From assembly GCA_025612245.1 (NCBI GenBank), contig JAAXKQ010000017.1:1-64000 (forward strand): 64,000 nucleotides of DNA, in the 5' to 3' direction. Shown in pieces: positions 1 through 64,000 of this stretch. Below the pieces are notes generated by a model, which had not been told where the DNA came from, did not search any database, and saw only the letters and a program-made list of their open reading frames with translations. The position numbers were made by a program, and so were the translations under genes. Numbering within the stretch: position 1 is the first letter of the stretch; every line of letters starts with the position of its first letter. This DNA is from Ignavibacteria bacterium (lineage in GTDB: Bacteria > Bacteroidota > Ignavibacteria > Ignavibacteriales > SURF-24).

Positions 1-49
1 CACAACTTGCCTTAAGAGCAATAAAGTTGTAAAAGCTGTTGCATAAAGA

Positions 50-73
50 GGCTGGTTTTATCAGCCTTTTTTT
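50..73 (+). terminator. Rho-independent terminator of an upstream gene
   Basis: A GGCTG/CAGCC stem (50-54 with 62-66) with a 7-nt loop is followed by a run of seven T on the plus strand. It would end a plus-strand gene lying before the window. It abuts the stop codon of the convergent beta-propeller gene. Confidence 0.6.
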
Positions 74-957
74 ATTTTAAAAACTGCTATTTGTTTCTGT
101 GTAAGAAGATACAGGTTATCCTTAAAGATTAGTCCACCAAGGATTTCCAAAGAGGGATCAAATCCGGTGAGGTGTGCTTCCTTAAGCTGTATCTCGCCTT
201 CATTCAGATCGGCTGTAAATACCCTGTTGCCGGAAGTTAAAACGAGTTTATTAAATGTAATGTTTATGCTTCCGAAGGGTATTTCTGTTGGTATTCTTGT
301 AAGTCCACTTCCAAACTGGTCGAAGATGACCAGGCTCGTGTCATCCAGCGCATAGATCTTATTATCCCGTGAAATTGCAAATTTCATGGGATTGTTGAGT
401 GCATATTGGCCTGAACGGTAGTTCCCGAATTGAAGCGCATATTCGCCCGAAATGTTGAACTTTAGAATTCTTTTGTTCTCAGAGTCCAGTATGTACATGT
501 CTCCAAGCGTTGAAACAGCCGAGCAGGTAGGGTATCCGAAGATAATGTTATCCTCCGAACCGGTATTTGTGCTGCTGTTTGTGTTCCTGTTTTCATTGCC
601 TCGTGTCTGAACTACGGCAACAAAGTTCAGGTCCTTGTCGAAAATCTGTATCCTGTGGTTGTTCTTGTCGGCGACATAAACATTAAGCGTGGTTGCAAAG
701 ACGTCCGCGGGATCGTCAAATGCCGAGACGTCCCATCCGTAGCCTCCAATGAACCTGACCTCATTTCCTGTTAAATCCAACTTATGGATTTCATTTGTTG
801 CGGCATCAGCCACGAAAATATAGCCCATTGGGTTTACTGAGAAAGAGGAAGCCCCCTGGAAATTTCCCAGTTCTCCAAAAAATTCGTATTCCTGGGCCAT
901 TGCGGCCGAATAAAATAAGCCGCAAAGGAAGAGTATTGTTGTAAAACGTCTGATCAT
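61..957 (-). CDS. Secreted NHL/6-bladed beta-propeller protein
   Basis: About 298 residues. I start at the ATG at 957, which opens a signal peptide (MIRRFTTILFLCGLF...AMAQ) cleaved after AQ; an ATG 12 codons upstream would put extra residues before it. The mature part holds repeats of the NHL/propeller kind: 'IFVADAATNEIHKLD', 'VYVADKNNHRIQIFD', 'MYILDSENKRILKFN', 'KIYALDDTSLVIFD', each a blade with an aspartate followed by a hydrophobic strand. Such propellers usually act as binding or scaffold proteins in the periplasm or outside the cell; a ligand cannot be named. It converges on an upstream gene at the window edge and is divergent from the type IX cargo gene at 1125. No clear Shine-Dalgarno is visible. 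Confidence 0.75.
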   Translation of the reverse strand: MIRRFTTILFLCGLFYSAAMAQEYEFFGELGNFQGASSFSVNPMGYIFVADAATNEIHKLDLTGNEVRFIGGYGWDVSAFDDPADVFATTLNVYVADKNNHRIQIFDKDLNFVAVVQTRGNENRNTNSSTNTGSEDNIIFGYPTCSAVSTLGDMYILDSENKRILKFNISGEYALQFGNYRSGQYALNNPMKFAISRDNKIYALDDTSLVIFDQFGSGLTRIPTEIPFGSINITFNKLVLTSGNRVFTADLNEGEIQLKEAHLTGFDPSLEILGGLIFKDNLYLLTQKQIAVFKIKKG

Positions 958-1062
958 AATCTGCAAAGTACAAAGTACTTCTGAGAAAGGCAACGGATTT
1001 AACGCTGCAGCTTAGGCGGCTTTCAGGGCTTAAGGTACTGGATGGGAAAATAACGCAATGGC

Positions 1063-1093
1063 TTTGATTTTAACCGGGGAATAATTAACTTAC
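1063..1093 (+). promoter_or_regulatory. Candidate Bacteroidota-type promoter for the 1125 gene
   Basis: TTTG at 1063-1066 is followed after 19 nt by TAACTTAC at 1086-1093. This fits the -33/-7 pattern TTTG-N19/21-TAnnTTTG except for the last two bases. The start codon lies about 25 nt past the expected transcription start. Confidence 0.45.
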
Positions 1094-1124
1094 CTCAGAA
1101 ATAAAAACAACTTACGGAGAATTT

Positions 1125-2603
1125 ATGCGTTGTTTGATTCTTTTCTCAATTCTTTCTTTTATTTCCATGTTTGGGGAAAACTCACTTGCCCAGACCCAGC
1201 CTTATAGTTACCGCGGAAACCTTATAAAAATTGACATGAGGGGTAAATCTATATCGCTTTCTGATACGCTCGGATACTGGGACGACCAGTACTCGGTTGA
1301 TAGTTACGGGCAGTATTCCGAAGGCAAAGCTTATTATTACGATCACCTTACGCTTCCAGGACACAGCTACCTCCTGAAACAAACCGGCAGCTTCATGGGC
1401 CCCTATTTACAGATGTACGAGGGTGAAAACATCATTGAAACCGAAGGGCAGGCACTCAGCAGGCCGTTCAGCAGTACAGGTGCCGGATGGGACGTAATTC
1501 CTCCTTATTTTATCCGTGTTACAGAAGTTACGCCCGTTTCCTGCGGTATGTGGCTTATCAATGGCTCTCTTGGAAATGCGTTTATAAACAATAACGACAG
1601 CCTCAACGTTTTCCAAAGGCCTGTTCAGGGCAGCCAGTTCTTGGAGGAAAGACTTGTGTCCGTTCTAGGAACCGTGGACAGTTTTTACCTGGGAGCCTTT
1701 ATGAAGAAAGGTAATGAAGGAGATGCGTACGAATACAGGCTGGTTAGTCTTTCAAACTCCCCGTCCATCAGTATGGAAAAAAGCCGTGCCGTTCACCTTA
1801 TAGGAACCCTTGAGCCTGCTTCAGACTTTTATGGAAGAATTAGAAAATTGCATGATGACCTCTACATCACCGGTGTAACACATGGAACGGGACTAAGTAT
1901 TGTAAGATATAAAGATACTGCATTCGTCTTTGTTAAAACGCAGTTAAACCTGCCTAACGTATGTCCTTCAATAAACGAGAATTGCTGGGATTTCAGGAAT
2001 AACAAGTTTTATTATCTGGAAGGAAGCGCCTTATACACTTATGACTTGAATTCTGCTGACACAACTTTAATTAACAGGAAAGCAGTCCTGGAAATGCCCG
2101 ACCGCGCTAAATTCTTTGGCGTCGACAGGGAGCTCAAATACGCTGCCCGGATTGACGCTGACACGCTTAGGATTTTCGACGTTGACAGGGAATGCTACAT
2201 AAATGCAATAGATATTAAGGGAGTAAAAAGCCCGTTCAGGCCTGTCGTGGATTATCCTTACGTTTACCTGCATCAGACTAACTACGCAGATGGAGAAAAC
2301 AATTCAATCCTTGGCCTTGAGAAAGGAAACGGTGCAGTTATAAAGAGCTATGAACTCTCAGCCTTTCCAAATCCTTTTAACCCTGTAACCACACTGGAGT
2401 TTAAGATACCCGCAGCCGGAAAGGTGGAGCTTAAGATCTATGATGCACTTGGAAAGGAAGTAGCCACTCTTGTTAATGAAGAAAGAAAGGAAGGAACCTA
2501 CAGGGTTCAGTTCGATGCTTCCTCGCTTCCAAGCGGAATTTACTTATGCCGGATGAGCGCGGGAACCTTTAGCCAGACCAGAAAATTGGTACTGCTTAAA
2601 TGA
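1125..2603 (+). CDS. Type IX secretion cargo protein with C-terminal sorting domain
   Basis: 492 residues. A signal peptide (MRCLILFSILSFISMFGENSLAQ) is followed by about 385 residues of beta-rich sequence that I cannot place in a family. Residues 411-492 are a Por secretion system (type IX) C-terminal sorting domain: 'FPNPFNPVTTLEFKIP', 'VELKIYDALGKEVATLV', 'GTYRVQFDASSLPSGIY', ending 'TRKLVLLK'. That tail directs the protein across the outer membrane and is normally removed or anchored there. The central region ('LYTYDLNSADTTLINRK', 'RIDADTLRIFDVDRE') has repeated short strands and may be a propeller. The start is supported by ACGGAGAATTT just before the ATG. It shows that the organism has a type IX system. 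Confidence 0.85.
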   Translation: MRCLILFSILSFISMFGENSLAQTQPYSYRGNLIKIDMRGKSISLSDTLGYWDDQYSVDSYGQYSEGKAYYYDHLTLPGHSYLLKQTGSFMGPYLQMYEGENIIETEGQALSRPFSSTGAGWDVIPPYFIRVTEVTPVSCGMWLINGSLGNAFINNNDSLNVFQRPVQGSQFLEERLVSVLGTVDSFYLGAFMKKGNEGDAYEYRLVSLSNSPSISMEKSRAVHLIGTLEPASDFYGRIRKLHDDLYITGVTHGTGLSIVRYKDTAFVFVKTQLNLPNVCPSINENCWDFRNNKFYYLEGSALYTYDLNSADTTLINRKAVLEMPDRAKFFGVDRELKYAARIDADTLRIFDVDRECYINAIDIKGVKSPFRPVVDYPYVYLHQTNYADGENNSILGLEKGNGAVIKSYELSAFPNPFNPVTTLEFKIPAAGKVELKIYDALGKEVATLVNEERKEGTYRVQFDASSLPSGIYLCRMSAGTFSQTRKLVLLK

Positions 2604-2623
2604 CGGGTAAGGTTTAAAAAAAT

Positions 2624-2652
2624 CTGGAGAAGCTTTTTTAAGGCTTCTCCAG
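2624..2652. terminator. Hairpin after the type IX cargo gene
   Basis: CTGGAGAAGC (2624-2633) pairs perfectly with GCTTCTCCAG (2643-2652). The A-run lies on the upstream side, so the U-tract would be on the minus strand. It probably acts as a processing or termination hairpin for the plus-strand gene. Confidence 0.5.
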
Positions 2653-2799
2653 CATAAATTATCTAATATTTGAATTACTTTTTCAACCGGCTTAGCCTTT
2701 GCTGACCGGTAAAAAACTAATCAATATGTTTTTCTGCCTTTTCTTCTACCATTCATTCCCTCCATACTAGTGAAAGAAAACTAATATTAAGGAATTAAA

Positions 2800-2825
2800 T
2801 GTTGAAAGTGATATCAATTTCAACA
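2800..2825. repeat. 26-bp near-palindrome
   Basis: TGTTGAAA (2800-2807) and TTTCAACA (2818-2825) are perfect arms around a central GATATC that is itself palindromic; only GT/AA at the shoulders break symmetry. It looks like an operator or small hairpin, but no adjacent start site explains it. Confidence 0.4.
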
Positions 2826-2998
2826 GCAAGGCTCCGGATGCCTTACAACTATAAGATATGAAGTCTTTATAGAACTGTCAAGCACCAAAGCAGTAAGAAA
2901 AGAAAAGGAAAACAAGCTGAAGCATTTTTTGAGAGAAGGATCACAAAAAAAATGCATAATTTTATCTTAAAAAATGAAAAAATCCCGCATAAAATTCT

Positions 2999-3029
2999 TT
3001 TGATTTACTAAGAACTTTTATTATATTTG
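2999..3029 (+). promoter_or_regulatory. Promoter of tRNA-Gln (Bacteroidota -33/-7 type)
   Basis: TTTG at 2999-3002, 19 nt spacer, then TATATTTG at 3022-3029, an exact match to TAnnTTTG. The expected transcription start (about 3035) lies only a few bases before the mature tRNA 5' end at 3040. Confidence 0.75.
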
Positions 3030-3039
3030 TAGACACAAT

Positions 3040-3112
3040 TGCCCTGTGGTGTAATTGGCAACACGTCTGACTCTGGATCAGAAAAGTCCAGGTTCGAGCC
3101 CTGGCGGGGCAG
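3040..3112 (+). tRNA. tRNA-Gln (anticodon CUG)
   Basis: 73 nt fold into a full cloverleaf: acceptor TGCCCTG/CGGGGCA with the weak U1-A72 pair typical of tRNA-Gln, D arm GTG...CAC, anticodon stem TCTGA/TCAGA with loop CTCTGGA (anticodon CTG), T arm CCAGG-TTCGAGC-CCTGG, and discriminator G73. The CCA end is not encoded. The gene stands alone between its own promoter and terminator. glnS, encoding the charging enzyme, lies in the same window at 34.6-36.4 kb. Confidence 0.95.
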
Positions 3113-3138
3113 CTATAAAAAAGCTCGTTTTGGAGCTA

Positions 3139-3170
3139 AAAAGGCCGGAAATTTGAACTTCCGGCCTTTT
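3139..3170 (+). terminator. Terminator of the tRNA-Gln transcript
   Basis: A perfect 12-bp stem AAAAGGCCGGAA (3139-3150) / TTCCGGCCTTTT (3159-3170) with an 8-nt loop is followed by CTGTTTTT. It sits 26 nt after the tRNA. Confidence 0.75.
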
Positions 3171-3391
3171 CTGTTTTTAAAACGTACAGGGGAGTGTAAC
3201 CTAAATTGTAACCTGATCTTCCATTGAAAAGCTCACTTTTTCACTCTGAAGGTGCTCCTAATGCAAGTCCTCTTTTTCCAGGTTCCTGTGTGGCTTGGCT
3301 GGCGAGCAGTATTGGCCGTTTTCATCTGGAATGTGGTTTATCATTAAATTAGTGTGCTGATTCTAAAGTAAATTAAGAGAAATTAAACCTC

Positions 3392-3559
3392 TCATGGAAG
3401 GATTTTTCCCACGGAAGGCTTACTGGATTCAAAGATCAATTGTGTTTTACAGATCGAAAGGTATGTCCTCAGATATTCGTTCTCCTTCTGGAGCTCTTTC
3501 AACCTCTGCCTTAGTTCTGTTTCTGTGACAGGATTCTTTTTTAGTTTTTCTTTCTTCAT
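3392..3559 (-). CDS. Small hypothetical protein with a short coiled coil
   Basis: If real, about 55 residues from the ATG at 3559: a basic start (MKKEKLKKNP) and then 'TETELRQRLKELQKENEYLRT', a heptad-like coiled coil resembling the leucine-zipper part of transposase helper proteins or small regulators. An ATG 27 codons upstream is also possible. There is no strong ribosome site and no recognised family. The flanks are noncoding. It may be a chance ORF or a remnant of a mobile element. Confidence 0.3.
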   Translation of the reverse strand: MKKEKLKKNPVTETELRQRLKELQKENEYLRTYLSICKTQLIFESSKPSVGKILP

Positions 3560-3640
3560 TGCCGTTATATTGTTCTGTAACATCATGTACCTATACTTAT
3601 ATATATGGTGACGGAAGGCGTTTTCGGAAAAATTTTTCAA

Positions 3641-3988
3641 ACATTTTAAAATTTTTTAAAAAATCGTGCTCTCAGCCCCTTTTTGCGCCCTTGGTAGTTT
3701 TTTCTATTCTGCATCATTTGTAAAACTATCCTAACCCGGCAGTTTCGTGTTCTGAAAAAGGTTCTTCTTTGACGAGTAGTGACTTCTTTTTATCTTCTAA
3801 GGGTATTTTTCCCAAAATACTGCCACCAATGAACATTTGTACAGTACATGTTGTTTAATGTATATTAAAAAGAACACTAATATTGCCTGCTATGCAATTT
3901 TTACCTGGAAACGCGTCTTTTTTTCTGGCATAAGCATTGCTAACTAATGAAGAAAGGACGCTTTGACAGGCTTTACACGAGGTACAAC
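3641..3988. other. Intergenic region before the DUF6600-type gene
   Basis: Noncoding, 348 nt. TTTG (3836-3839) and TATATTAA (3861-3868) with a 21-nt spacer make a weak Bacteroidota-type promoter for the gene starting at 3989. A perfect palindrome TGTAC-A-GTACA (3838-3848) overlaps the -33 box and could be an operator. Nothing else is recognised. Confidence 0.4.
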
Positions 3989-5296
3989 ATGAAAAAAATT
4001 ATGATTTTTGCGGCTTTTATCCTGACTCTGGTTTTTAGCCCCTTGAAAGCTCAGGATACTGAGTATCAGGATTACCACGGCTATACACATGAAAGGGAGA
4101 CTTTTAACTATTTTTACAGCTCGCTTAACCCGTACGGCGAATGGATGGAAATGGACAACAATGTTTTTGCCTGGCACCCTTATAACGTGGGCAGAAACTG
4201 GCAGCCTTATACCGTAGGACGCTGGGCCTGGACCGCAGACGGCTGGTACTGGGATTCTTACGAGCCTTTTGGCTGGGCTACTTACCACTACGGCAGATGG
4301 TATTTTGACGATTATTACGGCTGGATCTGGATACCTGACGATCAGTGGGGTCCTGCCTGGGTTGAATGGAGATACAGCGATGACTACATCGGCTGGGCTC
4401 CGCTTCCTCCTTATGCCGTATTTGATATACACATAGGCATACATTTTACATACGACTGGCATTTCCCGTACAGCTGCTGGAATTTTATGCCTTACCGCTA
4501 CTTTGACGGCTACGACGTCCACCGTTATTATGTGACGCCAAGAGATAAATACAGGCTTTACAGGGATACCCGCTACAGAAACGATTACGGCTACTCGAAT
4601 GGCAGGGTAATTAACAGGGGAGTTGACAGGCAGTTTGTTGAAAGGCGTACCGGTAGAAATGTTCAGCAAAGGGATATTGTACAGACCAGAACCAGGGACC
4701 TGGGCCGCAGAACCGGCGACAATAACAGGGTTGAGGTTTTCCGCCCAGGACAGCAGGAACTCGCTAAAACGAGGGACATAAGGACGCAGGACATAAAGAG
4801 AACTGAAAGAAGAAGCTCACTGGAAGTAAATAAGATTGAGCGCAGGATTGGAAGCAACACCAGGCGCGAGGAGATAAACCGTAACGGAAGAACCACTGAG
4901 AGCCCTGTTGTAAGGGAGAACACGCGGAATAATCCCGGCTCAGAAAGGAATCCGAATGTGACAAGAAGACCTGAAACTAACGGAAATACTACAACTCCAC
5001 CGCGCGTTGAAAACCCTAATGACAGGCAAAACAGGCAAAACCAGCCAAACGATCAGCCCCGCAGGGAGCGCAGAATTGAAAAGCAGGGTGGCGAGGCGCC
5101 AAATGTCAATCCTCCCGTCAATAGAAATGAAAACCCAAGAGTAAACCAAACTCCAGAGGTAAGAGAGAACAGGCAGCCTGAAAGAAGGAATGATCCTCAG
5201 GTAAGGGAAAACAGGCAAAGGGAAGATAGACAGGGAAATAGCAGACAAAACAGCGGCGAGCGCACTAATAACAACGACCGTAGACAAAGAAGATAA
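3989..5296 (+). CDS. DUF6600-type envelope protein with Arg/Asn-rich tail
   Basis: 435 residues from the ATG at 3989, chosen because CGAGG precedes it and it opens a clean signal peptide (MKKIMIFAAFILTLVFSPLKAQ). The next ~170 residues are packed with Trp/Tyr motifs such as 'YGEWMEMDNNVFAWHPY', 'GRWAWTADGWYWDSYEPFGW', 'YGRWYFDDYYGWIWIPD' and 'WRYSDDYIGWAPLPP', the pattern of the DUF6600 family of exported proteins of unknown role. The last ~220 residues are low complexity, made mostly of Arg, Asn, Glu, Gln, Pro and Thr, with a strong net positive charge. Periplasmic or surface placement is likely; binding of an anionic polymer by the tail is only a guess. It converges on the radical SAM gene across a shared terminator. 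Confidence 0.75.
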   Translation: MKKIMIFAAFILTLVFSPLKAQDTEYQDYHGYTHERETFNYFYSSLNPYGEWMEMDNNVFAWHPYNVGRNWQPYTVGRWAWTADGWYWDSYEPFGWATYHYGRWYFDDYYGWIWIPDDQWGPAWVEWRYSDDYIGWAPLPPYAVFDIHIGIHFTYDWHFPYSCWNFMPYRYFDGYDVHRYYVTPRDKYRLYRDTRYRNDYGYSNGRVINRGVDRQFVERRTGRNVQQRDIVQTRTRDLGRRTGDNNRVEVFRPGQQELAKTRDIRTQDIKRTERRSSLEVNKIERRIGSNTRREEINRNGRTTESPVVRENTRNNPGSERNPNVTRRPETNGNTTTPPRVENPNDRQNRQNQPNDQPRRERRIEKQGGEAPNVNPPVNRNENPRVNQTPEVRENRQPERRNDPQVRENRQREDRQGNSRQNSGERTNNNDRRQRR

Positions 5297-5320
5297 TGGA
5301 ATAAAGAATATAATTTCTTA

Positions 5321-5360
5321 AAGCCCCGGGGAAATAGATCTCAAACTCCGGGGCTTTTTT
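5321..5360. terminator. Terminator between convergent genes
   Basis: AAGCCCCGG (from 5321) and CCGGGGCTT (from 5348) form a strong stem followed by TTTTTT on the plus strand. It ends the DUF6600-type gene and lies just beyond the stop of the convergent radical SAM gene. Confidence 0.75.
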
Positions 5361-5368
5361 CATAAGTG

Positions 5369-6364
5369 TTAAGCATTTTTATTGTTAAAAGGATCAATCC
5401 TGTCTTTCATGAATTCCGGACGGTAGTTCTCCTGACTTTCCATCTCCTGTATCCAGCCGTTATTGATCTGGTACTTTTCCATCATGTCCAGGACCTTCTC
5501 ATACTCAGATGCCCTTATGGTGCGGTTTATTAGTATATCCTTTTCAGCCTTGTTCGTGGGGAAGTACTGCGACATTAAAGACACATGCACCTCCGGGCTT
5601 AGTTCTTTTGCAATAAACTTAAAAACCTCTTCGGACTCAGCAATGCCGTTGGGAAGGACGAGGTGTCTTATTATCAGTCCGCGCACAACCACATCTCCCT
5701 CATAAACAAGCTCGCTTCCAACCTGGCGGAACATTTCTTTTACGGCAAGCTTTGCCTTTTCAAAATATTTATCCGCCTTTGAATACTTTCCGGCACTTTC
5801 ATCCGAACCGTATTTTATGTCGGGAAGGTAAATATCTGCAACACCGTCGTAAAGTTTTAACATATCGACGGAATCGTATCCGTTTGTATTATAGATTATG
5901 GGCAGCTTGAGTCCCATCCGGGCGGCTATGGAAATGGACCTTAATATCTGCGCCGAAAAGTGCGTCGGGGATACAAGTCCTATGTTGTGGCACTGCTTTT
6001 CCTGCAGCTCCAGCATAATGGAGGCCAGGCGTTCAAAGCTCACTTCGTGTTTTCTTTCGGCTTTCCAGTTCTGTGAGATTTCATAGTTCTGGCAGAAAAC
6101 GCACCTCAGATTGCAGTTGCCGAAGAAAATGTTTCCCGCCCCGCGGCTGCCGGAAAGAACAGGCTCTTCGCCAAAATGAGCGGTATAAGAAGAGACTATT
6201 GGCAAATACCCGCTAAGGCAGACGCCAAGCTCGTCGTTCATACGGTCCGACAGGCAGTTGCGCGGACAGCTGCTGCATGAGGACATTGTGGCATCGGCCA
6301 GGAGAGCACGCCTTTGCAGCTCTCCGGACTCATGCAGTTTTATATATGAAGGTGTAAAACTCAT
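5369..6364 (-). CDS. PflX-like radical SAM protein (COG1313)
   Basis: 331 residues. Cys84, Cys88 and Cys91 in 'CNLRCVFCQ' form the CxxxCxxC motif that binds the [4Fe-4S] cluster cleaving S-adenosylmethionine. A second Cys group precedes it (Cys30, Cys33, Cys37, Cys49), as in the COG1313/PflX family, which is related to pyruvate formate-lyase activases but has no settled substrate. 'SRGAGNIFFGNCNLRC' and 'LPDIKYG' are typical of the family. No glycyl radical enzyme is next to it (the one at 51.9-54.2 kb has its own activase), so a role in radical installation is not supported by context. It appears monocistronic. Confidence 0.8.
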   Translation of the reverse strand: MSFTPSYIKLHESGELQRRALLADATMSSCSSCPRNCLSDRMNDELGVCLSGYLPIVSSYTAHFGEEPVLSGSRGAGNIFFGNCNLRCVFCQNYEISQNWKAERKHEVSFERLASIMLELQEKQCHNIGLVSPTHFSAQILRSISIAARMGLKLPIIYNTNGYDSVDMLKLYDGVADIYLPDIKYGSDESAGKYSKADKYFEKAKLAVKEMFRQVGSELVYEGDVVVRGLIIRHLVLPNGIAESEEVFKFIAKELSPEVHVSLMSQYFPTNKAEKDILINRTIRASEYEKVLDMMEKYQINNGWIQEMESQENYRPEFMKDRIDPFNNKNA

Positions 6365-6646
6365 CTTAAAATTGGCCAGTTATTAAATTAAATATTCAGG
6401 CAGAAAAAATATCAATTAAAACCAAATAATGAAATGGAAAAAGCCGTGTAATGGCAAGTTTAATCTGCCCGGGGGATGCTTTCAAGCGCTGGCAAGTTCA
6501 AGGATAAATATATCCAGGGCTACCGGTGAACGTTTTGAAATGAAACTGAAACTTGCTATTTTACTTAAGCGCTGCAACTTTGGACTGAGAGGTGAAACTT
6601 TCTTAATTCTGTAGTTTTGGCCACTTAAGACAATTGGAGTGATGTT

Positions 6647-9600
6647 ATGAATTGCATTTTAACAGCATCCAATTCGGTATATCTGGCAGGTCTTAATCCT
6701 CCCCGGAAAGCATGTATCTGTTTAATTTTGTCTGCTTTGTTTTCCCTTCTTCCCGTTGTCATTTCCCCACAGTCATCCGACATCTACTTTGACCCTATTT
6801 CCCGTGAGCAGGGGCTTTCGCAGAGTATTGTCAGCTGCATACTGCAGGATAATAAAGGCCTCATGTATTTCGGTACTGAAGACGGGCTTAACGTTTATGA
6901 CGGCTATGGATTTAGCGTCCTGAGAAATGCCCCCAACGATACGAACAGCCTGTCTTATAACGATATTACGGCCTTGTATGAAGACCGCGATAAGATCATC
7001 TGGGTAGGAACTTTTAACGCGGGATTAAACAGGTATGATCCTTCGAGTCTTGGCTTCAGGAGATTCTCCTTTAATCCTCTGGACAGTAATTCAATCAGCA
7101 ATAACAATGTGAATGCCATATGCGAAGACAGCCAGAGCAGATTGTGGATAGCTACCGATAACGGGCTCTGCATGCTCGAAAAGGGGGCTTTGCCGGAAAA
7201 ACCTTGCAGGTTTACGCGGTTTTATGCCTGCCCTGAAAATTCCAACTCCATCAGTAATAACAGGATACTGTCTTTGATCTTGGACCGCTCGGGCAATCTG
7301 TGGGCAGGGAGTGAATCGGGAGTAGATAGGTTAACTATTCATGGCTCGCACATTTCTTTCAGTCACGTTTATTCGGGTGCAAAAACACCTGCAAGCAGGC
7401 GCGTAAGGACGATTTTTGAGGATTCAAGGGAAGACTTGTGGATTGGTACTGAAGACGGGCTAATACGCCTCCGGTCTTCGGGGATAAAATCAAATGCCCC
7501 GGGATTCACTTTTTACCGTAATGATCCCGCAAATAAAAAGAGCCTCGGCAGCAATTTTATTACTGCCATCAGTGAGGATGAGCAAGGGGTAATTTGGATC
7601 GGGACAAACGGCGGAGGAGTGGATCTCTTTGACAAAAAAAACGGGGAATTCCGCCACTTTAGGCACGACCGTTATGATCCGGCCTCGCTTAGCTATAATG
7701 AGATCAGATCTCTTTACAGAAACAGATCCGGAATAATGTGGGTGGGTACCTATGGCAGCGGCATAAGCAAAGTCTCCCGCTCCGGAGGTCAGTTCTACCA
7801 TTTCTATTATAAGCCTGAGGACTCAAACAGCCTGAGCCACGCAATAGTATGGTCAATTTATGAGGACAAGGACAGCGTCCTCTGGATCGGCACCCACAAC
7901 GGGCTTGACCGCCTGGACCGCAAAAGCGGCATTTATACGCACTACAGAAATAAACGGAATGACACGGAGTGCATCAGTAGCAACATCATAAGGGTTGTTA
8001 CTGATGCCGGGAAAGGAAAGCTTTGGATTGGCACCCATGGCGGCGGCGTGAACCTCTTTGACAAGAAAACAGGAAAGTGCACGGTCCTAAGGCATGAGCC
8101 CGGAAATCCCAACAGCCTGGCATTTAATGAGATAAGATCAATTTTCAGGGACCGGGCGGGGACAGTCTGGATCGGCACATACGGGCATGGCCTGGATGCT
8201 TATGAGCCTTCAAGCCAAAGGTTCAGGCACTACAAGAATGAAATTGGCAACCGCGAAAGCCTCAGTAACGATTTCGTAAGGGTGATCTTTGAGGACAGAA
8301 AGGGGAATCTCTGGATCGGAACCGAAGGCGGCGGAATAGACAGGTTCGACAGGAGAACCGGCAAGTTTAAGTGCTTTATGAATAACCCCGCCAATATGAA
8401 TTCGCTCAGCAGCAACCACATCTTTACAATTTATGAGGATAAGGAGGGCTTTCTCTGGCTTGGGACCTGGGGCGGAGGGCTGAATAAATTTGACCCCGTT
8501 CAAGAGAAATTCCAGCGTTTTAATGAGTCTGACGGACTAAAGAGCAATTCCATTTATGGCATTCTGGAAGATAATTTTGGAAACCTGTGGATGAGCACGA
8601 ATGCCGGGCTTTCAAAGTTCAATCCCGGATCGAAGACTTTTACAAATTATACAATCAAAGACGGACTTCAGGATAACGAGTTTAACGGGGGAGCATATTT
8701 TAAGAGCCGGAATGGTGAACTATTCTTCGGGGGCATCAATGGCTTCAACTCCTTTTATCCCGAAAAAATTAAAAGCAACCTTCATCTGCCTCCTGTAATC
8801 ATCACTTCATTCAGAAAGCTGAATAAAGAGGTTAAGTTCGGATGTCCCGTCGCTATGATACGTGAAGTTGAGTTGTCTTACCAGGATTACGTATTCTCAT
8901 TCGAGTTTGCGGGCCTCGACTATATGGCCCCTGAGAAAAATAAGTATGCATACAAGATGGGAGGCTTCGATAAGAGCTGGACTTTTGTAGACGCCTCAAA
9001 AAGGTTTGCCTACTATACAAACCTTTCTCCGGGCAGGTACACGTTTATGGTCAAGGCATCCAACAGCGACGGCATCTGGAACGAGCAGGGAGCAATGCTT
9101 GGTATCATTATTACACCCCCGTTTTACAGAACCTGGTGGTTCATGGCGCTTGCCGCCTTTCTCCTCTTTGTTTTTGCCTATTTATTCTATAAATGGCGGC
9201 TTAAGAACAATGCCATGAAAACAGAGCTCAAGGCGGCCCACGAGGCACAAATGTCAATTATGCCGCGCTCAGATCCGCACCTCTTGGGGCTGGACGTTTC
9301 AGGTATATGTATTCCGGCAAGTGAAGTGGGAGGAGACTTTTTTGACTACTTTAAGTACAATGACCGCGAAAATATACTTGGCATACTGATAGGAGATGTG
9401 TCGGGTAAGGCGATGAAGGCCGCAATGACAGCGGTACTTTCAAGCGGAATGATGATGCCAGACATAGTGGCATCAGAAGAAATTAAAACAGTTTTTACGA
9501 GAGTAAATAAGGCGCTTTATGTTAAGACAGACAAGCGCCAATTTGTGGCAGCCTGCATTATGCTGATTGACGTAAAAAATAACACAGTAAGCTACGTCAA

Positions 9601-9952
9601 CGCGGGTAACGTAAATCCTCTCGTCAGGTCGGATGGGAGGGTCTGCTGCCTGGAGGCAAGCAATCCCCGCTTCCCCCTGGGGCTGATATGCGGCGTGCAG
9701 TATGAAGAAACCATAGTTGAGTTTAACAGGGGCGACGTTTTGCTTTTAATGACTGACGGGCTAATTGAGGCTCAGTCAAAGTCTAAAGAGCTTTACGGAA
9801 TCGAGAGGCTGAAGGATATTCTTTCAAAGCCTGAAATTACTGATCAGTCTGCCTCTGAAATCAAGGACCGTATTGTCTGGGAGGTAAACTCTTTCTGCGC
9901 GGACGGCAGTCCTCATGACGACATGACGATTATTGTAGTCAAGCGCCTTTAG
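6647..9952 (+). CDS. Beta-propeller sensor with Y_Y_Y domain and SpoIIE phosphatase output
   Basis: 1101 residues. After an N-terminal hydrophobic export segment (about 22-43) come about a dozen Reg_prop repeats ('LWIGTEDGL', 'IWIGTNGGGVDLFD', 'LWIGTHGGGVNLFD') forming a large periplasmic propeller to about residue 690. A Y_Y_Y domain follows to about 815, then one membrane helix (about 830-850). The cytoplasmic part (863-1101) is a PP2C/SpoIIE phosphatase with its metal-binding motifs intact: 'SEVGGDFFDYF', 'GDVSGKAMKAAM', 'MTDGLIEAQ' and 'DDMTIIVVK'. In Bacteroidota this kind of sensor usually ends in a histidine kinase (hybrid two-component system), so here an outside ligand would instead control dephosphorylation, perhaps of an anti-anti-sigma factor. 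No such partner is encoded nearby. GGAG precedes the ATG. Confidence 0.9.
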   Translation: MNCILTASNSVYLAGLNPPRKACICLILSALFSLLPVVISPQSSDIYFDPISREQGLSQSIVSCILQDNKGLMYFGTEDGLNVYDGYGFSVLRNAPNDTNSLSYNDITALYEDRDKIIWVGTFNAGLNRYDPSSLGFRRFSFNPLDSNSISNNNVNAICEDSQSRLWIATDNGLCMLEKGALPEKPCRFTRFYACPENSNSISNNRILSLILDRSGNLWAGSESGVDRLTIHGSHISFSHVYSGAKTPASRRVRTIFEDSREDLWIGTEDGLIRLRSSGIKSNAPGFTFYRNDPANKKSLGSNFITAISEDEQGVIWIGTNGGGVDLFDKKNGEFRHFRHDRYDPASLSYNEIRSLYRNRSGIMWVGTYGSGISKVSRSGGQFYHFYYKPEDSNSLSHAIVWSIYEDKDSVLWIGTHNGLDRLDRKSGIYTHYRNKRNDTECISSNIIRVVTDAGKGKLWIGTHGGGVNLFDKKTGKCTVLRHEPGNPNSLAFNEIRSIFRDRAGTVWIGTYGHGLDAYEPSSQRFRHYKNEIGNRESLSNDFVRVIFEDRKGNLWIGTEGGGIDRFDRRTGKFKCFMNNPANMNSLSSNHIFTIYEDKEGFLWLGTWGGGLNKFDPVQEKFQRFNESDGLKSNSIYGILEDNFGNLWMSTNAGLSKFNPGSKTFTNYTIKDGLQDNEFNGGAYFKSRNGELFFGGINGFNSFYPEKIKSNLHLPPVIITSFRKLNKEVKFGCPVAMIREVELSYQDYVFSFEFAGLDYMAPEKNKYAYKMGGFDKSWTFVDASKRFAYYTNLSPGRYTFMVKASNSDGIWNEQGAMLGIIITPPFYRTWWFMALAAFLLFVFAYLFYKWRLKNNAMKTELKAAHEAQMSIMPRSDPHLLGLDVSGICIPASEVGGDFFDYFKYNDRENILGILIGDVSGKAMKAAMTAVLSSGMMMPDIVASEEIKTVFTRVNKALYVKTDKRQFVAACIMLIDVKNNTVSYVNAGNVNPLVRSDGRVCCLEASNPRFPLGLICGVQYEETIVEFNRGDVLLLMTDGLIEAQSKSKELYGIERLKDILSKPEITDQSASEIKDRIVWEVNSFCADGSPHDDMTIIVVKRL

Positions 9953-10135
9953 AATAATTTAATTACCGGGCTTAAAGTTTGCTTTGTGACGCAAAATTCA
10001 GGCAATAAATGCGGTATTAAACGCCGAAATAAAATTCAGGCAGATTTTTATTTTCTTCATTTGAATTTTGGGAAAATAGCCGGTAAATTATCATATGATT
10101 TTAGAAAAGTTTGTCATTAAAGTTTAGGTAGTATT

Positions 10136-10684
10136 ATGAAAATCTACTTTTTATTTAAATATATAGACGAAGAGTATATCTGCAATAATATATATGCCGA
10201 AGAGGAGGGGAAAGTAATTAATTATTCAGTTGAAGAGGACTATATTGTAAAAACAGAAGATCCTGCGGTAAAAAGCCTTGCCCAGCTTGAGGAATTCTAT
10301 CAGGCAAAAGCAAAGGGAAAGAAAACCACTAAGCCGGCTGCCGCAAAACAGACTTCAAAGCAGGAAAATCCTCCGAAACTGGTTCAAAAAGAGTTTGACG
10401 ACGTGAAAGAAGCCCTTTATTTCCTTGAAGGGACGCTTGAGGATTTTAATGAGGATATTCCGGCCCGCAGAAAACTTCTGCCTATTGTAAATCCTTATGA
10501 TCTCGACTTTGAAGATGACAGCGAAGACTTTGCAGCCTTTGGCGAATCTGAGGAGGATCTGGAAAAAGGAGGCTTTTTTGAAGATGATGATCTTGATGAT
10601 TTTACTGCTGGTGAGGATGAAGATGAGGATGGATTCGGCTCGGATTATGACGACGATGAGGATGACAGGTACGATAAGTACTAA
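10136..10684 (+). CDS. Hypothetical protein with very acidic C-terminus
   Basis: 182 residues, no recognised family. The first ~35 residues ('MKIYFLFKYIDEEYICNNIYAEEEG') look like a small folded beta element. A Lys-rich linker follows (about 60-85), then a helical segment ('DDVKEALYFLEGTLEDFNED'). Residues 120-182 are dominated by Asp and Glu, with few hydrophobics, and are probably disordered. No signal peptide or membrane helix, so cytoplasmic. Acidic tails of this type can bind basic proteins or metal ions, but nothing here shows which. It stands alone, 183 nt after the phosphatase sensor. Confidence 0.6.
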   Translation: MKIYFLFKYIDEEYICNNIYAEEEGKVINYSVEEDYIVKTEDPAVKSLAQLEEFYQAKAKGKKTTKPAAAKQTSKQENPPKLVQKEFDDVKEALYFLEGTLEDFNEDIPARRKLLPIVNPYDLDFEDDSEDFAAFGESEEDLEKGGFFEDDDLDDFTAGEDEDEDGFGSDYDDDEDDRYDKY

Positions 10685-10808
10685 AATTAAGTAGTGCTGA
10701 AGCCCTGTGCTTGCTCTTTGTGGCGGCCAATGCTATACAGTGTTTTTCTGAACGTATTCGAGAGCGGGAAATTCCGCTTAGAATCATAATATCCAAATCC
10801 GGTCTTAA

Positions 10809-11744
10809 ATGAAACCTAAATTCCTGAAAAAATATCCTATTACAGATTATTTCTTTATTTTAATTGGAGCCTCAATAATGGCCCTGGGTATCGGGGTCTT
10901 CCTCGTGGACGCTCAGGTTGTTCCGGGCGGCGTAAGCGGCCTCTCCATGGCAATTCACTATCTTTCCAATCGCACCGTTCCCGTTGGCCTCATGATGTGG
11001 CTTTTGAACGTGCCACTTTATGCCTGGGGTCTTAAAGAGCTGGGAAAAAGATTTGGCATAAGGACCTTCTACGGCTTTACGCTCAATTCCTTCTTTATTG
11101 ATCTTTTCAGGGGCGATGTTCCGGGCTTCAGATTCATAAAGCTGCAGCAGACGCAAACAATACGCGACCTCTACCAGCACGATTTTCTTTTCCTCATACT
11201 AATTGGCGCCGTTTTGCTGGGCATCGGGCTTGGCATTATCTTTAAGTTTAAGGGCACTACGGCCGGAAGTGACATTGTTGCTGCAATTATGCAGAAGCGC
11301 TACGGCTGGAAACCGGGGCAGGCTATCATGTTTATCGACTTTTTCGTCATTGCTTCTGCCGGTTTTATCATTGAAATGAAGCACCTTTCACCCTTAAGAC
11401 CCGCCATGTCGCTTACTTTGTATGCTTTCTTCCTTCTGTTTGTCTCAAGTAAGCTGGTGGATACTATAGTTGACGGATTTGATTACGCCAGGATGGCATT
11501 TATTATTTCGGATAAATCCGATGAAATTGCCAACCTCATCATGAACGATTTCAGCCGTGGGGCAACGGGCCTTAGGGCGCACGGCCTTTATAAAAATATA
11601 GACCGCGAAATCATCTTTACCGTCGTAACTTTTAAGGAGATTCCGGAGCTGACGGAGGCAATCCGGGAAGTGGACCCTGATGCCTTTGTGATAATAGGTA
11701 ACGTGCATGAAGTGCTTGGCGAAGGGTTCAGACGAAGATTCTAA
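10809..11744 (+). CDS. YitT family membrane protein
   Basis: 311 residues. Five to six membrane helices fill residues 12-210 ('YFFILIGASIMALGIGVFLV', 'FLFLILIGAVLLGIGLGIIF', 'AIMFIDFFVIASAGFII'), with the family signature 'VVPGGVSGLSMAIHYL' near the N-terminus and 'GTTAGSDIVAAIMQKRYG' in the middle. The last ~90 residues form the soluble DUF2179 domain ('EIPELTEAIREVDPDAFVIIGNVHEVLGEGF'). This DUF161+DUF2179 layout defines YitT proteins of the inner membrane; transport has been suggested for relatives but the substrate is unknown. No operon partner is evident. Confidence 0.9.
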   Translation: MKPKFLKKYPITDYFFILIGASIMALGIGVFLVDAQVVPGGVSGLSMAIHYLSNRTVPVGLMMWLLNVPLYAWGLKELGKRFGIRTFYGFTLNSFFIDLFRGDVPGFRFIKLQQTQTIRDLYQHDFLFLILIGAVLLGIGLGIIFKFKGTTAGSDIVAAIMQKRYGWKPGQAIMFIDFFVIASAGFIIEMKHLSPLRPAMSLTLYAFFLLFVSSKLVDTIVDGFDYARMAFIISDKSDEIANLIMNDFSRGATGLRAHGLYKNIDREIIFTVVTFKEIPELTEAIREVDPDAFVIIGNVHEVLGEGFRRRF

Positions 11745-11902
11745 GTATTGTTTTCCCGGGCAGGCGTGTGCTGTTTGTCACTTGCCTTTGTCATTTTAAG
11801 TATATACTTTATACTTGTAGTAGTTGGTGGAGTTGTTTAAAATTAGTGCAATTTTTCTTCTTAAGTCTTGACATTATTTTTTAATCAACATATATTGCCG
11901 TC

Positions 11903-12313
11903 ATGAAAATCAAAGTAACCATACTTTTTCTATTTATTGTCGCTCTTTTTGCCGGGACTCTAGTGGCCGAAGCCTGGGTTTATGATTTCAAAGCCAGCAA
12001 CGAAGGCGACGATATATTGGTTGAATGGAGAACTACCCGGGAAAACAACCTTCAGTATTTTGCCATTGAAAGAAGGTCCGGAAGCAGCGGCGATTTTTAT
12101 GAAATAACAAGGGTAATTCCAAGAGGCAGCAACTCGTATTATTCATATACAGACAAATCTGCTTACAAACCAACTGACAGTTTTTATGCCTATCGGCTTG
12201 CAATTTATGAACAGGGCGGAAAAGTCAACTACATCAAAGAGTATGGTATCTCGCATTCTACAGTTTCAGGAGTTAGACGTACCTGGGGCAGTATCAAAGC
12301 AATGTTCAGATGA
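11903..12313 (+). CDS. Small secreted protein with a fibronectin III-like fold
   Basis: 136 residues. Signal peptide MKIKVTILFLFIVALFAGTLV cleaved near AEA. The mature part ('ILVEWRTTRENNLQYFAIERRSGSSGDFYEI', quoted in parts: VEWRTTREN, YFAIERRSG, FYAYRLAIYE) has the pattern seen in fibronectin type III-like modules of exported Bacteroidota proteins, usually found next to a sorting domain. Here it stands alone with no sorting tail, so it is probably periplasmic. It precedes the SpoIID-like lipoprotein by 55 nt in the same direction. Confidence 0.65.
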   Translation: MKIKVTILFLFIVALFAGTLVAEAWVYDFKASNEGDDILVEWRTTRENNLQYFAIERRSGSSGDFYEITRVIPRGSNSYYSYTDKSAYKPTDSFYAYRLAIYEQGGKVNYIKEYGISHSTVSGVRRTWGSIKAMFR

Positions 12314-12368
12314 AGCACTTCCTTTGTCCGATTCTTTCTTAAAACACCGTTATTCCCGATTCCTCAAA

Positions 12369-13604
12369 ATGACCGAATTTCTCTCTTTTTTTGTCTTTGC
12401 CTTACTGTTTGTTCAATGTTCGGCACCCTCAAGACTCAATAAAACAAGATTTAACAAAAGAAATGAATCATCCTTAGTCCGCGTACTTTTGGATGATGAC
12501 ATTCAGAAGAAAACCGTATCTTTTGATATACCTGTTGTTCTGAAAAACAGCCAGGGCCGGGTTACCGAAATTGATGCCGGCGAAAAGTTTTCTTTTTTTG
12601 CCGATGAAGGAGGCGTATCCCTTAAAGTGGGGAAGAAAAAGTTCTCCGTTGCACTGTGCGACATCGAGCCTGAATCCCGTGAGGAGCTCCTGACCTACAA
12701 GGGCAAATCCTATAAGGGCAGCTTTTCGGTCATGAATTCAAAGGGTAAACTGATGCTCGTAAACTCGCTCGGACTGGAGGATTACCTTAAGGGCGTGCTT
12801 TATTCCGAGATGGGCGTTGCTTCCTCAAGAGAAGAGGACCTTGAAGCCCTGAAGGCATTTGCCGTATGCGCAAGGAACTATACCGTTATGAGGCTCAGGC
12901 AGTCCGGACGGCAGTTCGACCTTTATTCCGACATCCGCGACCAGGTCTATGGAGGCTACCACCCGTCAAAAACTCTGATAAGCCGTGCAGTTGATGAAAC
13001 CGCAAACCTGATCCTGAAGTATAACGGGGAGCTAGCAACGGTTTATTATTCCTCCTCGTGCGGGGGCAGGACGGAGAAGGCGGATAACGTTTTCAGCCAG
13101 AAAAACCTCCCTTACCTGGCCGGCATGAGTGAAGGGGATGATGCTTACTGCCAGATCGCTCCCGGGTATGAATGGGAAGAAAATTATTCGGCCAGGGATA
13201 TCATTGGCTTTCTTACAGGCTCGGGCTACATAAAGAAGGGCGATTACACCATAAAAGATATTGAAATTAAAAGCAGGTTCGAATCAGGGCGCGTAAATGA
13301 GCTGAATATTTCTCTGGAGAACGGCAAAGGCGAGCCTATGAACGTTACCATCATCGGAAACAAAATTCGCTATGTCATTAGGTCCAAGGCATCCAAAAGC
13401 CTTCTTAAGAGTACCATGTTCGACCTTAAGCCGCAGTATGAAGGTCAAAACCTGGAACGGGTTACCTTCCATGGTCGAGGTAACGGACACGGCGTGGGTT
13501 TATGTCAGTGGGGTGCAATTGGGCAGTCTAGAACGGGCAGAAAATTTGAGGACATACTGAGCTTTTATTTCCCCGGAACAGAATTAAGTGAGATTGAACA
13601 ATGA
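12369..13604 (+). CDS. SpoIID/LytB domain lipoprotein
   Basis: 411 residues from the ATG at 12369, which opens a lipoprotein-like signal (MTEFLSFFVFALLFVQC, Cys17). A longer reading frame reaches back to 12186, but that overlaps the preceding gene and lacks the signal. The SpoIID domain is clear: 'LGLEDYLKGVLYSEM', 'ALKAFAVCARNYTVMRL', 'VDETANLILKYNGE', 'YYSSSCGGRTEKADNVF' and the C-terminal 'GRGNGHGVGLCQWGA'. In sporulating bacteria SpoIID is a peptidoglycan lytic transglycosylase or amidase enhancer; here it probably trims cell-wall glycan in the periplasm. Its stop overlaps the Maf start (ATGA), so the two are co-translated. Confidence 0.85.
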   Translation: MTEFLSFFVFALLFVQCSAPSRLNKTRFNKRNESSLVRVLLDDDIQKKTVSFDIPVVLKNSQGRVTEIDAGEKFSFFADEGGVSLKVGKKKFSVALCDIEPESREELLTYKGKSYKGSFSVMNSKGKLMLVNSLGLEDYLKGVLYSEMGVASSREEDLEALKAFAVCARNYTVMRLRQSGRQFDLYSDIRDQVYGGYHPSKTLISRAVDETANLILKYNGELATVYYSSSCGGRTEKADNVFSQKNLPYLAGMSEGDDAYCQIAPGYEWEENYSARDIIGFLTGSGYIKKGDYTIKDIEIKSRFESGRVNELNISLENGKGEPMNVTIIGNKIRYVIRSKASKSLLKSTMFDLKPQYEGQNLERVTFHGRGNGHGVGLCQWGAIGQSRTGRKFEDILSFYFPGTELSEIEQ

Positions 13605-14182
13605 TTAAGACAGATCTACCGATATACCTTGCTTCAAAGTCTCCAAGGCGGAAGCACCTGCTGGAGCTTCTGAACCTGAAATTTAAGACGTTCAACGTGG
13701 ACTTGAATGAGGAGATTCTGGATGGTGAACACCCGGTTAAAACGGTAAAAAGGCTCTCTGAACAGAAGCTTCTCGAAGCACGCAAAAGGATTTCTTCGGA
13801 AGGAATTTTTATTACGGCAGATACAATTGTTGTGCTTGAGGACAGGATCATTGGCAAGCCCCGGGATGAGGCCGATGCCGAAAAGATTCTCAAGTCCCTG
13901 AGCGGAAAAACACACGCCGTCTATACCGGTTTTGCCGTCAGCAATACGGTAAAAAACCTTACGCTCATTGAATACGAAAAGACGCTCGTTACATTCCGGC
14001 ACCTGGAAAATGAGGAAATACTGGACTATATTAAATCCGGAAGTCCAATGGACAAGGCCGGTGCATACGGAATACAGGACGATTTCGGCGCCGTCTTCGT
14101 GCGCAGGATCGATGGCTGTTACTATAATGTGGTTGGATTGCCACTGACAAAGCTTTATGATGCATTAAAGAAAGTCATTTAA
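13601..14182 (+). CDS. maf: Maf family nucleoside triphosphate pyrophosphatase
   Basis: 193 residues, the usual Maf length. N-terminal 'LASKSPRRKHLLELL' is the phosphate-binding signature, 'ITADTIVVLEDRIIGKP' carries the catalytic Asp, and 'MDKAGAYGIQDDFG' is the family's C-terminal motif. Maf enzymes hydrolyse dTTP, UTP or modified pyrimidine nucleotides to the monophosphate and may prevent misincorporation. The ATG overlaps the upstream stop in ATGA and the downstream flippase-like gene follows after 11 nt, so the three likely form one operon. Confidence 0.9.
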   Translation: MIKTDLPIYLASKSPRRKHLLELLNLKFKTFNVDLNEEILDGEHPVKTVKRLSEQKLLEARKRISSEGIFITADTIVVLEDRIIGKPRDEADAEKILKSLSGKTHAVYTGFAVSNTVKNLTLIEYEKTLVTFRHLENEEILDYIKSGSPMDKAGAYGIQDDFGAVFVRRIDGCYYNVVGLPLTKLYDALKKVI

Positions 14183-14193
14183 GAGGATTTTAC

Positions 14194-15159
14194 GTGTTAG
14201 AAAAAGTAAAAAGGAATATATTCCGCTCCCTGGCCGTTGCAGCAATTCTGTACCTTGCCTTTACGGTCTATGCCGATTACAGGAGCGTGATCTCGGCATT
14301 CGCAAGGTTCAGCTGGGCCCTTCTGCCGCTTCTTCTGGCGCTTTCATTTGTGAACTATCTAACAAGATTTTACAAGTGGGATTATTATCTTAAAGTTCTG
14401 AACGTAAAGATTTCCAGGCTGGATTCCTTTGCCATTTTTATGTCGGGACTCATAATGAGTGTTACGCCGGGAAAGATGGGGGAGCTGCTGAAATCCTACC
14501 TGGTTAAGCAGGTTTCTAATGAGCCGATAAGCAGGACGGCACCCGTGGTGATGGTTGAAAGAATAACTGACTTCATTTCGCTGGTCCTTTTGTCGCTCAT
14601 AGGTGCATATGTATTTAACTACGGGCGTCTTGTTGTCATCGGTACGGGGATATTTTTCCTTTTGATTACACTCGTAATCAGCCATAAAAGGCTTTCTTTT
14701 TACCTGATTGACCTGGTTGTAGGTCTGGGGTTTCTGAAAAAATACGGCGAAAGGATACGTACGGCATACGAAAGCATTTATCTTTTGCTGCGCCCCCTGC
14801 CGCTTTTCTACATGGTTGTAATCAGCTTTTTTTCCTGGTTCCTTGAGTGTTTGGGTTATTATATAATTCTTTTTAATTTCGGGGTTCATTTTAACATTCT
14901 CTGGCCGACATTTGTTTATACATTCTCCACGATTGCCGGGGCAATAACAATGCTGCCGGGGGGACTCGGGGTTACAGACGGTTCCCTGACATTTTTATTG
15001 ATTAAAAATAAAGTCCCCAAAGACATTGCCGTTTCTTCGACATTTATTGTAAGAGCAGTTACGCTTTGGTTCGCAGTTCTACTCGGAGTCATTAGTGTTT
15101 CTTTTTATCAACGCAGGTATGGTAATATATCAGTTGAAACTTCAATAAATAATTCATAG
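14194..15159 (+). CDS. YbhN/UPF0104-type flippase-like membrane protein
   Basis: 321 residues with a GTG start preceded by AAGAGGA at good spacing. Eight or so membrane helices are visible. '[18 protein letters not shown]', '[20 protein letters not shown]' and '[21 protein letters not shown]' match the lysylphosphatidylglycerol synthase transmembrane region (UPF0104/YbhN family). Lacking the soluble synthase domain, it is more likely a lipid or lipid-linked sugar flippase of the inner membrane; the substrate is unknown. It lies just before isocitrate dehydrogenase (11-nt gap). Confidence 0.85.
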
Positions 15160-15170
15160 GAGAATCCGCC

Positions 15171-16424
15171 ATGGCAAAGTTCAAGAACATCAGCGTTCCG
15201 GATGAAGGCTCTAAAATTACCATCCAGGATGACAGGCTGGTCGTTCCGGATAACCCTGTCATCCCTTTTATAGAAGGTGACGGAACAGGCCCGGACATTT
15301 GGAAAGCCTCAAGGCTTGTCTTTGATGCCGCAGTTGAAAAGGCTTATAAGGGAAAAAGAAAGATCTCATGGATGGAAGTTTTTGCAGGCGATAAAGCTAC
15401 CGGGATTTACGGGAAGGACCAGTGGCTTCCCAAGGAGACAATTAAGGCCATAGGAGAATATGTAGTTGCAATTAAAGGTCCCCTTACAACCCCGATAGGC
15501 GGGGGAATAAGAAGCCTTAACGTGACCTTGAGACAGAAGCTTGACCTTTTTGCCTGCGTCAGACCCGTTAAGTATTATGCTGGCACGCCAAGCCCAATGA
15601 AGCGGCCGCAGGACCTCAATATTGTTTTATTCAGGGAAAACACTGAGGACGTTTATGCAGGCATTGAATTCAAGGCGGGCTCCAGGGAAGCAAACAGAAT
15701 AATTGAAATGCTGAAAAGCGACTTCAGGAAGGATATCCGCCCTGATTCGGGTATAGGCATAAAGCCAATGAGCGAATTCGGCTCGGCAAGGCTCGTTAAA
15801 AAGGCCATAGATTACGCCATCCAGAATAAAAGGAAAAGCGTTACGCTCGTTCATAAAGGCAATATCATGAAGTTCACCGAAGGCTCATTCAAGGAATGGG
15901 GCTATAAGGTTGCAAAGCAGGATTATGCAGATGTAATTGTAACCGAGGAAGAAGTTTCTTCTAAGTACGGCGGCAAGGTGCCAGAAGGCAAATTGATAAT
16001 TAAGGACAGGATAGCAGACAGCATGTTCCAGCAGCTATTGTTAAGGCCGGGCGAATATGACGTGGTTGCTACACCCAACCTTAACGGCGATTACCTCTCG
16101 GATGCTGCTGCTGCACAGGTAGGCGGGCTTGGCATTGCGCCTGGAGCTAACATCAGCTATCACGTGGCGCTCTTTGAGGCTACACACGGTACGGCTCCTA
16201 AGTATGCAGGGCTCGATAAGATCAACCCCGGTTCAGTCATACTCTCCGGTGTAATGATGCTCGAATACATGGGCTGGCATGAGGCTGCTCTTTTGATCGA
16301 GAAGGCAATGACGAAAACAATTAAATCAAAAGTTGTGACCTATGACTTCGCACGTCTTATGACGGGCGCAAAAGAAGTAAAAACTTCGGAATTTGCCCGC
16401 GCAATTGTAGACAATATGAAGTAA
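15171..16424 (+). CDS. icd: Isocitrate dehydrogenase (NADP-type)
   Basis: 417 residues, close to E. coli Icd. Oxidative decarboxylation of isocitrate to 2-oxoglutarate in the TCA cycle. Visible motifs: '[15 protein letters not shown]', '[19 protein letters not shown]' with the substrate-binding Ser of Icd, '[14 protein letters not shown]', '[14 protein letters not shown]', '[15 protein letters not shown]', '[15 protein letters not shown]', and '[11 protein letters not shown]'. AGGAGA precedes the ATG. The strong hairpin at 16448-16497 ends the transcript, so it may be last in an operon from the SpoIID gene onward. Confidence 0.95.
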
Positions 16425-16447
16425 ATTTGATATAATATAAAATAAAT

Positions 16448-16497
16448 AAGTCCACTTTATCCATTATGTTGATTTTCAAAAGTGGACTTCTTATTTT
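16448..16497 (+). terminator. Terminator after icd
   Basis: AAGTCCACTTT (16448-16458) pairs with AAAGTGGACTT (16479-16489), followed by CTTATTTT. Confidence 0.75.
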
Positions 16498-16526
16498 AAC
16501 AAAACTATTAAAATTGAGGAGGCACC

Positions 16527-16910
16527 ATGTCCAGAGATAACGGTCTGGGAAAAGGATTATTAATAGGTTTAATAACCGGTTCAGTTGTAGGTTCAATCGT
16601 CGCTCTCCTGTACGCTCCTAAAAGCGGCAAGGAACTCAGACGCGACATTAAGGACAAAACTGACGAATTTATGGGGGAGGCTGAACAGTACCTTGCCGAC
16701 GCTAAGGTTAAAGCCGTGGAACTTATCAACGATGGGAAAAAAAAATCTGAAAAGCTGATTTCTGACGCCAGAGTTAAAGTAGAGGGCTTGCTTCAGGATG
16801 CAGAGAAGGCTCTTGATAATGCAAAGAATTTGGCCGGCGACGAAGGCGACAAGCTCAAAAGCGCTTTCAAGGCGGGGCTTGATGCATACAGGAACGAACA
16901 GAATTCTTAA
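16527..16910 (+). CDS. YtxH domain protein
   Basis: 127 residues. An N-terminal membrane helix with the YtxH signature 'GLLIGLITGSVVGSIVALLYAPKSGKELRRDI' (positions 10-41, read in parts) is followed by ~90 residues of amphipathic helix rich in Lys, Glu, Asp and Ala. YtxH proteins are membrane-anchored stress or general stress-linked proteins of unknown mechanism. GAGGAGG lies before the ATG. It probably pairs with the DUF948 protein downstream, as ytxH and ytxG do in Bacillus. Confidence 0.85.
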   Translation: MSRDNGLGKGLLIGLITGSVVGSIVALLYAPKSGKELRRDIKDKTDEFMGEAEQYLADAKVKAVELINDGKKKSEKLISDARVKVEGLLQDAEKALDNAKNLAGDEGDKLKSAFKAGLDAYRNEQNS

Positions 16911-17036
16911 AATCCGAAAAGCAACTATTTTTTTCTGGCTGCGTTATTCTTAAGATGCAGATCTGTTTGATTTTAGAGGATGAGTCTAATTATTATCTAA
17001 CTTAAAGCCTCGTCATTAAGGCAGGGAGATTGAACT

Positions 17037-17429
17037 ATGGATACAGCGTTGAATATCTTTCTGATTATTTTGCTGATTGCGGCATCAATTCTGTGCATTT
17101 ATCTTATAATTACCCTTAAACAGGTTACAAAGACAATTGCGGCCCTACAGAAGGATGTCGAACAGATAAAGGGAAATGTGGAACCTATTCTTGCCAACGT
17201 TAACATTATTACAGGCAAGGTGGCCCTTGTTACCGAAGAGGTTGAATCTGTTATTTCGGCAGTAAAAGTATTAATCGAAAACTTAAAGGATAAAGCTGAA
17301 GATCTTCTGGACAAAACTAAACGAATCAAAGCAAGTGTGGGAGATAGTCCGGGGGGAGATGTTTTCAGGAAAGTAGTTGGAATTTCCCGCGGAATATCTG
17401 CCTTTTGGGGTACTCTAAAAAATAAATAA
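17037..17429 (+). CDS. DUF948 (YtxG-like) membrane protein
   Basis: 130 residues. One N-terminal membrane helix (about 5-27, 'IFLIILLIAASILCIYLII') and then a long helical stretch ('TKTIAALQKDVEQIKGNVEP', 'VEEVESVISAVKVLIENLKD' pattern) as in DUF948 proteins. Function unknown; the neighbouring YtxH protein suggests a shared membrane-associated role. AGGGAGATTGAACT precedes the ATG. The EF-G paralogue begins 35 nt after. Confidence 0.8.
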   Translation: MDTALNIFLIILLIAASILCIYLIITLKQVTKTIAALQKDVEQIKGNVEPILANVNIITGKVALVTEEVESVISAVKVLIENLKDKAEDLLDKTKRIKASVGDSPGGDVFRKVVGISRGISAFWGTLKNK

Positions 17430-17464
17430 ATTAAGGGTAAATTTTAATTTAGTGGAGGTCTCAC

Positions 17465-19555
17465 TTGAAAGAATACGGATCGGATTCTATCCGGAATATT
17501 GCGTTCATCGGTCATGGCGGAAGCGGTAAAACTTCTCTATCTGAATTGATTCTGTTCACTGGTGGTGAAATTAATCGTATTGGCAAAATCGAAGAAGGTA
17601 ATACGACTTCGGATTATAGTGCCAACGAAATCGAAAGACAAATCTCTATATCTGCTACTCCTCTTCATATCGAATGGAATAATACAAAAATTAACATTTT
17701 AGACACACCCGGTTATTCAGACTTTATCGGACAGGTTAAAGGCGCCCTTCACGTCTCTGATACTGCTGTTGCTGTCCTGAAATCAGCCGAGGGTGTTGAG
17801 GTGGGTTCAGAGGCAACGTGGAATTTTGTAAAAGAATACCAGCTGCCTGCGGCGCTTTTAGTCAATAAAGTTGACAACGAGCACTCAAAGTTCAGCCAGA
17901 CGATTGAAATGGCAAAGGAAAGATTAAGCCCTGATGTTACGGCAGTTACTATACCTGCTACGGAAGGCCTGAATTTTGATACTGTTATTGATCTTATCAG
18001 TATGAAAGCTTATACCTACGGCCCGGCAGGAAGTAAGAAAGTAACCGAGTGCGATATCCCCGGCGACAAAAAAGACGAGGCTGAAGCCTTGAGGGAAGCT
18101 CTCATAGAGAAAGTCGCTGAAAGCGACGAGGAACTGCTGAATACCTTTTTTGAAAACGGCACACTTACCGAGGAAGAGCTCCAGAAGGGGCTCAAAATGG
18201 CCGTCCTGAAAAGAGGCATTGTTCCTGCATTTGCAGTTTCTGCCCTCAAAGGCGCAGGCTTAAATAATTTCCTGGACTTTGCTGCAAAGTATTTCCCCTC
18301 ACCGGTTGAGAGGGATAACATTGAAGGCAAGCTTAAGGATAAGGACCAGAAGGTTGCAGTCCCGGTTAATGATAAAGCCGAGCCCGTGCTTTTTATGTTC
18401 AAGACGCTTTCAGAGTCGCACGTAGGTGAACTCTCTGTCTTTAAGGTCTTCTCGGGCACGGCTACGGCAGGGCTCGATCTTGTAAACGAAAACAACGGCA
18501 AGACGGAAAGACTAAGCCAGCTTTTCTTCCTCAACGGCAAGAACAGGAAGGATGCCACAAAGATCCACGCCGGCGACATCGGAGCCGTGGTTAAATTAAA
18601 GGATACACATACAAACAATACCTTGACTTCAAAGAACTTCCCGGTTGTACTTAAAACCATTGTATTCCCCGAGGCAATCATCAGCAGCGCAATTATAGCT
18701 AAGGCCAAGGGAGATGAAGACAAGATTTCTGCAGGCCTGCATACTCTGCACGAAGAGGATCCTACGTTCAACGTAAAATTTGATCCCGAGCTTGGGCAGA
18801 CTATTGTTTCAGGCCAGGGTGAGCTTCAGCTTTCACTGGCTGTAAAGCTCCTCAAGGACCGCTATGGCGTGGACGTCGACCTGGCTGAACCCAGGATTCC
18901 GTACCGCGAAACAATCAAGGGCGTCTGCGAGAACGTCGAATACAAGCACAAGAAGCAGTCGGGCGGTCGTGGCCAGTATGGTCACGTTGTAATGAAGCTT
19001 GAACCCTTACCAAGGGGTACCGGTTTTGAATTTGTCAACGCTATTGTTGGCGGCGTTATACCTGGCAGGTTTATCCCGGCCGTTGAAAAGGGCATAGTCG
19101 AAACCATGCAGAAAGGCATTCTAACCGGTTCAAAAGTAATTGACATAAAGGCTACTTTGTTCTTCGGTTCGTTCCACGACGTTGACTCTGATGAAATGTC
19201 CTTCAAGATTGCGGCCTCACAGGGCTTCAAGAAGGGGTTCATGGATGCCAAGCCGGTGCTGCTCGAGCCGATATACGAAGTTGAGGTAACCGTTCCGGAA
19301 GAGTTCATGGGTGACGTTATGGGCAACCTTTCCAGCCGCCGCGGCAAAATCCTCGGCATGGATTCCGAAGGACCCTTCCAGATCATCAAGGCCAATGTGC
19401 CTCTTTCAGAACTCTATAAGTATTCAACACACTTAAGAAGCCTTACCTCGGGACGCGGACTTTTCAAGATGAAATTCGCATTCTATGAGGAGGTTCCAAA
19501 GGAAGTTGAAGCCAAGGTTATCGAAGAATATAAAAAATCAAGAGAAGAAGAATAG
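17465..19555 (+). CDS. Elongation factor G paralogue (EF-G2 type)
   Basis: 696 residues, starting at TTG after TGGAGG. All EF-G domains are present: GTPase with P-loop 'GHGGSGKTSL', 'DTPGYSDF' and 'NKVDNE'; domain II; domain III ('LHEEDPTFNV', 'SGQGELQLSL'); domain IV ('KQSGGRGQYGHV', 'VNAIVGGVIPGRFIPAVEKG'); domain V ('RRGKILGMDSEG'). The P-loop differs from the AHVDAGKTT of housekeeping EF-G, which places it in the EF-G2/FusA2-like group whose role is poorly known and which may not be the main translocase. A canonical fusA is expected elsewhere in the genome. Confidence 0.85.
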   Translation: MKEYGSDSIRNIAFIGHGGSGKTSLSELILFTGGEINRIGKIEEGNTTSDYSANEIERQISISATPLHIEWNNTKINILDTPGYSDFIGQVKGALHVSDTAVAVLKSAEGVEVGSEATWNFVKEYQLPAALLVNKVDNEHSKFSQTIEMAKERLSPDVTAVTIPATEGLNFDTVIDLISMKAYTYGPAGSKKVTECDIPGDKKDEAEALREALIEKVAESDEELLNTFFENGTLTEEELQKGLKMAVLKRGIVPAFAVSALKGAGLNNFLDFAAKYFPSPVERDNIEGKLKDKDQKVAVPVNDKAEPVLFMFKTLSESHVGELSVFKVFSGTATAGLDLVNENNGKTERLSQLFFLNGKNRKDATKIHAGDIGAVVKLKDTHTNNTLTSKNFPVVLKTIVFPEAIISSAIIAKAKGDEDKISAGLHTLHEEDPTFNVKFDPELGQTIVSGQGELQLSLAVKLLKDRYGVDVDLAEPRIPYRETIKGVCENVEYKHKKQSGGRGQYGHVVMKLEPLPRGTGFEFVNAIVGGVIPGRFIPAVEKGIVETMQKGILTGSKVIDIKATLFFGSFHDVDSDEMSFKIAASQGFKKGFMDAKPVLLEPIYEVEVTVPEEFMGDVMGNLSSRRGKILGMDSEGPFQIIKANVPLSELYKYSTHLRSLTSGRGLFKMKFAFYEEVPKEVEAKVIEEYKKSREEE

Positions 19556-19573
19556 TTTCTTATTCGTATTTTA

Positions 19574-19608
19574 AAGGCGGAGGAAATTCTCTTCCGCCTT
19601 TTTTTTTT
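19574..19608 (+). terminator. Terminator after the EF-G paralogue
   Basis: AAGGCGGAGGA pairs with TCTTCCGCCTT (one G:U), followed by ten T. Confidence 0.85.
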
Positions 19609-19647
19609 AATATTGTAAATTAATAGAAGTGTAACATGAGGTCTGAT

Positions 19648-20151
19648 ATGGACAAACTTTGGTCTCCCTGGAGATCATTGTACATCGATTCATTCAAGGA
19701 AGAAAAAAAATCCAACAGCTGCATTTTTTGCAACCAGAAGGATGCCGATGTGAACGATATGAATAACCTGGTTGTTTATAAAGGAAAGCTGACATTTGTT
19801 GTGCTTAACCTCTATCCTTATAACAGCGGGCACCTGATGGTTGTGCCCTACAGGCATACGAGCGATTTTTCGAGCTTTTCAAGGGAGGAAAACCTGGAGG
19901 TAATGGAAAACCTGCAGCTTGCCTCAAAAGCCCTTGAAATTGCAATGAAGCCTCATGGCTTTAATATGGGAGCTAATATAGGCAAGGCGGCCGGTGCCGG
20001 AATTGACCAGCATATACACTTCCACCTGGTTCCAAGGTGGAATGGCGACATAAACTTTATGCCGGCAATTGGAGAGGTAAAGGTAATTTCGCAGGATCTC
20101 CTGGAAACAAAGAAAAACCTGCTTAGGGCGTTTGAAGAACTAAAGAAATAA
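19648..20151 (+). CDS. HIT family hydrolase (Ap4A phosphorylase-like)
   Basis: 167 residues from the ATG at 19648, chosen because the family starts 'MDKLWSPWRSLYI' and GAGG lies before it; an ATG at 19636 is the alternative. 'CIFC' is a zinc-type pair near residue 30. The histidine triad is 'HIHFHLVPRW' with three His, and 'GHLMVVPYRH' is the usual upstream motif. HIT enzymes hydrolyse or phosphorolyse nucleotide conjugates; the length and 'LWSPWR' start resemble diadenosine tetraphosphate phosphorylases of the Rv2613c type. It leads a run with glycerate kinase 4 nt downstream. Confidence 0.85.
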   Translation: MDKLWSPWRSLYIDSFKEEKKSNSCIFCNQKDADVNDMNNLVVYKGKLTFVVLNLYPYNSGHLMVVPYRHTSDFSSFSREENLEVMENLQLASKALEIAMKPHGFNMGANIGKAAGAGIDQHIHFHLVPRWNGDINFMPAIGEVKVISQDLLETKKNLLRAFEELKK

Positions 20152-20155
20152 AATT

Positions 20156-21310
20156 ATGCCCAGGATCTTAATTGCTCCTAACAGCTTTAAGGAATGCGCC
20201 GGTTCGGTCAGGCTTGCGGACCTGTTCCACAAGGCCCTGGAAGGCACGCTAATGGAAAGGTATAAAAGAAAAGACTTCCATTTTATAGACAAACCCGTTT
20301 CAGACGGCGGGGACGGGTTCCTTGATGTATGCGTTGAGAACTTCCATCTTAAGAGGGAGGAAATTACGCTTCCGGCTCCTTTTGAAGGTGGCGAAATAAG
20401 GGCCAGTTTTGGCTATTCCCCCGAAAATAAAACTGTCTATGTGGAGTCGGCCGGGGTTCTCGGCATGAGGATTATTCCGCCCGAAAAAAGGCATCCTTTG
20501 GAGCTTAGTTCAAAGGGGCTTGGTGAGCTTTTTCTTTGGCTAAAAAATAGTAAGGCCTCGGGGAGGCTTCAATTTGATCAGCTTACCCTTGGCATCGGCG
20601 GCACCGGGACGAACGACTTTGCCATAGGCATGGCTTCAGCCCTGGGCTTAAGGCTCCTGGATGAAAAAGGGCGGTATGTTAAGCCCCTTCCGGAGAGTTT
20701 CCGGTACGTAAAGAGCGTAGAGTGGGAGGATCCCGGACTGGATTTTGAAATAGAGGCCATACTTGACGTCAATACGCCTTTACTCGGCCAAAGGGGTGCT
20801 GCCCGCATCTTTGCTCCTCAGAAGGGGGCGACTCCGCCTGAAGTTGAAGAGCTTGAAAAAGGGCTTGAGTGCGTTGTCCGTGCAATCGGGAAAAGTGATT
20901 CCTCCGCTGACCTCCTGGGCGCGGGAGGCGGCCTTGCCGGCGGGCTTCATTATTTTCTTGGAGCAAAGTACAAGTTTGCACGCGACTTTTTAAGGGAAGA
21001 CCTCGGTATAAATAGCGCCAGACTTAAGCCGGACCTGGTTGTAACAGGCGAAGGGGTATTCGACTCGCAGTCGATGATGCAAAAAGGGGTATCTTTTATA
21101 CTGGATGAATTCAGGCGCCTGGAAATTCCGGTTTTCGTCTGTGCCGGAAAAATTAAGGACGTGCCTGAAGAACTTGCGGAGGAAAATGTGAAGTTTATTG
21201 AACTCTCGAAGTTCTTTACGAGTCCCGGTGAGTCGATGCGCAACATAGAAAAAGGGGTAGAGCTGGCATCTGAAGAAATTTTGAAAATTTATTTTGCAAA
21301 TAGGGGCTAG
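20156..21310 (+). CDS. Glycerate kinase (GlxK/GarK family)
   Basis: 384 residues. 'ILIAPNSFKECAGS' opens the protein and 'PVSDGGDGFLDV' follows, both hallmarks of the glycerate kinase family (PF02595). 'LTLGIGGTGTNDFAIGMASALG' (in parts), 'LLGAGGGLAGGLHYFLGA' and 'DLVVTGEGVFDSQS' complete the match. It phosphorylates D-glycerate, most often to 2-phosphoglycerate, feeding lower glycolysis. It starts 4 nt after the HIT gene, without an obvious ribosome site of its own, so coupling is likely. Confidence 0.9.
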   Translation: MPRILIAPNSFKECAGSVRLADLFHKALEGTLMERYKRKDFHFIDKPVSDGGDGFLDVCVENFHLKREEITLPAPFEGGEIRASFGYSPENKTVYVESAGVLGMRIIPPEKRHPLELSSKGLGELFLWLKNSKASGRLQFDQLTLGIGGTGTNDFAIGMASALGLRLLDEKGRYVKPLPESFRYVKSVEWEDPGLDFEIEAILDVNTPLLGQRGAARIFAPQKGATPPEVEELEKGLECVVRAIGKSDSSADLLGAGGGLAGGLHYFLGAKYKFARDFLREDLGINSARLKPDLVVTGEGVFDSQSMMQKGVSFILDEFRRLEIPVFVCAGKIKDVPEELAEENVKFIELSKFFTSPGESMRNIEKGVELASEEILKIYFANRG

Positions 21311-21395
21311 AATATTTTATATTCAGGTACCTCAGAAACTCCACTTATGCGAGTTAGTTTTGAACTTATATTTTAGGGAAGAAAAAAAACAGCCT

Positions 21396-22235
21396 ATGAA
21401 AGAATATCTCGATCTGGTTAAACTTGTAATTGAAAACGGCACACGAAAGCCTTCACGCACTGGTGTGGATACGATATCATATTTTTCAGCTTTTTACCGC
21501 GTTGACCTCTCGAAAGGTTTTCCGCTCTTGACGACAAAGAAGATGATGTGGAATTCGCTTCTTCGCGAAGTGCTCTGGTACCTTTCGGGTGAAAACCACA
21601 TAAGAAACTTAAGAAAGCATACAAAGATCTGGGACGCCTGGGCAGATGAGAATGGAAACCTGGAAACGGCATACGGGTATTACTGGAGGCACTTCCCGAG
21701 CGCCGAAAAAGATGAGAATGGCAACTGGAAAGTAACTGAAATCGACCAGATCAGATATGTAATCGATACGCTCAAGAAGGATCCTTACAGCAGGAGGCTG
21801 GTAGTTACAGCCTGGGAGCCCGGAAACGCCACAAAAAGCAAACTTCCGCCCTGTCATTATACGTATGCCTTTAATGTAAGTAACGGCAGGCTGAACTGCC
21901 ACCTTACACAGCGCTCCGGCGACATTGCTCTCGGTATTCCCTTTAACCTGGCTGCCTATGCGCTTTTAACGCAGATTATTGCACAGGAAACCGGACTTGA
22001 ACCTGGATTTTTTGCCCATACGATTATTGACGCCCATATATACGTAGCCGACAAGGGCAGCCCGATGGAAAAGTATGACCACCTGGAAGGCTTAAAAGAG
22101 CAGATAACAAGAAAACCCCTGCCTTTGCCTCAGCTGAAAATTGCAAAGAAACCGATTGACGAGCTGAAGTTTGAGGATTTTGAGCTCGTAAACTACCAGC
22201 ACCTGGATAGAATTAAGTTCGAAGTAGCCGTTTAA
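21396..22235 (+). CDS. thyA: Thymidylate synthase
   Basis: 279 residues from the ATG at 21396 (MKEYLDLVKLVIENG); the reading frame extends upstream over the end of glycerate kinase but the family starts here. Makes dTMP from dUMP with methylenetetrahydrofolate. 'GTRKPSRTGVDT' binds dUMP phosphate, 'DPYSRRLVVTAWEPG' holds the second Arg pair, and 'LPPCHYTYAF' carries the catalytic Cys near residue 153; 'RSGDIALGIPFNLAAYALLT' binds nucleotide. folA follows 17 nt later, which recycles the dihydrofolate it produces. Confidence 0.95.
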   Translation: MKEYLDLVKLVIENGTRKPSRTGVDTISYFSAFYRVDLSKGFPLLTTKKMMWNSLLREVLWYLSGENHIRNLRKHTKIWDAWADENGNLETAYGYYWRHFPSAEKDENGNWKVTEIDQIRYVIDTLKKDPYSRRLVVTAWEPGNATKSKLPPCHYTYAFNVSNGRLNCHLTQRSGDIALGIPFNLAAYALLTQIIAQETGLEPGFFAHTIIDAHIYVADKGSPMEKYDHLEGLKEQITRKPLPLPQLKIAKKPIDELKFEDFELVNYQHLDRIKFEVAV

Positions 22236-22252
22236 GCAAAGGAGAAAATTAC

Positions 22253-22744
22253 TTGCAGAAAATTATTGTGGCGGCTGTAGCCCAGAATGGCGTTATAGGC
22301 AATGAGGGCAGTATCCCATGGCATTCCAGGGAGGACATGCGGTATTTTAAGAATCTTACCATGGGAAGTCCCGTGATTATGGGAAGGAAAACCTATGAGT
22401 CCATGGGAAAACCCTTAAAAGGAAGGCTTAACATTGTGCTTTCCGGAAGCATGAAAAGTGCGACTGAAGGCCTTCTGGTGTTTGATTCGCTCGGTAAGGC
22501 GCTGGAATATTGTGAAAATGAAGTAAAGTCGGAAAAGGTGTTCATAATTGGAGGCGGGGAAGTTTACAGGCAGGCAATTAAATTAGTAGACGAGATGAGC
22601 ATATCGAAGATGAAATTTCAGGCCGAAGGAAGCGTCCTATTCCCGCCTTTGAAAGATTCAGACTGGGACGTGGAAGTAAAAGCCGAGTACGAGGATTTTC
22701 AGGTCTTCTGGTACAAGAGAAAACAATTTGAAGTAAAAAGTTAA
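22253..22744 (+). CDS. folA: Dihydrofolate reductase
   Basis: 163 residues with a TTG start behind AAGGAGAAAATTAC. 'VAAVAQNGVIGNEGSIPWH' and 'MRYFKNLTMGSPVIMGRKTYES' are standard DHFR motifs: the acidic active-site residue sits in 'SREDMRYF', NADPH binds at 'MGRKTYES' and 'IIGGGEVYRQ'. Reduces dihydrofolate to tetrahydrofolate. It is sandwiched between thyA and mutL in one transcript. Confidence 0.95.
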   Translation: MQKIIVAAVAQNGVIGNEGSIPWHSREDMRYFKNLTMGSPVIMGRKTYESMGKPLKGRLNIVLSGSMKSATEGLLVFDSLGKALEYCENEVKSEKVFIIGGGEVYRQAIKLVDEMSISKMKFQAEGSVLFPPLKDSDWDVEVKAEYEDFQVFWYKRKQFEVKS

Positions 22745-22749
22745 GAGAA

Positions 22750-24666
22750 ATGAAAAATAAAATAAAAATACTCCCGGAGAATATTGCCAACAAAATTGCC
22801 GCTGGCGAGGTGGTGCAGCGCCCTGAGTCGGTGGTAAAAGAGCTTCTTGAAAACTCAATTGATGCCAGGGCAAAGAATATTGACGTGGTCATTAAGCACG
22901 CAGGCAAGGCGCTCATACAGATAGTGGATGACGGCGAGGGAATGACAGAAGAAGACGCCATTTTGAGCATTCAGCGCCATGCTACGAGCAAGATCTCCGT
23001 CTATGAGGACCTGGAAGCCATAAAGACGCTTGGCTTCAGGGGGGAGGCCTTAAGCTCAATTGCCGCGGTAAGCCAGCTTGAAATAAGAACCGAAATGATG
23101 GACGACGAGGTCGGGATCTGCCTTAAAGTGGAAGACGGCGTAAATGTGACGATTGAGAAGGGCTCATTTTCAAAGGGCACTTCAATCTCCGTCAGGAACC
23201 TTTTCTTCAATACGCCTGCCAGGCGCAACTTCATGAAAAGCGACGCAACCGAGTTGAAGCACATTATCGAAACTTTTAAGAGAATTGCCTTAAGCCGTCC
23301 CGACATCACATTCAGGTTTTTTAACGACGACGAAGTGATCTTCGACTTCCAGGCAGGAACAAGAGACGAGAGGATCAGGGCCATCTTTGCCGACAACATG
23401 ATGGATGCCCTTATTGAGGTTAAGGAACTCACAAATTTCCTGAGCGTTTCGGGCTACATCGCAAAACCCGCCTACTTGAGGAAGAGCAAGGGGGAGCAGT
23501 ACCTTTTTATAAATAACCGTTATGTAGTAAGCAAACAGGTCAACCACGCTGTCTTCCATTCCTATGAGAATATACTGGATAAAGGGGACTACCCGTTCTT
23601 TATCCTTTTTATGGAACTGGACCCAAGGGAAATTGACATAAATGTTCACCCCTCAAAGCTTGAAGTCAAATTCGAAGATGAAAAGGACGTCTATGCCTTT
23701 ATGCACGCCGTTATGAAAAAAGCGCTTGGAAGCTACGACCTCGTTCCTTCGATGACTTTCGGCCCGGAATCGGAATCTGGAAAGGAAAGGCTTCATTTTG
23801 ATGACTTCCGCAGGACGGAAAAAAACGATTTTCAGGACAGGCCGAACTTTCAGAGCCAGGCACCGGCTTCACGCGATGAGGCCACATCCTCACAGCCGCA
23901 GGCCATGAGGGGCAGCCGCGGAAGCGATTTTTCAGACAGGGATATTGACATGCTTTTTAATTCACTTAATACAGAGATCAGGAAAACGGCTCCGGGTGAA
24001 GCCGTGGACCATCCGTTCAGCCAGACCGAAAACAGGGAAGTATATCATTCGGTTTCACCCGGAAGGCCGGAAGATGAAGCCCAGGATATGAAGGTCTTTA
24101 CATCCTTTATTATTCAGCTTCACAATAAGTATATACTTTCTCAGATAAAAAGCGGACTGATGATAATTGATCAGCACGTGGCCCACGAGAGGATACTTTA
24201 TGAAAAGGCCTTACAGTCCTTTAACGCGGACCTGCCTTTTTCTCAGCAACTGCTTTTTTCGCAGTCAATAACTGTGGATGCAGGCGATTATGCCCTTCTT
24301 AAGGAGCTGAAGCCTTTCCTTACAAAGCTGGGCTTTGAGCTGAAATTCTTCAGCAAGAATATGGTTGTTGTTGACGGTGTGCCGCAGGATGTGAAGCTTG
24401 GTACCGAGGAGAAGATACTACTTGAGATAGTAGACGAGTACAAGAAAAACCAGAGGGAAAAGCACCTTGAGGAAAGAGATAACCTCGCCAAGTCGTTTTC
24501 CTGCAAGACGGCAATTAAAGCAGGCGACAGGCTTTCTGAAAAGGAGATGAGGCTTTTGGTGGACCAGCTTTTTGCCACCTCAATGCCTTATGTATGCCCG
24601 CACGGGCGCCCAATAGTAATTAAAATTCCTCTCGAGGAGTTCGACAAACGTTTCGGGCGCACCTGA
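22750..24666 (+). CDS. mutL: DNA mismatch repair protein MutL
   Basis: 638 residues. N-terminal GHKL ATPase with 'KIAAGEVVQRPESVVKELLE', 'DDGEGM', 'HATSKI' and 'TLGFRGEALSSI'; a variable linker about 350-440; C-terminal dimerisation domain with 'DQHVAHERILYE', which matches the DQHA(x)2E(x)4E nicking-endonuclease motif of MutL from organisms without MutH. 'CKTAIKAGDRLS' and 'CPHGRPIVIKI' are the other metal-site motifs. It couples MutS recognition to strand incision. It follows folA after 5 nt. Confidence 0.95.
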   Translation: MKNKIKILPENIANKIAAGEVVQRPESVVKELLENSIDARAKNIDVVIKHAGKALIQIVDDGEGMTEEDAILSIQRHATSKISVYEDLEAIKTLGFRGEALSSIAAVSQLEIRTEMMDDEVGICLKVEDGVNVTIEKGSFSKGTSISVRNLFFNTPARRNFMKSDATELKHIIETFKRIALSRPDITFRFFNDDEVIFDFQAGTRDERIRAIFADNMMDALIEVKELTNFLSVSGYIAKPAYLRKSKGEQYLFINNRYVVSKQVNHAVFHSYENILDKGDYPFFILFMELDPREIDINVHPSKLEVKFEDEKDVYAFMHAVMKKALGSYDLVPSMTFGPESESGKERLHFDDFRRTEKNDFQDRPNFQSQAPASRDEATSSQPQAMRGSRGSDFSDRDIDMLFNSLNTEIRKTAPGEAVDHPFSQTENREVYHSVSPGRPEDEAQDMKVFTSFIIQLHNKYILSQIKSGLMIIDQHVAHERILYEKALQSFNADLPFSQQLLFSQSITVDAGDYALLKELKPFLTKLGFELKFFSKNMVVVDGVPQDVKLGTEEKILLEIVDEYKKNQREKHLEERDNLAKSFSCKTAIKAGDRLSEKEMRLLVDQLFATSMPYVCPHGRPIVIKIPLEEFDKRFGRT

Positions 24667-24681
24667 TAATAATCCCCCCCC

Positions 24682-24700
24682 CCCGGGCTAAAAGCCCGGG
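24682..24700. repeat. REP-like hairpin 1 (CCCGGGCT arms)
   Basis: CCCGGGCT-AAA-AGCCCGGG follows a run of eleven C and is followed by CCCGG. It may also help end the mutL transcript. GC-rich, unlike the surroundings. Confidence 0.6.
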
Positions 24701-24769
24701 CCCGGTTCCAAAGACGGCAAATACTAACTGATTAGCTACAAGCAGAATGCCTTTGTCACAAATCCGGTA

Positions 24770-24789
24770 CCCATAGCTAAAGCTATGGG
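24770..24789. repeat. REP-like hairpin 2 (CCCATAGCT arms)
   Basis: CCCATAGCT (24770-24778) and AGCTATGGG (24781-24789) form a perfect 9-bp stem with a 2-nt centre. The layout (pyrimidine-rich start, AA/AAA centre) mirrors hairpin 1. Further imperfect palindromes follow, around 24821-24841 (TTCG loop) and 24853-24875 (CCAGT...ACTGG). No transposase is nearby. Confidence 0.55.
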
Positions 24790-24955
24790 CTAGTCAAAAA
24801 ACAAATCCTTCTTGATTGGCCTCTACCTTCGGGTTAGGGGACAATGCGCAGCCAGTACACATCCCTAACTGGTACTCCATGCCTTCTTCTTTTTCAACTT
24901 TTATATGTTCACGCCTTTCCGTATAATTAGTATTAAAGAAATTCAGAGGGCAAAA

Positions 24956-26608
24956 ATGAACCAAGACTTTAAAAAAGCGATGGAACAGTACCTGGAAAAG
25001 GCCCAAAAGGCCAAAACTACGGGTATGAAGCATACTACCGTGAGCGGTGAACCTGTAAACGTGCTCTATACTCCACAGGATATTTTGGAGAAGGACTACA
25101 TGAGAGACCTGGGATTTCCGGGGGAGTATCCTTATACAAGGGGAATCCATTCCAATGGCTACAGGGGGAAAATATGGACCATGAGGCAGTTTGCCGGCTT
25201 TGGCACGCCTGAAGACACGAACGAAAGATTCCACTACCTGCTTAAAAACGGGCAGACGGGGCTTTCCGTGGCCTTTGACCTTCCGACTTTGATGGGCTGG
25301 GATTCCGATGCGGCTATGAGCCAAGGGGAGGTCGGTATCTGCGGCGTTGCAGTTTCTTCGCTTGAGGATATGGAAATACTGTTTAAGAATATCCCGCTTG
25401 AGAGGGTTTCGACATCAATGACAATAAACTCTCCCGCGGCCATGATATTTGCTTTCTACCTGGCTGTAGCCAGAAAGCAGGGGGTCGATTTCAAGGACCT
25501 GCGGGGCACGCTTCAGAACGACATACTTAAGGAATACATTGCACAGAAGGAGTTTATTTTTCCGCCCAAGCCCTCAATGCGCATTATTACGGACATGATT
25601 GAATACTGCACCAGGGAGGTTCCGCAGTGGAACCCGGTCTCCGTAAGCGGCTATCATATCCGTGAAGCCGGCTCAACGGCACTTCAGGAGCTGGCATTTA
25701 CGCTGGCAGACGGATTTGCATACATCGAAGCCTGCATTGAAAGGGGAATGGACGTTGATGAATTTGCCCCAAGAATTTCTTTTTTCTTTAACTCCCACCT
25801 CGACTTTTTTGAGGAAATTGCAAAGTACCGTGCGGCACGCAGGATCTATGCAAAGAGAATGAAGGAAAAGTACGGGGCTAAAAACCCAAGGAGCTGGTGG
25901 CTCCGCTTCCATACACAAACCGCGGGCGTTACTTTGACCGCGCAGCAGCCTGAAAACAATATTGTAAGAACCGCTTTCCAGGCTCTGGCAGGCGTACTTG
26001 GCGGCACACAGTCGCTCCACACAAACTCAATGGATGAGACACTGGCCCTTCCAAGCGAAAAAGCCGTAAAAATTGCACTCAGGACGCAGCAGCTTATTGC
26101 CTATGAAACGGGTGTCATAAACACGGTCGACCCCCTTGGGGGAAGCTATTACGTTGAGGCTCTGACAGACAGGATGGAACGAAAAACAAATGAAATATTC
26201 GAAAGGATTGATGCCTTGGGAGGCGTTATTGAGGCAATTGAAACCGGTTACTTCCAGAAAGAAATTGCAGATGCGGCCTACCGCTATCAGCTTGAACTTG
26301 AAAGAAAGGAAAAATATATTGTAGGCGTAAATGAGTTTATTGAGGAAGAAGAGAAAATAGACATTCCTATACTTACAATTTCTCCTGAAGTGGAGAAAAA
26401 GCAGATACAAAGACTTGCAAGCCTCAGGCAGTCCAGGAACCAGGAGAAAGTGGATGAATCTCTTAAGGAGATAGCGCAGGCTGCTGTGGATGGACGTAAC
26501 CTTATGCCCGTTTTCATAAGGGCATCTGAGAACTACCTCACGCTTGGCGAAATGGTGCAGGAACTTAAAAAAACTTTCGGCACCTACGAGGAAGTTGCGG
26601 TATTCTGA
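24956..26608 (+). CDS. icmA: B12-dependent acyl-CoA mutase large subunit (isobutyryl-CoA mutase-like)
   Basis: 550 residues from the ATG at 24956 (CAGAGGG before it). It matches the large, substrate-binding subunit of methylmalonyl-CoA mutase relatives: '[12 protein letters not shown]', '[17 protein letters not shown]', '[12 protein letters not shown]', '[14 protein letters not shown]', '[13 protein letters not shown]'. It lacks the C-terminal cobalamin domain, so a separate small subunit is needed. Specificity residues read as Phe79 ('RQFAGFG') and Gln197 ('KEYIAQK'); methylmalonyl-CoA mutase has Tyr and Arg there, isobutyryl-CoA mutase Phe and Gln, 2-hydroxyisobutyryl-CoA mutase Ile and Gln. 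I therefore infer interconversion of isobutyryl- and butyryl-CoA or a close substrate. Neither small subunit nor G-protein chaperone is nearby. REP-like hairpins flank the gene. Confidence 0.85.
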
Positions 26609-26636
26609 TTTAAACAATCCGATAGATATTATTGCG

Positions 26637-26658
26637 GCTCTGCCTTTAATGGCAGAGC
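26637..26658. repeat. REP-like hairpin 3 (GCTCTGCC arms)
   Basis: GCTCTGCC (26637-26644) and GGCAGAGC (26651-26658) with loop TTTAAT, 28 nt after the mutase stop. No T-run follows, so it is not a standard terminator. The 230 nt up to the next gene hold no credible ORF. Confidence 0.5.
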
Positions 26659-26890
26659 TGCGTCTTATGCCACGGAATAAAATTTCAACAGAGGAGACAC
26701 TCTTGACCCAAATCTCCTGCCAGCACTTATATGGAGTTATACGCTTTGGAGTTTGTGGCTATGACGACGACTACTTGCTTTTCTATGTCTTTCTTACTAG
26801 GTTGAACATACAAAAATCTACTTTAAGGAGATCTATCGAAATAGTTTTACTCTTTTAACTCATTTTTTCTTGTATATCCGGGAGTGTAAG

Positions 26891-28240
26891 ATGAAAACTA
26901 CTATTGTCCCCTTATCTTTCCTTTTCTTCAGGTCCACAGATACTATAATGAATTTCCCAGGTTCATTTGCTAAAATCATCATTTTATTACTTTATTTGTC
27001 CTCTTTATGTATTGCCCAAACTTATCACGTTGAATTTAATAAAAAAGATATACTAGACGACCAGGGCCTTCTTCTGGAAATAGTTAAGAAGGACTCCCTT
27101 AAAAATTATATTCTCCCCGCTACAAAGGACTCAATTAAAGGAACTGTTTCACTTGAATACTTTGACTTGTCAGGAAATTTCAAGGTGGTAAATATCCTTG
27201 TTGCATCCAATAACGATGCCGATATGTTATATATTGACCGGAAAGGTACCAAAGATTTTTCCAAAGCCGGTCTGCCATTGGTGTTTGGCAAAAAGCAAAA
27301 TAAAATTCCTGTTGACATATACGTAGACGACTCAGACACCAACCGAATTGCCAAATTCGCACTTCTAAGGTGCCCTCTATGGCCCGATTCGGTGCTAAGG
27401 CGCTATGTCCTGGAAAACGGTGACCTTAATCCGAGGTTTGCAAAAGTTTTCGGCGGTATGAAGGGGGTAGCGAATTTTGAGGGGAAAGCTGGCAGCTTTT
27501 ATTTTGTGGACCAGAATAACTTAAGCCGCGGCAAAGTGACTATAGAGGGGAGAACATATTCAATAGGGCTCTATGACTATCAGAAAAACGGTATCTATAA
27601 CGACAGTAAAGATTTGCTGATGATTAACCTGCACGGAGGAGAAGAGCTTAATCTAAGTGACGAGAGTTGTGTCTTTAAGCTGAATGATATATTCAGGATT
27701 TCGCCATATAATTACAAAATTAAGAACTGCGATAAATATGGAAAGTGGGTTGACCTGGAAAAAACGGATGAACAGCCGACAGACTATTACATTATGGACA
27801 CGGTATATACTTCCGGCGATTCAAGGGCTTTTCATAAATACCAAATAGATAAATCCATCTGGGACTCCCGGCTGACAACCTTATCGGGTGAAAAAAATGA
27901 TTTAAGGCAGTACAAGGGAAAATATCTGTTGCTGAATTTCTGGGGCGAATGGTGCCACGGCTGCATCCAGGAGATCCCGGAACTTTTAAGCATCAATGAA
28001 ACGTATAGCCCGGATAAAATTAAGATTATAAGTTTCATTAAAATGTACAATAAGGAAAAAGCCCTAAAAATGATCAAGGAGAAGAAAATGACCTGGCCTC
28101 AGGTAGAGCTTAGTAAAGAGTTATTGGAAAAATTTAATATAAAAGGCTATCCGACTAATATTCTAATTCTCCCGGATGGGTTCCACTGTTTTATAAATGA
28201 AGTGATGAATAAGAAGAACCTTGAAAAAATCATAAAATAG
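26891..28240 (+). CDS. Exported TlpA-like thioredoxin-fold protein
   Basis: 449 residues from the ATG at 26891, chosen because CGGGAG lies 7 nt before it; the hydrophobic signal segment is at about residues 23-43 ('FAKIIILLLYLSSLCIAQ'), so an internal ATG at 26948 is possible. Residues 45-300 are of unknown fold. The C-terminal ~130 residues are a thioredoxin-like domain: 'YLLLNFWGEWCHGCIQEIPEL' (read in parts) with the redox pair Cys-His-Gly-Cys, and 'FNIKGYPTNILILPDG' with the cis-Pro region. It probably reduces disulfides in the periplasm or on the outer membrane side, as TlpA/ResA proteins do. It lies 65 nt before a small broken secreted gene in the same direction. Confidence 0.75.
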   Translation: MKTTIVPLSFLFFRSTDTIMNFPGSFAKIIILLLYLSSLCIAQTYHVEFNKKDILDDQGLLLEIVKKDSLKNYILPATKDSIKGTVSLEYFDLSGNFKVVNILVASNNDADMLYIDRKGTKDFSKAGLPLVFGKKQNKIPVDIYVDDSDTNRIAKFALLRCPLWPDSVLRRYVLENGDLNPRFAKVFGGMKGVANFEGKAGSFYFVDQNNLSRGKVTIEGRTYSIGLYDYQKNGIYNDSKDLLMINLHGGEELNLSDESCVFKLNDIFRISPYNYKIKNCDKYGKWVDLEKTDEQPTDYYIMDTVYTSGDSRAFHKYQIDKSIWDSRLTTLSGEKNDLRQYKGKYLLLNFWGEWCHGCIQEIPELLSINETYSPDKIKIISFIKMYNKEKALKMIKEKKMTWPQVELSKELLEKFNIKGYPTNILILPDGFHCFINEVMNKKNLEKIIK

Positions 28241-28304
28241 GGCGCATTTATGATGAAGAATTATTATTTATCATAAATAAGGCAGTATAACCGGGAGATA
28301 AAAA

Positions 28305-28472
28305 ATGAAGAGTATGCTGATAATTTAATTTTTGGCCTTGGGAGAATTTCTGTCATATGCCCAGGCTCCCGACACAATTGTGATAGAATTAAAGGCTACG
28401 GCCCCTTTACGCATACAGTCACATATTAGCCCGAACGACTGCTCCAAACAGCCCATTGGCAAAGGCTCTTGA
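28305..28472 (+). pseudogene. Small secreted protein interrupted by in-frame TAA
   Basis: GGGAGA precedes an ATG at 28305. The frame reads MKSMLII, a TAA stop at 28326-28328, then FLALGEFLSYAQ-APDTIVIELKATAPLR... to a TGA at 28470. If the stop is ignored this is a textbook signal peptide (basic start, hydrophobic core, cleavage after YAQ) and about 36 mature residues. It looks like a recent nonsense mutation, or a short remnant of a longer exported protein. A minus-strand ORF over the same bases (28325-28597) lacks any such signal and I do not favour it. Confidence 0.4.
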
Positions 28473-28617
28473 CCATGTATAGCGCTGATAAACGAAAGAT
28501 ATTGGGATTGGTTACCGGGTGGAAATACTAAGGCGGCGTGGAATTTTGCAATATTCAAAAAACCAGCCGCCCGAAAAACAATGGTCAATAAATCCACGTA
28601 TTGAAGATCAATACAAG

Positions 28618-30540
28618 CTATTTTGCTAACTGAGGGCTTCTAAGTCTTCTATCAGCCTGGCCTAAATTGAATTTCTCAATCAATTCAGAAAGAGTGTTCA
28701 TTAGTCTGACTAATTCCTCTGCAGAATTTGTAATCTCCGTAGAGTTTGTTGCGGACTGCTGGGCAATATTGCTGATTTGTTCGATATTTTTACTTATTTG
28801 CTCAGATGAAGCCGATTGTTCCTCACTTGAGGATGCTACAAGATCGATAGTATCTGCTACATTATGAATTCCACTATTTATTTCCTGCAGTACTTGTGAT
28901 ACTTCCTCTGCAAGCTGCATTCCTTCCTTAACCGAAACTGATGCTCTGCTCATAGAGCCGTCTGCCTCTTTTGATTCGTTCTGAATAGAAAGAATTGTTC
29001 CTGCAATTTCCTTTGTTGCTTTTGTTGTGCGCTCAGCTAATTTTCTTACTTCATCTGCAACAACTGCAAATCCGCGTCCCTGCTCACCGGCCCTGGCAGC
29101 TTCGATTGCTGCATTTAGTGCAAGCAAGTTTGTCTGGTCTGCAATGTCGTCGATCACCTGGGCTATTTCCCCAATCTGATCGGTTTTGCCGGCAAGAGAC
29201 GTAATTATTTGTCCGGTTTTATTTGTTGCGTCAAATATTTCCTTAATACCTTTCTTTGTCATCTCAACTTTTTCAGTCCCTTTGCTCGTAAGTTCAACAG
29301 TACGTTTTGAGATATTAGCAGCTTCGGAAACACTTTTTGTATTTTCAAAAATCGTTTTTGTCATTTGTTCTACAGCACTTGCAATCTCTGATGTTTGTGT
29401 ATTTTGCAGGTGGGCGCCTGAAGCCAGTTCCTCGCTGCCTGATAAAATAAGAGAAGAAGAATTTACAGTTTTTTGAACAGCATCGGAAACCTGGAGAATA
29501 ATTTTCTTTAAATTATCTGCGGCCTGGTTAAAGCCCAGGAATAGTTTACCGATATCATCATTTTTATTTTCCGGGTTGACACTTACCGTCAGATCACCAT
29601 TAGCAAATTTTCCCATCTCATTTAATAAAACTCCCGTATTTTTTGTCAGGTATTCTTTCTGTTCATCTGAAATGAGGCTGGCTTCCCTTGCTTTTGAAGT
29701 GGCTTCTTCAGCCTCTTCTTTTTTACGGTTGGATTCATTAATCGAATTCTTAAGATCATCTACCATTTTCCTTAAGGAAAGGGCCAGGTTTCCTACTTCG
29801 TCCTGACCTGCAACGGGAATTGGAGTATCAATTTTCCCTTCCGTAATACTTCTTGCAGCAGCATCAAGGGCTTTTACCGGGCGGGCGATTATTCTTGCGG
29901 CAAATAAACATAATAAGGATGCAATTAAAAGAGCAACAAGCATATAAATATAAATGCTCATCTTAAGATTCGCCACATCATTATCAAGGTCGTCAGTATA
30001 AAGTCCGCTTCCGAGAATCCATCCCCAAGGTTCAAATAACTTTACGTATGAAAGTTTTGGCAGGGATTCCTTTTGCCCAAGCTTGGGGTAGTAGTAAATT
30101 ACAGTGCCCTCACCCTTATTTCGGGCTACCTTAATCATTTCCTGCACAAATTTAAATCCCTGACTATCGGTGAAATTGTACCTGTTATCCCCGCATTTTT
30201 CGGGTGCTGAACCGAGTGCTCTGGTGATTCCCTGCATATCGTAAATAAAATAATATTCATTTCCTGAATAGCGCAGCTTGTTTATTTGATCTGCTGCTTC
30301 TTTCTGTGCAGTTTCCAGAGGCATTTCCCCGGAATGAACTTTATTATCATAAAACATCATAACTCCATAGGCTGACTCTATAACCTGCCTGAGTGAGGCT
30401 TGTCTGTCATTATGATATCTTTCGGCTGAATCAGGAACAATCTTAAAAAGAAGAATTAAAAAGATCGGAATAAATGAAGCTGCCGTAAAGAAAAGATATT
30501 TGGAAAATATTGACCAGTTTCCGAATTTTTTAAATCCCAT
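28618..30540 (-). CDS. Methyl-accepting chemotaxis protein with Cache sensor
   Basis: 640 residues. Membrane helix about 14-35, periplasmic single-Cache domain about 40-190 ('[15 protein letters not shown]', '[19 protein letters not shown]', '[16 protein letters not shown]'), second helix about 195-218, HAMP linker ('[20 protein letters not shown]'), and a cytoplasmic signalling hairpin with the conserved tip '[28 protein letters not shown]' (read in parts). 'GWILGSGLY' is typical of small-molecule sCache_2 receptors that sense organic acids. It signals to a CheA-CheW array; no che genes are in the window. It is monocistronic with a terminator not obvious. Confidence 0.93.
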
Positions 30541-31141
30541 TATTTCCTCATTAAATTATTATAAAAGTAAGGTGTCGAACAGTAATATTTAAGAATAGGT
30601 GTCAGGAGTATAGTCCTACGTATTTCAAAAACAGATAATATCGAATCCAAAGCTCATAAAATTATATGTTCAAGGAAAATTTATTGAAAAATCAATTCGT
30701 TTCCGGAAAAGATGTTAGACCAAAGTATTCATAAGAAAGTACAGACACACAGCTGGTCCAAACGGAAAATAATATATATGAACGGCAGTGTTGATAAATT
30801 GGTTGGACCTGCCAATTCATAGCGCAAAAATGCTTTTCAGGAACCGTGAGGAATTGACTTATTACACGAACTAGGTACCAGAAGGGAAAAGCAAGGCAAG
30901 TTGTCCAGGCGGAAGATATGCCTTTTATGGGGGCAAATATTATTATCCTTTTCTACGGAATAAAAAAACTAATCAGAGCAAAAAATCACAAACAAAATAA
31001 TCGTATATAAAAATAAATTTCTCGCGTTAATAAAATCTGGATTTTATTCCGGATCAAAATATACAGAACAAAGTAATTTTGTAAATTAATTATCGTTTTA
31101 AATCTCTTTTTCTTTAATCAGTTTTTATACCGGAAAGTTGA

Positions 31142-31162
31142 TTACGCACAGAAAGTGCGTAA
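31142..31162. promoter_or_regulatory. Perfect inverted repeat, possible operator
   Basis: TTACGCAC (31142-31149) and GTGCGTAA (31155-31162) with centre AGAAA, about 50 nt upstream of the -33 box of the prenyltransferase promoter. No T-run follows. Confidence 0.35.
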
Positions 31163-31213
31163 GGTGAATTATGAAATGCATTTCTTGACAGGCATGTTAA
31201 ATTAATATTGAAT

Positions 31214-31245
31214 TTTGCTAAAAGTGAATAAAAAGCATATATTTT
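31214..31245 (+). promoter_or_regulatory. Bacteroidota-type promoter of the prenyltransferase gene
   Basis: TTTG at 31214-31217, 20-nt spacer, TATATTTT at 31238-31245 (seven of eight positions of TAnnTTTG). The predicted start of transcription is about 31251, 34 nt before the ATG. Confidence 0.6.
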
Positions 31246-31284
31246 ATCTGTAAATCAGGGAAAATAAGTTAAACTTAGGTTAAA

Positions 31285-32202
31285 ATGGGGCAATCTGCAG
31301 ACTTCGTATACTCAAATTCACTTTGGGCGTCAGTAGCTAACTATCTGAAGCTTCTGCGCGTTACACAATGGATCAAAAATCTCTTTGTATTTGTCCCGCT
31401 GCTGTTCTCGAAGAACCTGTTCAACGCGAGTTATTTTTTACTCGTGCTCCTGGGCTTTCTTGCGTTCTGCCTTACCTCAAGTGCCGTGTACGTCATGAAT
31501 GACCTTTTTGACGTGGAAAGCGACCGCCTTCACCCGCAGAAAAGAAGCAGACCCATTGCAAGCGGCCTGATTTCTGAAAGAAGCGCATTTATTACAATTT
31601 TAATTCTTGCTGTCGGAATTTTTGTGCTTGTCTATAAACTGAACGTGACTTTTATTCTTGCGCTTATTGGCTATATTGCCCTAAATATACTCTATTCTGT
31701 TAAACTCAAGCAGCTCGTTATAATTGACATTATGAGCATTGCTGCGGGCTTTATGCTCAGGGTCCTGGCAGGCGCTTACGTCATATCGGTTTATGTATCG
31801 AGCTGGCTTATTCTGACTACCTTGTTTATTTCATTGTTCCTTGCCATTATGAAGCGCCGCTCGGAGCTTGGCCTCAGTCACGCGGAGGGAAGCGGCAGCA
31901 CAAGGAAAGTCCTTTCGGAATATTCAGTCAGCTTTACAGAGCAGATGGCTTCAATTTCAGCCGCCGGCGTAATAATCTGCTATGCCTTATATTCGGTCTC
32001 GGAAAAGACTATCAGCTACCTGCACAGTGAAAACCTGGTCTATACGACAATTTTTGTCGTTTTCGGGATCTTCAGATTTATGTATCTTGTTTATAAAAAG
32101 AGCAAGGGTGAAAATGCCACAGAGGTAATGATGACCGACGTTCCGATGATCGTCAATATCGTGCTTTACGTCTTAACGGCAATTTATATAGTTTATTTTT
32201 AA
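31285..32202 (+). CDS. UbiA family prenyltransferase (DPPR synthase-like)
   Basis: 305 residues, integral membrane with seven or more helices. 'LLRVTQWIKNLFVFVPLLFS' near the start and 'YVMNDLFDVESDRLHPQKRSRPIASG' (in parts; the NDxxDxxxD metal motif) match UbiA proteins of the decaprenyl-phosphate phosphoribosyltransferase type. Such enzymes transfer phosphoribose or another group to a polyprenyl phosphate in the inner membrane, often for cell-envelope sugar synthesis. The acceptor here is unknown. The CorC-like gene begins 20 nt downstream, though a functional link is not obvious. Confidence 0.85.
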   Translation: MGQSADFVYSNSLWASVANYLKLLRVTQWIKNLFVFVPLLFSKNLFNASYFLLVLLGFLAFCLTSSAVYVMNDLFDVESDRLHPQKRSRPIASGLISERSAFITILILAVGIFVLVYKLNVTFILALIGYIALNILYSVKLKQLVIIDIMSIAAGFMLRVLAGAYVISVYVSSWLILTTLFISLFLAIMKRRSELGLSHAEGSGSTRKVLSEYSVSFTEQMASISAAGVIICYALYSVSEKTISYLHSENLVYTTIFVVFGIFRFMYLVYKKSKGENATEVMMTDVPMIVNIVLYVLTAIYIVYF

Positions 32203-32222
32203 CCAGTATACATGAATCTTAT

Positions 32223-33452
32223 ATGATCTGGCAGATCGCAGTACTAGCAATACTAATCATTTTAAGTGCATTTTTCTCTTCGGCAGAGTTTGCCTTTGTC
32301 GTTGCAAACAGGATTAAGTTTGAGATAAAGGCACGGAAAAACAACCTTGCGGGCAAGACCGCCCTGTACTTTTTTAACTCCTCGCAGATTTTCTTCTCTA
32401 CCATTTTAATCGGCAATAACATTGTAAACATCACTTTTGCCTCCGTAATAACGATTCTGCTGGGTTTTTATTTCCACCTTTCGGACCTTAGCATCCTTTT
32501 CATTTCAACCTCTGTGCTCCTGTTTTTCGGTGAGCTACTGCCAAAGTATCTGGCAAGGGAAATGGCCGACCGGGTGCTAATGGTAACCATAGTCCCCGTT
32601 AGAGCCGTTACGTTCATTTTGTACCCGTTTGTAAAGCTTACCTCGCTTGTCTCCAGGTTCTTTTCTCGCGGAGAGAACGTGCGCGAGGAGAGCATAAGCA
32701 TGCTTTTTGACCGCCAGGAAATTCAGCTCTTGGTCAAAGAAAGCCAGGAGGCGGGGCTCGTAAATGAAAGTGAAACCGACATCCTGACCAGGATTATCGA
32801 GCTCGGCGACCAGCGTGTCTATGAGCTGATGCGCCCGAGGACGGATATTGTAGGGGTGGAAATCTCAAGCACAATCGATGAAGTACTGCAGACTTTTATT
32901 GACTCAGGCTATTCAAAACTTCCTGTGTACGAGGAAAATCTGGATAACATAAAGGGTCTGGTGCTGGCATACGACCTTTTTAAAAATCCCCCGAACCTGG
33001 CTTCAGTTATGCGCCCCGTAATATTTGTCCCCGATACGAAGAAGAGCACTGAAATGCTGAAAGAATTTTCCTCAAAGAGGGTATCCTTTGCCGTTGCCGT
33101 GGATGAATTCGGCGGGACGGCAGGAATTCTGACCATGGAAGACATAATTGAAGAGCTCCTTGGGGAGATCAGGGATGAGTATGATACCGATGACGAGATA
33201 TGCAGGAGCTTAGGTGAGAATACGTACCTCATCGGCGGGAAAGTTGAAATTGACCATATTAACGACCAGCTGAACCTGAATATCCCGGAAGGGGATTATG
33301 CCACAATTGGCGGATATATTACATCGCACATAGGAAGAATACCCCTACAGGGCGAAAGCCTTTCAATCGACAGGTTTAAGATTCTCATTATCCGCTCCAC
33401 ACAGATCAGAATTGAGCTGGTAAGGGTGACGGTAATAACGGAAGAAGAATAA
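32223..33452 (+). CDS. CNNM/CorC-HlyC family membrane protein
   Basis: 409 residues. DUF21 transmembrane part about 1-180 ('FSSAEFAFVVANRIKFEIKAR', in parts, with the family's SAEFA motif; 'ILIGNNIVNI'; 'FGELLPKYLAREMADRV'), a CBS pair about 200-325 ('VYELMRPRTDIVGVE', 'YSKLPVYEENLDNIKGLV'), and a CorC_HlyC tail about 335-409 ('EDIIEELLGEIRDEYD'). Proteins of this layout are linked to Mg2+ or other divalent cation export; the 'hemolysin' label is historical. CBS domains suggest nucleotide control. Confidence 0.92.
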   Translation: MIWQIAVLAILIILSAFFSSAEFAFVVANRIKFEIKARKNNLAGKTALYFFNSSQIFFSTILIGNNIVNITFASVITILLGFYFHLSDLSILFISTSVLLFFGELLPKYLAREMADRVLMVTIVPVRAVTFILYPFVKLTSLVSRFFSRGENVREESISMLFDRQEIQLLVKESQEAGLVNESETDILTRIIELGDQRVYELMRPRTDIVGVEISSTIDEVLQTFIDSGYSKLPVYEENLDNIKGLVLAYDLFKNPPNLASVMRPVIFVPDTKKSTEMLKEFSSKRVSFAVAVDEFGGTAGILTMEDIIEELLGEIRDEYDTDDEICRSLGENTYLIGGKVEIDHINDQLNLNIPEGDYATIGGYITSHIGRIPLQGESLSIDRFKILIIRSTQIRIELVRVTVITEEE

Positions 33453-33504
33453 ATTTTATTAAAATAAGTTTTATTAAAAGAATATTTCCCTCCCTGCATA
33501 CAGG

Positions 33505-33714
33505 TCATAAAGCCCAAAGGCCAGGAGCGCAAAGGCTGAGCGAGGCTGCAAGAAGAAGTTTGCTGATCCCGGGCGCCAGGTTCCATGCCGCCGCAAAAAT
33601 GACAGTTATCGCGCCTGTTACTATGACTATCGTTGTGTAGATGCTTACAAGTGTGTAGGAGCTTACAAGCGGCGCAATGCCGTATGAAGGGGATCCTTTC
33701 CGGATACCCTCCAT
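33505..33714 (-). CDS. Possible small membrane protein
   Basis: 69 residues with two hydrophobic segments ('LVSIYTTIVIVTGAITVIFAAAW' and 'ISKLLLAASLSLCAPGLWAL', given in parts). It lies 28 nt downstream of the AhpD-like gene in the same direction, which favours a real gene. Against it, there is no clear ribosome site and a longer ORF in another frame covers the same region. No family recognised. Confidence 0.3.
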   Translation of the reverse strand: MEGIRKGSPSYGIAPLVSSYTLVSIYTTIVIVTGAITVIFAAAWNLAPGISKLLLAASLSLCAPGLWAL

Positions 33715-33742
33715 ACCGAGGTGCCACTCTGAATTATTTTTA

Positions 33743-34144
33743 TTAGATCATTTCTGTCTGAGGAGTTTGTGAACGTGCGAATTCAACGGCTTTGTCGATT
33801 TCCTGTTTGAACTCTTCAAATGGAAGCTGCATGCCGTTCAGATATGCGCTCCAGCCTGCCGAAGCCTTTGCATAGTGGACTGCTGACTGGATTTCTTCAT
33901 CCGTTGCCCCAAAGAGCTTGGCTGCTGCGGTGTGGTAATAAGCGCAATAGCGGCATTTGGTAACGGCTGCAATGCCAAGACCAATAAGTTCCCTGTATTT
34001 CTGTGGGATTGGGCCGTCGTCAATCTGCAGTTTCTTAAACAGATCCCACTCGCTGCCTATGGTCTGGTCGGGCAATGTTTTAATAAAAGAGGGGACAGAT
34101 CCAAATATTTCCTCTACTTCTTTATATACTTGCTTACGATCCAT
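33743..34144 (-). CDS. AhpD-like carboxymuconolactone decarboxylase family protein
   Basis: 133 residues. All-helical AhpD fold with the redox motif 'KCRYCAYYHTAAAKLFGA': CxxC followed by the conserved His. 'LIGLGIAAVTKC' and 'EEIQSAVHYAKASAGWSAY' fit the family. Such proteins act as thiol peroxidase partners or peroxide reducers; a decarboxylase role is not implied. Small membrane ORF downstream may be co-transcribed. Confidence 0.85.
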   Translation of the reverse strand: MDRKQVYKEVEEIFGSVPSFIKTLPDQTIGSEWDLFKKLQIDDGPIPQKYRELIGLGIAAVTKCRYCAYYHTAAAKLFGATDEEIQSAVHYAKASAGWSAYLNGMQLPFEEFKQEIDKAVEFARSQTPQTEMI

Positions 34145-34577
34145 ATTATTCTCACTTTCTTTTATTTTTGCCGGTTTTTCCGCGGCTTTTAATTTTGTGA
34201 AATAATTGTCTTATAAAATCAGGCATTACCGCATAATGCCCGGATATAAATATTCTTTATGCCGGGGAGATTAAGAAGAAGGAGGGTCCTGGCAAAAAGA
34301 TATGGCGGTCTTTAACACAAAAAGTGTCTCAGGTCCTTTCATATTATTTAACAATCAGTTAATAAATTGGAGGCTGTGACAGGCCATGCCTCATGCCTTG
34401 CCTGTCAAGCGCCAAAAAATGAGATAAATGCAAGTACTGAAACTTTTCTTCCGGAGCTTATCTTTTTCAGTACCAGGAACCGTGCAGATCTAAGAAGAAT
34501 AGATGGATTTTAATTTACTGTTTTTTAATACACTAGCAAGTGTTTTTAGAAGGTAAAAAGGCGGTAGCAAAGAAATA
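34145..34577. other. Intergenic region upstream of the AhpD-like gene
   Basis: No ORF. GGCATT/AATGCC (34222-34240) and a larger inverted repeat TGACAGGC (34377-34384) / GCCTGTCA (34400-34407) whose loop is a tandem CATGCCT-CATGCCT. These could fold in RNA from either strand; no function is assigned. Confidence 0.4.
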
Positions 34578-34607
34578 AAAAGGGCGGGAAAATTTTCCCG
34601 CCCTTTT
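34578..34607 (-). terminator. Terminator after glnS
   Basis: AAAAGGGCGGGAAAA joins directly to TTTTCCCGCCCTTTT, a perfect 30-bp palindrome with T-runs on both strands, 34 nt past the glnS stop on the minus strand. Confidence 0.8.
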
Positions 34608-34641
34608 GTAATTTTTGAAGCTTGGCGCGTTCTTAAATGAA

Positions 34642-36414
34642 TCAGGACTTTTCTATTTTTGCCCAAGAGTCTTTAAGTGCAACCGTGCGGTTGAAGACAA
34701 GCTTTTCCACGTTTGAATCCGGGTCCACGCAGAAATATCCCTGGCGCTCAAACTGGTACTTTGAGCCTTTGGGAGCATCCTTAAGCCCCGGTTCAACCAG
34801 GCATGAGTTCAATACCTGCAGTGAGTCTGGATTTAGGTTACTCTTCCAGTCGGCGCCTTCTTTTTCCACCGTCGGGTCCTCAACGTTAAAGAGGCGGTCG
34901 TAGAGCCTTACCTCGCAGGCAAGGGCGTGCTGAGCTGAGACCCAGTGAATGGTGCCCTTTACTTTTCTTCCGCTCTGGTCGCTTCCGCTTTTTGTTTCGG
35001 GGTAGTAAATGCAGTGCACTTCCTTAACCTTACCGGAGAGCTCATCTTTTACAACGTCCGTACATTTAATGATGTATGCATAGCGCAGGCGTACTTCGTT
35101 ACCGGGGAAGAGCCTGTGGAACTTCTTAGGCGGAACCTCGCGGAAATCGTCCTGCTCAATAAACAAGACCCTGGAGAAGGGAATTTTTCTGGTACCCATT
35201 GAAGCGTCCTCGGGGTTATTTATAGCTTCAAGCTCTTCGGTCTGTGCCTCAGGATAGTTGTCTATAACTAGTTTCAGTGGATTAAGAACCGCCATAACCC
35301 TCTGTGCTCTTTTATTTAAGTCCTCGCGTATGCTGTGCTCAAGAAGAGCAACGTCAATTGTATTTTCCCTTTTAGCCACGCCGACTTTCTCGCTGAAGTT
35401 GCGTATGGATTCAGGCGTATAGCCGCGCCTTCTCAGGCCTGAGATGGTGGGCATTCTCGGGTCGTCCCAGCCGCTTACGTAGCCTTCTTCAACAAGCTGA
35501 AGAAGTTTTCGCTTGCTCATAACGGTATAGTTCAGGTTGAGGCGTGCAAACTCCACCTGCTGTGGGTGATAAACGCCAAGCTCATCCAGGAACCAGTCGT
35601 AAAGAGGGCGGTGGGCTTCAAATTCAAGCGTACAGATCGAATGAGTAATTCTTTCGGCCGAGTCGGAGAGTCCGTGTGCAAAGTCATACATCGGATAGAT
35701 GCACCATTTGTCTCCCGTGCGGTGGTGTGTGGCCCTTAGAATTCTATAGATCACGGGGTCGCGCATATTAAGGTTCGGCGAAGCCATGTCAATCTTTGCT
35801 CTTAGCGTGCGGCTGCCGTCGGGGAATTCACCCTTGCGCATGCGCTCAAAAAGCTCCAGGTTTTCCTCAACTGAACGGTCGCGGTAAGGGCTGTTTTTAC
35901 CCGGTTCGGTAAGCGTGCCCCTGTACTCCCTCAGCTGCTGTGCGTTAAGGTCGCAGACGAAAGCCTTGCCCTTTTTAATGAGTTCAACTGCGTGGCTATA
36001 AAGCTGGTCAAAATAGTCCGAAGCGTAAAACATCCTGTCGCCCCAGTCAAAGCCGAGCCATTTTACGTCCTCGATTATCGAATCCACGTACTCAACGTCT
36101 TCCTTGCTGGGGTTTGTATCGTCGAACCTGAGGTTACAGAGCCCGTTAAATTCCTGTGCCACACCGAAGTTAAGGCAAATTGACTTTGCGTGTCCTATGT
36201 GTAGGTATCCGTTGGGCTCCGGGGGAAAACGGGTATGTACCTTGCCCGCAAACTTATTTGTCTTTAAGTCTTCGGTTATAATGGCCCTGACAAAATCCAG
36301 TGCCGGGCTGCTCCCGTTTACGGCAGTCTTATCGCCCTCTGCAGTTCCTTTTGTGTTATTTAGAGGGATATTCTTTCCGCCCTCGGCGTTATTTCTGTTT
36401 GTGTTTTCTTCCAT
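34642..36414 (-). CDS. glnS: Glutaminyl-tRNA synthetase
   Basis: 590 residues. Class I synthetase with '[19 protein letters not shown]' (HIGH motif), '[12 protein letters not shown]' for ATP/tRNA acceptor contacts, and '[10 protein letters not shown]' (KMSKS equivalent). C-terminal beta-barrel anticodon domain from about residue 370. It has about 28 extra Asn/Gly/Lys-rich residues before the usual start. Charges tRNA-Gln directly, so the Gln tRNA at 3.0 kb needs no transamidation. Bacterial glnS genes are thought to descend from a eukaryotic source. gltX lies 121 nt upstream in the same direction. Confidence 0.95.
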
Positions 36415-36535
36415 AAAAGTATGTATTGTTAAAAATTTATAACTCTAAATTTAAGAATTTAGAGGTCTTTAATTCAAGGAATCAAAAAGTCCTCTATTTT
36501 CATCTGGATTTTCTTTTCCCATTTCAGGTTTTATT

Positions 36536-37993
36536 TCAGATTTTAACTCTTTCAAGGGCATCCTGAAGCCTGAAGATTGTTTCTTCTTTGCCAAGAATGA
36601 CCAGTATGTCAAAAAGCCCCGGCCCGGCACTGAGTCCCGAAGTGGCAAGGCGGACAGGGTGAATAAGCTTTGCATTTCCAACCTGTAGCTCTTCAGCCGT
36701 CTTGTGAAGCACATTTTCATAGTCTTCCTTATTCGGGCTATCGAGTTTCGAGAAAGCCTCAATGAGCTTTTTGAGGAGTTCGGGAGTATTTTCCTTCCAG
36801 CTTTTTTTTACCGCGTTTTCCTCGTAAGTCTCGGGTCTTTCAAAGAAATAAGGGCTTTTTTCTATGTATTCCCTGACAAAAGATACCCTTTCTTTCATTG
36901 CCGTAATTACCTTGAGCAGGTATTCATCGGAATAGTCATTGTTCTTAAACTTTGATGCGGCCAATTCTTCCCTTAAGAGCCTGAGCAGGTCCCGATCCGG
37001 CAGTTTCCTCAAGTGCTCCGCGTTCAGCCAGTGGAGTTTAGCCAAATCAAAAACTGCACCGGATTTATTAACTCTTTCCAGAGAGAATTTCTTGATCATT
37101 TCATCAAGGTAATAGAATTCCACGTCGTCGCCGGCGTTCCAGCCCAGGAGCGCAACAAAGTTAAGGAGTGCTTCCTTAAGGTATCCTTTTGCCCTGTAAT
37201 CCTCAACTGCCACGTCACCCTGGCGCTTGCTGAGCTTGGACCTGTCGGGGTTTAACAAAAGCGGCAGGTGAGCAAACTGCGGCTTTTCCCAGCCGAAGGC
37301 GTCATATAAAAGAACGTGTTTGGGTGTCGAAGAAAGCCACTCTTCACCCCTTACGACGTGTGTGATTTTCATAAAGTGATCATCAACCACGTTTGCCATG
37401 TGATAGGTTGGATACCCGTCGCTTTTAATTAAAACCTGGTCGTCAATTCCGTTACTGTCAAATTCAACGTGTCCTCTTACGATGTCGTCAAAGGCAACCT
37501 TAAGATCAGGCGGAACGTTGAGCCTTACCACATAAGGCATTCCGCTTTTGATATTATTTTCAATTTCTTCCCTGGAAAGCGAGAGGCAATGCTTATCGTA
37601 TTTCGGCTGAAGGCCTTTCTGTTTCTGTTCTTCCTTTACTTCCGAGAGTCGCTCGGGGCTGCAGAAGCAGTAATAGGCGTGTTTTTTCTCGATGAGTTCC
37701 TCGGCATATTTTTTATAAATATCGAGTCTTTCCGACTGCATGTAAGGGCCGTAGTTGCCGCCTTTTGCCGGGCCTTCGTCATAGTCCAGGCCGATCCATT
37801 TAAGAACATTGATCAGGTTTTCAACCGCACCTTCAACAAATCTGTTCCTGTCGGTATCCTCTATTCTGAGAATGAACTTTCCATTCTGGTTCTTTGCAAA
37901 TAGATAATTATAAAGAGCAGTCCTTAATCCTCCCACGTGAAGGTAACCCGTAGGGCTGGGAGCAAATCTTACTCTTGGATGTTCGCTAATCAT
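36536..37993 (-). CDS. gltX: Glutamyl-tRNA synthetase
   Basis: 485 residues. 'RVRFAPSPTGYLHVGGLRTA' (HIGH-like HVGG), 'LRIEDTDRNRFVEG' and 'RSKLSKRQGDVAV' (KLSKR) are complete. 'YCFCSPERLSEV' is the partial zinc-type segment. Charges tRNA-Glu with glutamate. With glnS in the genome it is expected to be Glu-specific. It reads toward glnS and both may share a transcript. Confidence 0.95.
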   Translation of the reverse strand: MISEHPRVRFAPSPTGYLHVGGLRTALYNYLFAKNQNGKFILRIEDTDRNRFVEGAVENLINVLKWIGLDYDEGPAKGGNYGPYMQSERLDIYKKYAEELIEKKHAYYCFCSPERLSEVKEEQKQKGLQPKYDKHCLSLSREEIENNIKSGMPYVVRLNVPPDLKVAFDDIVRGHVEFDSNGIDDQVLIKSDGYPTYHMANVVDDHFMKITHVVRGEEWLSSTPKHVLLYDAFGWEKPQFAHLPLLLNPDRSKLSKRQGDVAVEDYRAKGYLKEALLNFVALLGWNAGDDVEFYYLDEMIKKFSLERVNKSGAVFDLAKLHWLNAEHLRKLPDRDLLRLLREELAASKFKNNDYSDEYLLKVITAMKERVSFVREYIEKSPYFFERPETYEENAVKKSWKENTPELLKKLIEAFSKLDSPNKEDYENVLHKTAEELQVGNAKLIHPVRLATSGLSAGPGLFDILVILGKEETIFRLQDALERVKI

Positions 37994-38249
37994 TATACCT
38001 CTTTATCCTCTATAAATGATACTAAAAAAATCGAAGTCTGTTATTTAAAACGAATTTGGTCATAACTAAGTTCTTTCAGCGGGCATCTAAGAAAAGTCCC
38101 TGCTGAAAAACTAATGACTAAAGCATAAAAAACTAAAAGTACAAAAAAACTAAAAGCGAACCGGAGATTCGCTTATTAAAAAATCCAATACAAAAAATAA
38201 AGTTTTCGGACTTAAGGGCAGAAGCTCCGAAAGTCCCGCGGGTCCGTTT

Positions 38250-40622
38250 TTAAGCAGTTACTTTTTTCAGGCTCGTATAGTATTTAACCTTTTCAATAAA
38301 CTCCTTGCTGTCGATCGGTTTAGGTATATAATCTGTAGCTCCTGCCTCAAGGCATTTTTCGCGGTCGCCCTTCATGGCAAAAGCAGTCAGTGCAACAATA
38401 GGAGTATCCTTGTATTCAGGAATCAGCCTGATTTTTTCCGTAGCTTCAAAGCCGTTCATTACGGGCATCTGCATATCCATCAGTATCAGGTCGAAGTGTT
38501 GCTTTTGTGCGTTCTCCAGGGCTTCCTCGCCGTTTTCGACCACAATTATATTTTCAAAACTGTTCTTCTTAAGAAGCCTGGTGACAATTATCTGAGAATG
38601 CTTATAGTCTTCGGCCAGAAGAATTTTAATGACGTTATCCCTTTTTGCGATCTCCTGAGGGGGCAGGGGAACGTCATTGCGGTTAATCATTTCATTTATC
38701 GTCTGTGCAAGGTCTTCAATGTTTGTGCTCTTTTTGCTCAGGAGGTCCTCAAAAAGTCCGTCAATTTTCATCAGGTCTTCCTGGTAGTTTTCCTTGCCGG
38801 TATAGATAATAATTGGAAGCCGTGCAAAGTTGCTGTCCGATTTAATGAGCTTAATCAGCTCGAATCCGTTCGGCTCCGGCATATCCAGATCCACTATTGC
38901 CAGGTCCAGGTCCTTATCCCTGATCAGGTCCATCACCTTTGCAGAGGACTGTTCAGCAAGGGCATTGTACCCCGCATTAACGATTGCCTCCTTAAGAAGG
39001 TTGAGTGTCGGCAGGTCGTCATCGACGCAAAGGACGGTTGAATCCTTCTTCAGGCGGTAGCTTTGGAGCACTTCAACCAGGAACTTATACTTGATCGGTT
39101 TTACAAAATACTCCACAGCTCCGAGCATAAAAGCCTTCTGTTGTTCGGCTTCAATGGAGCAGACAATTACCGGAGTATTCTTTGTATGCTTATGTTCATG
39201 AATTGTCTTTAAGAGTTCAAGCCCGTTTGTATTAGGCAGGACGATGTCCATAATTATTGCCAGGAATTTCTCCTTTTCAATCATTATCATCGTCTGTTCG
39301 GCGTTGTTGACAATCGTAGGCTCATAGCCCCATTTATTCAGATAGTTGCTGAGGAGTTTCGAAGTTGCGTAGTCGTCCTCAATAACGAGCACCTTGTTTC
39401 TACTTCCCTCCGGGGCAGGGAGGTTAAGAATCTTTTTTTCGATCTCCGAGACCGCCTCAATGCCCAGCGTAAAGATGAACGTGGTACCGCGCCCTATTGC
39501 GCTTTCAACGCTTATGTCGCCTCCCAGGAAATTAACATACTTTTTTGCAAGCGTTAAACCCAGCCCTGAGGCTAAGGGTGTCTTCAGGTGGTCAATGGCC
39601 GAAAAGGCGAACGGCTCAAAGACGTTTTTTAGCTGCTCGGAGGTAATTCCCCTTCCCGTGTCGGATACTCTTACGGAAAGCTGGTTCTTGCCGGATAAGG
39701 CCATGCGAATGACAATTTTCCCGCGTTCGGTCATTCTGATGGAATGCTGCAGTATGTTCTGCAGTATGTATTTAAGCCGCGGCACGTCAACCAGAATTTT
39801 CTCCGGCATGGAGCTGTCGAATTCAGCCGTGAGCTCCACGCTCCCGGGATCGGTCTTGGAGGAATAAATTTTTATAATGTCATCAACAAGTTTTTTTACT
39901 TCTGTAAGCGTCCTGTTTTCCTGGATTTTGCCCGAGTCGATCTTTGATGCTTCAATAAGGTCGTTTAATGTAAGAAGAAGGTTCTGGGCGTTGCTTTTAA
40001 TGATGGAGATGTATTCCGACTGCGAGGACGTAAGGCTGTCTTCGCCGAGCAGGGAGGCAAAGCCGATTATGCTGTTTGCCGGCGTGCGCAGCTCCTGAGA
40101 GATATCATTGATTATCTCAGAGACAGACTTGCCGGCAGAGGTAAAGCTTTCACCCCTTGTAGCCGACCATGTCCTGAGTATATAGCCCAGAAATTCGGAA
40201 ACAGACCTCAAATTGTCTATCTCAGCCCTCAAAAAAGGGGTCTTCTTTGCAAATTTTATAAATCCTCTCTGACCCTCTGTGATCTTGGCAGTCATGCATG
40301 CTTCATAAATTACAAACTCGGAGATGAGCATCTGGCATTCGGCATCGGAATGGGACTGGAATGTAGGATTTTTCTCCCTGACCAGGCTGCAGACCGGGCA
40401 ACGGAAGATGGCCCCTCTGGTGTAGTTCTTTTTTGCCGAAGCCGAACGGCCAAGCACCATAAGGCTTTCATCGTCATTGACCTTAAATAAAACCATGGCC
40501 TGCAGCTCGAATTCATTTACAATATAATCACACAGTTCATCCGTGAACTGCTCATGCCCCCTTTCTGCAAGGGAGTTCAGATAATTATATTTTTCCAGGA
40601 ATTCCAGTTTAACACTTTGCAT
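38250..40622 (-). CDS. Hybrid sensor kinase with three receivers and a degenerate H-box
   Basis: 790 residues. The N-terminal ~150 residues have a GAF-like look and four Cys (75, 78 in 'FRCPVC', 96, 109). HisKA is about 165-235 and HATPase about 275-388 with G1 'DTGRGI' and G2 'GLGLTLAK'. The H-box reads 'DISQELRTP', with Gln176 (codon CAG) in place of the phospho-accepting His, and the N-box has His293 where Asn normally binds Mg-ATP. Autophosphorylation is therefore unlikely. Three receivers follow, all with their Asp: D459, D578, D716. It may work as a phosphorelay hub fed by other kinases, or as a pseudokinase. It is cytoplasmic, with no membrane helices, and stands alone. Confidence 0.88.
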   Translation of the reverse strand: MQSVKLEFLEKYNYLNSLAERGHEQFTDELCDYIVNEFELQAMVLFKVNDDESLMVLGRSASAKKNYTRGAIFRCPVCSLVREKNPTFQSHSDAECQMLISEFVIYEACMTAKITEGQRGFIKFAKKTPFLRAEIDNLRSVSEFLGYILRTWSATRGESFTSAGKSVSEIINDISQELRTPANSIIGFASLLGEDSLTSSQSEYISIIKSNAQNLLLTLNDLIEASKIDSGKIQENRTLTEVKKLVDDIIKIYSSKTDPGSVELTAEFDSSMPEKILVDVPRLKYILQNILQHSIRMTERGKIVIRMALSGKNQLSVRVSDTGRGITSEQLKNVFEPFAFSAIDHLKTPLASGLGLTLAKKYVNFLGGDISVESAIGRGTTFIFTLGIEAVSEIEKKILNLPAPEGSRNKVLVIEDDYATSKLLSNYLNKWGYEPTIVNNAEQTMIMIEKEKFLAIIMDIVLPNTNGLELLKTIHEHKHTKNTPVIVCSIEAEQQKAFMLGAVEYFVKPIKYKFLVEVLQSYRLKKDSTVLCVDDDLPTLNLLKEAIVNAGYNALAEQSSAKVMDLIRDKDLDLAIVDLDMPEPNGFELIKLIKSDSNFARLPIIIYTGKENYQEDLMKIDGLFEDLLSKKSTNIEDLAQTINEMINRNDVPLPPQEIAKRDNVIKILLAEDYKHSQIIVTRLLKKNSFENIIVVENGEEALENAQKQHFDLILMDMQMPVMNGFEATEKIRLIPEYKDTPIVALTAFAMKGDREKCLEAGATDYIPKPIDSKEFIEKVKYYTSLKKVTA

Positions 40623-41004
40623 CTATAGGACCTTTGGATTTATTTAATGAAAACACAGAAACATAGCACAAATATAAACAAAATATAATAAAACTATATA
40701 GCTCATTTGCCCTCTGGAATAACTTTTTTTCCCATAAAGCATTACAGGGTAAGATTTTAATTGCTGATCCTGCCATGCAAAGGAATAATGTTTATTATGT
40801 GCTGCTTCCGGGGTTTAAGGCTGAAGGATCAGGGAGGATATAAAAAGCCGGTGGACGTGCATATTTGTGCAAAATCACTGGACATAATTGCAGAAAATTT
40901 TATACTTAAATAGATGCGCATGATTTCCGAAAGGAAAGGGAGGCGTTGCCCTTGGCAATAAAGCCCTCAAAAATTGATTAAATGAATAACATACTGGAGA
41001 TACG
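40623..41004. other. Divergent intergenic region, 382 nt
   Basis: On the minus strand TATATTTG (complement of 40669-40676) matches the -7 box TAnnTTTG for the hybrid kinase, but no TTTG sits at the right distance upstream. A short TTGCC-CTT-GGCAA inverted repeat lies at 40946-40958 before the plus-strand membrane pair. No ORF. Confidence 0.4.
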
Positions 41005-42009
41005 ATGAAACAGGCAGCTATGGCTGAAGTAAAGCCGGGAGGCGGGTTTGATGAAAACGGTTATTCGTATATATTTAAGTCGAACGGTCTGGAGGAAGAA
41101 ATTGACCGCTTCAAGGAATCTAAACTAAAAGAGATCAGGTTCTCAGTCGTAACTAAACACATTCTTTTTTCCCTCCTGGCGCTATTTTTATCGTTTTTTC
41201 TGGATCTGGCTTATGTTCCCATTCTGGGAAACATCTCGATAAACATAGCAAAGAGCATTTTCCCAAACTGGTCGCCAATAAACCAATCATTCAGCTCGAT
41301 TAGCTTCTGGTGGATGCCTGTTGTAACCTACCTGTTTTTCCTCCTCTTTGCATATAAAGCCTATGGCGAACTAAGAAGGGAAGTAAAACAGTCTACATCA
41401 GCCGACATTATTGACAGGATCATAGGCTCTTCCATCAGCGTTATCGACGGTATTGCAACGGCGCTTCCCTTAATTGGTGCTGCCATACTTTTAATCAGCA
41501 TCAAACTGGGACCTGAGGTCTTTCTGGGCCTTTCGGTTCCATTTGAAATCAAAGCCCTCATAGTGCTGGCTTTGGGGAAACTTTTTGAGCCCGTGCTTGA
41601 TGAACTGAGCATAGAGTTCCAGCACGTAATCAACAGGGCCAACGAGCTTAAGAACAGGTACTATGCACAGACACAGATAGAACATTTTCAGAAAGTGATA
41701 GACCAATTGACAGACAATACCAAAATGGCAAACGTTGCAACCGTAGCCGATTATATGCCCCTGAACGACCTGAAGCAGTATGAAGAGGTCTATGTCCATA
41801 TGGCAGAGCTGAGCCGTCAGATGCACCAGAACATAAGCAGCACGCATGAAATGATGGATAAAATGAACAGACTTCAGGCAGGAAACTCCCAAAAGCTGGG
41901 TGAGTTAAGAAATCTTGCCGAGGCAGTAGCAAATGCCTCAAATGCACTAAAAGATGAAAAAGCCCTTAAGGCACTTGAGAGCATTGAGGCAATTCTGAGC
42001 AGAAGATAG
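41005..42009 (+). CDS. Four-helix membrane protein, possible MotA/TolQ/PorL-like stator
   Basis: 334 residues, no confident family. Helices at about 52-72, 101-119, 146-167 and 181-200, then a long helical tail (200-334). The third and fourth helices ('IDGIATALPLIGAAILLISIKLG', 'EIKALIVLALGKLFEPVL', in parts) recall, weakly, the two conserved helices of MotA/TolQ/ExbB stators (GLLGT... and the AL..T..GL..AIP helix). The cytoplasmic tail of GldL/PorL is also helical. The next gene encodes a GldM/PorM-like N-terminal helix protein, which favours a two-gene motor. TGGAGATACG precedes the ATG. Could equally be an unrelated membrane protein. Confidence 0.6.
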   Translation: MKQAAMAEVKPGGGFDENGYSYIFKSNGLEEEIDRFKESKLKEIRFSVVTKHILFSLLALFLSFFLDLAYVPILGNISINIAKSIFPNWSPINQSFSSISFWWMPVVTYLFFLLFAYKAYGELRREVKQSTSADIIDRIIGSSISVIDGIATALPLIGAAILLISIKLGPEVFLGLSVPFEIKALIVLALGKLFEPVLDELSIEFQHVINRANELKNRYYAQTQIEHFQKVIDQLTDNTKMANVATVADYMPLNDLKQYEEVYVHMAELSRQMHQNISSTHEMMDKMNRLQAGNSQKLGELRNLAEAVANASNALKDEKALKALESIEAILSRR

Positions 42010-42074
42010 CCCTGAGATGCACATAAAGTAATATCAAAGGCAATTATCCGAATTGAAAATATTTAAGGCGTAAG

Positions 42075-43037
42075 ATGGTAAGAAAAAACAGGGACAGCAA
42101 GTTCGTAATATACCAGGTGCTTTACATCTTTGTAATTACCGTCCTGGCAATTAAAGGCGCAGGACTGGATCTGGGTGAAGTGATCTCAAAGAAAGACGCG
42201 GTAAAAAGAAGCGTTCGCGACTCGCTCCTTACGATAATCGACTCACTGAGCATAATGGGGGCAAAGATCGACCTCAGGGTTGAACATGACATGGCAAGCG
42301 AGAACGTGGCACTGAAAAGGAAAATTGAATCACTCAGCCAGAATATGGCATCCCTGAGTAGGAGGGTAAACGAGGAGGAGCCAAAGCTCGAAGACATTCC
42401 ATTAAATAAGCCGCGTGAGGTGCCAAAAGACCCGATGCCTATTACCTCGCCGATTGCCGAAGGGCAGAAGTTCATTCAGTATACGTGGAACCTCGCAAAG
42501 AATAGCGGCAGTGTGCCCGTGGATATAGTTGACCCCAATAGCGGCAGCCTCATTACAAGAATTGCCCCCGGCGAGCAGAAGAAGTTTGACCTTACGGGAC
42601 AAAAACAGGTCCTGGTCCGCTTCAGCGGGCGCGAGGAGAGGCTGGACGTGCTGCCAAAACGCCCGCCTGAGATCAGGATTGATAACGTTTCAGTGAAGAT
42701 GAATGGCTCTGAGGTCTATGCTCAGGACCTGCAGAAGACGACTGTCTTCAAGGTTAGCGTTAATTCTCAGCGTCCGGAGGACCTGAATATTGCCTACAGC
42801 GGACCGGTCAGCGTTTCTGGACCCGTAAAGGATTTGAAGGGTAATCTTGTTTATAACGTATCGCTCAGGCTTGCACCGAATGAAGAAAAATTTGACGAAT
42901 GGCTGGACAAAACACGCCCTTTGCGTGAAGGCGACGGCAGATACAAGGTCAACTTCTTCTTCGTTGCCGTAGACAAGATTACGAAGACCAGGGTTCAGGT
43001 GGGGGATTCCTTCTATTTCACCTCATTCCAAAGATAA
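42075..43037 (+). CDS. Single-pass periplasmic protein, possible GldM/PorM-like partner
   Basis: 320 residues. One N-terminal helix (about 10-28: 'VIYQVLYIFVITVLAIKG') followed by a helical stem (about 30-95) and beta-rich domains to the end. GldM/PorM has the same order, with an N-terminal helix of the type 'LMYLVFIAMLALNVS', and the LY-I/V-x3-LA-I/L spacing is similar. At 320 residues it is shorter than GldM (about 520), so only some periplasmic domains would be present. It begins 65 nt after the four-helix protein, in the same direction. Assignment rests on topology and order; no search was done. Confidence 0.6.
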   Translation: MVRKNRDSKFVIYQVLYIFVITVLAIKGAGLDLGEVISKKDAVKRSVRDSLLTIIDSLSIMGAKIDLRVEHDMASENVALKRKIESLSQNMASLSRRVNEEEPKLEDIPLNKPREVPKDPMPITSPIAEGQKFIQYTWNLAKNSGSVPVDIVDPNSGSLITRIAPGEQKKFDLTGQKQVLVRFSGREERLDVLPKRPPEIRIDNVSVKMNGSEVYAQDLQKTTVFKVSVNSQRPEDLNIAYSGPVSVSGPVKDLKGNLVYNVSLRLAPNEEKFDEWLDKTRPLREGDGRYKVNFFFVAVDKITKTRVQVGDSFYFTSFQR

Positions 43038-43268
43038 TCCTCCTTATATATTCCCGATATATACTATTTCCCAGGACAGTCGGATCGACTTTACGCCAGC
43101 TGAGTAGCCCAGCAGGGGAAAGTGTTACCTTATTGAACACAGTTTCACCCTTAAATTTTCCCTATGAAGCGGAATTTCATTGAATTAAGAATTTCATTAT
43201 ATTAGTAATCTGATTTCCTTTGCATTTATAAAAAATTAATATTTCAGAAAATAGTCATGGAGAAATAG

Positions 43269-45839
43269 ATGGCAAATTTCATTGGAACATTTAATGTAAT
43301 TCCTTCGCTGCCTCAGAATCTTGAGCGACTTAGAGAACTGGCTTATAACCTGTATTGGACGTGGAGCCAGGATACATTTGAACTGTTCAGACGCCTCGAC
43401 AGGGAATTGTGGGATTCTACGGGTCATAACCCTGTTATGATGCTTGGGAAAATAAGCCAGGACAGGCTGCAGGAAGTTGCCAATGACGACGGTTTTATTG
43501 CCCACATGAACAGGGCTTACGATAACCTTAAAAGCTATCTTTCCTCTCCAAACTGGTTCCAGAAAAATTTTAAGCAGAATGGCTCAAAACCATACATCGC
43601 ATACTTCTCGGCTGAGTTCGGCCTTACAGAGTGCCTGCAGATTTATTCCGGAGGTCTCGGCATTTTAGCCGGAGACCACCTGAAGTCGGCAAGCGAACTT
43701 GGACTTCCGCTCATAGGTATCGGACTTCTGTACAAGGAAGGTTACTTCCAGCAGTATCTTACCTCGGACGGGTGGCAGCAGGAAAGATACGAGATAAATG
43801 ACTTCTATAATCTCCCCATGACTCTCGTAATGGACGAGAATAAAGTGCCCGTGAAGATTCACTTAAATTTTCCCAACCGCCTGGTCTATTTCCAGGTCTG
43901 GAGAATTGACGTCGGAAGAATTCCTCTTTACCTCATGGATACAAACGTGCCCGAAAACAGCGACGAGGATAAAAAGATTACCAGGACACTCTACGGCGGT
44001 AATGCAGAGACCAGGATTCAGCAGGAGCTGATTTTAGGTATCGGCGGGCTAAGAGCTCTGCATACGCTTGGTATTAATCCGCAGGTATGCCACATGAATG
44101 AAGGACATTCGGCATTCCTTTCACTGGAAAGAATTCGCCACATTATGAGCACTGAAGGCTTAAGCTTTGCAGAGGCAAAAGAGCTTGGCTATGCATCAAA
44201 CATTTTTACTACACATACGCCTGTTCCTGCAGGAATTGACGTCTTCTCTAACGAGCTGATGGAAAAGTATTTCGGGAGCTACTACAGGCAGGAACTGAAA
44301 ATTCAGGACAGGGAGTTCTACAGGCTGGGGACTCTGGACAAGGATGCCCCGATGATAAATTTCAATATGGCTCACCTTGCCATGAATACCTCGGGCTACG
44401 TCAATGGCGTCAGCAAGCTCCATAGCGAAGTATCCAAAAAAATGTGGGTCTCGGGCTTTAAGGGCGTGCCCTTTGAAGAGATACCGATTGATTATGTTAC
44501 AAACGGTGTCCATACGAGAAGTCACATTTCAAACGACATGGTTGAACTCCTCTTCAGGTACTTGGGCGATAAGTTCATACAGAAACCCGAGGATCAAAGC
44601 ATCTGGGAGAGGGTAGACAAGATTCCTGACGTAGAGCTCTGGCGAACACACGAAAGAAGGCGTGAAAGACTGGTAGCATTTGCAAGAAGCAGGCTAAGAA
44701 AACAGGTCCTTGCACGCGGAGGCTCTCATACGGAGATCGCCTCGGCGAACGAGGTACTGGATCCCGGGGCCCTGACGATCGGTTTTGCAAGAAGATTTGC
44801 CACGTATAAAAGGGCAAACTTGATCTTTACGGACCGCGACCGCCTGGCAAATATACTGAATAACCCGCTGCACCCGGTACAGCTGATCATTGCCGGAAAA
44901 GCTCACCCGAAGGACGATGAGGGAAAGAAATTTATACAGGAAATTGTCCAGATTGCAAAGGAGGACCAGTTCCGCAAGAAGATCGTTTTCCTCGAAAATT
45001 ACGATATGAACGTTGCAAGATATATGGTTGAAGGCTGCGACATATGGCTGAACAACCCGAGAAGACCCCTGGAGGCAAGCGGAACCTCGGGCATGAAGGT
45101 AATTGCAAACGGAGGCCTTAATTTCAGCATACTCGACGGCTGGTGGGATGAAGGCTACGACCCTGAAGTCGGCTGGAAAATCGGCAACGGCGAGGAATAC
45201 CTGGACGTAGATTACCAGAATGAAGTTGAGTCACGTGAACTCTACGACACGCTTGAAACTGAAATTGTGCCTACTTTCTACAACCGTTCATCCGACAAGC
45301 TGCCGAGGCTTTGGATCAGCAAAATGAAGTCTTCCATGAAAAAGCTTGGCCCTGTTTTCAATACAAACAGAATGGTAGAACAGTACTTCGTAAAGTTCTA
45401 CAACCGCGCCTTTGAAAGCAGAAAGGCACTCATGAAAAATAACTGCCAGCAGGTAAAAACTCTTACCGAGTGGAAAAAGAAGGTAAGGGATAACTGGAAT
45501 CAGGTTAAATTCATGAGCCTCGTAAGCGAGGGCTCTTCGACAGATGTAAAGGTCGGTACTGAATTTTATGTAAAAGCAGAAATTAACCTGGGCGGACTTA
45601 CACCCGATGACGTGGAAGTACAGATCTATTACGGGTCGGTTGACAGGCAGAACATTGCTCACGCAAACTCCTTTGTTACAATGCAGAATGAAAAGAGCAA
45701 GCCAAGGAACAATGTATATACCTATAAAGGCGCCATTGTCTGCCAGCAGAGCGGCCAGTTCGGCTTTACGGCAAGGGTTCTACCGAAACATCCACTATTA
45801 AACAGTCCATTTGACCTGGGCCTCATTGCCTGGGCATAA
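43269..45839 (+). CDS. glgP: Alpha-glucan (glycogen/maltodextrin) phosphorylase
   Basis: 856 residues. N-terminal DUF3417 region about 1-110 ('NLERLRELAYNLYWTWSQD'), then the phosphorylase catalytic domain with 'AYFSAEFGLTECLQIYSGGLGILAGDHLK' (in parts), 'MNEGHSAFLSLERI', 'TTHTPVPAGIDVF', and the PLP-lysine motif 'EASGTSGMKVIANGGLNFS' (in parts). Releases glucose-1-phosphate from storage or dietary alpha-1,4-glucan. DUF3417-bearing enzymes form the TIGR02094 alpha-glucan phosphorylase group. It stands alone with its own terminator. Confidence 0.95.
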   Translation: MANFIGTFNVIPSLPQNLERLRELAYNLYWTWSQDTFELFRRLDRELWDSTGHNPVMMLGKISQDRLQEVANDDGFIAHMNRAYDNLKSYLSSPNWFQKNFKQNGSKPYIAYFSAEFGLTECLQIYSGGLGILAGDHLKSASELGLPLIGIGLLYKEGYFQQYLTSDGWQQERYEINDFYNLPMTLVMDENKVPVKIHLNFPNRLVYFQVWRIDVGRIPLYLMDTNVPENSDEDKKITRTLYGGNAETRIQQELILGIGGLRALHTLGINPQVCHMNEGHSAFLSLERIRHIMSTEGLSFAEAKELGYASNIFTTHTPVPAGIDVFSNELMEKYFGSYYRQELKIQDREFYRLGTLDKDAPMINFNMAHLAMNTSGYVNGVSKLHSEVSKKMWVSGFKGVPFEEIPIDYVTNGVHTRSHISNDMVELLFRYLGDKFIQKPEDQSIWERVDKIPDVELWRTHERRRERLVAFARSRLRKQVLARGGSHTEIASANEVLDPGALTIGFARRFATYKRANLIFTDRDRLANILNNPLHPVQLIIAGKAHPKDDEGKKFIQEIVQIAKEDQFRKKIVFLENYDMNVARYMVEGCDIWLNNPRRPLEASGTSGMKVIANGGLNFSILDGWWDEGYDPEVGWKIGNGEEYLDVDYQNEVESRELYDTLETEIVPTFYNRSSDKLPRLWISKMKSSMKKLGPVFNTNRMVEQYFVKFYNRAFESRKALMKNNCQQVKTLTEWKKKVRDNWNQVKFMSLVSEGSSTDVKVGTEFYVKAEINLGGLTPDDVEVQIYYGSVDRQNIAHANSFVTMQNEKSKPRNNVYTYKGAIVCQQSGQFGFTARVLPKHPLLNSPFDLGLIAWA

Positions 45840-45876
45840 GGGCTTATCCTTGGGAAAAGTTACTTAAAAAAACGTT

Positions 45877-45920
45877 AAAAGGGTGCTGCCAAAGCTAAAA
45901 AGGGTTGCACCCTTTTTTTT
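45877..45920 (+). terminator. Terminator after glgP
   Basis: AAAAGGGTGC (45877-45886) pairs with GCACCCTTTT (45907-45916); eight T in all end the hairpin. Confidence 0.75.
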
Positions 45921-46084
45921 ATTCAGCGCTTCATAGAATAATCAGCATTTCTTCTCTCGGTCCATTTTATTTCAGGCTCCCCGAAGGAGGCAAAACAGCG
46001 ACATAAGAGATAGCTTGAAAATTTTAGACATTTTTAGGATCTTTAATTAAAGTATCTTCTGAACTTAAGGGAGGGAGGTAAGAT

Positions 46085-46468
46085 ATGTTAAGGACCGGAG
46101 AGTTAAGCGTACATGAGTTTGTAGTTGAAGAGGTGATTGATTACCTTCAGAACCGGGGCTTTACTGAAATTACGGCCAACCTGCCCGGTTTTCCACAGCC
46201 TGAGAAGGTAGTCTCAAGAAACAAAAGAACCTCTTTTATTCCGGACATAATTGCCGAAAGGCAGGGCGATACGTACATATTTGCAGTTGAAACCGGTGAA
46301 GTTTCTCTTGAGGGTTCTTTGTCCAGAAAATGGAAGGAGTTTGCCTTTTATGCCGAGTCCAACGGCATGATTTTCCATATCGTTGTGCCAAAGGGAATGC
46401 TGAAAAAAGTAGACTGCATTCTTTCGAGCCTTGGCATAACTGCCGTCGTGCATCAGGTGGATCAGTAA
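46085..46468 (+). CDS. Small protein with PD-(D/E)XK nuclease-like motif
   Basis: 127 residues, no named family recognised. 'FIPDIIAERQGDTYIFAVETGEVS' (in parts: PD at 53-54, then about 15 residues to Glu69 in 'FAVETGE') has the spacing of PD-(D/E)XK nuclease folds: a strand ending in PD and a second ending in E-x-G. The usual Lys after the second acid is replaced here by Gly, though Lys82/Lys84 in 'RKWKEF' might replace it. No partner gene flanks it. GGGAGGGAGGTAAGAT gives an unusually strong ribosome site. Cytoplasmic; may be a restriction-fold protein without cleavage activity. Confidence 0.55.
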   Translation: MLRTGELSVHEFVVEEVIDYLQNRGFTEITANLPGFPQPEKVVSRNKRTSFIPDIIAERQGDTYIFAVETGEVSLEGSLSRKWKEFAFYAESNGMIFHIVVPKGMLKKVDCILSSLGITAVVHQVDQ

Positions 46469-46863
46469 AATAGGTCGTTTTATGAAGTTTTTTCTTCTCT
46501 GCCAGTTAATGAACATATTGCTGCGTGTTTATGGATATTGCTGCCCAATGTTTCCCGGCCTGAATTTTCCTGCATGATTTATTTTTCTTAAATACCCGTG
46601 CCTTAGAAAGGAACTTTTCCACCGTAAAGAAGCATTGTTAAGATAGAAGACATTTTGGGGTTCAGGCAGTGAAAAATTCACTTTTCAGGTCCATAGAGCA
46701 TTATCCTGGTCTGGGTCGGCTCCCACTGCGGATAAAAGCAAAAGGCTGCCAAATGTAAAATTTAAAAATCTGTAAAAAATCTTTTACAAAACAATAATAA
46801 ATGTACTGCATTTAAGGATACTTTTAATTAAATTTTGCGCTCGAAATTTCACAGGAAGATGAT
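46469..46863. other. Intergenic region before the serine hydrolase gene
   Basis: No ORF. Contains the inverted repeat at 46771-46788. TACTTTTA at 46819-46826 resembles a -7 box but has no TTTG upstream. Nothing else stands out. Confidence 0.4.
46771..46788. promoter_or_regulatory. Perfect inverted repeat, possible operator
   Basis: TGTAAAA-AATC-TTTTACA, an 18-bp perfect palindrome about 75 nt before the serine hydrolase start. A further TGTAAAA half-site lies at 46755. Confidence 0.4.
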
Positions 46864-47970
46864 TTGAAAAAGACAGCTATTTATTTTTTATCCATACTGT
46901 TATTATTTGTTACAGCATGTAAGAATGAGAAAGTCCCTAACGTCAGCAATGCTGCAGTTTATAAGAGAATTACCTTTAACCGGGAGACGACCGGTGCAAC
47001 AGCCAGAATAAATCAGTTTTTTACGGAAAGGAACAGAAAGGGTGTTTTTAACGGTGTTGTTCTTTTTGCAGAAAAGGGAAACATAATTTATGAAAAGGCT
47101 TTCGGATATTCTGATTTCAGGCGTAAAACCCCTCTTACAACAAATTCAGTCTTTCAGCTTGCTTCAGTCTCGAAGCAGTTTACGGCATTTGCCATAATGC
47201 TGCTGAAAGAAAGAGGGAAGCTTTCCTATAGCGACAACGTGAGGAAGTTTTTCCCTTCATTTCCATATGAAGACATAACAATCAGGCAGCTTTTGACGCA
47301 CAGTTCCGGCCTGCCTAATTATATGTACTTTGCAAATGACTACTGGCCCGATAAGTCGAAGATGATGGATAATAAAGACGTGATAGAAATGCTGGAGAGA
47401 AATCTTCCACAGCCTTATTTCAGGCCCGGAATCAGGTATTTCTACAGCAATACCGGCTATGCGCTCCTGGCTTCCATAGTGGAGAAGGCCTCAGGCATGC
47501 CATTTTACAGGTTCATGGAAAAGGAAATCTTTAAGCCCCTAGGCATGGAAAGCACATTTGTTTATAACCCTGAAAACCCGCTTCCCGCGGTTGTTGCAGA
47601 AGGGCATAACCCAAACAGGACTCCGGTCGGCTTTAACTACCAGAACGGTGTAGTAGGGGATAAGAACGTGTATTCAACGGTCGAAGATCTCTTACGCTGG
47701 GATTACGCTCTTTATAAGGCACAGCTGGTAAGCCAGGAATGCCTTTCCGAGGCCTTTACGCCTGCTTTCAAAAATCTGCGTGATGACCATAATTACGGAT
47801 TCGGATGGCGCATAAATGAAAAGGACAATATTGTATACCACGGCGGATGGTGGGATGGCTACCGCTCTTATATAGTAAGGTCATTAAGCGACCAGAGAAC
47901 GATAATTGTACTTATAAACAGTGCGGCTCATATTTCTTTCCGCCTGCAGGAGCTGGAAGACCTTTTCTAG
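46864..47970 (+). CDS. Class C beta-lactamase-family serine hydrolase lipoprotein
   Basis: 368 residues, TTG start. Lipoprotein signal with lipobox 'FVTAC' (Cys19). The penicillin-recognising fold motifs are present: Ser101-x-x-Lys104 ('ASVSKQF'), 'YSNTGYALL' (YxN), and 'YHGGWWDGYRS' (HGG, equivalent of KTG). Such proteins are usually esterases, D-aminopeptidases or penicillin-binding protein relatives; antibiotic resistance is not implied. Membrane-anchored in the periplasm or outer membrane. It ends at a bidirectional terminator shared with the aminotransferase. Confidence 0.9.
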   Translation: MKKTAIYFLSILLLFVTACKNEKVPNVSNAAVYKRITFNRETTGATARINQFFTERNRKGVFNGVVLFAEKGNIIYEKAFGYSDFRRKTPLTTNSVFQLASVSKQFTAFAIMLLKERGKLSYSDNVRKFFPSFPYEDITIRQLLTHSSGLPNYMYFANDYWPDKSKMMDNKDVIEMLERNLPQPYFRPGIRYFYSNTGYALLASIVEKASGMPFYRFMEKEIFKPLGMESTFVYNPENPLPAVVAEGHNPNRTPVGFNYQNGVVGDKNVYSTVEDLLRWDYALYKAQLVSQECLSEAFTPAFKNLRDDHNYGFGWRINEKDNIVYHGGWWDGYRSYIVRSLSDQRTIIVLINSAAHISFRLQELEDLF

Positions 47971-47992
47971 TAAAATCTGAAGTTAGCAAAAC

Positions 47993-48031
47993 AAAAAGCC
48001 GTTTTATGAAAAATTCATAAAACGGCTTTTT
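47993..48031. terminator. Bidirectional terminator
   Basis: An 18-bp perfect stem, AAAAAGCCGTTTTATGAA (47993-48010) and TTCATAAAACGGCTTTTT (48014-48031), with only three loop bases. T-runs on both strands suit the convergent genes on each side. Confidence 0.85.
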
Positions 48032-48055
48032 ATATAAGGCAAAGACTAAGTAAAT

Positions 48056-49264
48056 TTAGTCCTGCGCAAAGATCGCTCTCATTCTCTCGATACCTTCAGT
48101 TATGACTTCAGGAGGGGTAGTTGAGAAGGAGAATCTCATGTTATCCGTAAAAAAGTGCCCGAAGCATGATCCGTGCACGGCGGCAATTCCATTTTGCATC
48201 AGAAGGTTATAGATGTAGGAATTCCTTTCCGCGCCTTTTAAGTTCTTTGGAATTAGCTCTGTAAAGTTAGGGAAGAGGTAGAATGCACCGTCGGGCTTTT
48301 CGACCTTAACGCCCGGAATAGAGCGGAAGCCTTCGAGCAGTTGGTCGCGTCTTTTCTGAAAATCGCCGACCATGAACCTGATGTGCTTATCGCTTTCTTC
48401 TTTGTTCGCCAGTGCCTCGGCGGCGGCATACTGCATGAAAGTTGCCACGCCGGCCGTCTGTGTATAGTTGCCCATTTTTATAAGCTCGATAAGCCTCTTG
48501 TTTCTGGAAGCCAGGTAGCCGACTCTCCAGCCCGTCATGGCGTAGGTTTTTGACATGGTAAAAACGCTAATGATGTTGTCAAAATCCAGTGAAATCGGGC
48601 TGAAGTGCTCTTTCCCCTCAAAAGTAATTGCCTCGTAGGCCTCATCCGAGATGAGGTAAACGCCGTTCTGGCGGCATAACTTTACGACTTCCGTGACCTC
48701 GTCCCTTGTAAACAGCTTTCCTGTCGGGTTCTGAGGAGTATTCAGATACAGGAATGATATGTCCTTAACAAGCTTCTTTAGTGCATCGAAGTCAATGCTG
48801 AAATCCTCATTAAGCGGGAGTTCAGAAAAATTCGTATCGGCATAAGGGATAAAGTTTTCCAGCACGCAGCTCCAGCATGGGGCAAATCCGCCGGCTTTCT
48901 TTCCCTGGAAGAGCTTAAATGTAAGCTCAAGGCCTTCCTGCCCGCCGTAGGTGGCAACTATATTGTCTTTTCCCAGTCCGGTGGCTTTGTTAAAATATTC
49001 AAGTTTCTTTATAACCGCCTCTTTAAAGACGTCCTCGCCGCCCGACTTTGGATACTTTGTTTTTCCCTCGTCCATTGCCTTCTTAGCCGCGTTTCTTATG
49101 TATTCAGGCGTCGGGAAGTCGATTTCTCCTCTTTGAAAAAGAAGAATCTTTTTCCCCGTTTTTTCAAAATATTCGGGTCCTTTTTTTCTTGCCTCCTCGC
49201 TGATCGATACAATCGGCGACATTCTGATGTTTTCTACATTTTTATCGAATTTTGCTTCAGTCAT
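48056..49264 (-). CDS. Class I aminotransferase (aspartate aminotransferase-like)
   Basis: 402 residues. PLP lysine in 'FTMSKTYAMTGWRVGYLA', substrate-contact 'LNTPQNPTGKLF' and 'ISDEAYEAITFEG' are standard for fold-type I aspartate/alanine aminotransferases, and the C-terminal 'MRFSFSTTPPEVITEGIERM' fits. Length and order match AspC/AspB-like enzymes. Whether it takes aspartate, alanine or an aromatic amino acid cannot be told. It is cytoplasmic and alone. Confidence 0.88.
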   Translation of the reverse strand: MTEAKFDKNVENIRMSPIVSISEEARKKGPEYFEKTGKKILLFQRGEIDFPTPEYIRNAAKKAMDEGKTKYPKSGGEDVFKEAVIKKLEYFNKATGLGKDNIVATYGGQEGLELTFKLFQGKKAGGFAPCWSCVLENFIPYADTNFSELPLNEDFSIDFDALKKLVKDISFLYLNTPQNPTGKLFTRDEVTEVVKLCRQNGVYLISDEAYEAITFEGKEHFSPISLDFDNIISVFTMSKTYAMTGWRVGYLASRNKRLIELIKMGNYTQTAGVATFMQYAAAEALANKEESDKHIRFMVGDFQKRRDQLLEGFRSIPGVKVEKPDGAFYLFPNFTELIPKNLKGAERNSYIYNLLMQNGIAAVHGSCFGHFFTDNMRFSFSTTPPEVITEGIERMRAIFAQD

Positions 49265-49334
49265 TATTGGTTTTCCTTAATGGGTTCTATTATGTTTAAT
49301 TTTAATTAGTTTGTGCAACCAGAATACCGGGGAA

Positions 49335-50897
49335 TTAATTATTGCTGAAAGTAAAATAAAAAGTTGCTCCATTGTTTAATTCAGACTCGATCCATATCTT
49401 ACCGCCATGCCGTTCTACAATTCTTTTGCATACAGCCAGTCCAATTCCGGTTCCAGTGTACTCGTCTCTTAAGTGCAAACGCTGAAAGATCTGGAAAATT
49501 CTTTCTCCATACTGGGGGTCTATACCAATTCCATTATCTTTAACGGAAAAAATCCATTTGCCGTTTTCCTGAGCGGCTGAGACGTGAATTTCAGGCATCT
49601 CAGCACCGCGCCTGAATTTAATGGCGTTACTGATGAGGTTTTGGAACAGTTGTATCAGCTGAACCTCGTCGGCCATTACTACCGGCAGGACTTCAGAGTA
49701 TATTCTGGCCCCGCTTTCCCTGATACTGATTTCCAGATTCTTTAACACATATTCCATCACTTTATTGCAGTCGACTGGAGAGTATTGCCTTGCATTTGTT
49801 GTAATTCTGGAATACTCAAGAAGTCCCGTAATGAGCATGTGCATTCTACGGGCGCCGTCGACGGCAAACTCAATATACTCAAGCGCCTTGCTGTCCAGCT
49901 TGTCTTTATACCTTCTTTCAAGCAGCTGAGTATAATTACTGACCATCCTTACCGGTTCCTGGAGGTCGTGTGAAGCTATGTAAGCGAACTGTTCGAGTTC
50001 TTTGTTCGAACGTTCGAGCTCTTCTACAGCAATCTTAAGGCTGATTTCAGCCTTGTCTTTGGATCCCAGCTCTTGTTGGAGCCGGTCATTGATTTTTATT
50101 AGTTCAAGTTCACTTTGTTTTAAATTACGGAACAGGAGGTTGAAAGGTTTTTTCATTCCTGTTTGTATTATGGCCTTATACAACAAAAAATAGGAAATTA
50201 TCCTTATCAGGTGTGCCGAAGCATTGGAAAGGTCATATACCTCAATATAAAAAGTAAAAGCCAGCTCAGACAAAATTAGAAGTCCCAGTGAAAACATAAC
50301 AAGCCTGAGCACTTCAGGATCAAAAGAGGATCTCCTCCTGAAGAAGAACACTGCCGAAAGGGCAAGAATAAAAGAGACCACGTACTCGCTAATAACCTTA
50401 AATGGCGTAAGACCCGCTCCCTCTACAAAACACACAGGGAAGACGTGCCAGAAGGCTATTGCAAGTAAAAGCAGAACAGTAACGCAGGAGAATAACGCAA
50501 TTACGGGTCCGAAACTAATTCTGCGGTTCAGTACAAAAGGCATCACTAAAAGAGAAGTGCTCTGAAGGTACCTTCCGGCAATCCAGAACTGTGTCGCCAG
50601 GTTGGCATCGGAGCCCGGGAGGACGTTCATACCCTTGTAGGCAAGCGTATGGAGCAGATCTATGGCCCCGGTGAATAAAAATGCAATTCCGATGAATATG
50701 ACTGAATGATCCTCCGAGAGATCACGCAGATTCCAGGCAAGCATAAAAAGCCCCCAGGCTACGCCGATGGAGATCATTTCGGAAATTGTATGAAAAAGGA
50801 GAAAACTGAAAAAATGAGTAATATATAGCGCTCCCAGTGCCAAAATGCCTAATAAAATTAAATAAAACCGGGTATGTGCCTTAAATTTTAATATCAT
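49335..50897 (-). CDS. MASE3-domain sensor histidine kinase
   Basis: 520 residues. The N-terminal part has seven or eight membrane helices and the MASE3 pattern ('WNLRDLSEDHSVIFIGIAFLFTGAIDLLHTLAYKGMN', in parts). Then a coiled linker, HisKA with the phospho-accepting His in 'YIASHDLQEPVRMVSNYTQL', and HATPase with N-box 'FQNLISNAIKF', 'DNGIGIDPQY' and 'GTGIGLAVCKRI'. It is a complete kinase; no response regulator is adjacent. MASE3 domains are membrane sensors of unknown ligand. Contrast with the His-less hybrid kinase at 38.2 kb. Confidence 0.9.
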   Translation of the reverse strand: MILKFKAHTRFYLILLGILALGALYITHFFSFLLFHTISEMISIGVAWGLFMLAWNLRDLSEDHSVIFIGIAFLFTGAIDLLHTLAYKGMNVLPGSDANLATQFWIAGRYLQSTSLLVMPFVLNRRISFGPVIALFSCVTVLLLLAIAFWHVFPVCFVEGAGLTPFKVISEYVVSFILALSAVFFFRRRSSFDPEVLRLVMFSLGLLILSELAFTFYIEVYDLSNASAHLIRIISYFLLYKAIIQTGMKKPFNLLFRNLKQSELELIKINDRLQQELGSKDKAEISLKIAVEELERSNKELEQFAYIASHDLQEPVRMVSNYTQLLERRYKDKLDSKALEYIEFAVDGARRMHMLITGLLEYSRITTNARQYSPVDCNKVMEYVLKNLEISIRESGARIYSEVLPVVMADEVQLIQLFQNLISNAIKFRRGAEMPEIHVSAAQENGKWIFSVKDNGIGIDPQYGERIFQIFQRLHLRDEYTGTGIGLAVCKRIVERHGGKIWIESELNNGATFYFTFSNN

Positions 50898-50991
50898 TTT
50901 CTTATAATTTAACCCGAAAAGTAATAATTTTTTTGGAAATAGGAAAGGTAAAGTTGATTTCTATGAAGGAATAGGGGAAATTTATAATTAT

Positions 50992-51891
50992 TCAGCTCAA
51001 AGTTACTTTGCTTAACCCCATGCAGCGGAGCGTTTTAAGCCAGCCATCCTTTACTTCTTCGGAGGCAGTTTTAACGCCTTCCAGTGCCGCAGGCCTGCCG
51101 ATCTTCCGGGCCTTGTCGTTTCCCATGTTGTGGTAGGGCATTATTTCAATGCCTGAGAGTTCCGGATACTTTTCTGCAAGCAAGGCTATTGCCTGCAGGT
51201 GTGCAATTGAATCGTTAATGCCGGGAATTAAGGGCAGGCGGAGGATGATTCGGGCATTATTCCGGTACAGAAAGTCCAGGTTCGACAGGATTGCCTTGCC
51301 TGAAACCCCGGTAAGCCTTCTGTGCGGTTCCTCACCCGTAGCTTTATAGTCAAAAAGAAAAAGGTCAGTTAAAGGGAGGAGATTACTGAAACTATTCCTG
51401 GGTGCAAGCCCGCAGGTTTCAACAGCCGTATTTATATTGAGCTCTTTTAGGCGTTTTAAGAGTTCCATCGTAAATGGAAGCTGTGCCAGCGGCTCACCTC
51501 CCGAGATGGTGACGCCGCCCCCGGAATTCCTGTAATAGTCCAGGTCCCTTATTACTTCTTGCACCACCTCTTCAACGCTTCTATGGTATCCGATTACTTT
51601 TATGCCATCCCGCGAATTTTTCCTTATGCTCTCCAGGCATGAGCTGCAGAAAGGGAAGCTTTTAAGGTTAATTTCACCTTCAGCTTCCCTTAGAAATTTA
51701 TTAACCATGCTGCGGCAGCTTTCACAAAGCTCGCCCCCGGAGGAGACTTCAGGAAAGAAATTTTTGCTCTCGGGGTTATGGCACCACAGGCAGTCAAGAG
51801 GGCAGCCTTTTAGGAAAACCGTCGTTCTTATCCCCGGGCCGTCGTGAAGGCTGAAGCGCTGTATGTCAAAAATAAGTCCCTGCGTACTCAT
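50992..51891 (-). CDS. Glycyl radical enzyme activase (radical SAM)
   Basis: 299 residues. 'DGPGIRTTVFLKGCPLDCLWCHNPES' (in parts) has the CxxxCxxC cluster of activases; two further Cys groups follow ('CESC' and 'CSSC'), the extra ferredoxin-like clusters typical of the TIGR02494 group. 'GGGVTISGGEPLAQ' binds S-adenosylmethionine. It generates the glycyl radical in its partner enzyme using 5'-deoxyadenosyl radical chemistry. It lies 29 nt downstream of the glycyl radical enzyme gene, so the pair is one operon. Confidence 0.92.
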   Translation of the reverse strand: MSTQGLIFDIQRFSLHDGPGIRTTVFLKGCPLDCLWCHNPESKNFFPEVSSGGELCESCRSMVNKFLREAEGEINLKSFPFCSSCLESIRKNSRDGIKVIGYHRSVEEVVQEVIRDLDYYRNSGGGVTISGGEPLAQLPFTMELLKRLKELNINTAVETCGLAPRNSFSNLLPLTDLFLFDYKATGEEPHRRLTGVSGKAILSNLDFLYRNNARIILRLPLIPGINDSIAHLQAIALLAEKYPELSGIEIMPYHNMGNDKARKIGRPAALEGVKTASEEVKDGWLKTLRCMGLSKVTLS

Positions 51892-51920
51892 GTCACACTC
51901 AATCCATTAATGTCTTAAAG

Positions 51921-54161
51921 CTAATAAAGCGTGCGGCTCAAAATTTCCAGCTGCACATCCCGTGAAAGCTCCACGAAGCGGGCGCTGAAGCCGCCGACTC
52001 TTACAAAAATATGGCTGTACTTTTCAGGTTCTTTCATCGCATTTTCCAGGTCGTTCCTGTTTACAACCGTAATCATCGCCTGGGCCCCTCCTTTCTGGAA
52101 ATAGGTTTCGAGGAGGCTTTCTACAACAGGGCGCTTTTTTGTGAACATATCCCTGCTGAACTTCATGTTCTGCACGGCGCCGGCATGGATGTAAGTGGAA
52201 GGTTTTACAATTGAATTGAGCATTGCCGTCAGCCCCTTGCGGTCGAAGCCGCTTGAAGGAGCGTTGCCGTTATTCATAGGGCTTCCTGAGGTGCGTCCGT
52301 CAGCCGAGGCTGAGGTCTGGTGCCCGAGGAGCGTGTTGGCGCTGTTGTTAATGATTACGATAAGGTAAGAATGCAGGTTTGTCCTGGATTTCTGTGACTT
52401 TACGTACCCGGCGACGTGGTCATGGACTCTTAAGAGCATGCCGTCGGCACATTCATCGTCATTTCCATACTTCGGGCATTTCAGCATCAGTTCACGTTCG
52501 GCCTCAAAGCCTTCGAAATTCCGGTCGAGTGCATGGAGGAGTTCTTCCTGTGTTAAAGCTTTTTCATCATAGACAAGCTTTTTAATTGCGGTAAGGCTGT
52601 CTGCCGTATTGGAGTTGCCGTAGGTCTCAAGCGTTCCGCCAAGAAAGTCAATTCCCCCCGAGAAAGCGCCTTTGCCTTTTTCAAGGCAGCCATCGTAGAG
52701 CATGCTAAGAAAGAGGAATGGGGCAGTTTCGCCGGCAAGCTTGTATTCCAGCTCTTCCTGAGAGGCCAATAGGTCTACAAAATGCTCCACCTGCCTGGTG
52801 TAGGCTTCCCACAGCTTTTCAAATGTGTCAAAACTTTTGAATTCACCCAAGTCAAGTCCTATACTGCGGCCCGTAGCCGGATCTATTCCGTTATGCAGTG
52901 TAACTTCGAGCGCCTTAAGTAAATTTATCACGCCGCTTGGTGTACCAAAGCTTTTATGGTCAATTATATATTCACCGCACCCGAAAGGTACGTACTGCTC
53001 GCTTAGGGTACGGTTAAGGCAGAAAGCAGACTGTACAGAGGGGATGTTGACGTCATCGTTATAAAGCATCGGGTATGTGCGCCCTTCCCCAATTACAAAA
53101 AGAGCCTTATCCATAAGTAAAGGATTCATTCCTTTATAAAATCTCAATGAAAGCTGCGGCTCGGCTTCTTTTACATTCAGCGTTGCTTCCATAGCCATGA
53201 GAGCAAAGCGGTCGGCATTTTTTTCATTTACGCGCCCTTTTCCCCCGATTATTACGCGGTTATGAACAACGGTATTTCTTGCTGCCATTAGTCTCCAGAG
53301 TGAGTCCAGGAGCCTCTGGGCTTCATTTTCGGAAATAATGTCCGAGTTCAGGTCATTAACCAGAAAGTCGCCCAGGTAGACGTCCATCCTTCCGTAATTT
53401 CTTATGTCTGAAGCCAGTGAATAAAGCCAGAATAGCTGGATTGCCTCACGGAAAGTCTTTGGCTTTGAGACTGTCACTTTTTCGAGCGCAGAGGCCATCT
53501 GGAGGAGTTCATTTTTACTTTCAGTGTCACTTTCAACCTCAGCCTTAAGCCTGGCCTCACGCGCGTAATGGCGGCAAAGGTCTGAAAGGACTTCCAGTGC
53601 AATAAGCATGGCGTCATAAAATTCAGTTTCCTTAGCATCACGTTGAGCAAATAACCTGAAACGCCTGATTTCTTCGGACAGCCCCGGGATTCCAAGAGTC
53701 AAGAGTTTCCCGAAATTTATGTTTCCACCAGTAAGCCTGTAAAGGGGGAAAGCGATGCCGTAGTCGTGCATCCAGTCATCCGCAGGAAGCCACCTGGCCA
53801 TTTCCCCGCTATATCTTTTGCGGAGTTGAGCCGAAGTGTTCTCGGTTCTCCAGAAAAGGAGCATTTCTTCAATTTTTTGCCTGCGGGTGCTGTCAAGTTC
53901 GCTTTTTGACATTAGTTCACGTATTTCACTTTCCTGGCAGTAATATCCGAATGCCGTGGGTCCCCATTCATCAGGCGTAACTCCCACAAATGTATGCTGA
54001 ATCCTTCCGGCAAAGAGGTCTCCTCTCTGGATTTCGGTAAAAAAAGCCGGATACTGGACCTTAAGGCACATTGCCTCACGGATTGCCGGATGAGCATTTT
54101 CATACTGCTTATAAGTTTCTGTGAATTTCAGCTCTGTTTGTAATATATTGTTCTTCATCAT
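51921..54161 (-). CDS. Glycyl radical enzyme of the pyruvate formate-lyase superfamily, substrate unknown
   Basis: 746 residues, close to dehydratases and lyases of this superfamily. The Gly radical site is 'RVGGFSARFVEL' (Gly724, second G) near the C-terminus. The thiyl site is 'YVPFGCGEYIIDH': Cys395 and Glu397 are kept, but GCVE of glycerol dehydratase, choline lyase and the like reads GCGE, followed by Tyr. Pyruvate formate-lyase itself has two Cys and is ruled out. A substrate cannot be named. The ribosome site GGGAGATAC supports the first of two ATGs. Oxygen-sensitive chemistry implies anoxic growth. It is divergent from an AraC-type regulator; sugar-metabolism genes lie beyond. Confidence 0.88.
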   Translation of the reverse strand: MMKNNILQTELKFTETYKQYENAHPAIREAMCLKVQYPAFFTEIQRGDLFAGRIQHTFVGVTPDEWGPTAFGYYCQESEIRELMSKSELDSTRRQKIEEMLLFWRTENTSAQLRKRYSGEMARWLPADDWMHDYGIAFPLYRLTGGNINFGKLLTLGIPGLSEEIRRFRLFAQRDAKETEFYDAMLIALEVLSDLCRHYAREARLKAEVESDTESKNELLQMASALEKVTVSKPKTFREAIQLFWLYSLASDIRNYGRMDVYLGDFLVNDLNSDIISENEAQRLLDSLWRLMAARNTVVHNRVIIGGKGRVNEKNADRFALMAMEATLNVKEAEPQLSLRFYKGMNPLLMDKALFVIGEGRTYPMLYNDDVNIPSVQSAFCLNRTLSEQYVPFGCGEYIIDHKSFGTPSGVINLLKALEVTLHNGIDPATGRSIGLDLGEFKSFDTFEKLWEAYTRQVEHFVDLLASQEELEYKLAGETAPFLFLSMLYDGCLEKGKGAFSGGIDFLGGTLETYGNSNTADSLTAIKKLVYDEKALTQEELLHALDRNFEGFEAERELMLKCPKYGNDDECADGMLLRVHDHVAGYVKSQKSRTNLHSYLIVIINNSANTLLGHQTSASADGRTSGSPMNNGNAPSSGFDRKGLTAMLNSIVKPSTYIHAGAVQNMKFSRDMFTKKRPVVESLLETYFQKGGAQAMITVVNRNDLENAMKEPEKYSHIFVRVGGFSARFVELSRDVQLEILSRTLY

Positions 54162-54264
54162 AACTAAGTATCTCCCAAAATATTCCCCGCCAAGCGTAAA
54201 AATAGGGAGTAAAATGGAAATAATCTTGTCTTTTAATGATATAATAATTGTGCTATATTGACAT

Positions 54265-55158
54265 ATGGATTACGAAATTTCCGCAAGGGGAGAAATGCAA
54301 AGCGTTTTAATTATGAGGAAGGATGAGCTGATTGATCCCGTTACCGAGATCCATTATGCATTCCACAGAAGCCTGAAGAATATTACAGTCCCTCACAGGC
54401 ACGATTTCTACGAGTTTTTTATTATTATAAGGGGAAGTGTAATTCACAAGATTAACGGCAAGAGTGAACTTTTAAGCGAGGGCACACTGGTCTTTATACG
54501 TCCTGATGACGTGCACTACTACGAGAAAAGCACAAGCGAGGTCTGTGAGCTGGTAAACCTGGCTTTCCCGCCGAAGGCCGTAAGTGAGCTCTTTAGCTAC
54601 CTTGGAGAGGGCTTTATGGCAGGCAGGCTTCTTAAGGCCGAAAATCCGCCTCATGTTTTGCTAACCGCGGGTGAAAAGGACTTTGTTGTTGAGAAGCTGG
54701 AAGAGTTAAACACTCTGCCAAGGAAGAACAAAGAAGAAATCAAAACGCGACAGAGGATACTTCTGCTTGAAATATTTACGAGGTATTTTCAGTTAGAAAA
54801 AATTGAAAAGAAAAGTGCCGTTCCCACCTGGCTTAAGGAGCTATGCCGGCTTTTGCAGGAAAAGGAAAACTTCAACCGGGGAATTCCCTGGCTTCAGGAG
54901 CGTTCGCAAAGGAGTCCCGAGCACTTATGCCGGGCTTTCCGGAAATTTCTTAATACGACGCCTACGGAATTTATAAATGAACTCAGGCTTAACTATGCGG
55001 CTAACGTTCTTTCCAGCACCGACCTTGAAATAATTGAGGTCTCAGCGCGCGCAGGCTTTGAGAACCTGAGCCACTTTTACCACCTTTTTAAGGAAAAATA
55101 CGGCCTTTCGCCCGGAGAGTTCAGAAAGCAGCACAAGACGAGCATGATCCCCTCGTGA
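54265..55158 (+). CDS. AraC family transcriptional regulator
   Basis: 297 residues. N-terminal cupin for ligand binding ('VPHRHDFYEFFIIIRGSVIHKINGK', in parts; 'GTLVFIRPDDVHYY'), then a double helix-turn-helix about 195-290 with the family signature 'VSARAGFENLSHFYHLFKEKYGLSPGEFRK' (in parts). The start may instead be the ATG at 54295, which follows AAGGGGAG; the frame is the same. It lies 103 nt from the divergent glycyl radical enzyme gene and probably controls it or the genes at 55.2-57.2 kb. Confidence 0.9.
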   Translation: MDYEISARGEMQSVLIMRKDELIDPVTEIHYAFHRSLKNITVPHRHDFYEFFIIIRGSVIHKINGKSELLSEGTLVFIRPDDVHYYEKSTSEVCELVNLAFPPKAVSELFSYLGEGFMAGRLLKAENPPHVLLTAGEKDFVVEKLEELNTLPRKNKEEIKTRQRILLLEIFTRYFQLEKIEKKSAVPTWLKELCRLLQEKENFNRGIPWLQERSQRSPEHLCRAFRKFLNTTPTEFINELRLNYAANVLSSTDLEIIEVSARAGFENLSHFYHLFKEKYGLSPGEFRKQHKTSMIPS

Positions 55159-55179
55159 TATTGATTCTAAAAGTCAATT

Positions 55180-55203
55180 TGTCTATGTTGCTCATTATAG
55201 ACA
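55180..55203. promoter_or_regulatory. Inverted repeat before the SMP-30 gene, possible AraC-type site
   Basis: TGTCTAT (55180-55186) and ATAGACA (55197-55203) with a 10-nt gap, 23 nt before the next start. TTGTCTTTT in the glycyl radical enzyme/AraC divergent region (about 54226) shares the half-site TTGTCT. Weak evidence. Confidence 0.3.
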
Positions 55204-55225
55204 CAAGCCCGGGAGAAGGTGAAGC

Positions 55226-56224
55226 ATGAGGTCTTTGTTTCTTCTAATACTGCTTTTCTACGCAGCAATTAAGCCTCCTTTTACGCAAGGGCAGCAAAGG
55301 GATCGGATTTTCTTAGGAGGTCAAAAGCCTGAAAAGGTCTTCAGCGGGGGCTTTTTTACCGAAGGACCCGCCGAAGGGCCCGATGGGGATATTTATTTCA
55401 GCGATCTTACGTTTACCTCGGAATCCGGTATGCAGGCCGGATACATCTGGAAGTTTAATCCCAAAACCGGTAAGACGGTTCTTTACCGCTCACCGAGCGG
55501 AATGGCAAACGGCATTGCGTTTGACTTAAAGGGTAACATGCTTGTTGCACAAAGTGCCGACTTTGGTTTAAGGTGCCTGACCAAAACAGACATGAAAACG
55601 GGAAAAAGCAGCATTTTAGCCGGCCTCTTTGAGGGAAAACCCTTTAACTCTCCAAACGACCTCACGATGGACAAAAAGGGAAGATTATACTTTACAGATC
55701 CCCGTTATACCGGTCACGAGAAACTGGAACAGTCCGTAATGGGGGTATACCGCCTGGATATGGATGGGAAAGTAAGCCTGATAATCAGTGATATTCCGAT
55801 GCCAAACGGCATTGCCATATCCCCCGATGAGAAGACGCTTTACGTCGGCTGCTACGATGAAGGCAGCGAAACCGAAGGCCTTTCAAGGCCAGCCAGAATG
55901 GAAATACTTTCTTACAGCCTTAACGGGGATGGAAGCGCTATTTTCAGAAAAGTTCTTCTCAAGTTTCCGCCCGACGCCGGGGGACCGGACGGCATGAGGC
56001 TCGATGAAAAGGGGAATATTTACGTTGCAATTAGAAATGAAGCCTCCCCTTCGCTTAAGGTCTTTTCTCCTGAAGGGCAGGAAATTGCCTCTTTGAGCCT
56101 GCCGGAGGTGCCAAGTAGTCTTGCCTTCAGCAGAAAATCCGGGGAAAACTATCTTTACATTACGGCAGGCAAGAGCCTCTACAGGATCAAAACGCTTAAT
56201 AAAGGATATTTCATTTCAAAATAA
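55226..56224 (+). CDS. Secreted SMP-30/gluconolactonase-like protein
   Basis: 332 residues. Signal peptide MRSLFLLILLFYAAIKPPFTQGQ, then a six-bladed propeller of the SMP-30/LRE type: 'EGPAEGPDGDIYFSDL' (metal-binding Glu), 'NSPNDLTMDKKGRLYFTDP' (Asn/Asp metal ligands), 'PNGIAISPDEKTLYVGCYD' and 'GGPDGMRLDEKGNIYVA'. Such proteins hydrolyse sugar lactones with a divalent metal. Exported, so it works in the periplasm or outside. It sits next to an oxidoreductase of the Gfo/Idh/MocA family that could make lactones from sugars. Confidence 0.88.
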   Translation: MRSLFLLILLFYAAIKPPFTQGQQRDRIFLGGQKPEKVFSGGFFTEGPAEGPDGDIYFSDLTFTSESGMQAGYIWKFNPKTGKTVLYRSPSGMANGIAFDLKGNMLVAQSADFGLRCLTKTDMKTGKSSILAGLFEGKPFNSPNDLTMDKKGRLYFTDPRYTGHEKLEQSVMGVYRLDMDGKVSLIISDIPMPNGIAISPDEKTLYVGCYDEGSETEGLSRPARMEILSYSLNGDGSAIFRKVLLKFPPDAGGPDGMRLDEKGNIYVAIRNEASPSLKVFSPEGQEIASLSLPEVPSSLAFSRKSGENYLYITAGKSLYRIKTLNKGYFISK

Positions 56225-56252
56225 AAAGCCGGTTAAAACGCAAAGGTGAACC

Positions 56253-57248
56253 ATGAAAAAAGTAAAACTTGGCATAATCGGGTGCGGAATTGCAGCCAGG
56301 GAACTCCACCTGCCTGCCTTAAGAAAGCTGCAGGATAAGTTTGAAATTACGATGCTCTGCAACCACACTGAGCAGAAGGCCCGCGACCTTTCGGAGCAGC
56401 TGGGCAGAGTTCCATACGTCCTTGACTACCGCGAGCTCCTGGAAAGCAGTGAAGTCGAAGCCGTAGACATTGCGCTTCCCATTCACTTGAACTTCAAGGT
56501 GGCAAAAGACTCTCTCTTAAAGGGAAAGCATGTCTTTGTGGAAAAACCTGTTACGGCAAACCTTAGGGAGGCTAGAAAGATTCTCTCCCAGTCGGAAGCC
56601 TCAGACTTGGTAATGCTGGTAGCCGAGAACTTCCGCTACAGGAAGGTATACTTACGGGCTAAAGAGCTCATGAAAAAAGGGAAGATAGGAAAGCCTTATG
56701 CCGCCATGTGGGATCTGTTTAACCAGGTGACACTGAACAGTAAATACGCAAAAACCAAGTGGCGCCAGCATCCAAAGTATCCGGGCGCATTTGTAAGCGA
56801 CGGAGGGGTTCATAACGTTGCAGCCCTAAGGATGCTCTTTGGGGAATTTACTTCTGTAAAAGCATTTACAAAAAGCATAAATCCCAAAATCGGCAGCCCC
56901 GATACGATGAGCCTTCAGTTCAGGTCGCAAAGCGGTGTGGATGGCGTCTTTAATATATTTTACTCTGTTGACGGGTACTGGGAAAACAGGCTCCTGATTT
57001 TTGGCAGCAGGGGAAGCATTATAATTCAGGAAAATAAGCTCATGCTCAAAAATAACAGTGAAGATGATTACATAGAAGAAGTTGAAGATGATAACGGCTA
57101 CATAGCTGAATTTACAGATTTTTATAACGGAATAAGAAAGAAGAAAAAAGTTCTCAGCACTCCCCATGAAGGATTAAAGGATCTTGAAGTAATAATTGCC
57201 GCACTTAAGTCGGCTGAAAGTAACAGGAGCGTAAGCCTCACGCACTAA
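56253..57248 (+). CDS. Gfo/Idh/MocA family oxidoreductase
   Basis: 331 residues. Rossmann fold 'KLGIIGCGIAARELHLPALRK', catalytic 'GKHVFVEKPVTANLREA' (EKP Lys), and C-terminal beta domain with the 'DGGVHNVAALRMLFG' His motif. NAD(P)-dependent oxidation or reduction of a sugar or inositol; substrate unknown. It has no signal peptide, unlike its upstream neighbour. It is 28 nt after the SMP-30 gene, so the two likely form a sugar oxidation pair. Confidence 0.88.
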   Translation: MKKVKLGIIGCGIAARELHLPALRKLQDKFEITMLCNHTEQKARDLSEQLGRVPYVLDYRELLESSEVEAVDIALPIHLNFKVAKDSLLKGKHVFVEKPVTANLREARKILSQSEASDLVMLVAENFRYRKVYLRAKELMKKGKIGKPYAAMWDLFNQVTLNSKYAKTKWRQHPKYPGAFVSDGGVHNVAALRMLFGEFTSVKAFTKSINPKIGSPDTMSLQFRSQSGVDGVFNIFYSVDGYWENRLLIFGSRGSIIIQENKLMLKNNSEDDYIEEVEDDNGYIAEFTDFYNGIRKKKKVLSTPHEGLKDLEVIIAALKSAESNRSVSLTH

Positions 57249-57332
57249 GAGGTTCTTTACCGGTTTTTAATACATGGCGGGAATTTTTAGAGTGTGTCCG
57301 CCATGAGGGAATTGATAAGAAGTCTCCTGGCT

Positions 57333-57360
57333 TGTGTGTGCGGATGCATGCGCGCGCGCA
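57333..57360. repeat. Alternating purine-pyrimidine tract
   Basis: TGTGTGTGCG at 57333-57342 and an uninterrupted ATGCATGCGCGCGCGCA at 57344-57360. Alternation of this kind can adopt Z-DNA. It lies between two convergent genes. Confidence 0.5.
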
Positions 57361-57400
57361 AGTATCCATCCGGCATTCCCGGCTGGAGCACTTTCCGTAA

Positions 57401-58324
57401 TTAAAATTTCTGCTTTTTAATTGAGCCCGCCTCAATAAAAATTTGCTTTATCTCGGGGTAGCAGGAGGTTATTTTATCTTCCAGGCGGCTTATTACGTCG
57501 GGCAGTTCCGTAAGAAGCACATCCTTGCTGAACTGGATTTCCATATTAAGCAGTACCTCATCAGGACCAATGTGCATTGTAAGAATCTTGTCGGTATACC
57601 TGACCGAAGGATCGTCGTCTGTAATTTCCTTTATCTTCTGCACAACCTCACGCTCTGCGCTTTCACCGATAAGGAGCTGTTTACTTTCAAAGGCCAGGAA
57701 AAACGCCACTATGGTAAGAACGGCTCCAATGAGCAGCGAGGCCACGGCATCCAGGTTAGGGTTATTGAGCGTATGGCCCAGGTATATTCCAAGCGCGGCA
57801 ATGATCAGGCCCGCAATTGCCGCGGCATCTTCCAGCAATACGGTGTAATTTGTAGGATTTTTGCTCGTTAAAAGTGCATTTACAAAACTTCTTTTGCCTT
57901 TTTCCTTCAGAAATTCCCTTAGCGCAATTAAGAAGGAAATGCTTTCAGAGACAAAAGCAACTGCAATTACTATGTAGTTCCACAAAGGGTCCCTTATTTC
58001 AACGGGCTCATTGATGTGTTTTATTCCCTCGTAGAAAGACATTCCGCCTCCAATGCCGAATATTAGAACAGCTACGACGAGGCTGTAGAAATAAAGCTCC
58101 TTGCCGTGACCGAAAGGATGCAGCTCATCGGGGGGCTTTTTGCTCTTGTGAATTCCGAGTAGAAGGAACACCTCGTTGCCCGTATCCACGAAAGAATGGA
58201 TTGCCTCTGAGAGCATTGCCGAACTTCTGGTAAATGTGGCAGCCGTTAGCTTTGCCGCGGCAATTATTAAGTTTGCTACGAGCGCTCCATAGACCGCAAC
58301 CGGGCTTTCTGTCTTTTTACTCAT
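57401..58324 (-). CDS. Cation diffusion facilitator (CDF) transporter
   Basis: 307 residues. Six membrane helices in the first ~205 residues, with the metal-site motif 'SEAIHSFVDTGNEVFLLLG' in helix 2 (His and Asp) and 'LLEDAAAIAGLIIAALG' in helix 5, then a cytoplasmic domain ('DEVLLNMEIQFSKDV') typical of CDF exporters of Zn2+, Fe2+ or Mn2+. 'HPFGHGKELYFYSLVVAVLIFG' (in parts) is a common CDF loop. A perfect palindrome 43 nt upstream of its start could be a metal-regulated operator. Confidence 0.9.
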   Translation of the reverse strand: MSKKTESPVAVYGALVANLIIAAAKLTAATFTRSSAMLSEAIHSFVDTGNEVFLLLGIHKSKKPPDELHPFGHGKELYFYSLVVAVLIFGIGGGMSFYEGIKHINEPVEIRDPLWNYIVIAVAFVSESISFLIALREFLKEKGKRSFVNALLTSKNPTNYTVLLEDAAAIAGLIIAALGIYLGHTLNNPNLDAVASLLIGAVLTIVAFFLAFESKQLLIGESAEREVVQKIKEITDDDPSVRYTDKILTMHIGPDEVLLNMEIQFSKDVLLTELPDVISRLEDKITSCYPEIKQIFIEAGSIKKQKF

Positions 58325-58611
58325 ATATAATTTCCTGAAAAATAAGGTTTCCGGGGGAACAAGTCAGCATAATTTAATTATGCGTTTAATTCCACCTGGA
58401 TTCAATGGCAATTAAGGGGTGTTCCCTGTTTTATTTAAGCGCTCTGAAAAGAAAAATCGATGTTGAGAAATAAGGGTAATTAGCCGGTTACGCGGAAGGC
58501 TGTAAAATTTTTCAAATTGCACTTAATCATAAAAATAACTATATAGCACCAATTGTTTAATCCGGATGAATCAACCGGAAGAAAAAAATAACTTTTTCGG
58601 GAAGAGTATAA
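58325..58611. other. Divergent intergenic region, 287 nt
   Basis: Between the CDF gene and the sugar ABC importer. Holds the palindrome at 58367-58383 and a small TCCGG...CCGGA repeat at 58561-58579, close to the importer start. No ORF. No clear Bacteroidota-type promoter for the importer. Confidence 0.4.
58367..58383. promoter_or_regulatory. Palindrome upstream of the CDF gene, possible operator
   Basis: GCATAAT-TTA-ATTATGC is a perfect 17-bp palindrome, 43 nt before the CDF start on the minus strand. The size fits a dimeric metalloregulator site (Fur/DtxR/MerR-like); the regulator is not in the window. Confidence 0.4.
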
Positions 58612-59880
58612 GTGAAAAATGCAGTTACTATTTCCCTGATCTTATTTGCCTTTTCATTATTATCCTGCAGCCGGAATGACAGTAAAAAGGTAACAATTAC
58701 ATTCTGGGCTCTGGGGGCAGAAGGGGAGACCGTAGAAAAACTGGTTCCGGGCTTTGAGAAAGAAAATCCCGGCATACACGTTGTCGTCCAGATGATACCC
58801 TGGACTACAGCGCAGGAAAAGCTCATTACCGCCTATGCAAGCAACAATACCCCCGATGCCTGCCAGCTTGGCAACACCTGGGTCCCGCAGTTTCAGGCTT
58901 TAGACGCGCTTGAAAACCTGGACAGCTGGGTGAAGGCTTCACAAGTCATCAAACAAAATGAATATTTCAGCGGAATCTGGGATACAAACGTTCTTGACGG
59001 AAGCATTTACGGAATCCCCTGGTACATTGATACAAGGCTTCTTTTTTACAGGACTGACATATTAGCCCAGGCGGGCTACAGCACACCTCCAAGGACCTGG
59101 GCGGAGCTTTATGAGGTTTCGAAAAAGATAAAACAAAAGGCCGGAAATTCGGAAAGGTATGCCATATATCTTCCTACTAACGAATGGGCTCCTTTTATTA
59201 CTTTCGGAATTCAGAACGGAAGCAGCATCTTAAAAGATAACGGGCGCTATGGCGACTTCAGCGGCGCAAAATTCATGAAGGCGTTCGACTACCTCGTGAA
59301 ATTCCACAAAGAAGGGCTCGCACCTACGGGCATCTCGCAGGTCACAAACGTATATCAGGCTTTTGCCGAGGGCTACTTTGCGATGTATATTTCGGGCCCC
59401 TGGAACGTAAAAGAATTCTCAAGGTGGATGACGGGAAGCCTGAAGGACAAGTGGATGACTGCAACACTTCCTGCCCCTGAGGCTGGAAAAGCCGGCTTGT
59501 CACTTGCAGGGGGATCGAGCCTCGTCATTTTTAAGCGCAGCAGCCATAAAGCCGAGGTATGGAAATTCTTTGAATACCTTTCAAGGCCACGGGTACAGAT
59601 GCAGTTCTACAGGGAGATAAATGACCTTCCGGCCATTAAGGCTGCCTGGCAGGACACCGCACTGTCCAGGAATAAGTACATGAAAGCCTTTTTTGAGCAG
59701 TTTCATCATGTGGTTGCAACACCAAAGGTGCCTGAGTGGGAGCAGATTGCATTCTCGAAGGTCCAGCTTTATGCAGAACTTGCCGCAAGGAATGTAATGC
59801 CCGTAAAAAGCGCCCTCAGTGCGCTGGACAAGGATGTAGACAATATTCTGGAGAAAAGAAGATGGCTTTTGAGGAAATAA
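58612..59880 (+). CDS. Sugar ABC transporter substrate-binding lipoprotein
   Basis: 422 residues, GTG start behind GGGAAGAG. Lipobox 'LLSC' (Cys19). Family 1 extracellular solute-binding protein: 'ITFWALGAEGETVEKLVPGFEKENPGI' (in parts), 'ASNNTPDACQLGNTWV', 'YFAMYISGPWNVKEF', 'AGGSSLVIFKRSSHKAEVWKF' (in parts). It captures an oligosaccharide and delivers it to the MalF- and MalG-like permeases that follow. No ATPase gene is adjacent, so the importer probably shares a multi-use ATPase encoded elsewhere. The lipidated anchor places it on the inner membrane. Confidence 0.9.
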   Translation: MKNAVTISLILFAFSLLSCSRNDSKKVTITFWALGAEGETVEKLVPGFEKENPGIHVVVQMIPWTTAQEKLITAYASNNTPDACQLGNTWVPQFQALDALENLDSWVKASQVIKQNEYFSGIWDTNVLDGSIYGIPWYIDTRLLFYRTDILAQAGYSTPPRTWAELYEVSKKIKQKAGNSERYAIYLPTNEWAPFITFGIQNGSSILKDNGRYGDFSGAKFMKAFDYLVKFHKEGLAPTGISQVTNVYQAFAEGYFAMYISGPWNVKEFSRWMTGSLKDKWMTATLPAPEAGKAGLSLAGGSSLVIFKRSSHKAEVWKFFEYLSRPRVQMQFYREINDLPAIKAAWQDTALSRNKYMKAFFEQFHHVVATPKVPEWEQIAFSKVQLYAELAARNVMPVKSALSALDKDVDNILEKRRWLLRK

Positions 59881-60848
59881 CCAGTAAGAAGTACACGGCA
59901 GGACTGAACAATAAATTAATGGAAAACAGAACCCCGGAAGCTAAGAATACAAGGAAAGCACCCGGTCGTACATTTTCATTTAAGCTCCCGGCGGCTTATT
60001 TTTTTCTGGCACCTGCGCTTCTGACAATATTTGTTTTCTTTTTTATACCCGTTGCCGCTGCCTTTATAATAAGCTTTACGGATTTCGACATCTATGCCCT
60101 TAGCAGCTTTTCAAACCTCAGGTTTATAGCGCTTAAGAATTACGTAAGAATCTTTGGTGAGCCACTGTTCTGGAAGGCCTTGGAGAATACGTTTTATTTT
60201 GTCATTGGAGCAGGCCCCATTTCAATTGCGGTTTCATTAGGGGCTGCAATGCTCCTTAATTCCAAGCTTGTCAGGCTCAAAGGGCTTTTCAGGCTTTTTT
60301 ATTTTATTCCCGTCGTTACGACGCTTGTTGCGGTTGCCGTTGTCTGGCGCTTTATTTACCACCCGCGCTTCGGCATACTTAACTACCTGCTCGCATTTCT
60401 GGGAGTAAACCCCATCGACTGGCTTGGAGACCCCAACTGGGCTATGCCTGCAATTATACTCATGGCGGTATGGAAAAATTTCGGCTACAATATGATCATT
60501 TTTATTGCCGGCCTTCAGAGTATTCCGGAATACCTCTATGAAGCCGCAATGCTTGAGGGGGCGGGCTGGTGGCCGAAATTCAAAAGCATAACGCTTCCAA
60601 TGCTCGCTCCTACTACCGTATTTGTGGGCATAATAACAATGATCGGCTATTTCCAGCTTTTCGCCGAGCCTTACGTCATGACGCAGGGAGGCCCATTGAA
60701 CAGGACACTCAGCATCGTACAGTATATGTACGAAGAAGGCTTCAGGTGGTGGAACATGGGGTATTCGGCAGCTCTGGCATTCGTGCTGTTTTTGATCATT
60801 TTTGCCGCAACCCTCATTCAGCTAAAGCTTCAGAAGGAAACAGAATAA
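59862..60848 (+). CDS. Sugar ABC transporter permease (MalF-like)
   Basis: 328 residues from the ATG at 59862 with GGAGAAAAGAAG before it; it overlaps the binding-protein stop by 19 nt, so the two are coupled. A longer frame starts at 59736 but lacks support. Six membrane helices; the EAA loop 'YEAAMLEGAGWWPKFKSITLPML' (in parts) that contacts the ATPase is intact. 'FLAPALLTIFVFFFIPVAAAF' (in parts) is helix 1. Membrane half of the importer. Confidence 0.92.
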   Translation: MAFEEITSKKYTAGLNNKLMENRTPEAKNTRKAPGRTFSFKLPAAYFFLAPALLTIFVFFFIPVAAAFIISFTDFDIYALSSFSNLRFIALKNYVRIFGEPLFWKALENTFYFVIGAGPISIAVSLGAAMLLNSKLVRLKGLFRLFYFIPVVTTLVAVAVVWRFIYHPRFGILNYLLAFLGVNPIDWLGDPNWAMPAIILMAVWKNFGYNMIIFIAGLQSIPEYLYEAAMLEGAGWWPKFKSITLPMLAPTTVFVGIITMIGYFQLFAEPYVMTQGGPLNRTLSIVQYMYEEGFRWWNMGYSAALAFVLFLIIFAATLIQLKLQKETE

Positions 60849-60849
60849 A

Positions 60850-61665
60850 ATGACGACAAAAAAAATCCTTTTGCATTCATTTCTCTTGATAACCGGTCTT
60901 CTTACGCTTCTTCCGTTCATATGGATGATTTCGGCTTCCTTCATGGCAGACGGCCATGCAAGTGTTTATCCGCCGAGGTTTATTCCGGATTCTTTTACCA
61001 CAATGCAGTATGAGAGCCTTTTTTCGAGGCTCAACGTGGCACGGAACCTTTTTAACAGCCTTTTTGTAAGCATACTCGTTACCGGTGTTTCGTTATTCAT
61101 CAACTCAATGGCAGGTTACGCGTTCGCAAAATACAGGTTCAGGGGGCGGAATAAAATTTTCAACCTTCTTTTGAGCTCAATGATCATTCCCTCACAGGTA
61201 ACTATGCTCCCGTTGTTTCTGATGCTTAAGTATATGGGACTAATAAATACTTACCTTGCCATACTGATCCCGGGGATGGCAAACATCTTCGGCATATTTT
61301 TAATCAGGCAGTACGCACTCTCAATTCCAGACAGCATTATTGAGTCCGCCCGCATCGACGGGGCAGGCGACTTCCAGATCTATTCCAGGATAATTCTTCC
61401 CCTGTTAAAGCCGATCCTTGTGACGCTGACGATTTTTACGTTCATGGGTACGTGGAATGACTTCCTCTGGCCACTTATTTCACTTACCGACAGCAACATG
61501 TATACTCTCCCGGTTGCGCTTTCTAGCCTGATGAGGGAGCACGCAAAAGATCCTGAGCTGATGATGGCTGGTTCCGTCATTACAATTGTTCCCGTCCTGA
61601 TAGTCTTTCTGGTGCTGCAGAAGCATTACATAAAAGGAATTATGCTGGGAAGCGTTAAGGGGTAG
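60850..61665 (+). CDS. Sugar ABC transporter permease (MalG-like)
   Basis: 271 residues, starting one base after the upstream stop. Six helices and the EAA loop 'IESARIDGAGDFQIYSRIILPLLKP' (in parts), with the MalG end 'LVLQKHYIKGIMLGSVKG'. Second half of the channel. The next gene, a secreted glucanase, starts 235 nt later and has its own promoter. Confidence 0.92.
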   Translation: MTTKKILLHSFLLITGLLTLLPFIWMISASFMADGHASVYPPRFIPDSFTTMQYESLFSRLNVARNLFNSLFVSILVTGVSLFINSMAGYAFAKYRFRGRNKIFNLLLSSMIIPSQVTMLPLFLMLKYMGLINTYLAILIPGMANIFGIFLIRQYALSIPDSIIESARIDGAGDFQIYSRIILPLLKPILVTLTIFTFMGTWNDFLWPLISLTDSNMYTLPVALSSLMREHAKDPELMMAGSVITIVPVLIVFLVLQKHYIKGIMLGSVKG

Positions 61666-61755
61666 GGCAGGGCAGTCCCAAATTAAACATCCCGAATGGA
61701 GTACGGCATCTTCCTTCACAAAAAAATGAAATTATCCGGCAAAAATTGAATTTTC

Positions 61756-61786
61756 TTGACTCGAGGAATTAAAATAGCTAACTTTG
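61756..61786 (+). promoter_or_regulatory. Bacteroidota-type promoter of the glucanase gene
   Basis: CTTG with TTG at 61756-61758, 20-nt spacer, and TAACTTTG at 61779-61786, an exact TAnnTTTG. Transcription should begin about 61791-61793, inside the palindrome. Confidence 0.7.
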
Positions 61787-61788
61787 AA

Positions 61789-61810
61789 GGGATGTAAACG
61801 TATACATCCC
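61789..61810. promoter_or_regulatory. LacI-type operator over the glucanase transcription start
   Basis: Arms GGGATGTA (61789-61796) and TACATCCC (61803-61810) flank AACGTA. The core TGTAAACGTATACA matches the LacI/CcpA-type site TGWAARCGYTWNCW at all but one position. It overlaps the predicted start of transcription, as expected for repression. TTTTCTTTTT follows, so a role as terminator of the importer transcript is possible too. Confidence 0.6.
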
Positions 61811-61900
61811 TTTTCTTTTTAAGTTAAAATGCACGCGTGTCTTGTTGAAATTTGTGTGTCTGTAGTTAATTTTTCAGCTCAAAAAAACAGGCATCCGGGA

Positions 61901-63271
61901 ATGAAAGACTTTCGAGTATTCTCTTTAACTATTTTTCTACTGTTGACCTTGCCCAAATGCCTTGCGGCGCAGGAATATCCTTACCGGGGAAGCATTCACT
62001 ATAATTTTACTCCTGAAGAAAACCAGTTCCTCGATACGCTTGAAAGGAGAACATTTGATTATTTCTGGCAGGAGTGCAACCCTTCAAACGGCCTGGTAAA
62101 GGACCGCTCTGTTGAAACTTCACCCGCAAGCATCGCTGCCACGGGCTTTGGAATTGTTGTCTGGGCAATTGGTGCCGGGAATAACTGGATCTCAAGGCAG
62201 GAGGCAGAAGAAAGAACGCTCAGCTTACTCAGGTTTCTTTTTGCTTCAGAGCAGTCGGAAAGTCCCGATGCAACAGGCTACAAAGGCTTTTATTACCACT
62301 TTCTTAACATGCAAACGGGTAAAAGAGAGTGGAACTGTGAGCTTTCAACAATTGATACGGCGTGGCTTCTGGCTGGCGTGAGGTTTGCAAGGCAATTCTA
62401 CTCCGGGAAGAATAAAGCGGAAGAGGAAATAAGAACGCTTTCAGATAAGATTACTTCACGGGTGGACTGGGACTGGAGCGTACTTAAGCAGGGGAAGTAT
62501 TCAGGGTTTATCGCTCAGGGATGGAGGCCCGAAAAGGGTTTCCTGGATTTGGGATGGTTCGGCTACAATGAATCGCTCTTCCTTTTTATTGTGGCCTCGG
62601 GAAGCACGCTAAGCAACCCAATCCCGGTCTACAATAACTGGCTCAGCACTTATGCATGGATAAATCCTTACCCGGAGCTTTCGCACTTTCTATTCCCGCC
62701 TCTTTTCGGGCACCAGTATAGCCATATGTTTATTGATTTCAGGAACGTCGCGGACATGAAGCTGAAAGAAAAAGGAATAGATTATTTTGAAAATTCCAGG
62801 CGGGCTGTCCTCTGCCAGAGAAAGTATGCTTCTGAAAACCCTTTCAAAAGGAAAGGCTACGACTCTCTTTGCTGGGGAATGACGGCCTCCGACGGGCCTT
62901 CCCATAACGGTTATATCGGATATGCGGCACGCGGAACAAGCGGCAAGGGCTTTGAGCATGACGATGACGGAACCATTGCTCCCACGGCTGCCGCAGCCTC
63001 AATTCCATTTGCTCCGGAAATATGCATGAAAACAATAAAAAATATGTATGAAAAGTACGGACAGCTTGGACTCTGGGGAAGGTACGGCTTTGTGGATGCC
63101 TTTAACCCGGATGCCAACTGGGTTGACAGTGATTACCTTGGCATAGACCAGGGTCCCATCATAATAATGATTGAAAACCTCAGAACTGGCCTGGTCTGGA
63201 AAGAAATGATGAAAGATGAGGTAGTTCTTGCAGGCTTGAAAAGGCTGCAGTTCCAAGCGTACTACCAATAA
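61901..63271 (+). CDS. Secreted COG5368/GH144-like glucanase
   Basis: 456 residues from the ATG at 61901 (signal MKDFRVFSLTIFLLLTLPKCLAAQ); a frame start at 61829 adds residues before the signal. PF10091/'glucoamylase family' motifs: 'LERRTFDYFWQECNP', 'SPASIAATGFG', 'GFYYHFLNMQTGKREWN', 'LSTIDTAWLLAG', 'PLFGHQYSHMFIDFR', 'CWGMTASDGPSHNG', 'DGTIAPTAAAASIPFAPE', 'YGFVDAFNP' and 'GIDQGPIIIMIENLRTGLVWK' (in parts). Family members shown to be active, GH144, cut beta-1,2-glucan to sophorose-type oligosaccharides; that activity is inferred here, not proven, and alpha-glucan activity is unlikely despite the old name. Exported. It follows an importer for the expected oligosaccharides. Confidence 0.88.
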   Translation: MKDFRVFSLTIFLLLTLPKCLAAQEYPYRGSIHYNFTPEENQFLDTLERRTFDYFWQECNPSNGLVKDRSVETSPASIAATGFGIVVWAIGAGNNWISRQEAEERTLSLLRFLFASEQSESPDATGYKGFYYHFLNMQTGKREWNCELSTIDTAWLLAGVRFARQFYSGKNKAEEEIRTLSDKITSRVDWDWSVLKQGKYSGFIAQGWRPEKGFLDLGWFGYNESLFLFIVASGSTLSNPIPVYNNWLSTYAWINPYPELSHFLFPPLFGHQYSHMFIDFRNVADMKLKEKGIDYFENSRRAVLCQRKYASENPFKRKGYDSLCWGMTASDGPSHNGYIGYAARGTSGKGFEHDDDGTIAPTAAAASIPFAPEICMKTIKNMYEKYGQLGLWGRYGFVDAFNPDANWVDSDYLGIDQGPIIIMIENLRTGLVWKEMMKDEVVLAGLKRLQFQAYYQ

Positions 63272-63293
63272 AATACAACCAAAAGTGACATAA

Positions 63294-64000
63294 ATGAAAT
63301 TTTTTAAGCACCTGTTATACACTGCCGTGTTCATTCTTGCCTGCACGCTGCAAAAATCCTTTTGCCAGGAGGTAATGCTGGATGACTTTGAATCCGTAAG
63401 CGGCTGGACAGCCTCCGCTTCAGAAGGCGTGGAAATTTCAATCCTGCCTGGCATAGGCTTAAATGGAAACTGCATTGAAATTAAATATAACTTCACGCAT
63501 GGCGCCGGATACTGCGGAATTCAGAAAGTCCTGCCCCTAAAGCTTCCGGAAAACTACAGGTTTTCCTTTTATATAAAAGGGGATTCCCCGGACAATAACC
63601 TGGAATTCAAGCTTACTGATAAATCGGGAGAAAACGTCTGGTGGCTGAACCAGAGAAAGTTCAGGTTTCCGGGCAACTGGACAAAGCAGGTAATAAAGAA
63701 AAGGAACATCAGCTTTGCCTGGGGGCCTACCGACAATAAAGAGCTAAAGGAATCATACGCTCTTCAGTTCTATATATCTTCTTCTTCTGGAGGAAAAGGT
63801 GTCATATTCCTGGACGGGCTTACATTTGAGATACTTGAGGCTCCTTCAGCTGAAAAACCTGTTCCGGAATTTTCAATGGATAAGATTAAAGCCTCACTAC
63901 CGGCTTCAATTCCCGAAGGAAAGGCCTTCACGATAGATCTTGGCAAGCACTATGAATATGGCGGGCTTATTCTTAAGTGGGATGAAGCTAAATTCCCGTC
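63294..64000 (+). CDS. Secreted carbohydrate-binding protein, 5' part only
   Basis: Starts at ATG 63294, 22 nt after the glucanase stop, and is open to the window end (235 residues plus). Signal peptide MKFFKHLLYTAVFILACTLQKSFC, then a jelly-roll-like domain ('LDDFESVSGWTASASEGVEI', 'YRFSFYIKGDSPDNNLEFKL', 'VIFLDGLTFEIL') resembling carbohydrate-binding domains, and from about 205 the start of a discoidin-like region ('FTIDLGKHYEYGGLILKWD'). Glycoside hydrolases often carry such an N-terminus, but the catalytic part is outside the window. Likely in the same transcript as the glucanase. Confidence 0.75.
   Translation, partial: MKFFKHLLYTAVFILACTLQKSFCQEVMLDDFESVSGWTASASEGVEISILPGIGLNGNCIEIKYNFTHGAGYCGIQKVLPLKLPENYRFSFYIKGDSPDNNLEFKLTDKSGENVWWLNQRKFRFPGNWTKQVIKKRNISFAWGPTDNKELKESYALQFYISSSSGGKGVIFLDGLTFEILEAPSAEKPVPEFSMDKIKASLPASIPEGKAFTIDLGKHYEYGGLILKWDEAKFP

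What the first reader, a model, noticed from the sequence alone, without database searches (positions are those of the whole stretch)
51921..54161. Glycyl radical enzyme with an unusual GCGEY thiyl loop
The C-terminal Gly radical motif (RVGGFS) and an adjacent activase make this a real glycyl radical enzyme. The catalytic loop keeps Cys395 and Glu397 but reads GCGEY where glycerol dehydratase, choline lyase, hydroxyphenylacetate decarboxylase and isethionate lyase share GCVE, and pyruvate formate-lyase has two Cys. A Gly beside the thiyl Cys would widen the pocket. It is divergent from an AraC regulator and near an SMP-30 lactonase and a Gfo/Idh/MocA oxidoreductase, so a sugar-like or polyol substrate is plausible. 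I know of no characterised member with this loop.
Basis: partly seen in the sequence, partly recalled or inferred. Interest (0 to 1): 0.65.

Follow-up and report, generated by a model that had tools for sequence, protein, structure and literature searches.

The report
Uncharacterised sugar-linked glycyl radical enzyme clade
This gene encodes an oxygen-sensitive radical enzyme from a large, deeply separate and apparently uncharacterised branch of a known enzyme superfamily, found in several bacterial phyla beside genes that break down sugars, so it probably performs a new radical reaction on a sugar or sugar-like alcohol.

Summary
The gene is a complete 746-aa glycyl radical enzyme (GRE) on the MINUS strand (51921-54161), with Cys395/Glu397 in GCGEY, glycyl motif RVGGFS and a radical-SAM activase 29 bp downstream. 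The loop is not a one-off: it marks a clade (48 sampled members; Bacteroidota, Lachnospiraceae, Clostridium, Planctomycetota, Kiritimatiellae, others) split from every other GRE sampled by a long branch with full support in two tree methods. No solved GRE exceeds 28% identity and no NCBIfam equivalog cut-off is reached. New here: GCGE travels with a second glycine, RVGG in the glycyl loop (40 of 48); a subclade reads GCTE or GCGE[F/M] with RVSG/RVAG. The CXE eliminase signature is kept, but substrate residues of glycerol dehydratase and HypD are not. Neighbours are carbohydrate genes: SMP-30 lactonase, Gfo/Idh/MocA, sugar ABC transporter and AraC near the window; GH92 alpha-mannosidase and aldo/keto reductase in 61-66% orthologues; GH38, D-lyxose isomerase, ROK kinase, LacI in Lachnospiraceae; allulose-6-P epimerase/allose kinase or NanE elsewhere. 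Best reading: a radical C-O eliminase acting on a hexose-sized sugar or polyol. The exact substrate is not determined. New variant of a known kind.

The parts
51921..54161 (-). Glycyl radical enzyme, 746 aa, member of the GCGE clade
   Evidence: ORF and domains; trees; AlphaFold model pLDDT 93.4, pTM 0.92
52968..52982 (-). Cys loop GCGEY (residues 394-398): thiyl Cys395, Glu397 of the CXE motif
51984..52001 (-). Glycyl radical loop RVGGFS (residues 721-726); Gly724 is the expected radical site, Gly723 the clade-specific second glycine
50992..51891 (-). Radical-SAM GRE activase, 299 aa, 29 bp downstream of the GRE on the same strand
   Evidence: TIGR02494 285 bits against cut-off 174; conserved beside the GRE in 47 of 59 loci
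54265..55158 (+). AraC-family regulator, divergent from the GRE; conserved partner
55226..56224 (+). SMP-30/gluconolactonase-like protein with an apparent signal peptide; conserved partner (N5, 7 of the 23 loci compared, window included)
   Evidence: Pfam SGL 7.5e-37
56253..57248 (+). Gfo/Idh/MocA oxidoreductase; conserved partner (N4); nearest solved chain 1zh8 (unassigned), 1,5-anhydrofructose reductase 2glx far weaker
58612..61665 (+). MalE-F-G-type sugar ABC importer (binding protein and two permeases); the binding protein is shared with orthologous loci (N3)

Best explanation
A glycyl radical eliminase (C-O lyase or dehydratase) of a clade not characterised in anything searched, acting on a hexose-sized sugar, anhydrosugar or polyol released during glycoside catabolism. 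Shown by sequence: intact Gly724 loop, Cys395, Glu397 and a dedicated activase. Inferred from the GRE mechanism: the activase makes a radical on Gly724; this makes a thiyl radical on Cys395; the thiyl takes a hydrogen from a carbinol carbon of the substrate; Glu397 deprotonates that hydroxyl to give a ketyl radical, which expels a neighbouring oxygen (water, or a ring ether oxygen as in YbiW/PflD) to give a deoxy-keto product. Neighbouring dehydrogenases or reductases (AKR or Gfo/Idh/MocA) or kinases (ROK) would then process the product. The substrate identity and the steps after the GRE are inferred only.
For: CXE motif, conserved among GRE eliminases (PMC7077986), is kept in the whole clade. 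Full-length GRE fold, closest by structure to eliminases (glycerol, propanediol and hydroxyproline dehydratases and others) and the A. fulgidus GRE 2f3o; Z 37-42. Carbohydrate neighbourhoods in separate lineages: GH92, SGL, Gfo, AKR and ABC binding protein in Bacteroidota; GH38, D-lyxose isomerase, ROK, LacI and GH2 in Lachnospiraceae; AlsE and AlsK-like genes in L012; NanE and ROK in the GCTE-containing subclade; GH130 with a GH2 mannosidase Ig domain in L060. At least 32 of 59 loci carry a glycosidase-family gene. Precedent: YbiW and PflD are sugar C-O-cleaving GREs (PMC12441222; PDB 8id7, 8id0). None of the roughly 130 neighbours scanned was reported as a microcompartment shell protein.
Against: No neighbour gene is constant across all subclades except the activase, so substrates may differ within the clade. 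The neighbourhood signal was not measured against a background, and glycosidase genes are common in these bacteria (the window's own genome has two GH92 genes elsewhere). The window itself lacks the AKR and GH92 orthologues nearby. Decarboxylases also carry a GCxE loop by general knowledge, so CXE alone does not prove elimination.
Confidence: 0.52

Rival explanations
1. It is a small-diol dehydratase: the glycosidases release glycerol or propanediol from glycosyl-glycerols, and the GRE dehydrates the diol to an aldehyde.
For: Glycerol dehydratase 1r8w is the best sequence hit (262.7 bits); many different glycosidases in the loci could share one aglycone.
Against: Glycerol dehydratase His164 and Ser282 fall in gaps and Asp447 aligns with Pro408 (which residues matter is from memory). 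Only about 26-28% identity. No 1,3-propanediol dehydrogenase or microcompartment gene as a conserved neighbour.
Confidence: 0.1
2. It is a C-N lyase acting on an amino sugar or amino polyol.
For: NanE (ManNAc-6-P 2-epimerase) lies beside the GRE in five loci and nearby in a sixth, with ROK kinases in some; an M20-type hydrolase occurs in L073/L076. CutC is a precedent for C-N cleavage.
Against: NanE loci are confined to one subclade at 37-41% identity that includes the GCTE/RVSG variants; no amino-sugar gene was found near the window or its 61-83% orthologues.
Confidence: 0.1
3. It decarboxylates or dehydrates a sugar acid (aldonate or uronate) made by the Gfo/Idh/MocA dehydrogenase and the SMP-30 lactonase.
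For: Dehydrogenase and lactonase genes are conserved partners in the window's order; the clade has family-specific Arg142, Arg302 and Arg310 that could bind an acid; one neighbour of the clade is a UxuA.
Against: SMP-30 and Gfo are absent from most other subclades; positions of the Arg residues relative to the pocket were not tested; the window SMP-30 protein appears to be exported while the GRE is cytoplasmic.
Confidence: 0.12
4. It is a radical sugar epimerase or isomerase: the thiyl radical removes and returns a carbinol hydrogen without eliminating anything.
For: Several neighbours handle epimeric hexoses: AlsE and AlsK-like, NanE, D-lyxose isomerase, RpiB-like protein in L027 (by eye); two glycines next to the radical residues set it apart from known eliminases.
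Against: No GRE epimerase is known to me; the eliminase Glu is retained throughout; the same neighbours also fit ordinary mannose or allose catabolism.
Confidence: 0.07

Closest known systems
B12-independent glycerol dehydratase (Clostridium butyricum, 1r8w)
   Same: Fold over the whole length (Z 39.1, 712 residues aligned), CXE Cys loop, C-terminal glycyl loop, dedicated radical-SAM activase
   Different: 26-28% identity; His164, Ser282 and Asp447 not kept; GCGE/RVGG instead of GCVE/RVAG; sugar-catabolic neighbours
YbiW and PflD (1,5-anhydroglucitol-6-P / 1,5-anhydromannitol-6-P C-O lyases; 8id7, 8id0)
   Same: GRE eliminases acting on sugar-like substrates (PMC12441222); precedent for the proposed chemistry; Z 36.6 and 37.5
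   Different: 23-27% identity, separate clades in both trees; GCIE/GCVE loops; E. coli pflD lies with PTS genes and ybiW with fsaA, none of which is near the window GRE
[quoted passage not shown]
   Same: Fold (Z 38.9) and CXE motif
   Different: His160, Asp339, Phe340, Tyr450 and Thr645 not kept; 299.6 bits against an equivalog cut-off of 1100
Archaeoglobus fulgidus GRE 2f3o
   Same: Highest structural score (Z 41.8, 2.8 A, 705 residues, 28% identity)
   Different: Function unassigned in the PDB title; its Cys loop was not inspected here and it was not in the trees

Membership tests
Glycyl radical enzyme superfamily (PFL-like) | PFL-like barrel domain and C-terminal Gly-radical motif | tested here: met
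   Pfam PF02901 and PF01228; RVGGFS; model superposes on GREs with Z up to 41.8
Glycyl radical enzyme superfamily (PFL-like) | Active-site Cys and a cognate radical-SAM activase | tested here: met
   Cys395 invariant in 51 sequences; activase TIGR02494 above cut-off
GRE eliminases | CXE motif in the Cys loop | tested here: met
   Cys395-Gly396-Glu397, CXE kept in the clade; motif definition from PMC7077986
GRE eliminases | Catalyses a 1,2-elimination | not testable with these tools
   Needs an enzyme assay
B12-independent glycerol/propanediol dehydratase | Substrate-hydroxyl ligands His164, Ser282, Asp447 (1r8w numbering; residue roles from memory) | tested here: not met
   gap, gap and Pro408 in the alignment as mapped
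HypD | Essential His160, Asp278, Asp339, Glu436, Phe340 | tested here: not met
   Gly146, Asp252 (uncertain), gap, Glu397, gap; 299.6 bits against cut-off 1100
PflD (NCBIfam NF007437) | Equivalog score cut-off 1109 bits | tested here: not met
   204.4 bits; separate clade
YbiW | Groups with YbiW in the tree | tested here: not met
   Separate clades with 100% support on the GCGE stem
CutC choline TMA-lyase | Equivalog score cut-off 1050 bits | tested here: not met
   248.6 bits
4-hydroxyphenylacetate / indoleacetate decarboxylase | Equivalog score cut-offs 1150 / 1100 bits | tested here: not met
   194 and 229 bits
Pyruvate formate-lyase | Two adjacent Cys in the loop and equivalog score 994 bits | tested here: not met
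   Single Cys; 102.8 bits
Sulfopropanediol dehydratase HpsG/HpfG | Equivalog score cut-off 1000 bits | tested here: not met
   272 and 251 bits

The most novel reading that the evidence does not exclude
The GCGE/RVGG clade carries out a radical transformation of unphosphorylated hexoses or glycosides not yet known for any GRE (radical epimerisation, or radical cleavage of a glycosidic or ring C-O bond), with the two glycines flanking the radical residues as its hallmark.
Probability: 0.2. Interest if true: 0.82.

Novelty: new variant of a known kind. Interest (0 to 1): 0.55.

Why it matters
Most GRE clusters with a known function turned out to be specialised anaerobic pathways of ecological or health importance. 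This clade is deep, spans several phyla including human- and animal-associated Lachnospiraceae, and has no assigned function in what I could search. Its carbohydrate context gives a short, testable substrate list, and the coupled GCGE/RVGG signature gives a simple marker for annotating members now named 'formate C-acetyltransferase' or 'glycerol dehydratase'. If it acts on free sugars or anhydrosugars without prior PTS phosphorylation, it would extend radical sugar catabolism beyond the YbiW/PflD pathway.

Tried and rejected
Rejected: annotation as pyruvate formate-lyase, glycerol dehydratase, HypD, CutC, HpsG, IAD/HPAD or PflD (far under every NCBIfam cut-off). Rejected: a lone point variant of a known dehydratase (clade-wide and deeply separate). 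Considered: the window Gfo/Idh/MocA as a 1,5-anhydrofructose reductase, which would give a non-PTS anhydrosugar route; 2glx scores only 57.9 bits against 248.6 for unassigned 1zh8, so not supported. Considered: aldehyde detoxification in a microcompartment; no shell protein was reported among the neighbours scanned. Considered: neighbouring GH92 as the defining partner; it is absent near the window GRE, though the genome has two elsewhere. The AKR partner has no close orthologue in the window genome (best 38%). Literature searches for GREs with anhydrosugars, mannosidases, Gfo/Idh/MocA, allulose or polysaccharide loci found no paper on this clade, but most subscription journals are not held, and the Levin 2017 network paper was not available. 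First reading of L012 U23/U0 as aldolase and kinase was wrong: they are a response regulator and a sensor kinase.

Full report
WHAT IS THERE. The gene lies on the minus strand at 51921-54161 and encodes 746 aa; the plus strand of the same interval has many stops. Pfam finds the PFL-like domain and the glycine-radical domain. The next gene downstream, 29 bp away on the same strand, is a radical-SAM GRE activase above the curated cut-off of TIGR02494. A divergent AraC regulator, an SMP-30/gluconolactonase-like protein, a Gfo/Idh/MocA oxidoreductase and a MalEFG-type ABC importer follow on the plus strand.

IT IS A CLADE, NOT AN ODD VARIANT. A scan of 84,980 species genomes with the protein gave 42 loci, most at 34-70% identity, in records named as Bacteroidota, Cloacimonadota, Clostridia, Lachnospiraceae, Planctomycetota, Anaerolineaceae, Calditrichaeota, Lentisphaerae, Kiritimatiellae and Verrucomicrobiota. 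Searches of whole genomes added orthologues at 61-83% from the window's own order and more distant copies at 37-41% from Lachnospiraceae and Clostridium. It is patchy: 13 of 164 genomes of the window's order, 8 of 395 sampled across its phylum, 9 of 348 of one Lachnospiraceae-centred family sample. With reference GREs (E. coli YbiW and PflD, a HypD and a PflD equivalog confirmed, PFLs and several unassigned GREs), 48 members fall on one side of a branch with full support in FastTree (stem 0.73); a reduced set gives the same with IQ-TREE LG+C20 (stem 1.45, SH-aLRT 100). The root was not established, so 'clade' assumes the root lies among the other GREs.

THE SIGNATURE. GCGE occurs in 45 of 48 members; three members of one subclade read GCTE. 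Among the 24 reference rows of the comparison, position 396 is mostly Val, Ile or Met. The glycyl loop changes with it: 40 of 48 read R[VIL]GG, whereas the subclade holding GCTE and GCGE[F/M] reads RVSG or RVAG like other GREs. Further residues fixed in the clade but rare outside are Glu29, Cys32, Arg142, Tyr247, Arg302, Arg310, Gln336, Ser404, Pro408, Glu512, Asn606, Asn633 and Gln694. A GCGEF row in the reference list (L089) is itself a family copy; it does not change the picture. The AlphaFold model is confident (mean pLDDT 93.4, pTM 0.92) and superposes on GREs over the whole chain; every characterised GRE in the list is at 28% identity or less.

ACTIVE SITE. The CXE motif, which is conserved among GRE eliminases and whose Glu normally deprotonates the substrate hydroxyl (PMC7077986), is kept. 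Outside it, the alignments put glycerol dehydratase His164 and Ser282 in gaps and Asp447 on Pro408, and HypD His160, Asp339, Phe340, Tyr450 and Thr645 on non-equivalent residues or gaps. Loop alignments at this identity are uncertain.

NEIGHBOURS. In the window's order, orthologues at 61-83% share AraC, the activase, SGL, Gfo/Idh/MocA and the ABC binding protein; those at 61-66% (and the 64% Cloacimonadota locus L003 for the reductase) add an aldo/keto reductase of the Kv-beta/AKR6D type, and several add GH92 alpha-mannosidase, a nucleoside-hydrolase-like protein, PhyH or a Zn-alcohol dehydrogenase. In Lachnospiraceae at about 50% the GRE sits with LacI, a ROK kinase, D-lyxose isomerase (3kmh-like), GH38 alpha-mannosidase, GH2, an amidohydrolase and a GH13-like pair. 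In L012 the upstream genes are most like D-allulose-6-phosphate 3-epimerase (3ct7, 241 bits) and D-allose kinase (3htv, 165 bits). In the 37-41% subclade NanE stands beside or near the GRE in six loci. L060 has GH130 and a GH2 mannosidase Ig domain; Lentisphaerae/Kiritimatiellae loci have a GH16-SGNH protein in the operon. At least 32 of 59 loci hold a glycosidase-family gene. Alpha-mannosidases (GH92 or GH38) occur in 15, in two unrelated families. I did not measure a background rate, and glycosidases are common in these bacteria, so this is a lead and not a statistic. The window itself has neither the AKR nor a GH92 nearby; its genome has two GH92 genes elsewhere and only distant AKRs.

MECHANISM. 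The best-supported reading is an eliminase on a hexose-sized sugar, anhydrosugar or polyol. Shown: radical machinery, CXE, separate clade, altered substrate residues. Inferred: hydrogen abstraction by the Cys395 thiyl, deprotonation by Glu397, expulsion of a neighbouring oxygen, and reduction or phosphorylation of the keto product by neighbours. YbiW and PflD set the precedent that GREs can cleave sugar C-O bonds (reported in PMC12441222; PDB titles), but those act after PTS phosphorylation and belong to other clades. Rivals (diol dehydratase, C-N lyase, sugar-acid enzyme, radical epimerase) are listed with their tests.

NOVELTY. A new variant of a known kind: it is a GRE by every structural test, with no match to a characterised subfamily. 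I cannot exclude that the clade has a cluster number in published GRE similarity networks or a paper in a journal not held here.

Noticed in passing
window 51984-52001 with 52968-52982: The Gly in the Cys loop (GCGE) and the second Gly in the glycyl loop (RVGG) change together across the clade; a subclade with GCTE or GCGE[F/M] has RVSG/RVAG.
   Followed up: partly
L012:1082-2747: AlsE-like (3ct7, 241 bits) and AlsK-like (3htv) genes directly upstream of a GCGE-clade GRE in an Anaerolineaceae record, suggesting a rare-hexose link.
   Followed up: partly
L069, L070, L074, L075, L077, L078: NanE (ManNAc-6-P 2-epimerase) beside or near a divergent GRE subclade, with ROK kinase in L069, L070 and L074.
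   Followed up: partly
genome G544 (Lachnospiraceae sample): At least 17 GRE matches in one genome; two copies on contig C118 each contain one in-frame stop (TAA, TAG).
   Followed up: no
L005/G521 and L006/G522: Two genomes each hold two clade members, one of the GCGEY type and one GCTEF at about 41% identity, so the subclades may have different substrates.
   Followed up: partly
window 61829-63271 (+): PF10091 'putative glucoamylase' protein next to the sugar ABC importer; not shared with the 83% orthologous locus.
   Followed up: no
L055-L057, L065 and L009: PhyH-type oxygenase homologues sit near this oxygen-sensitive enzyme's gene in separate lineages, which is odd for an anaerobic pathway.
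   Followed up: no
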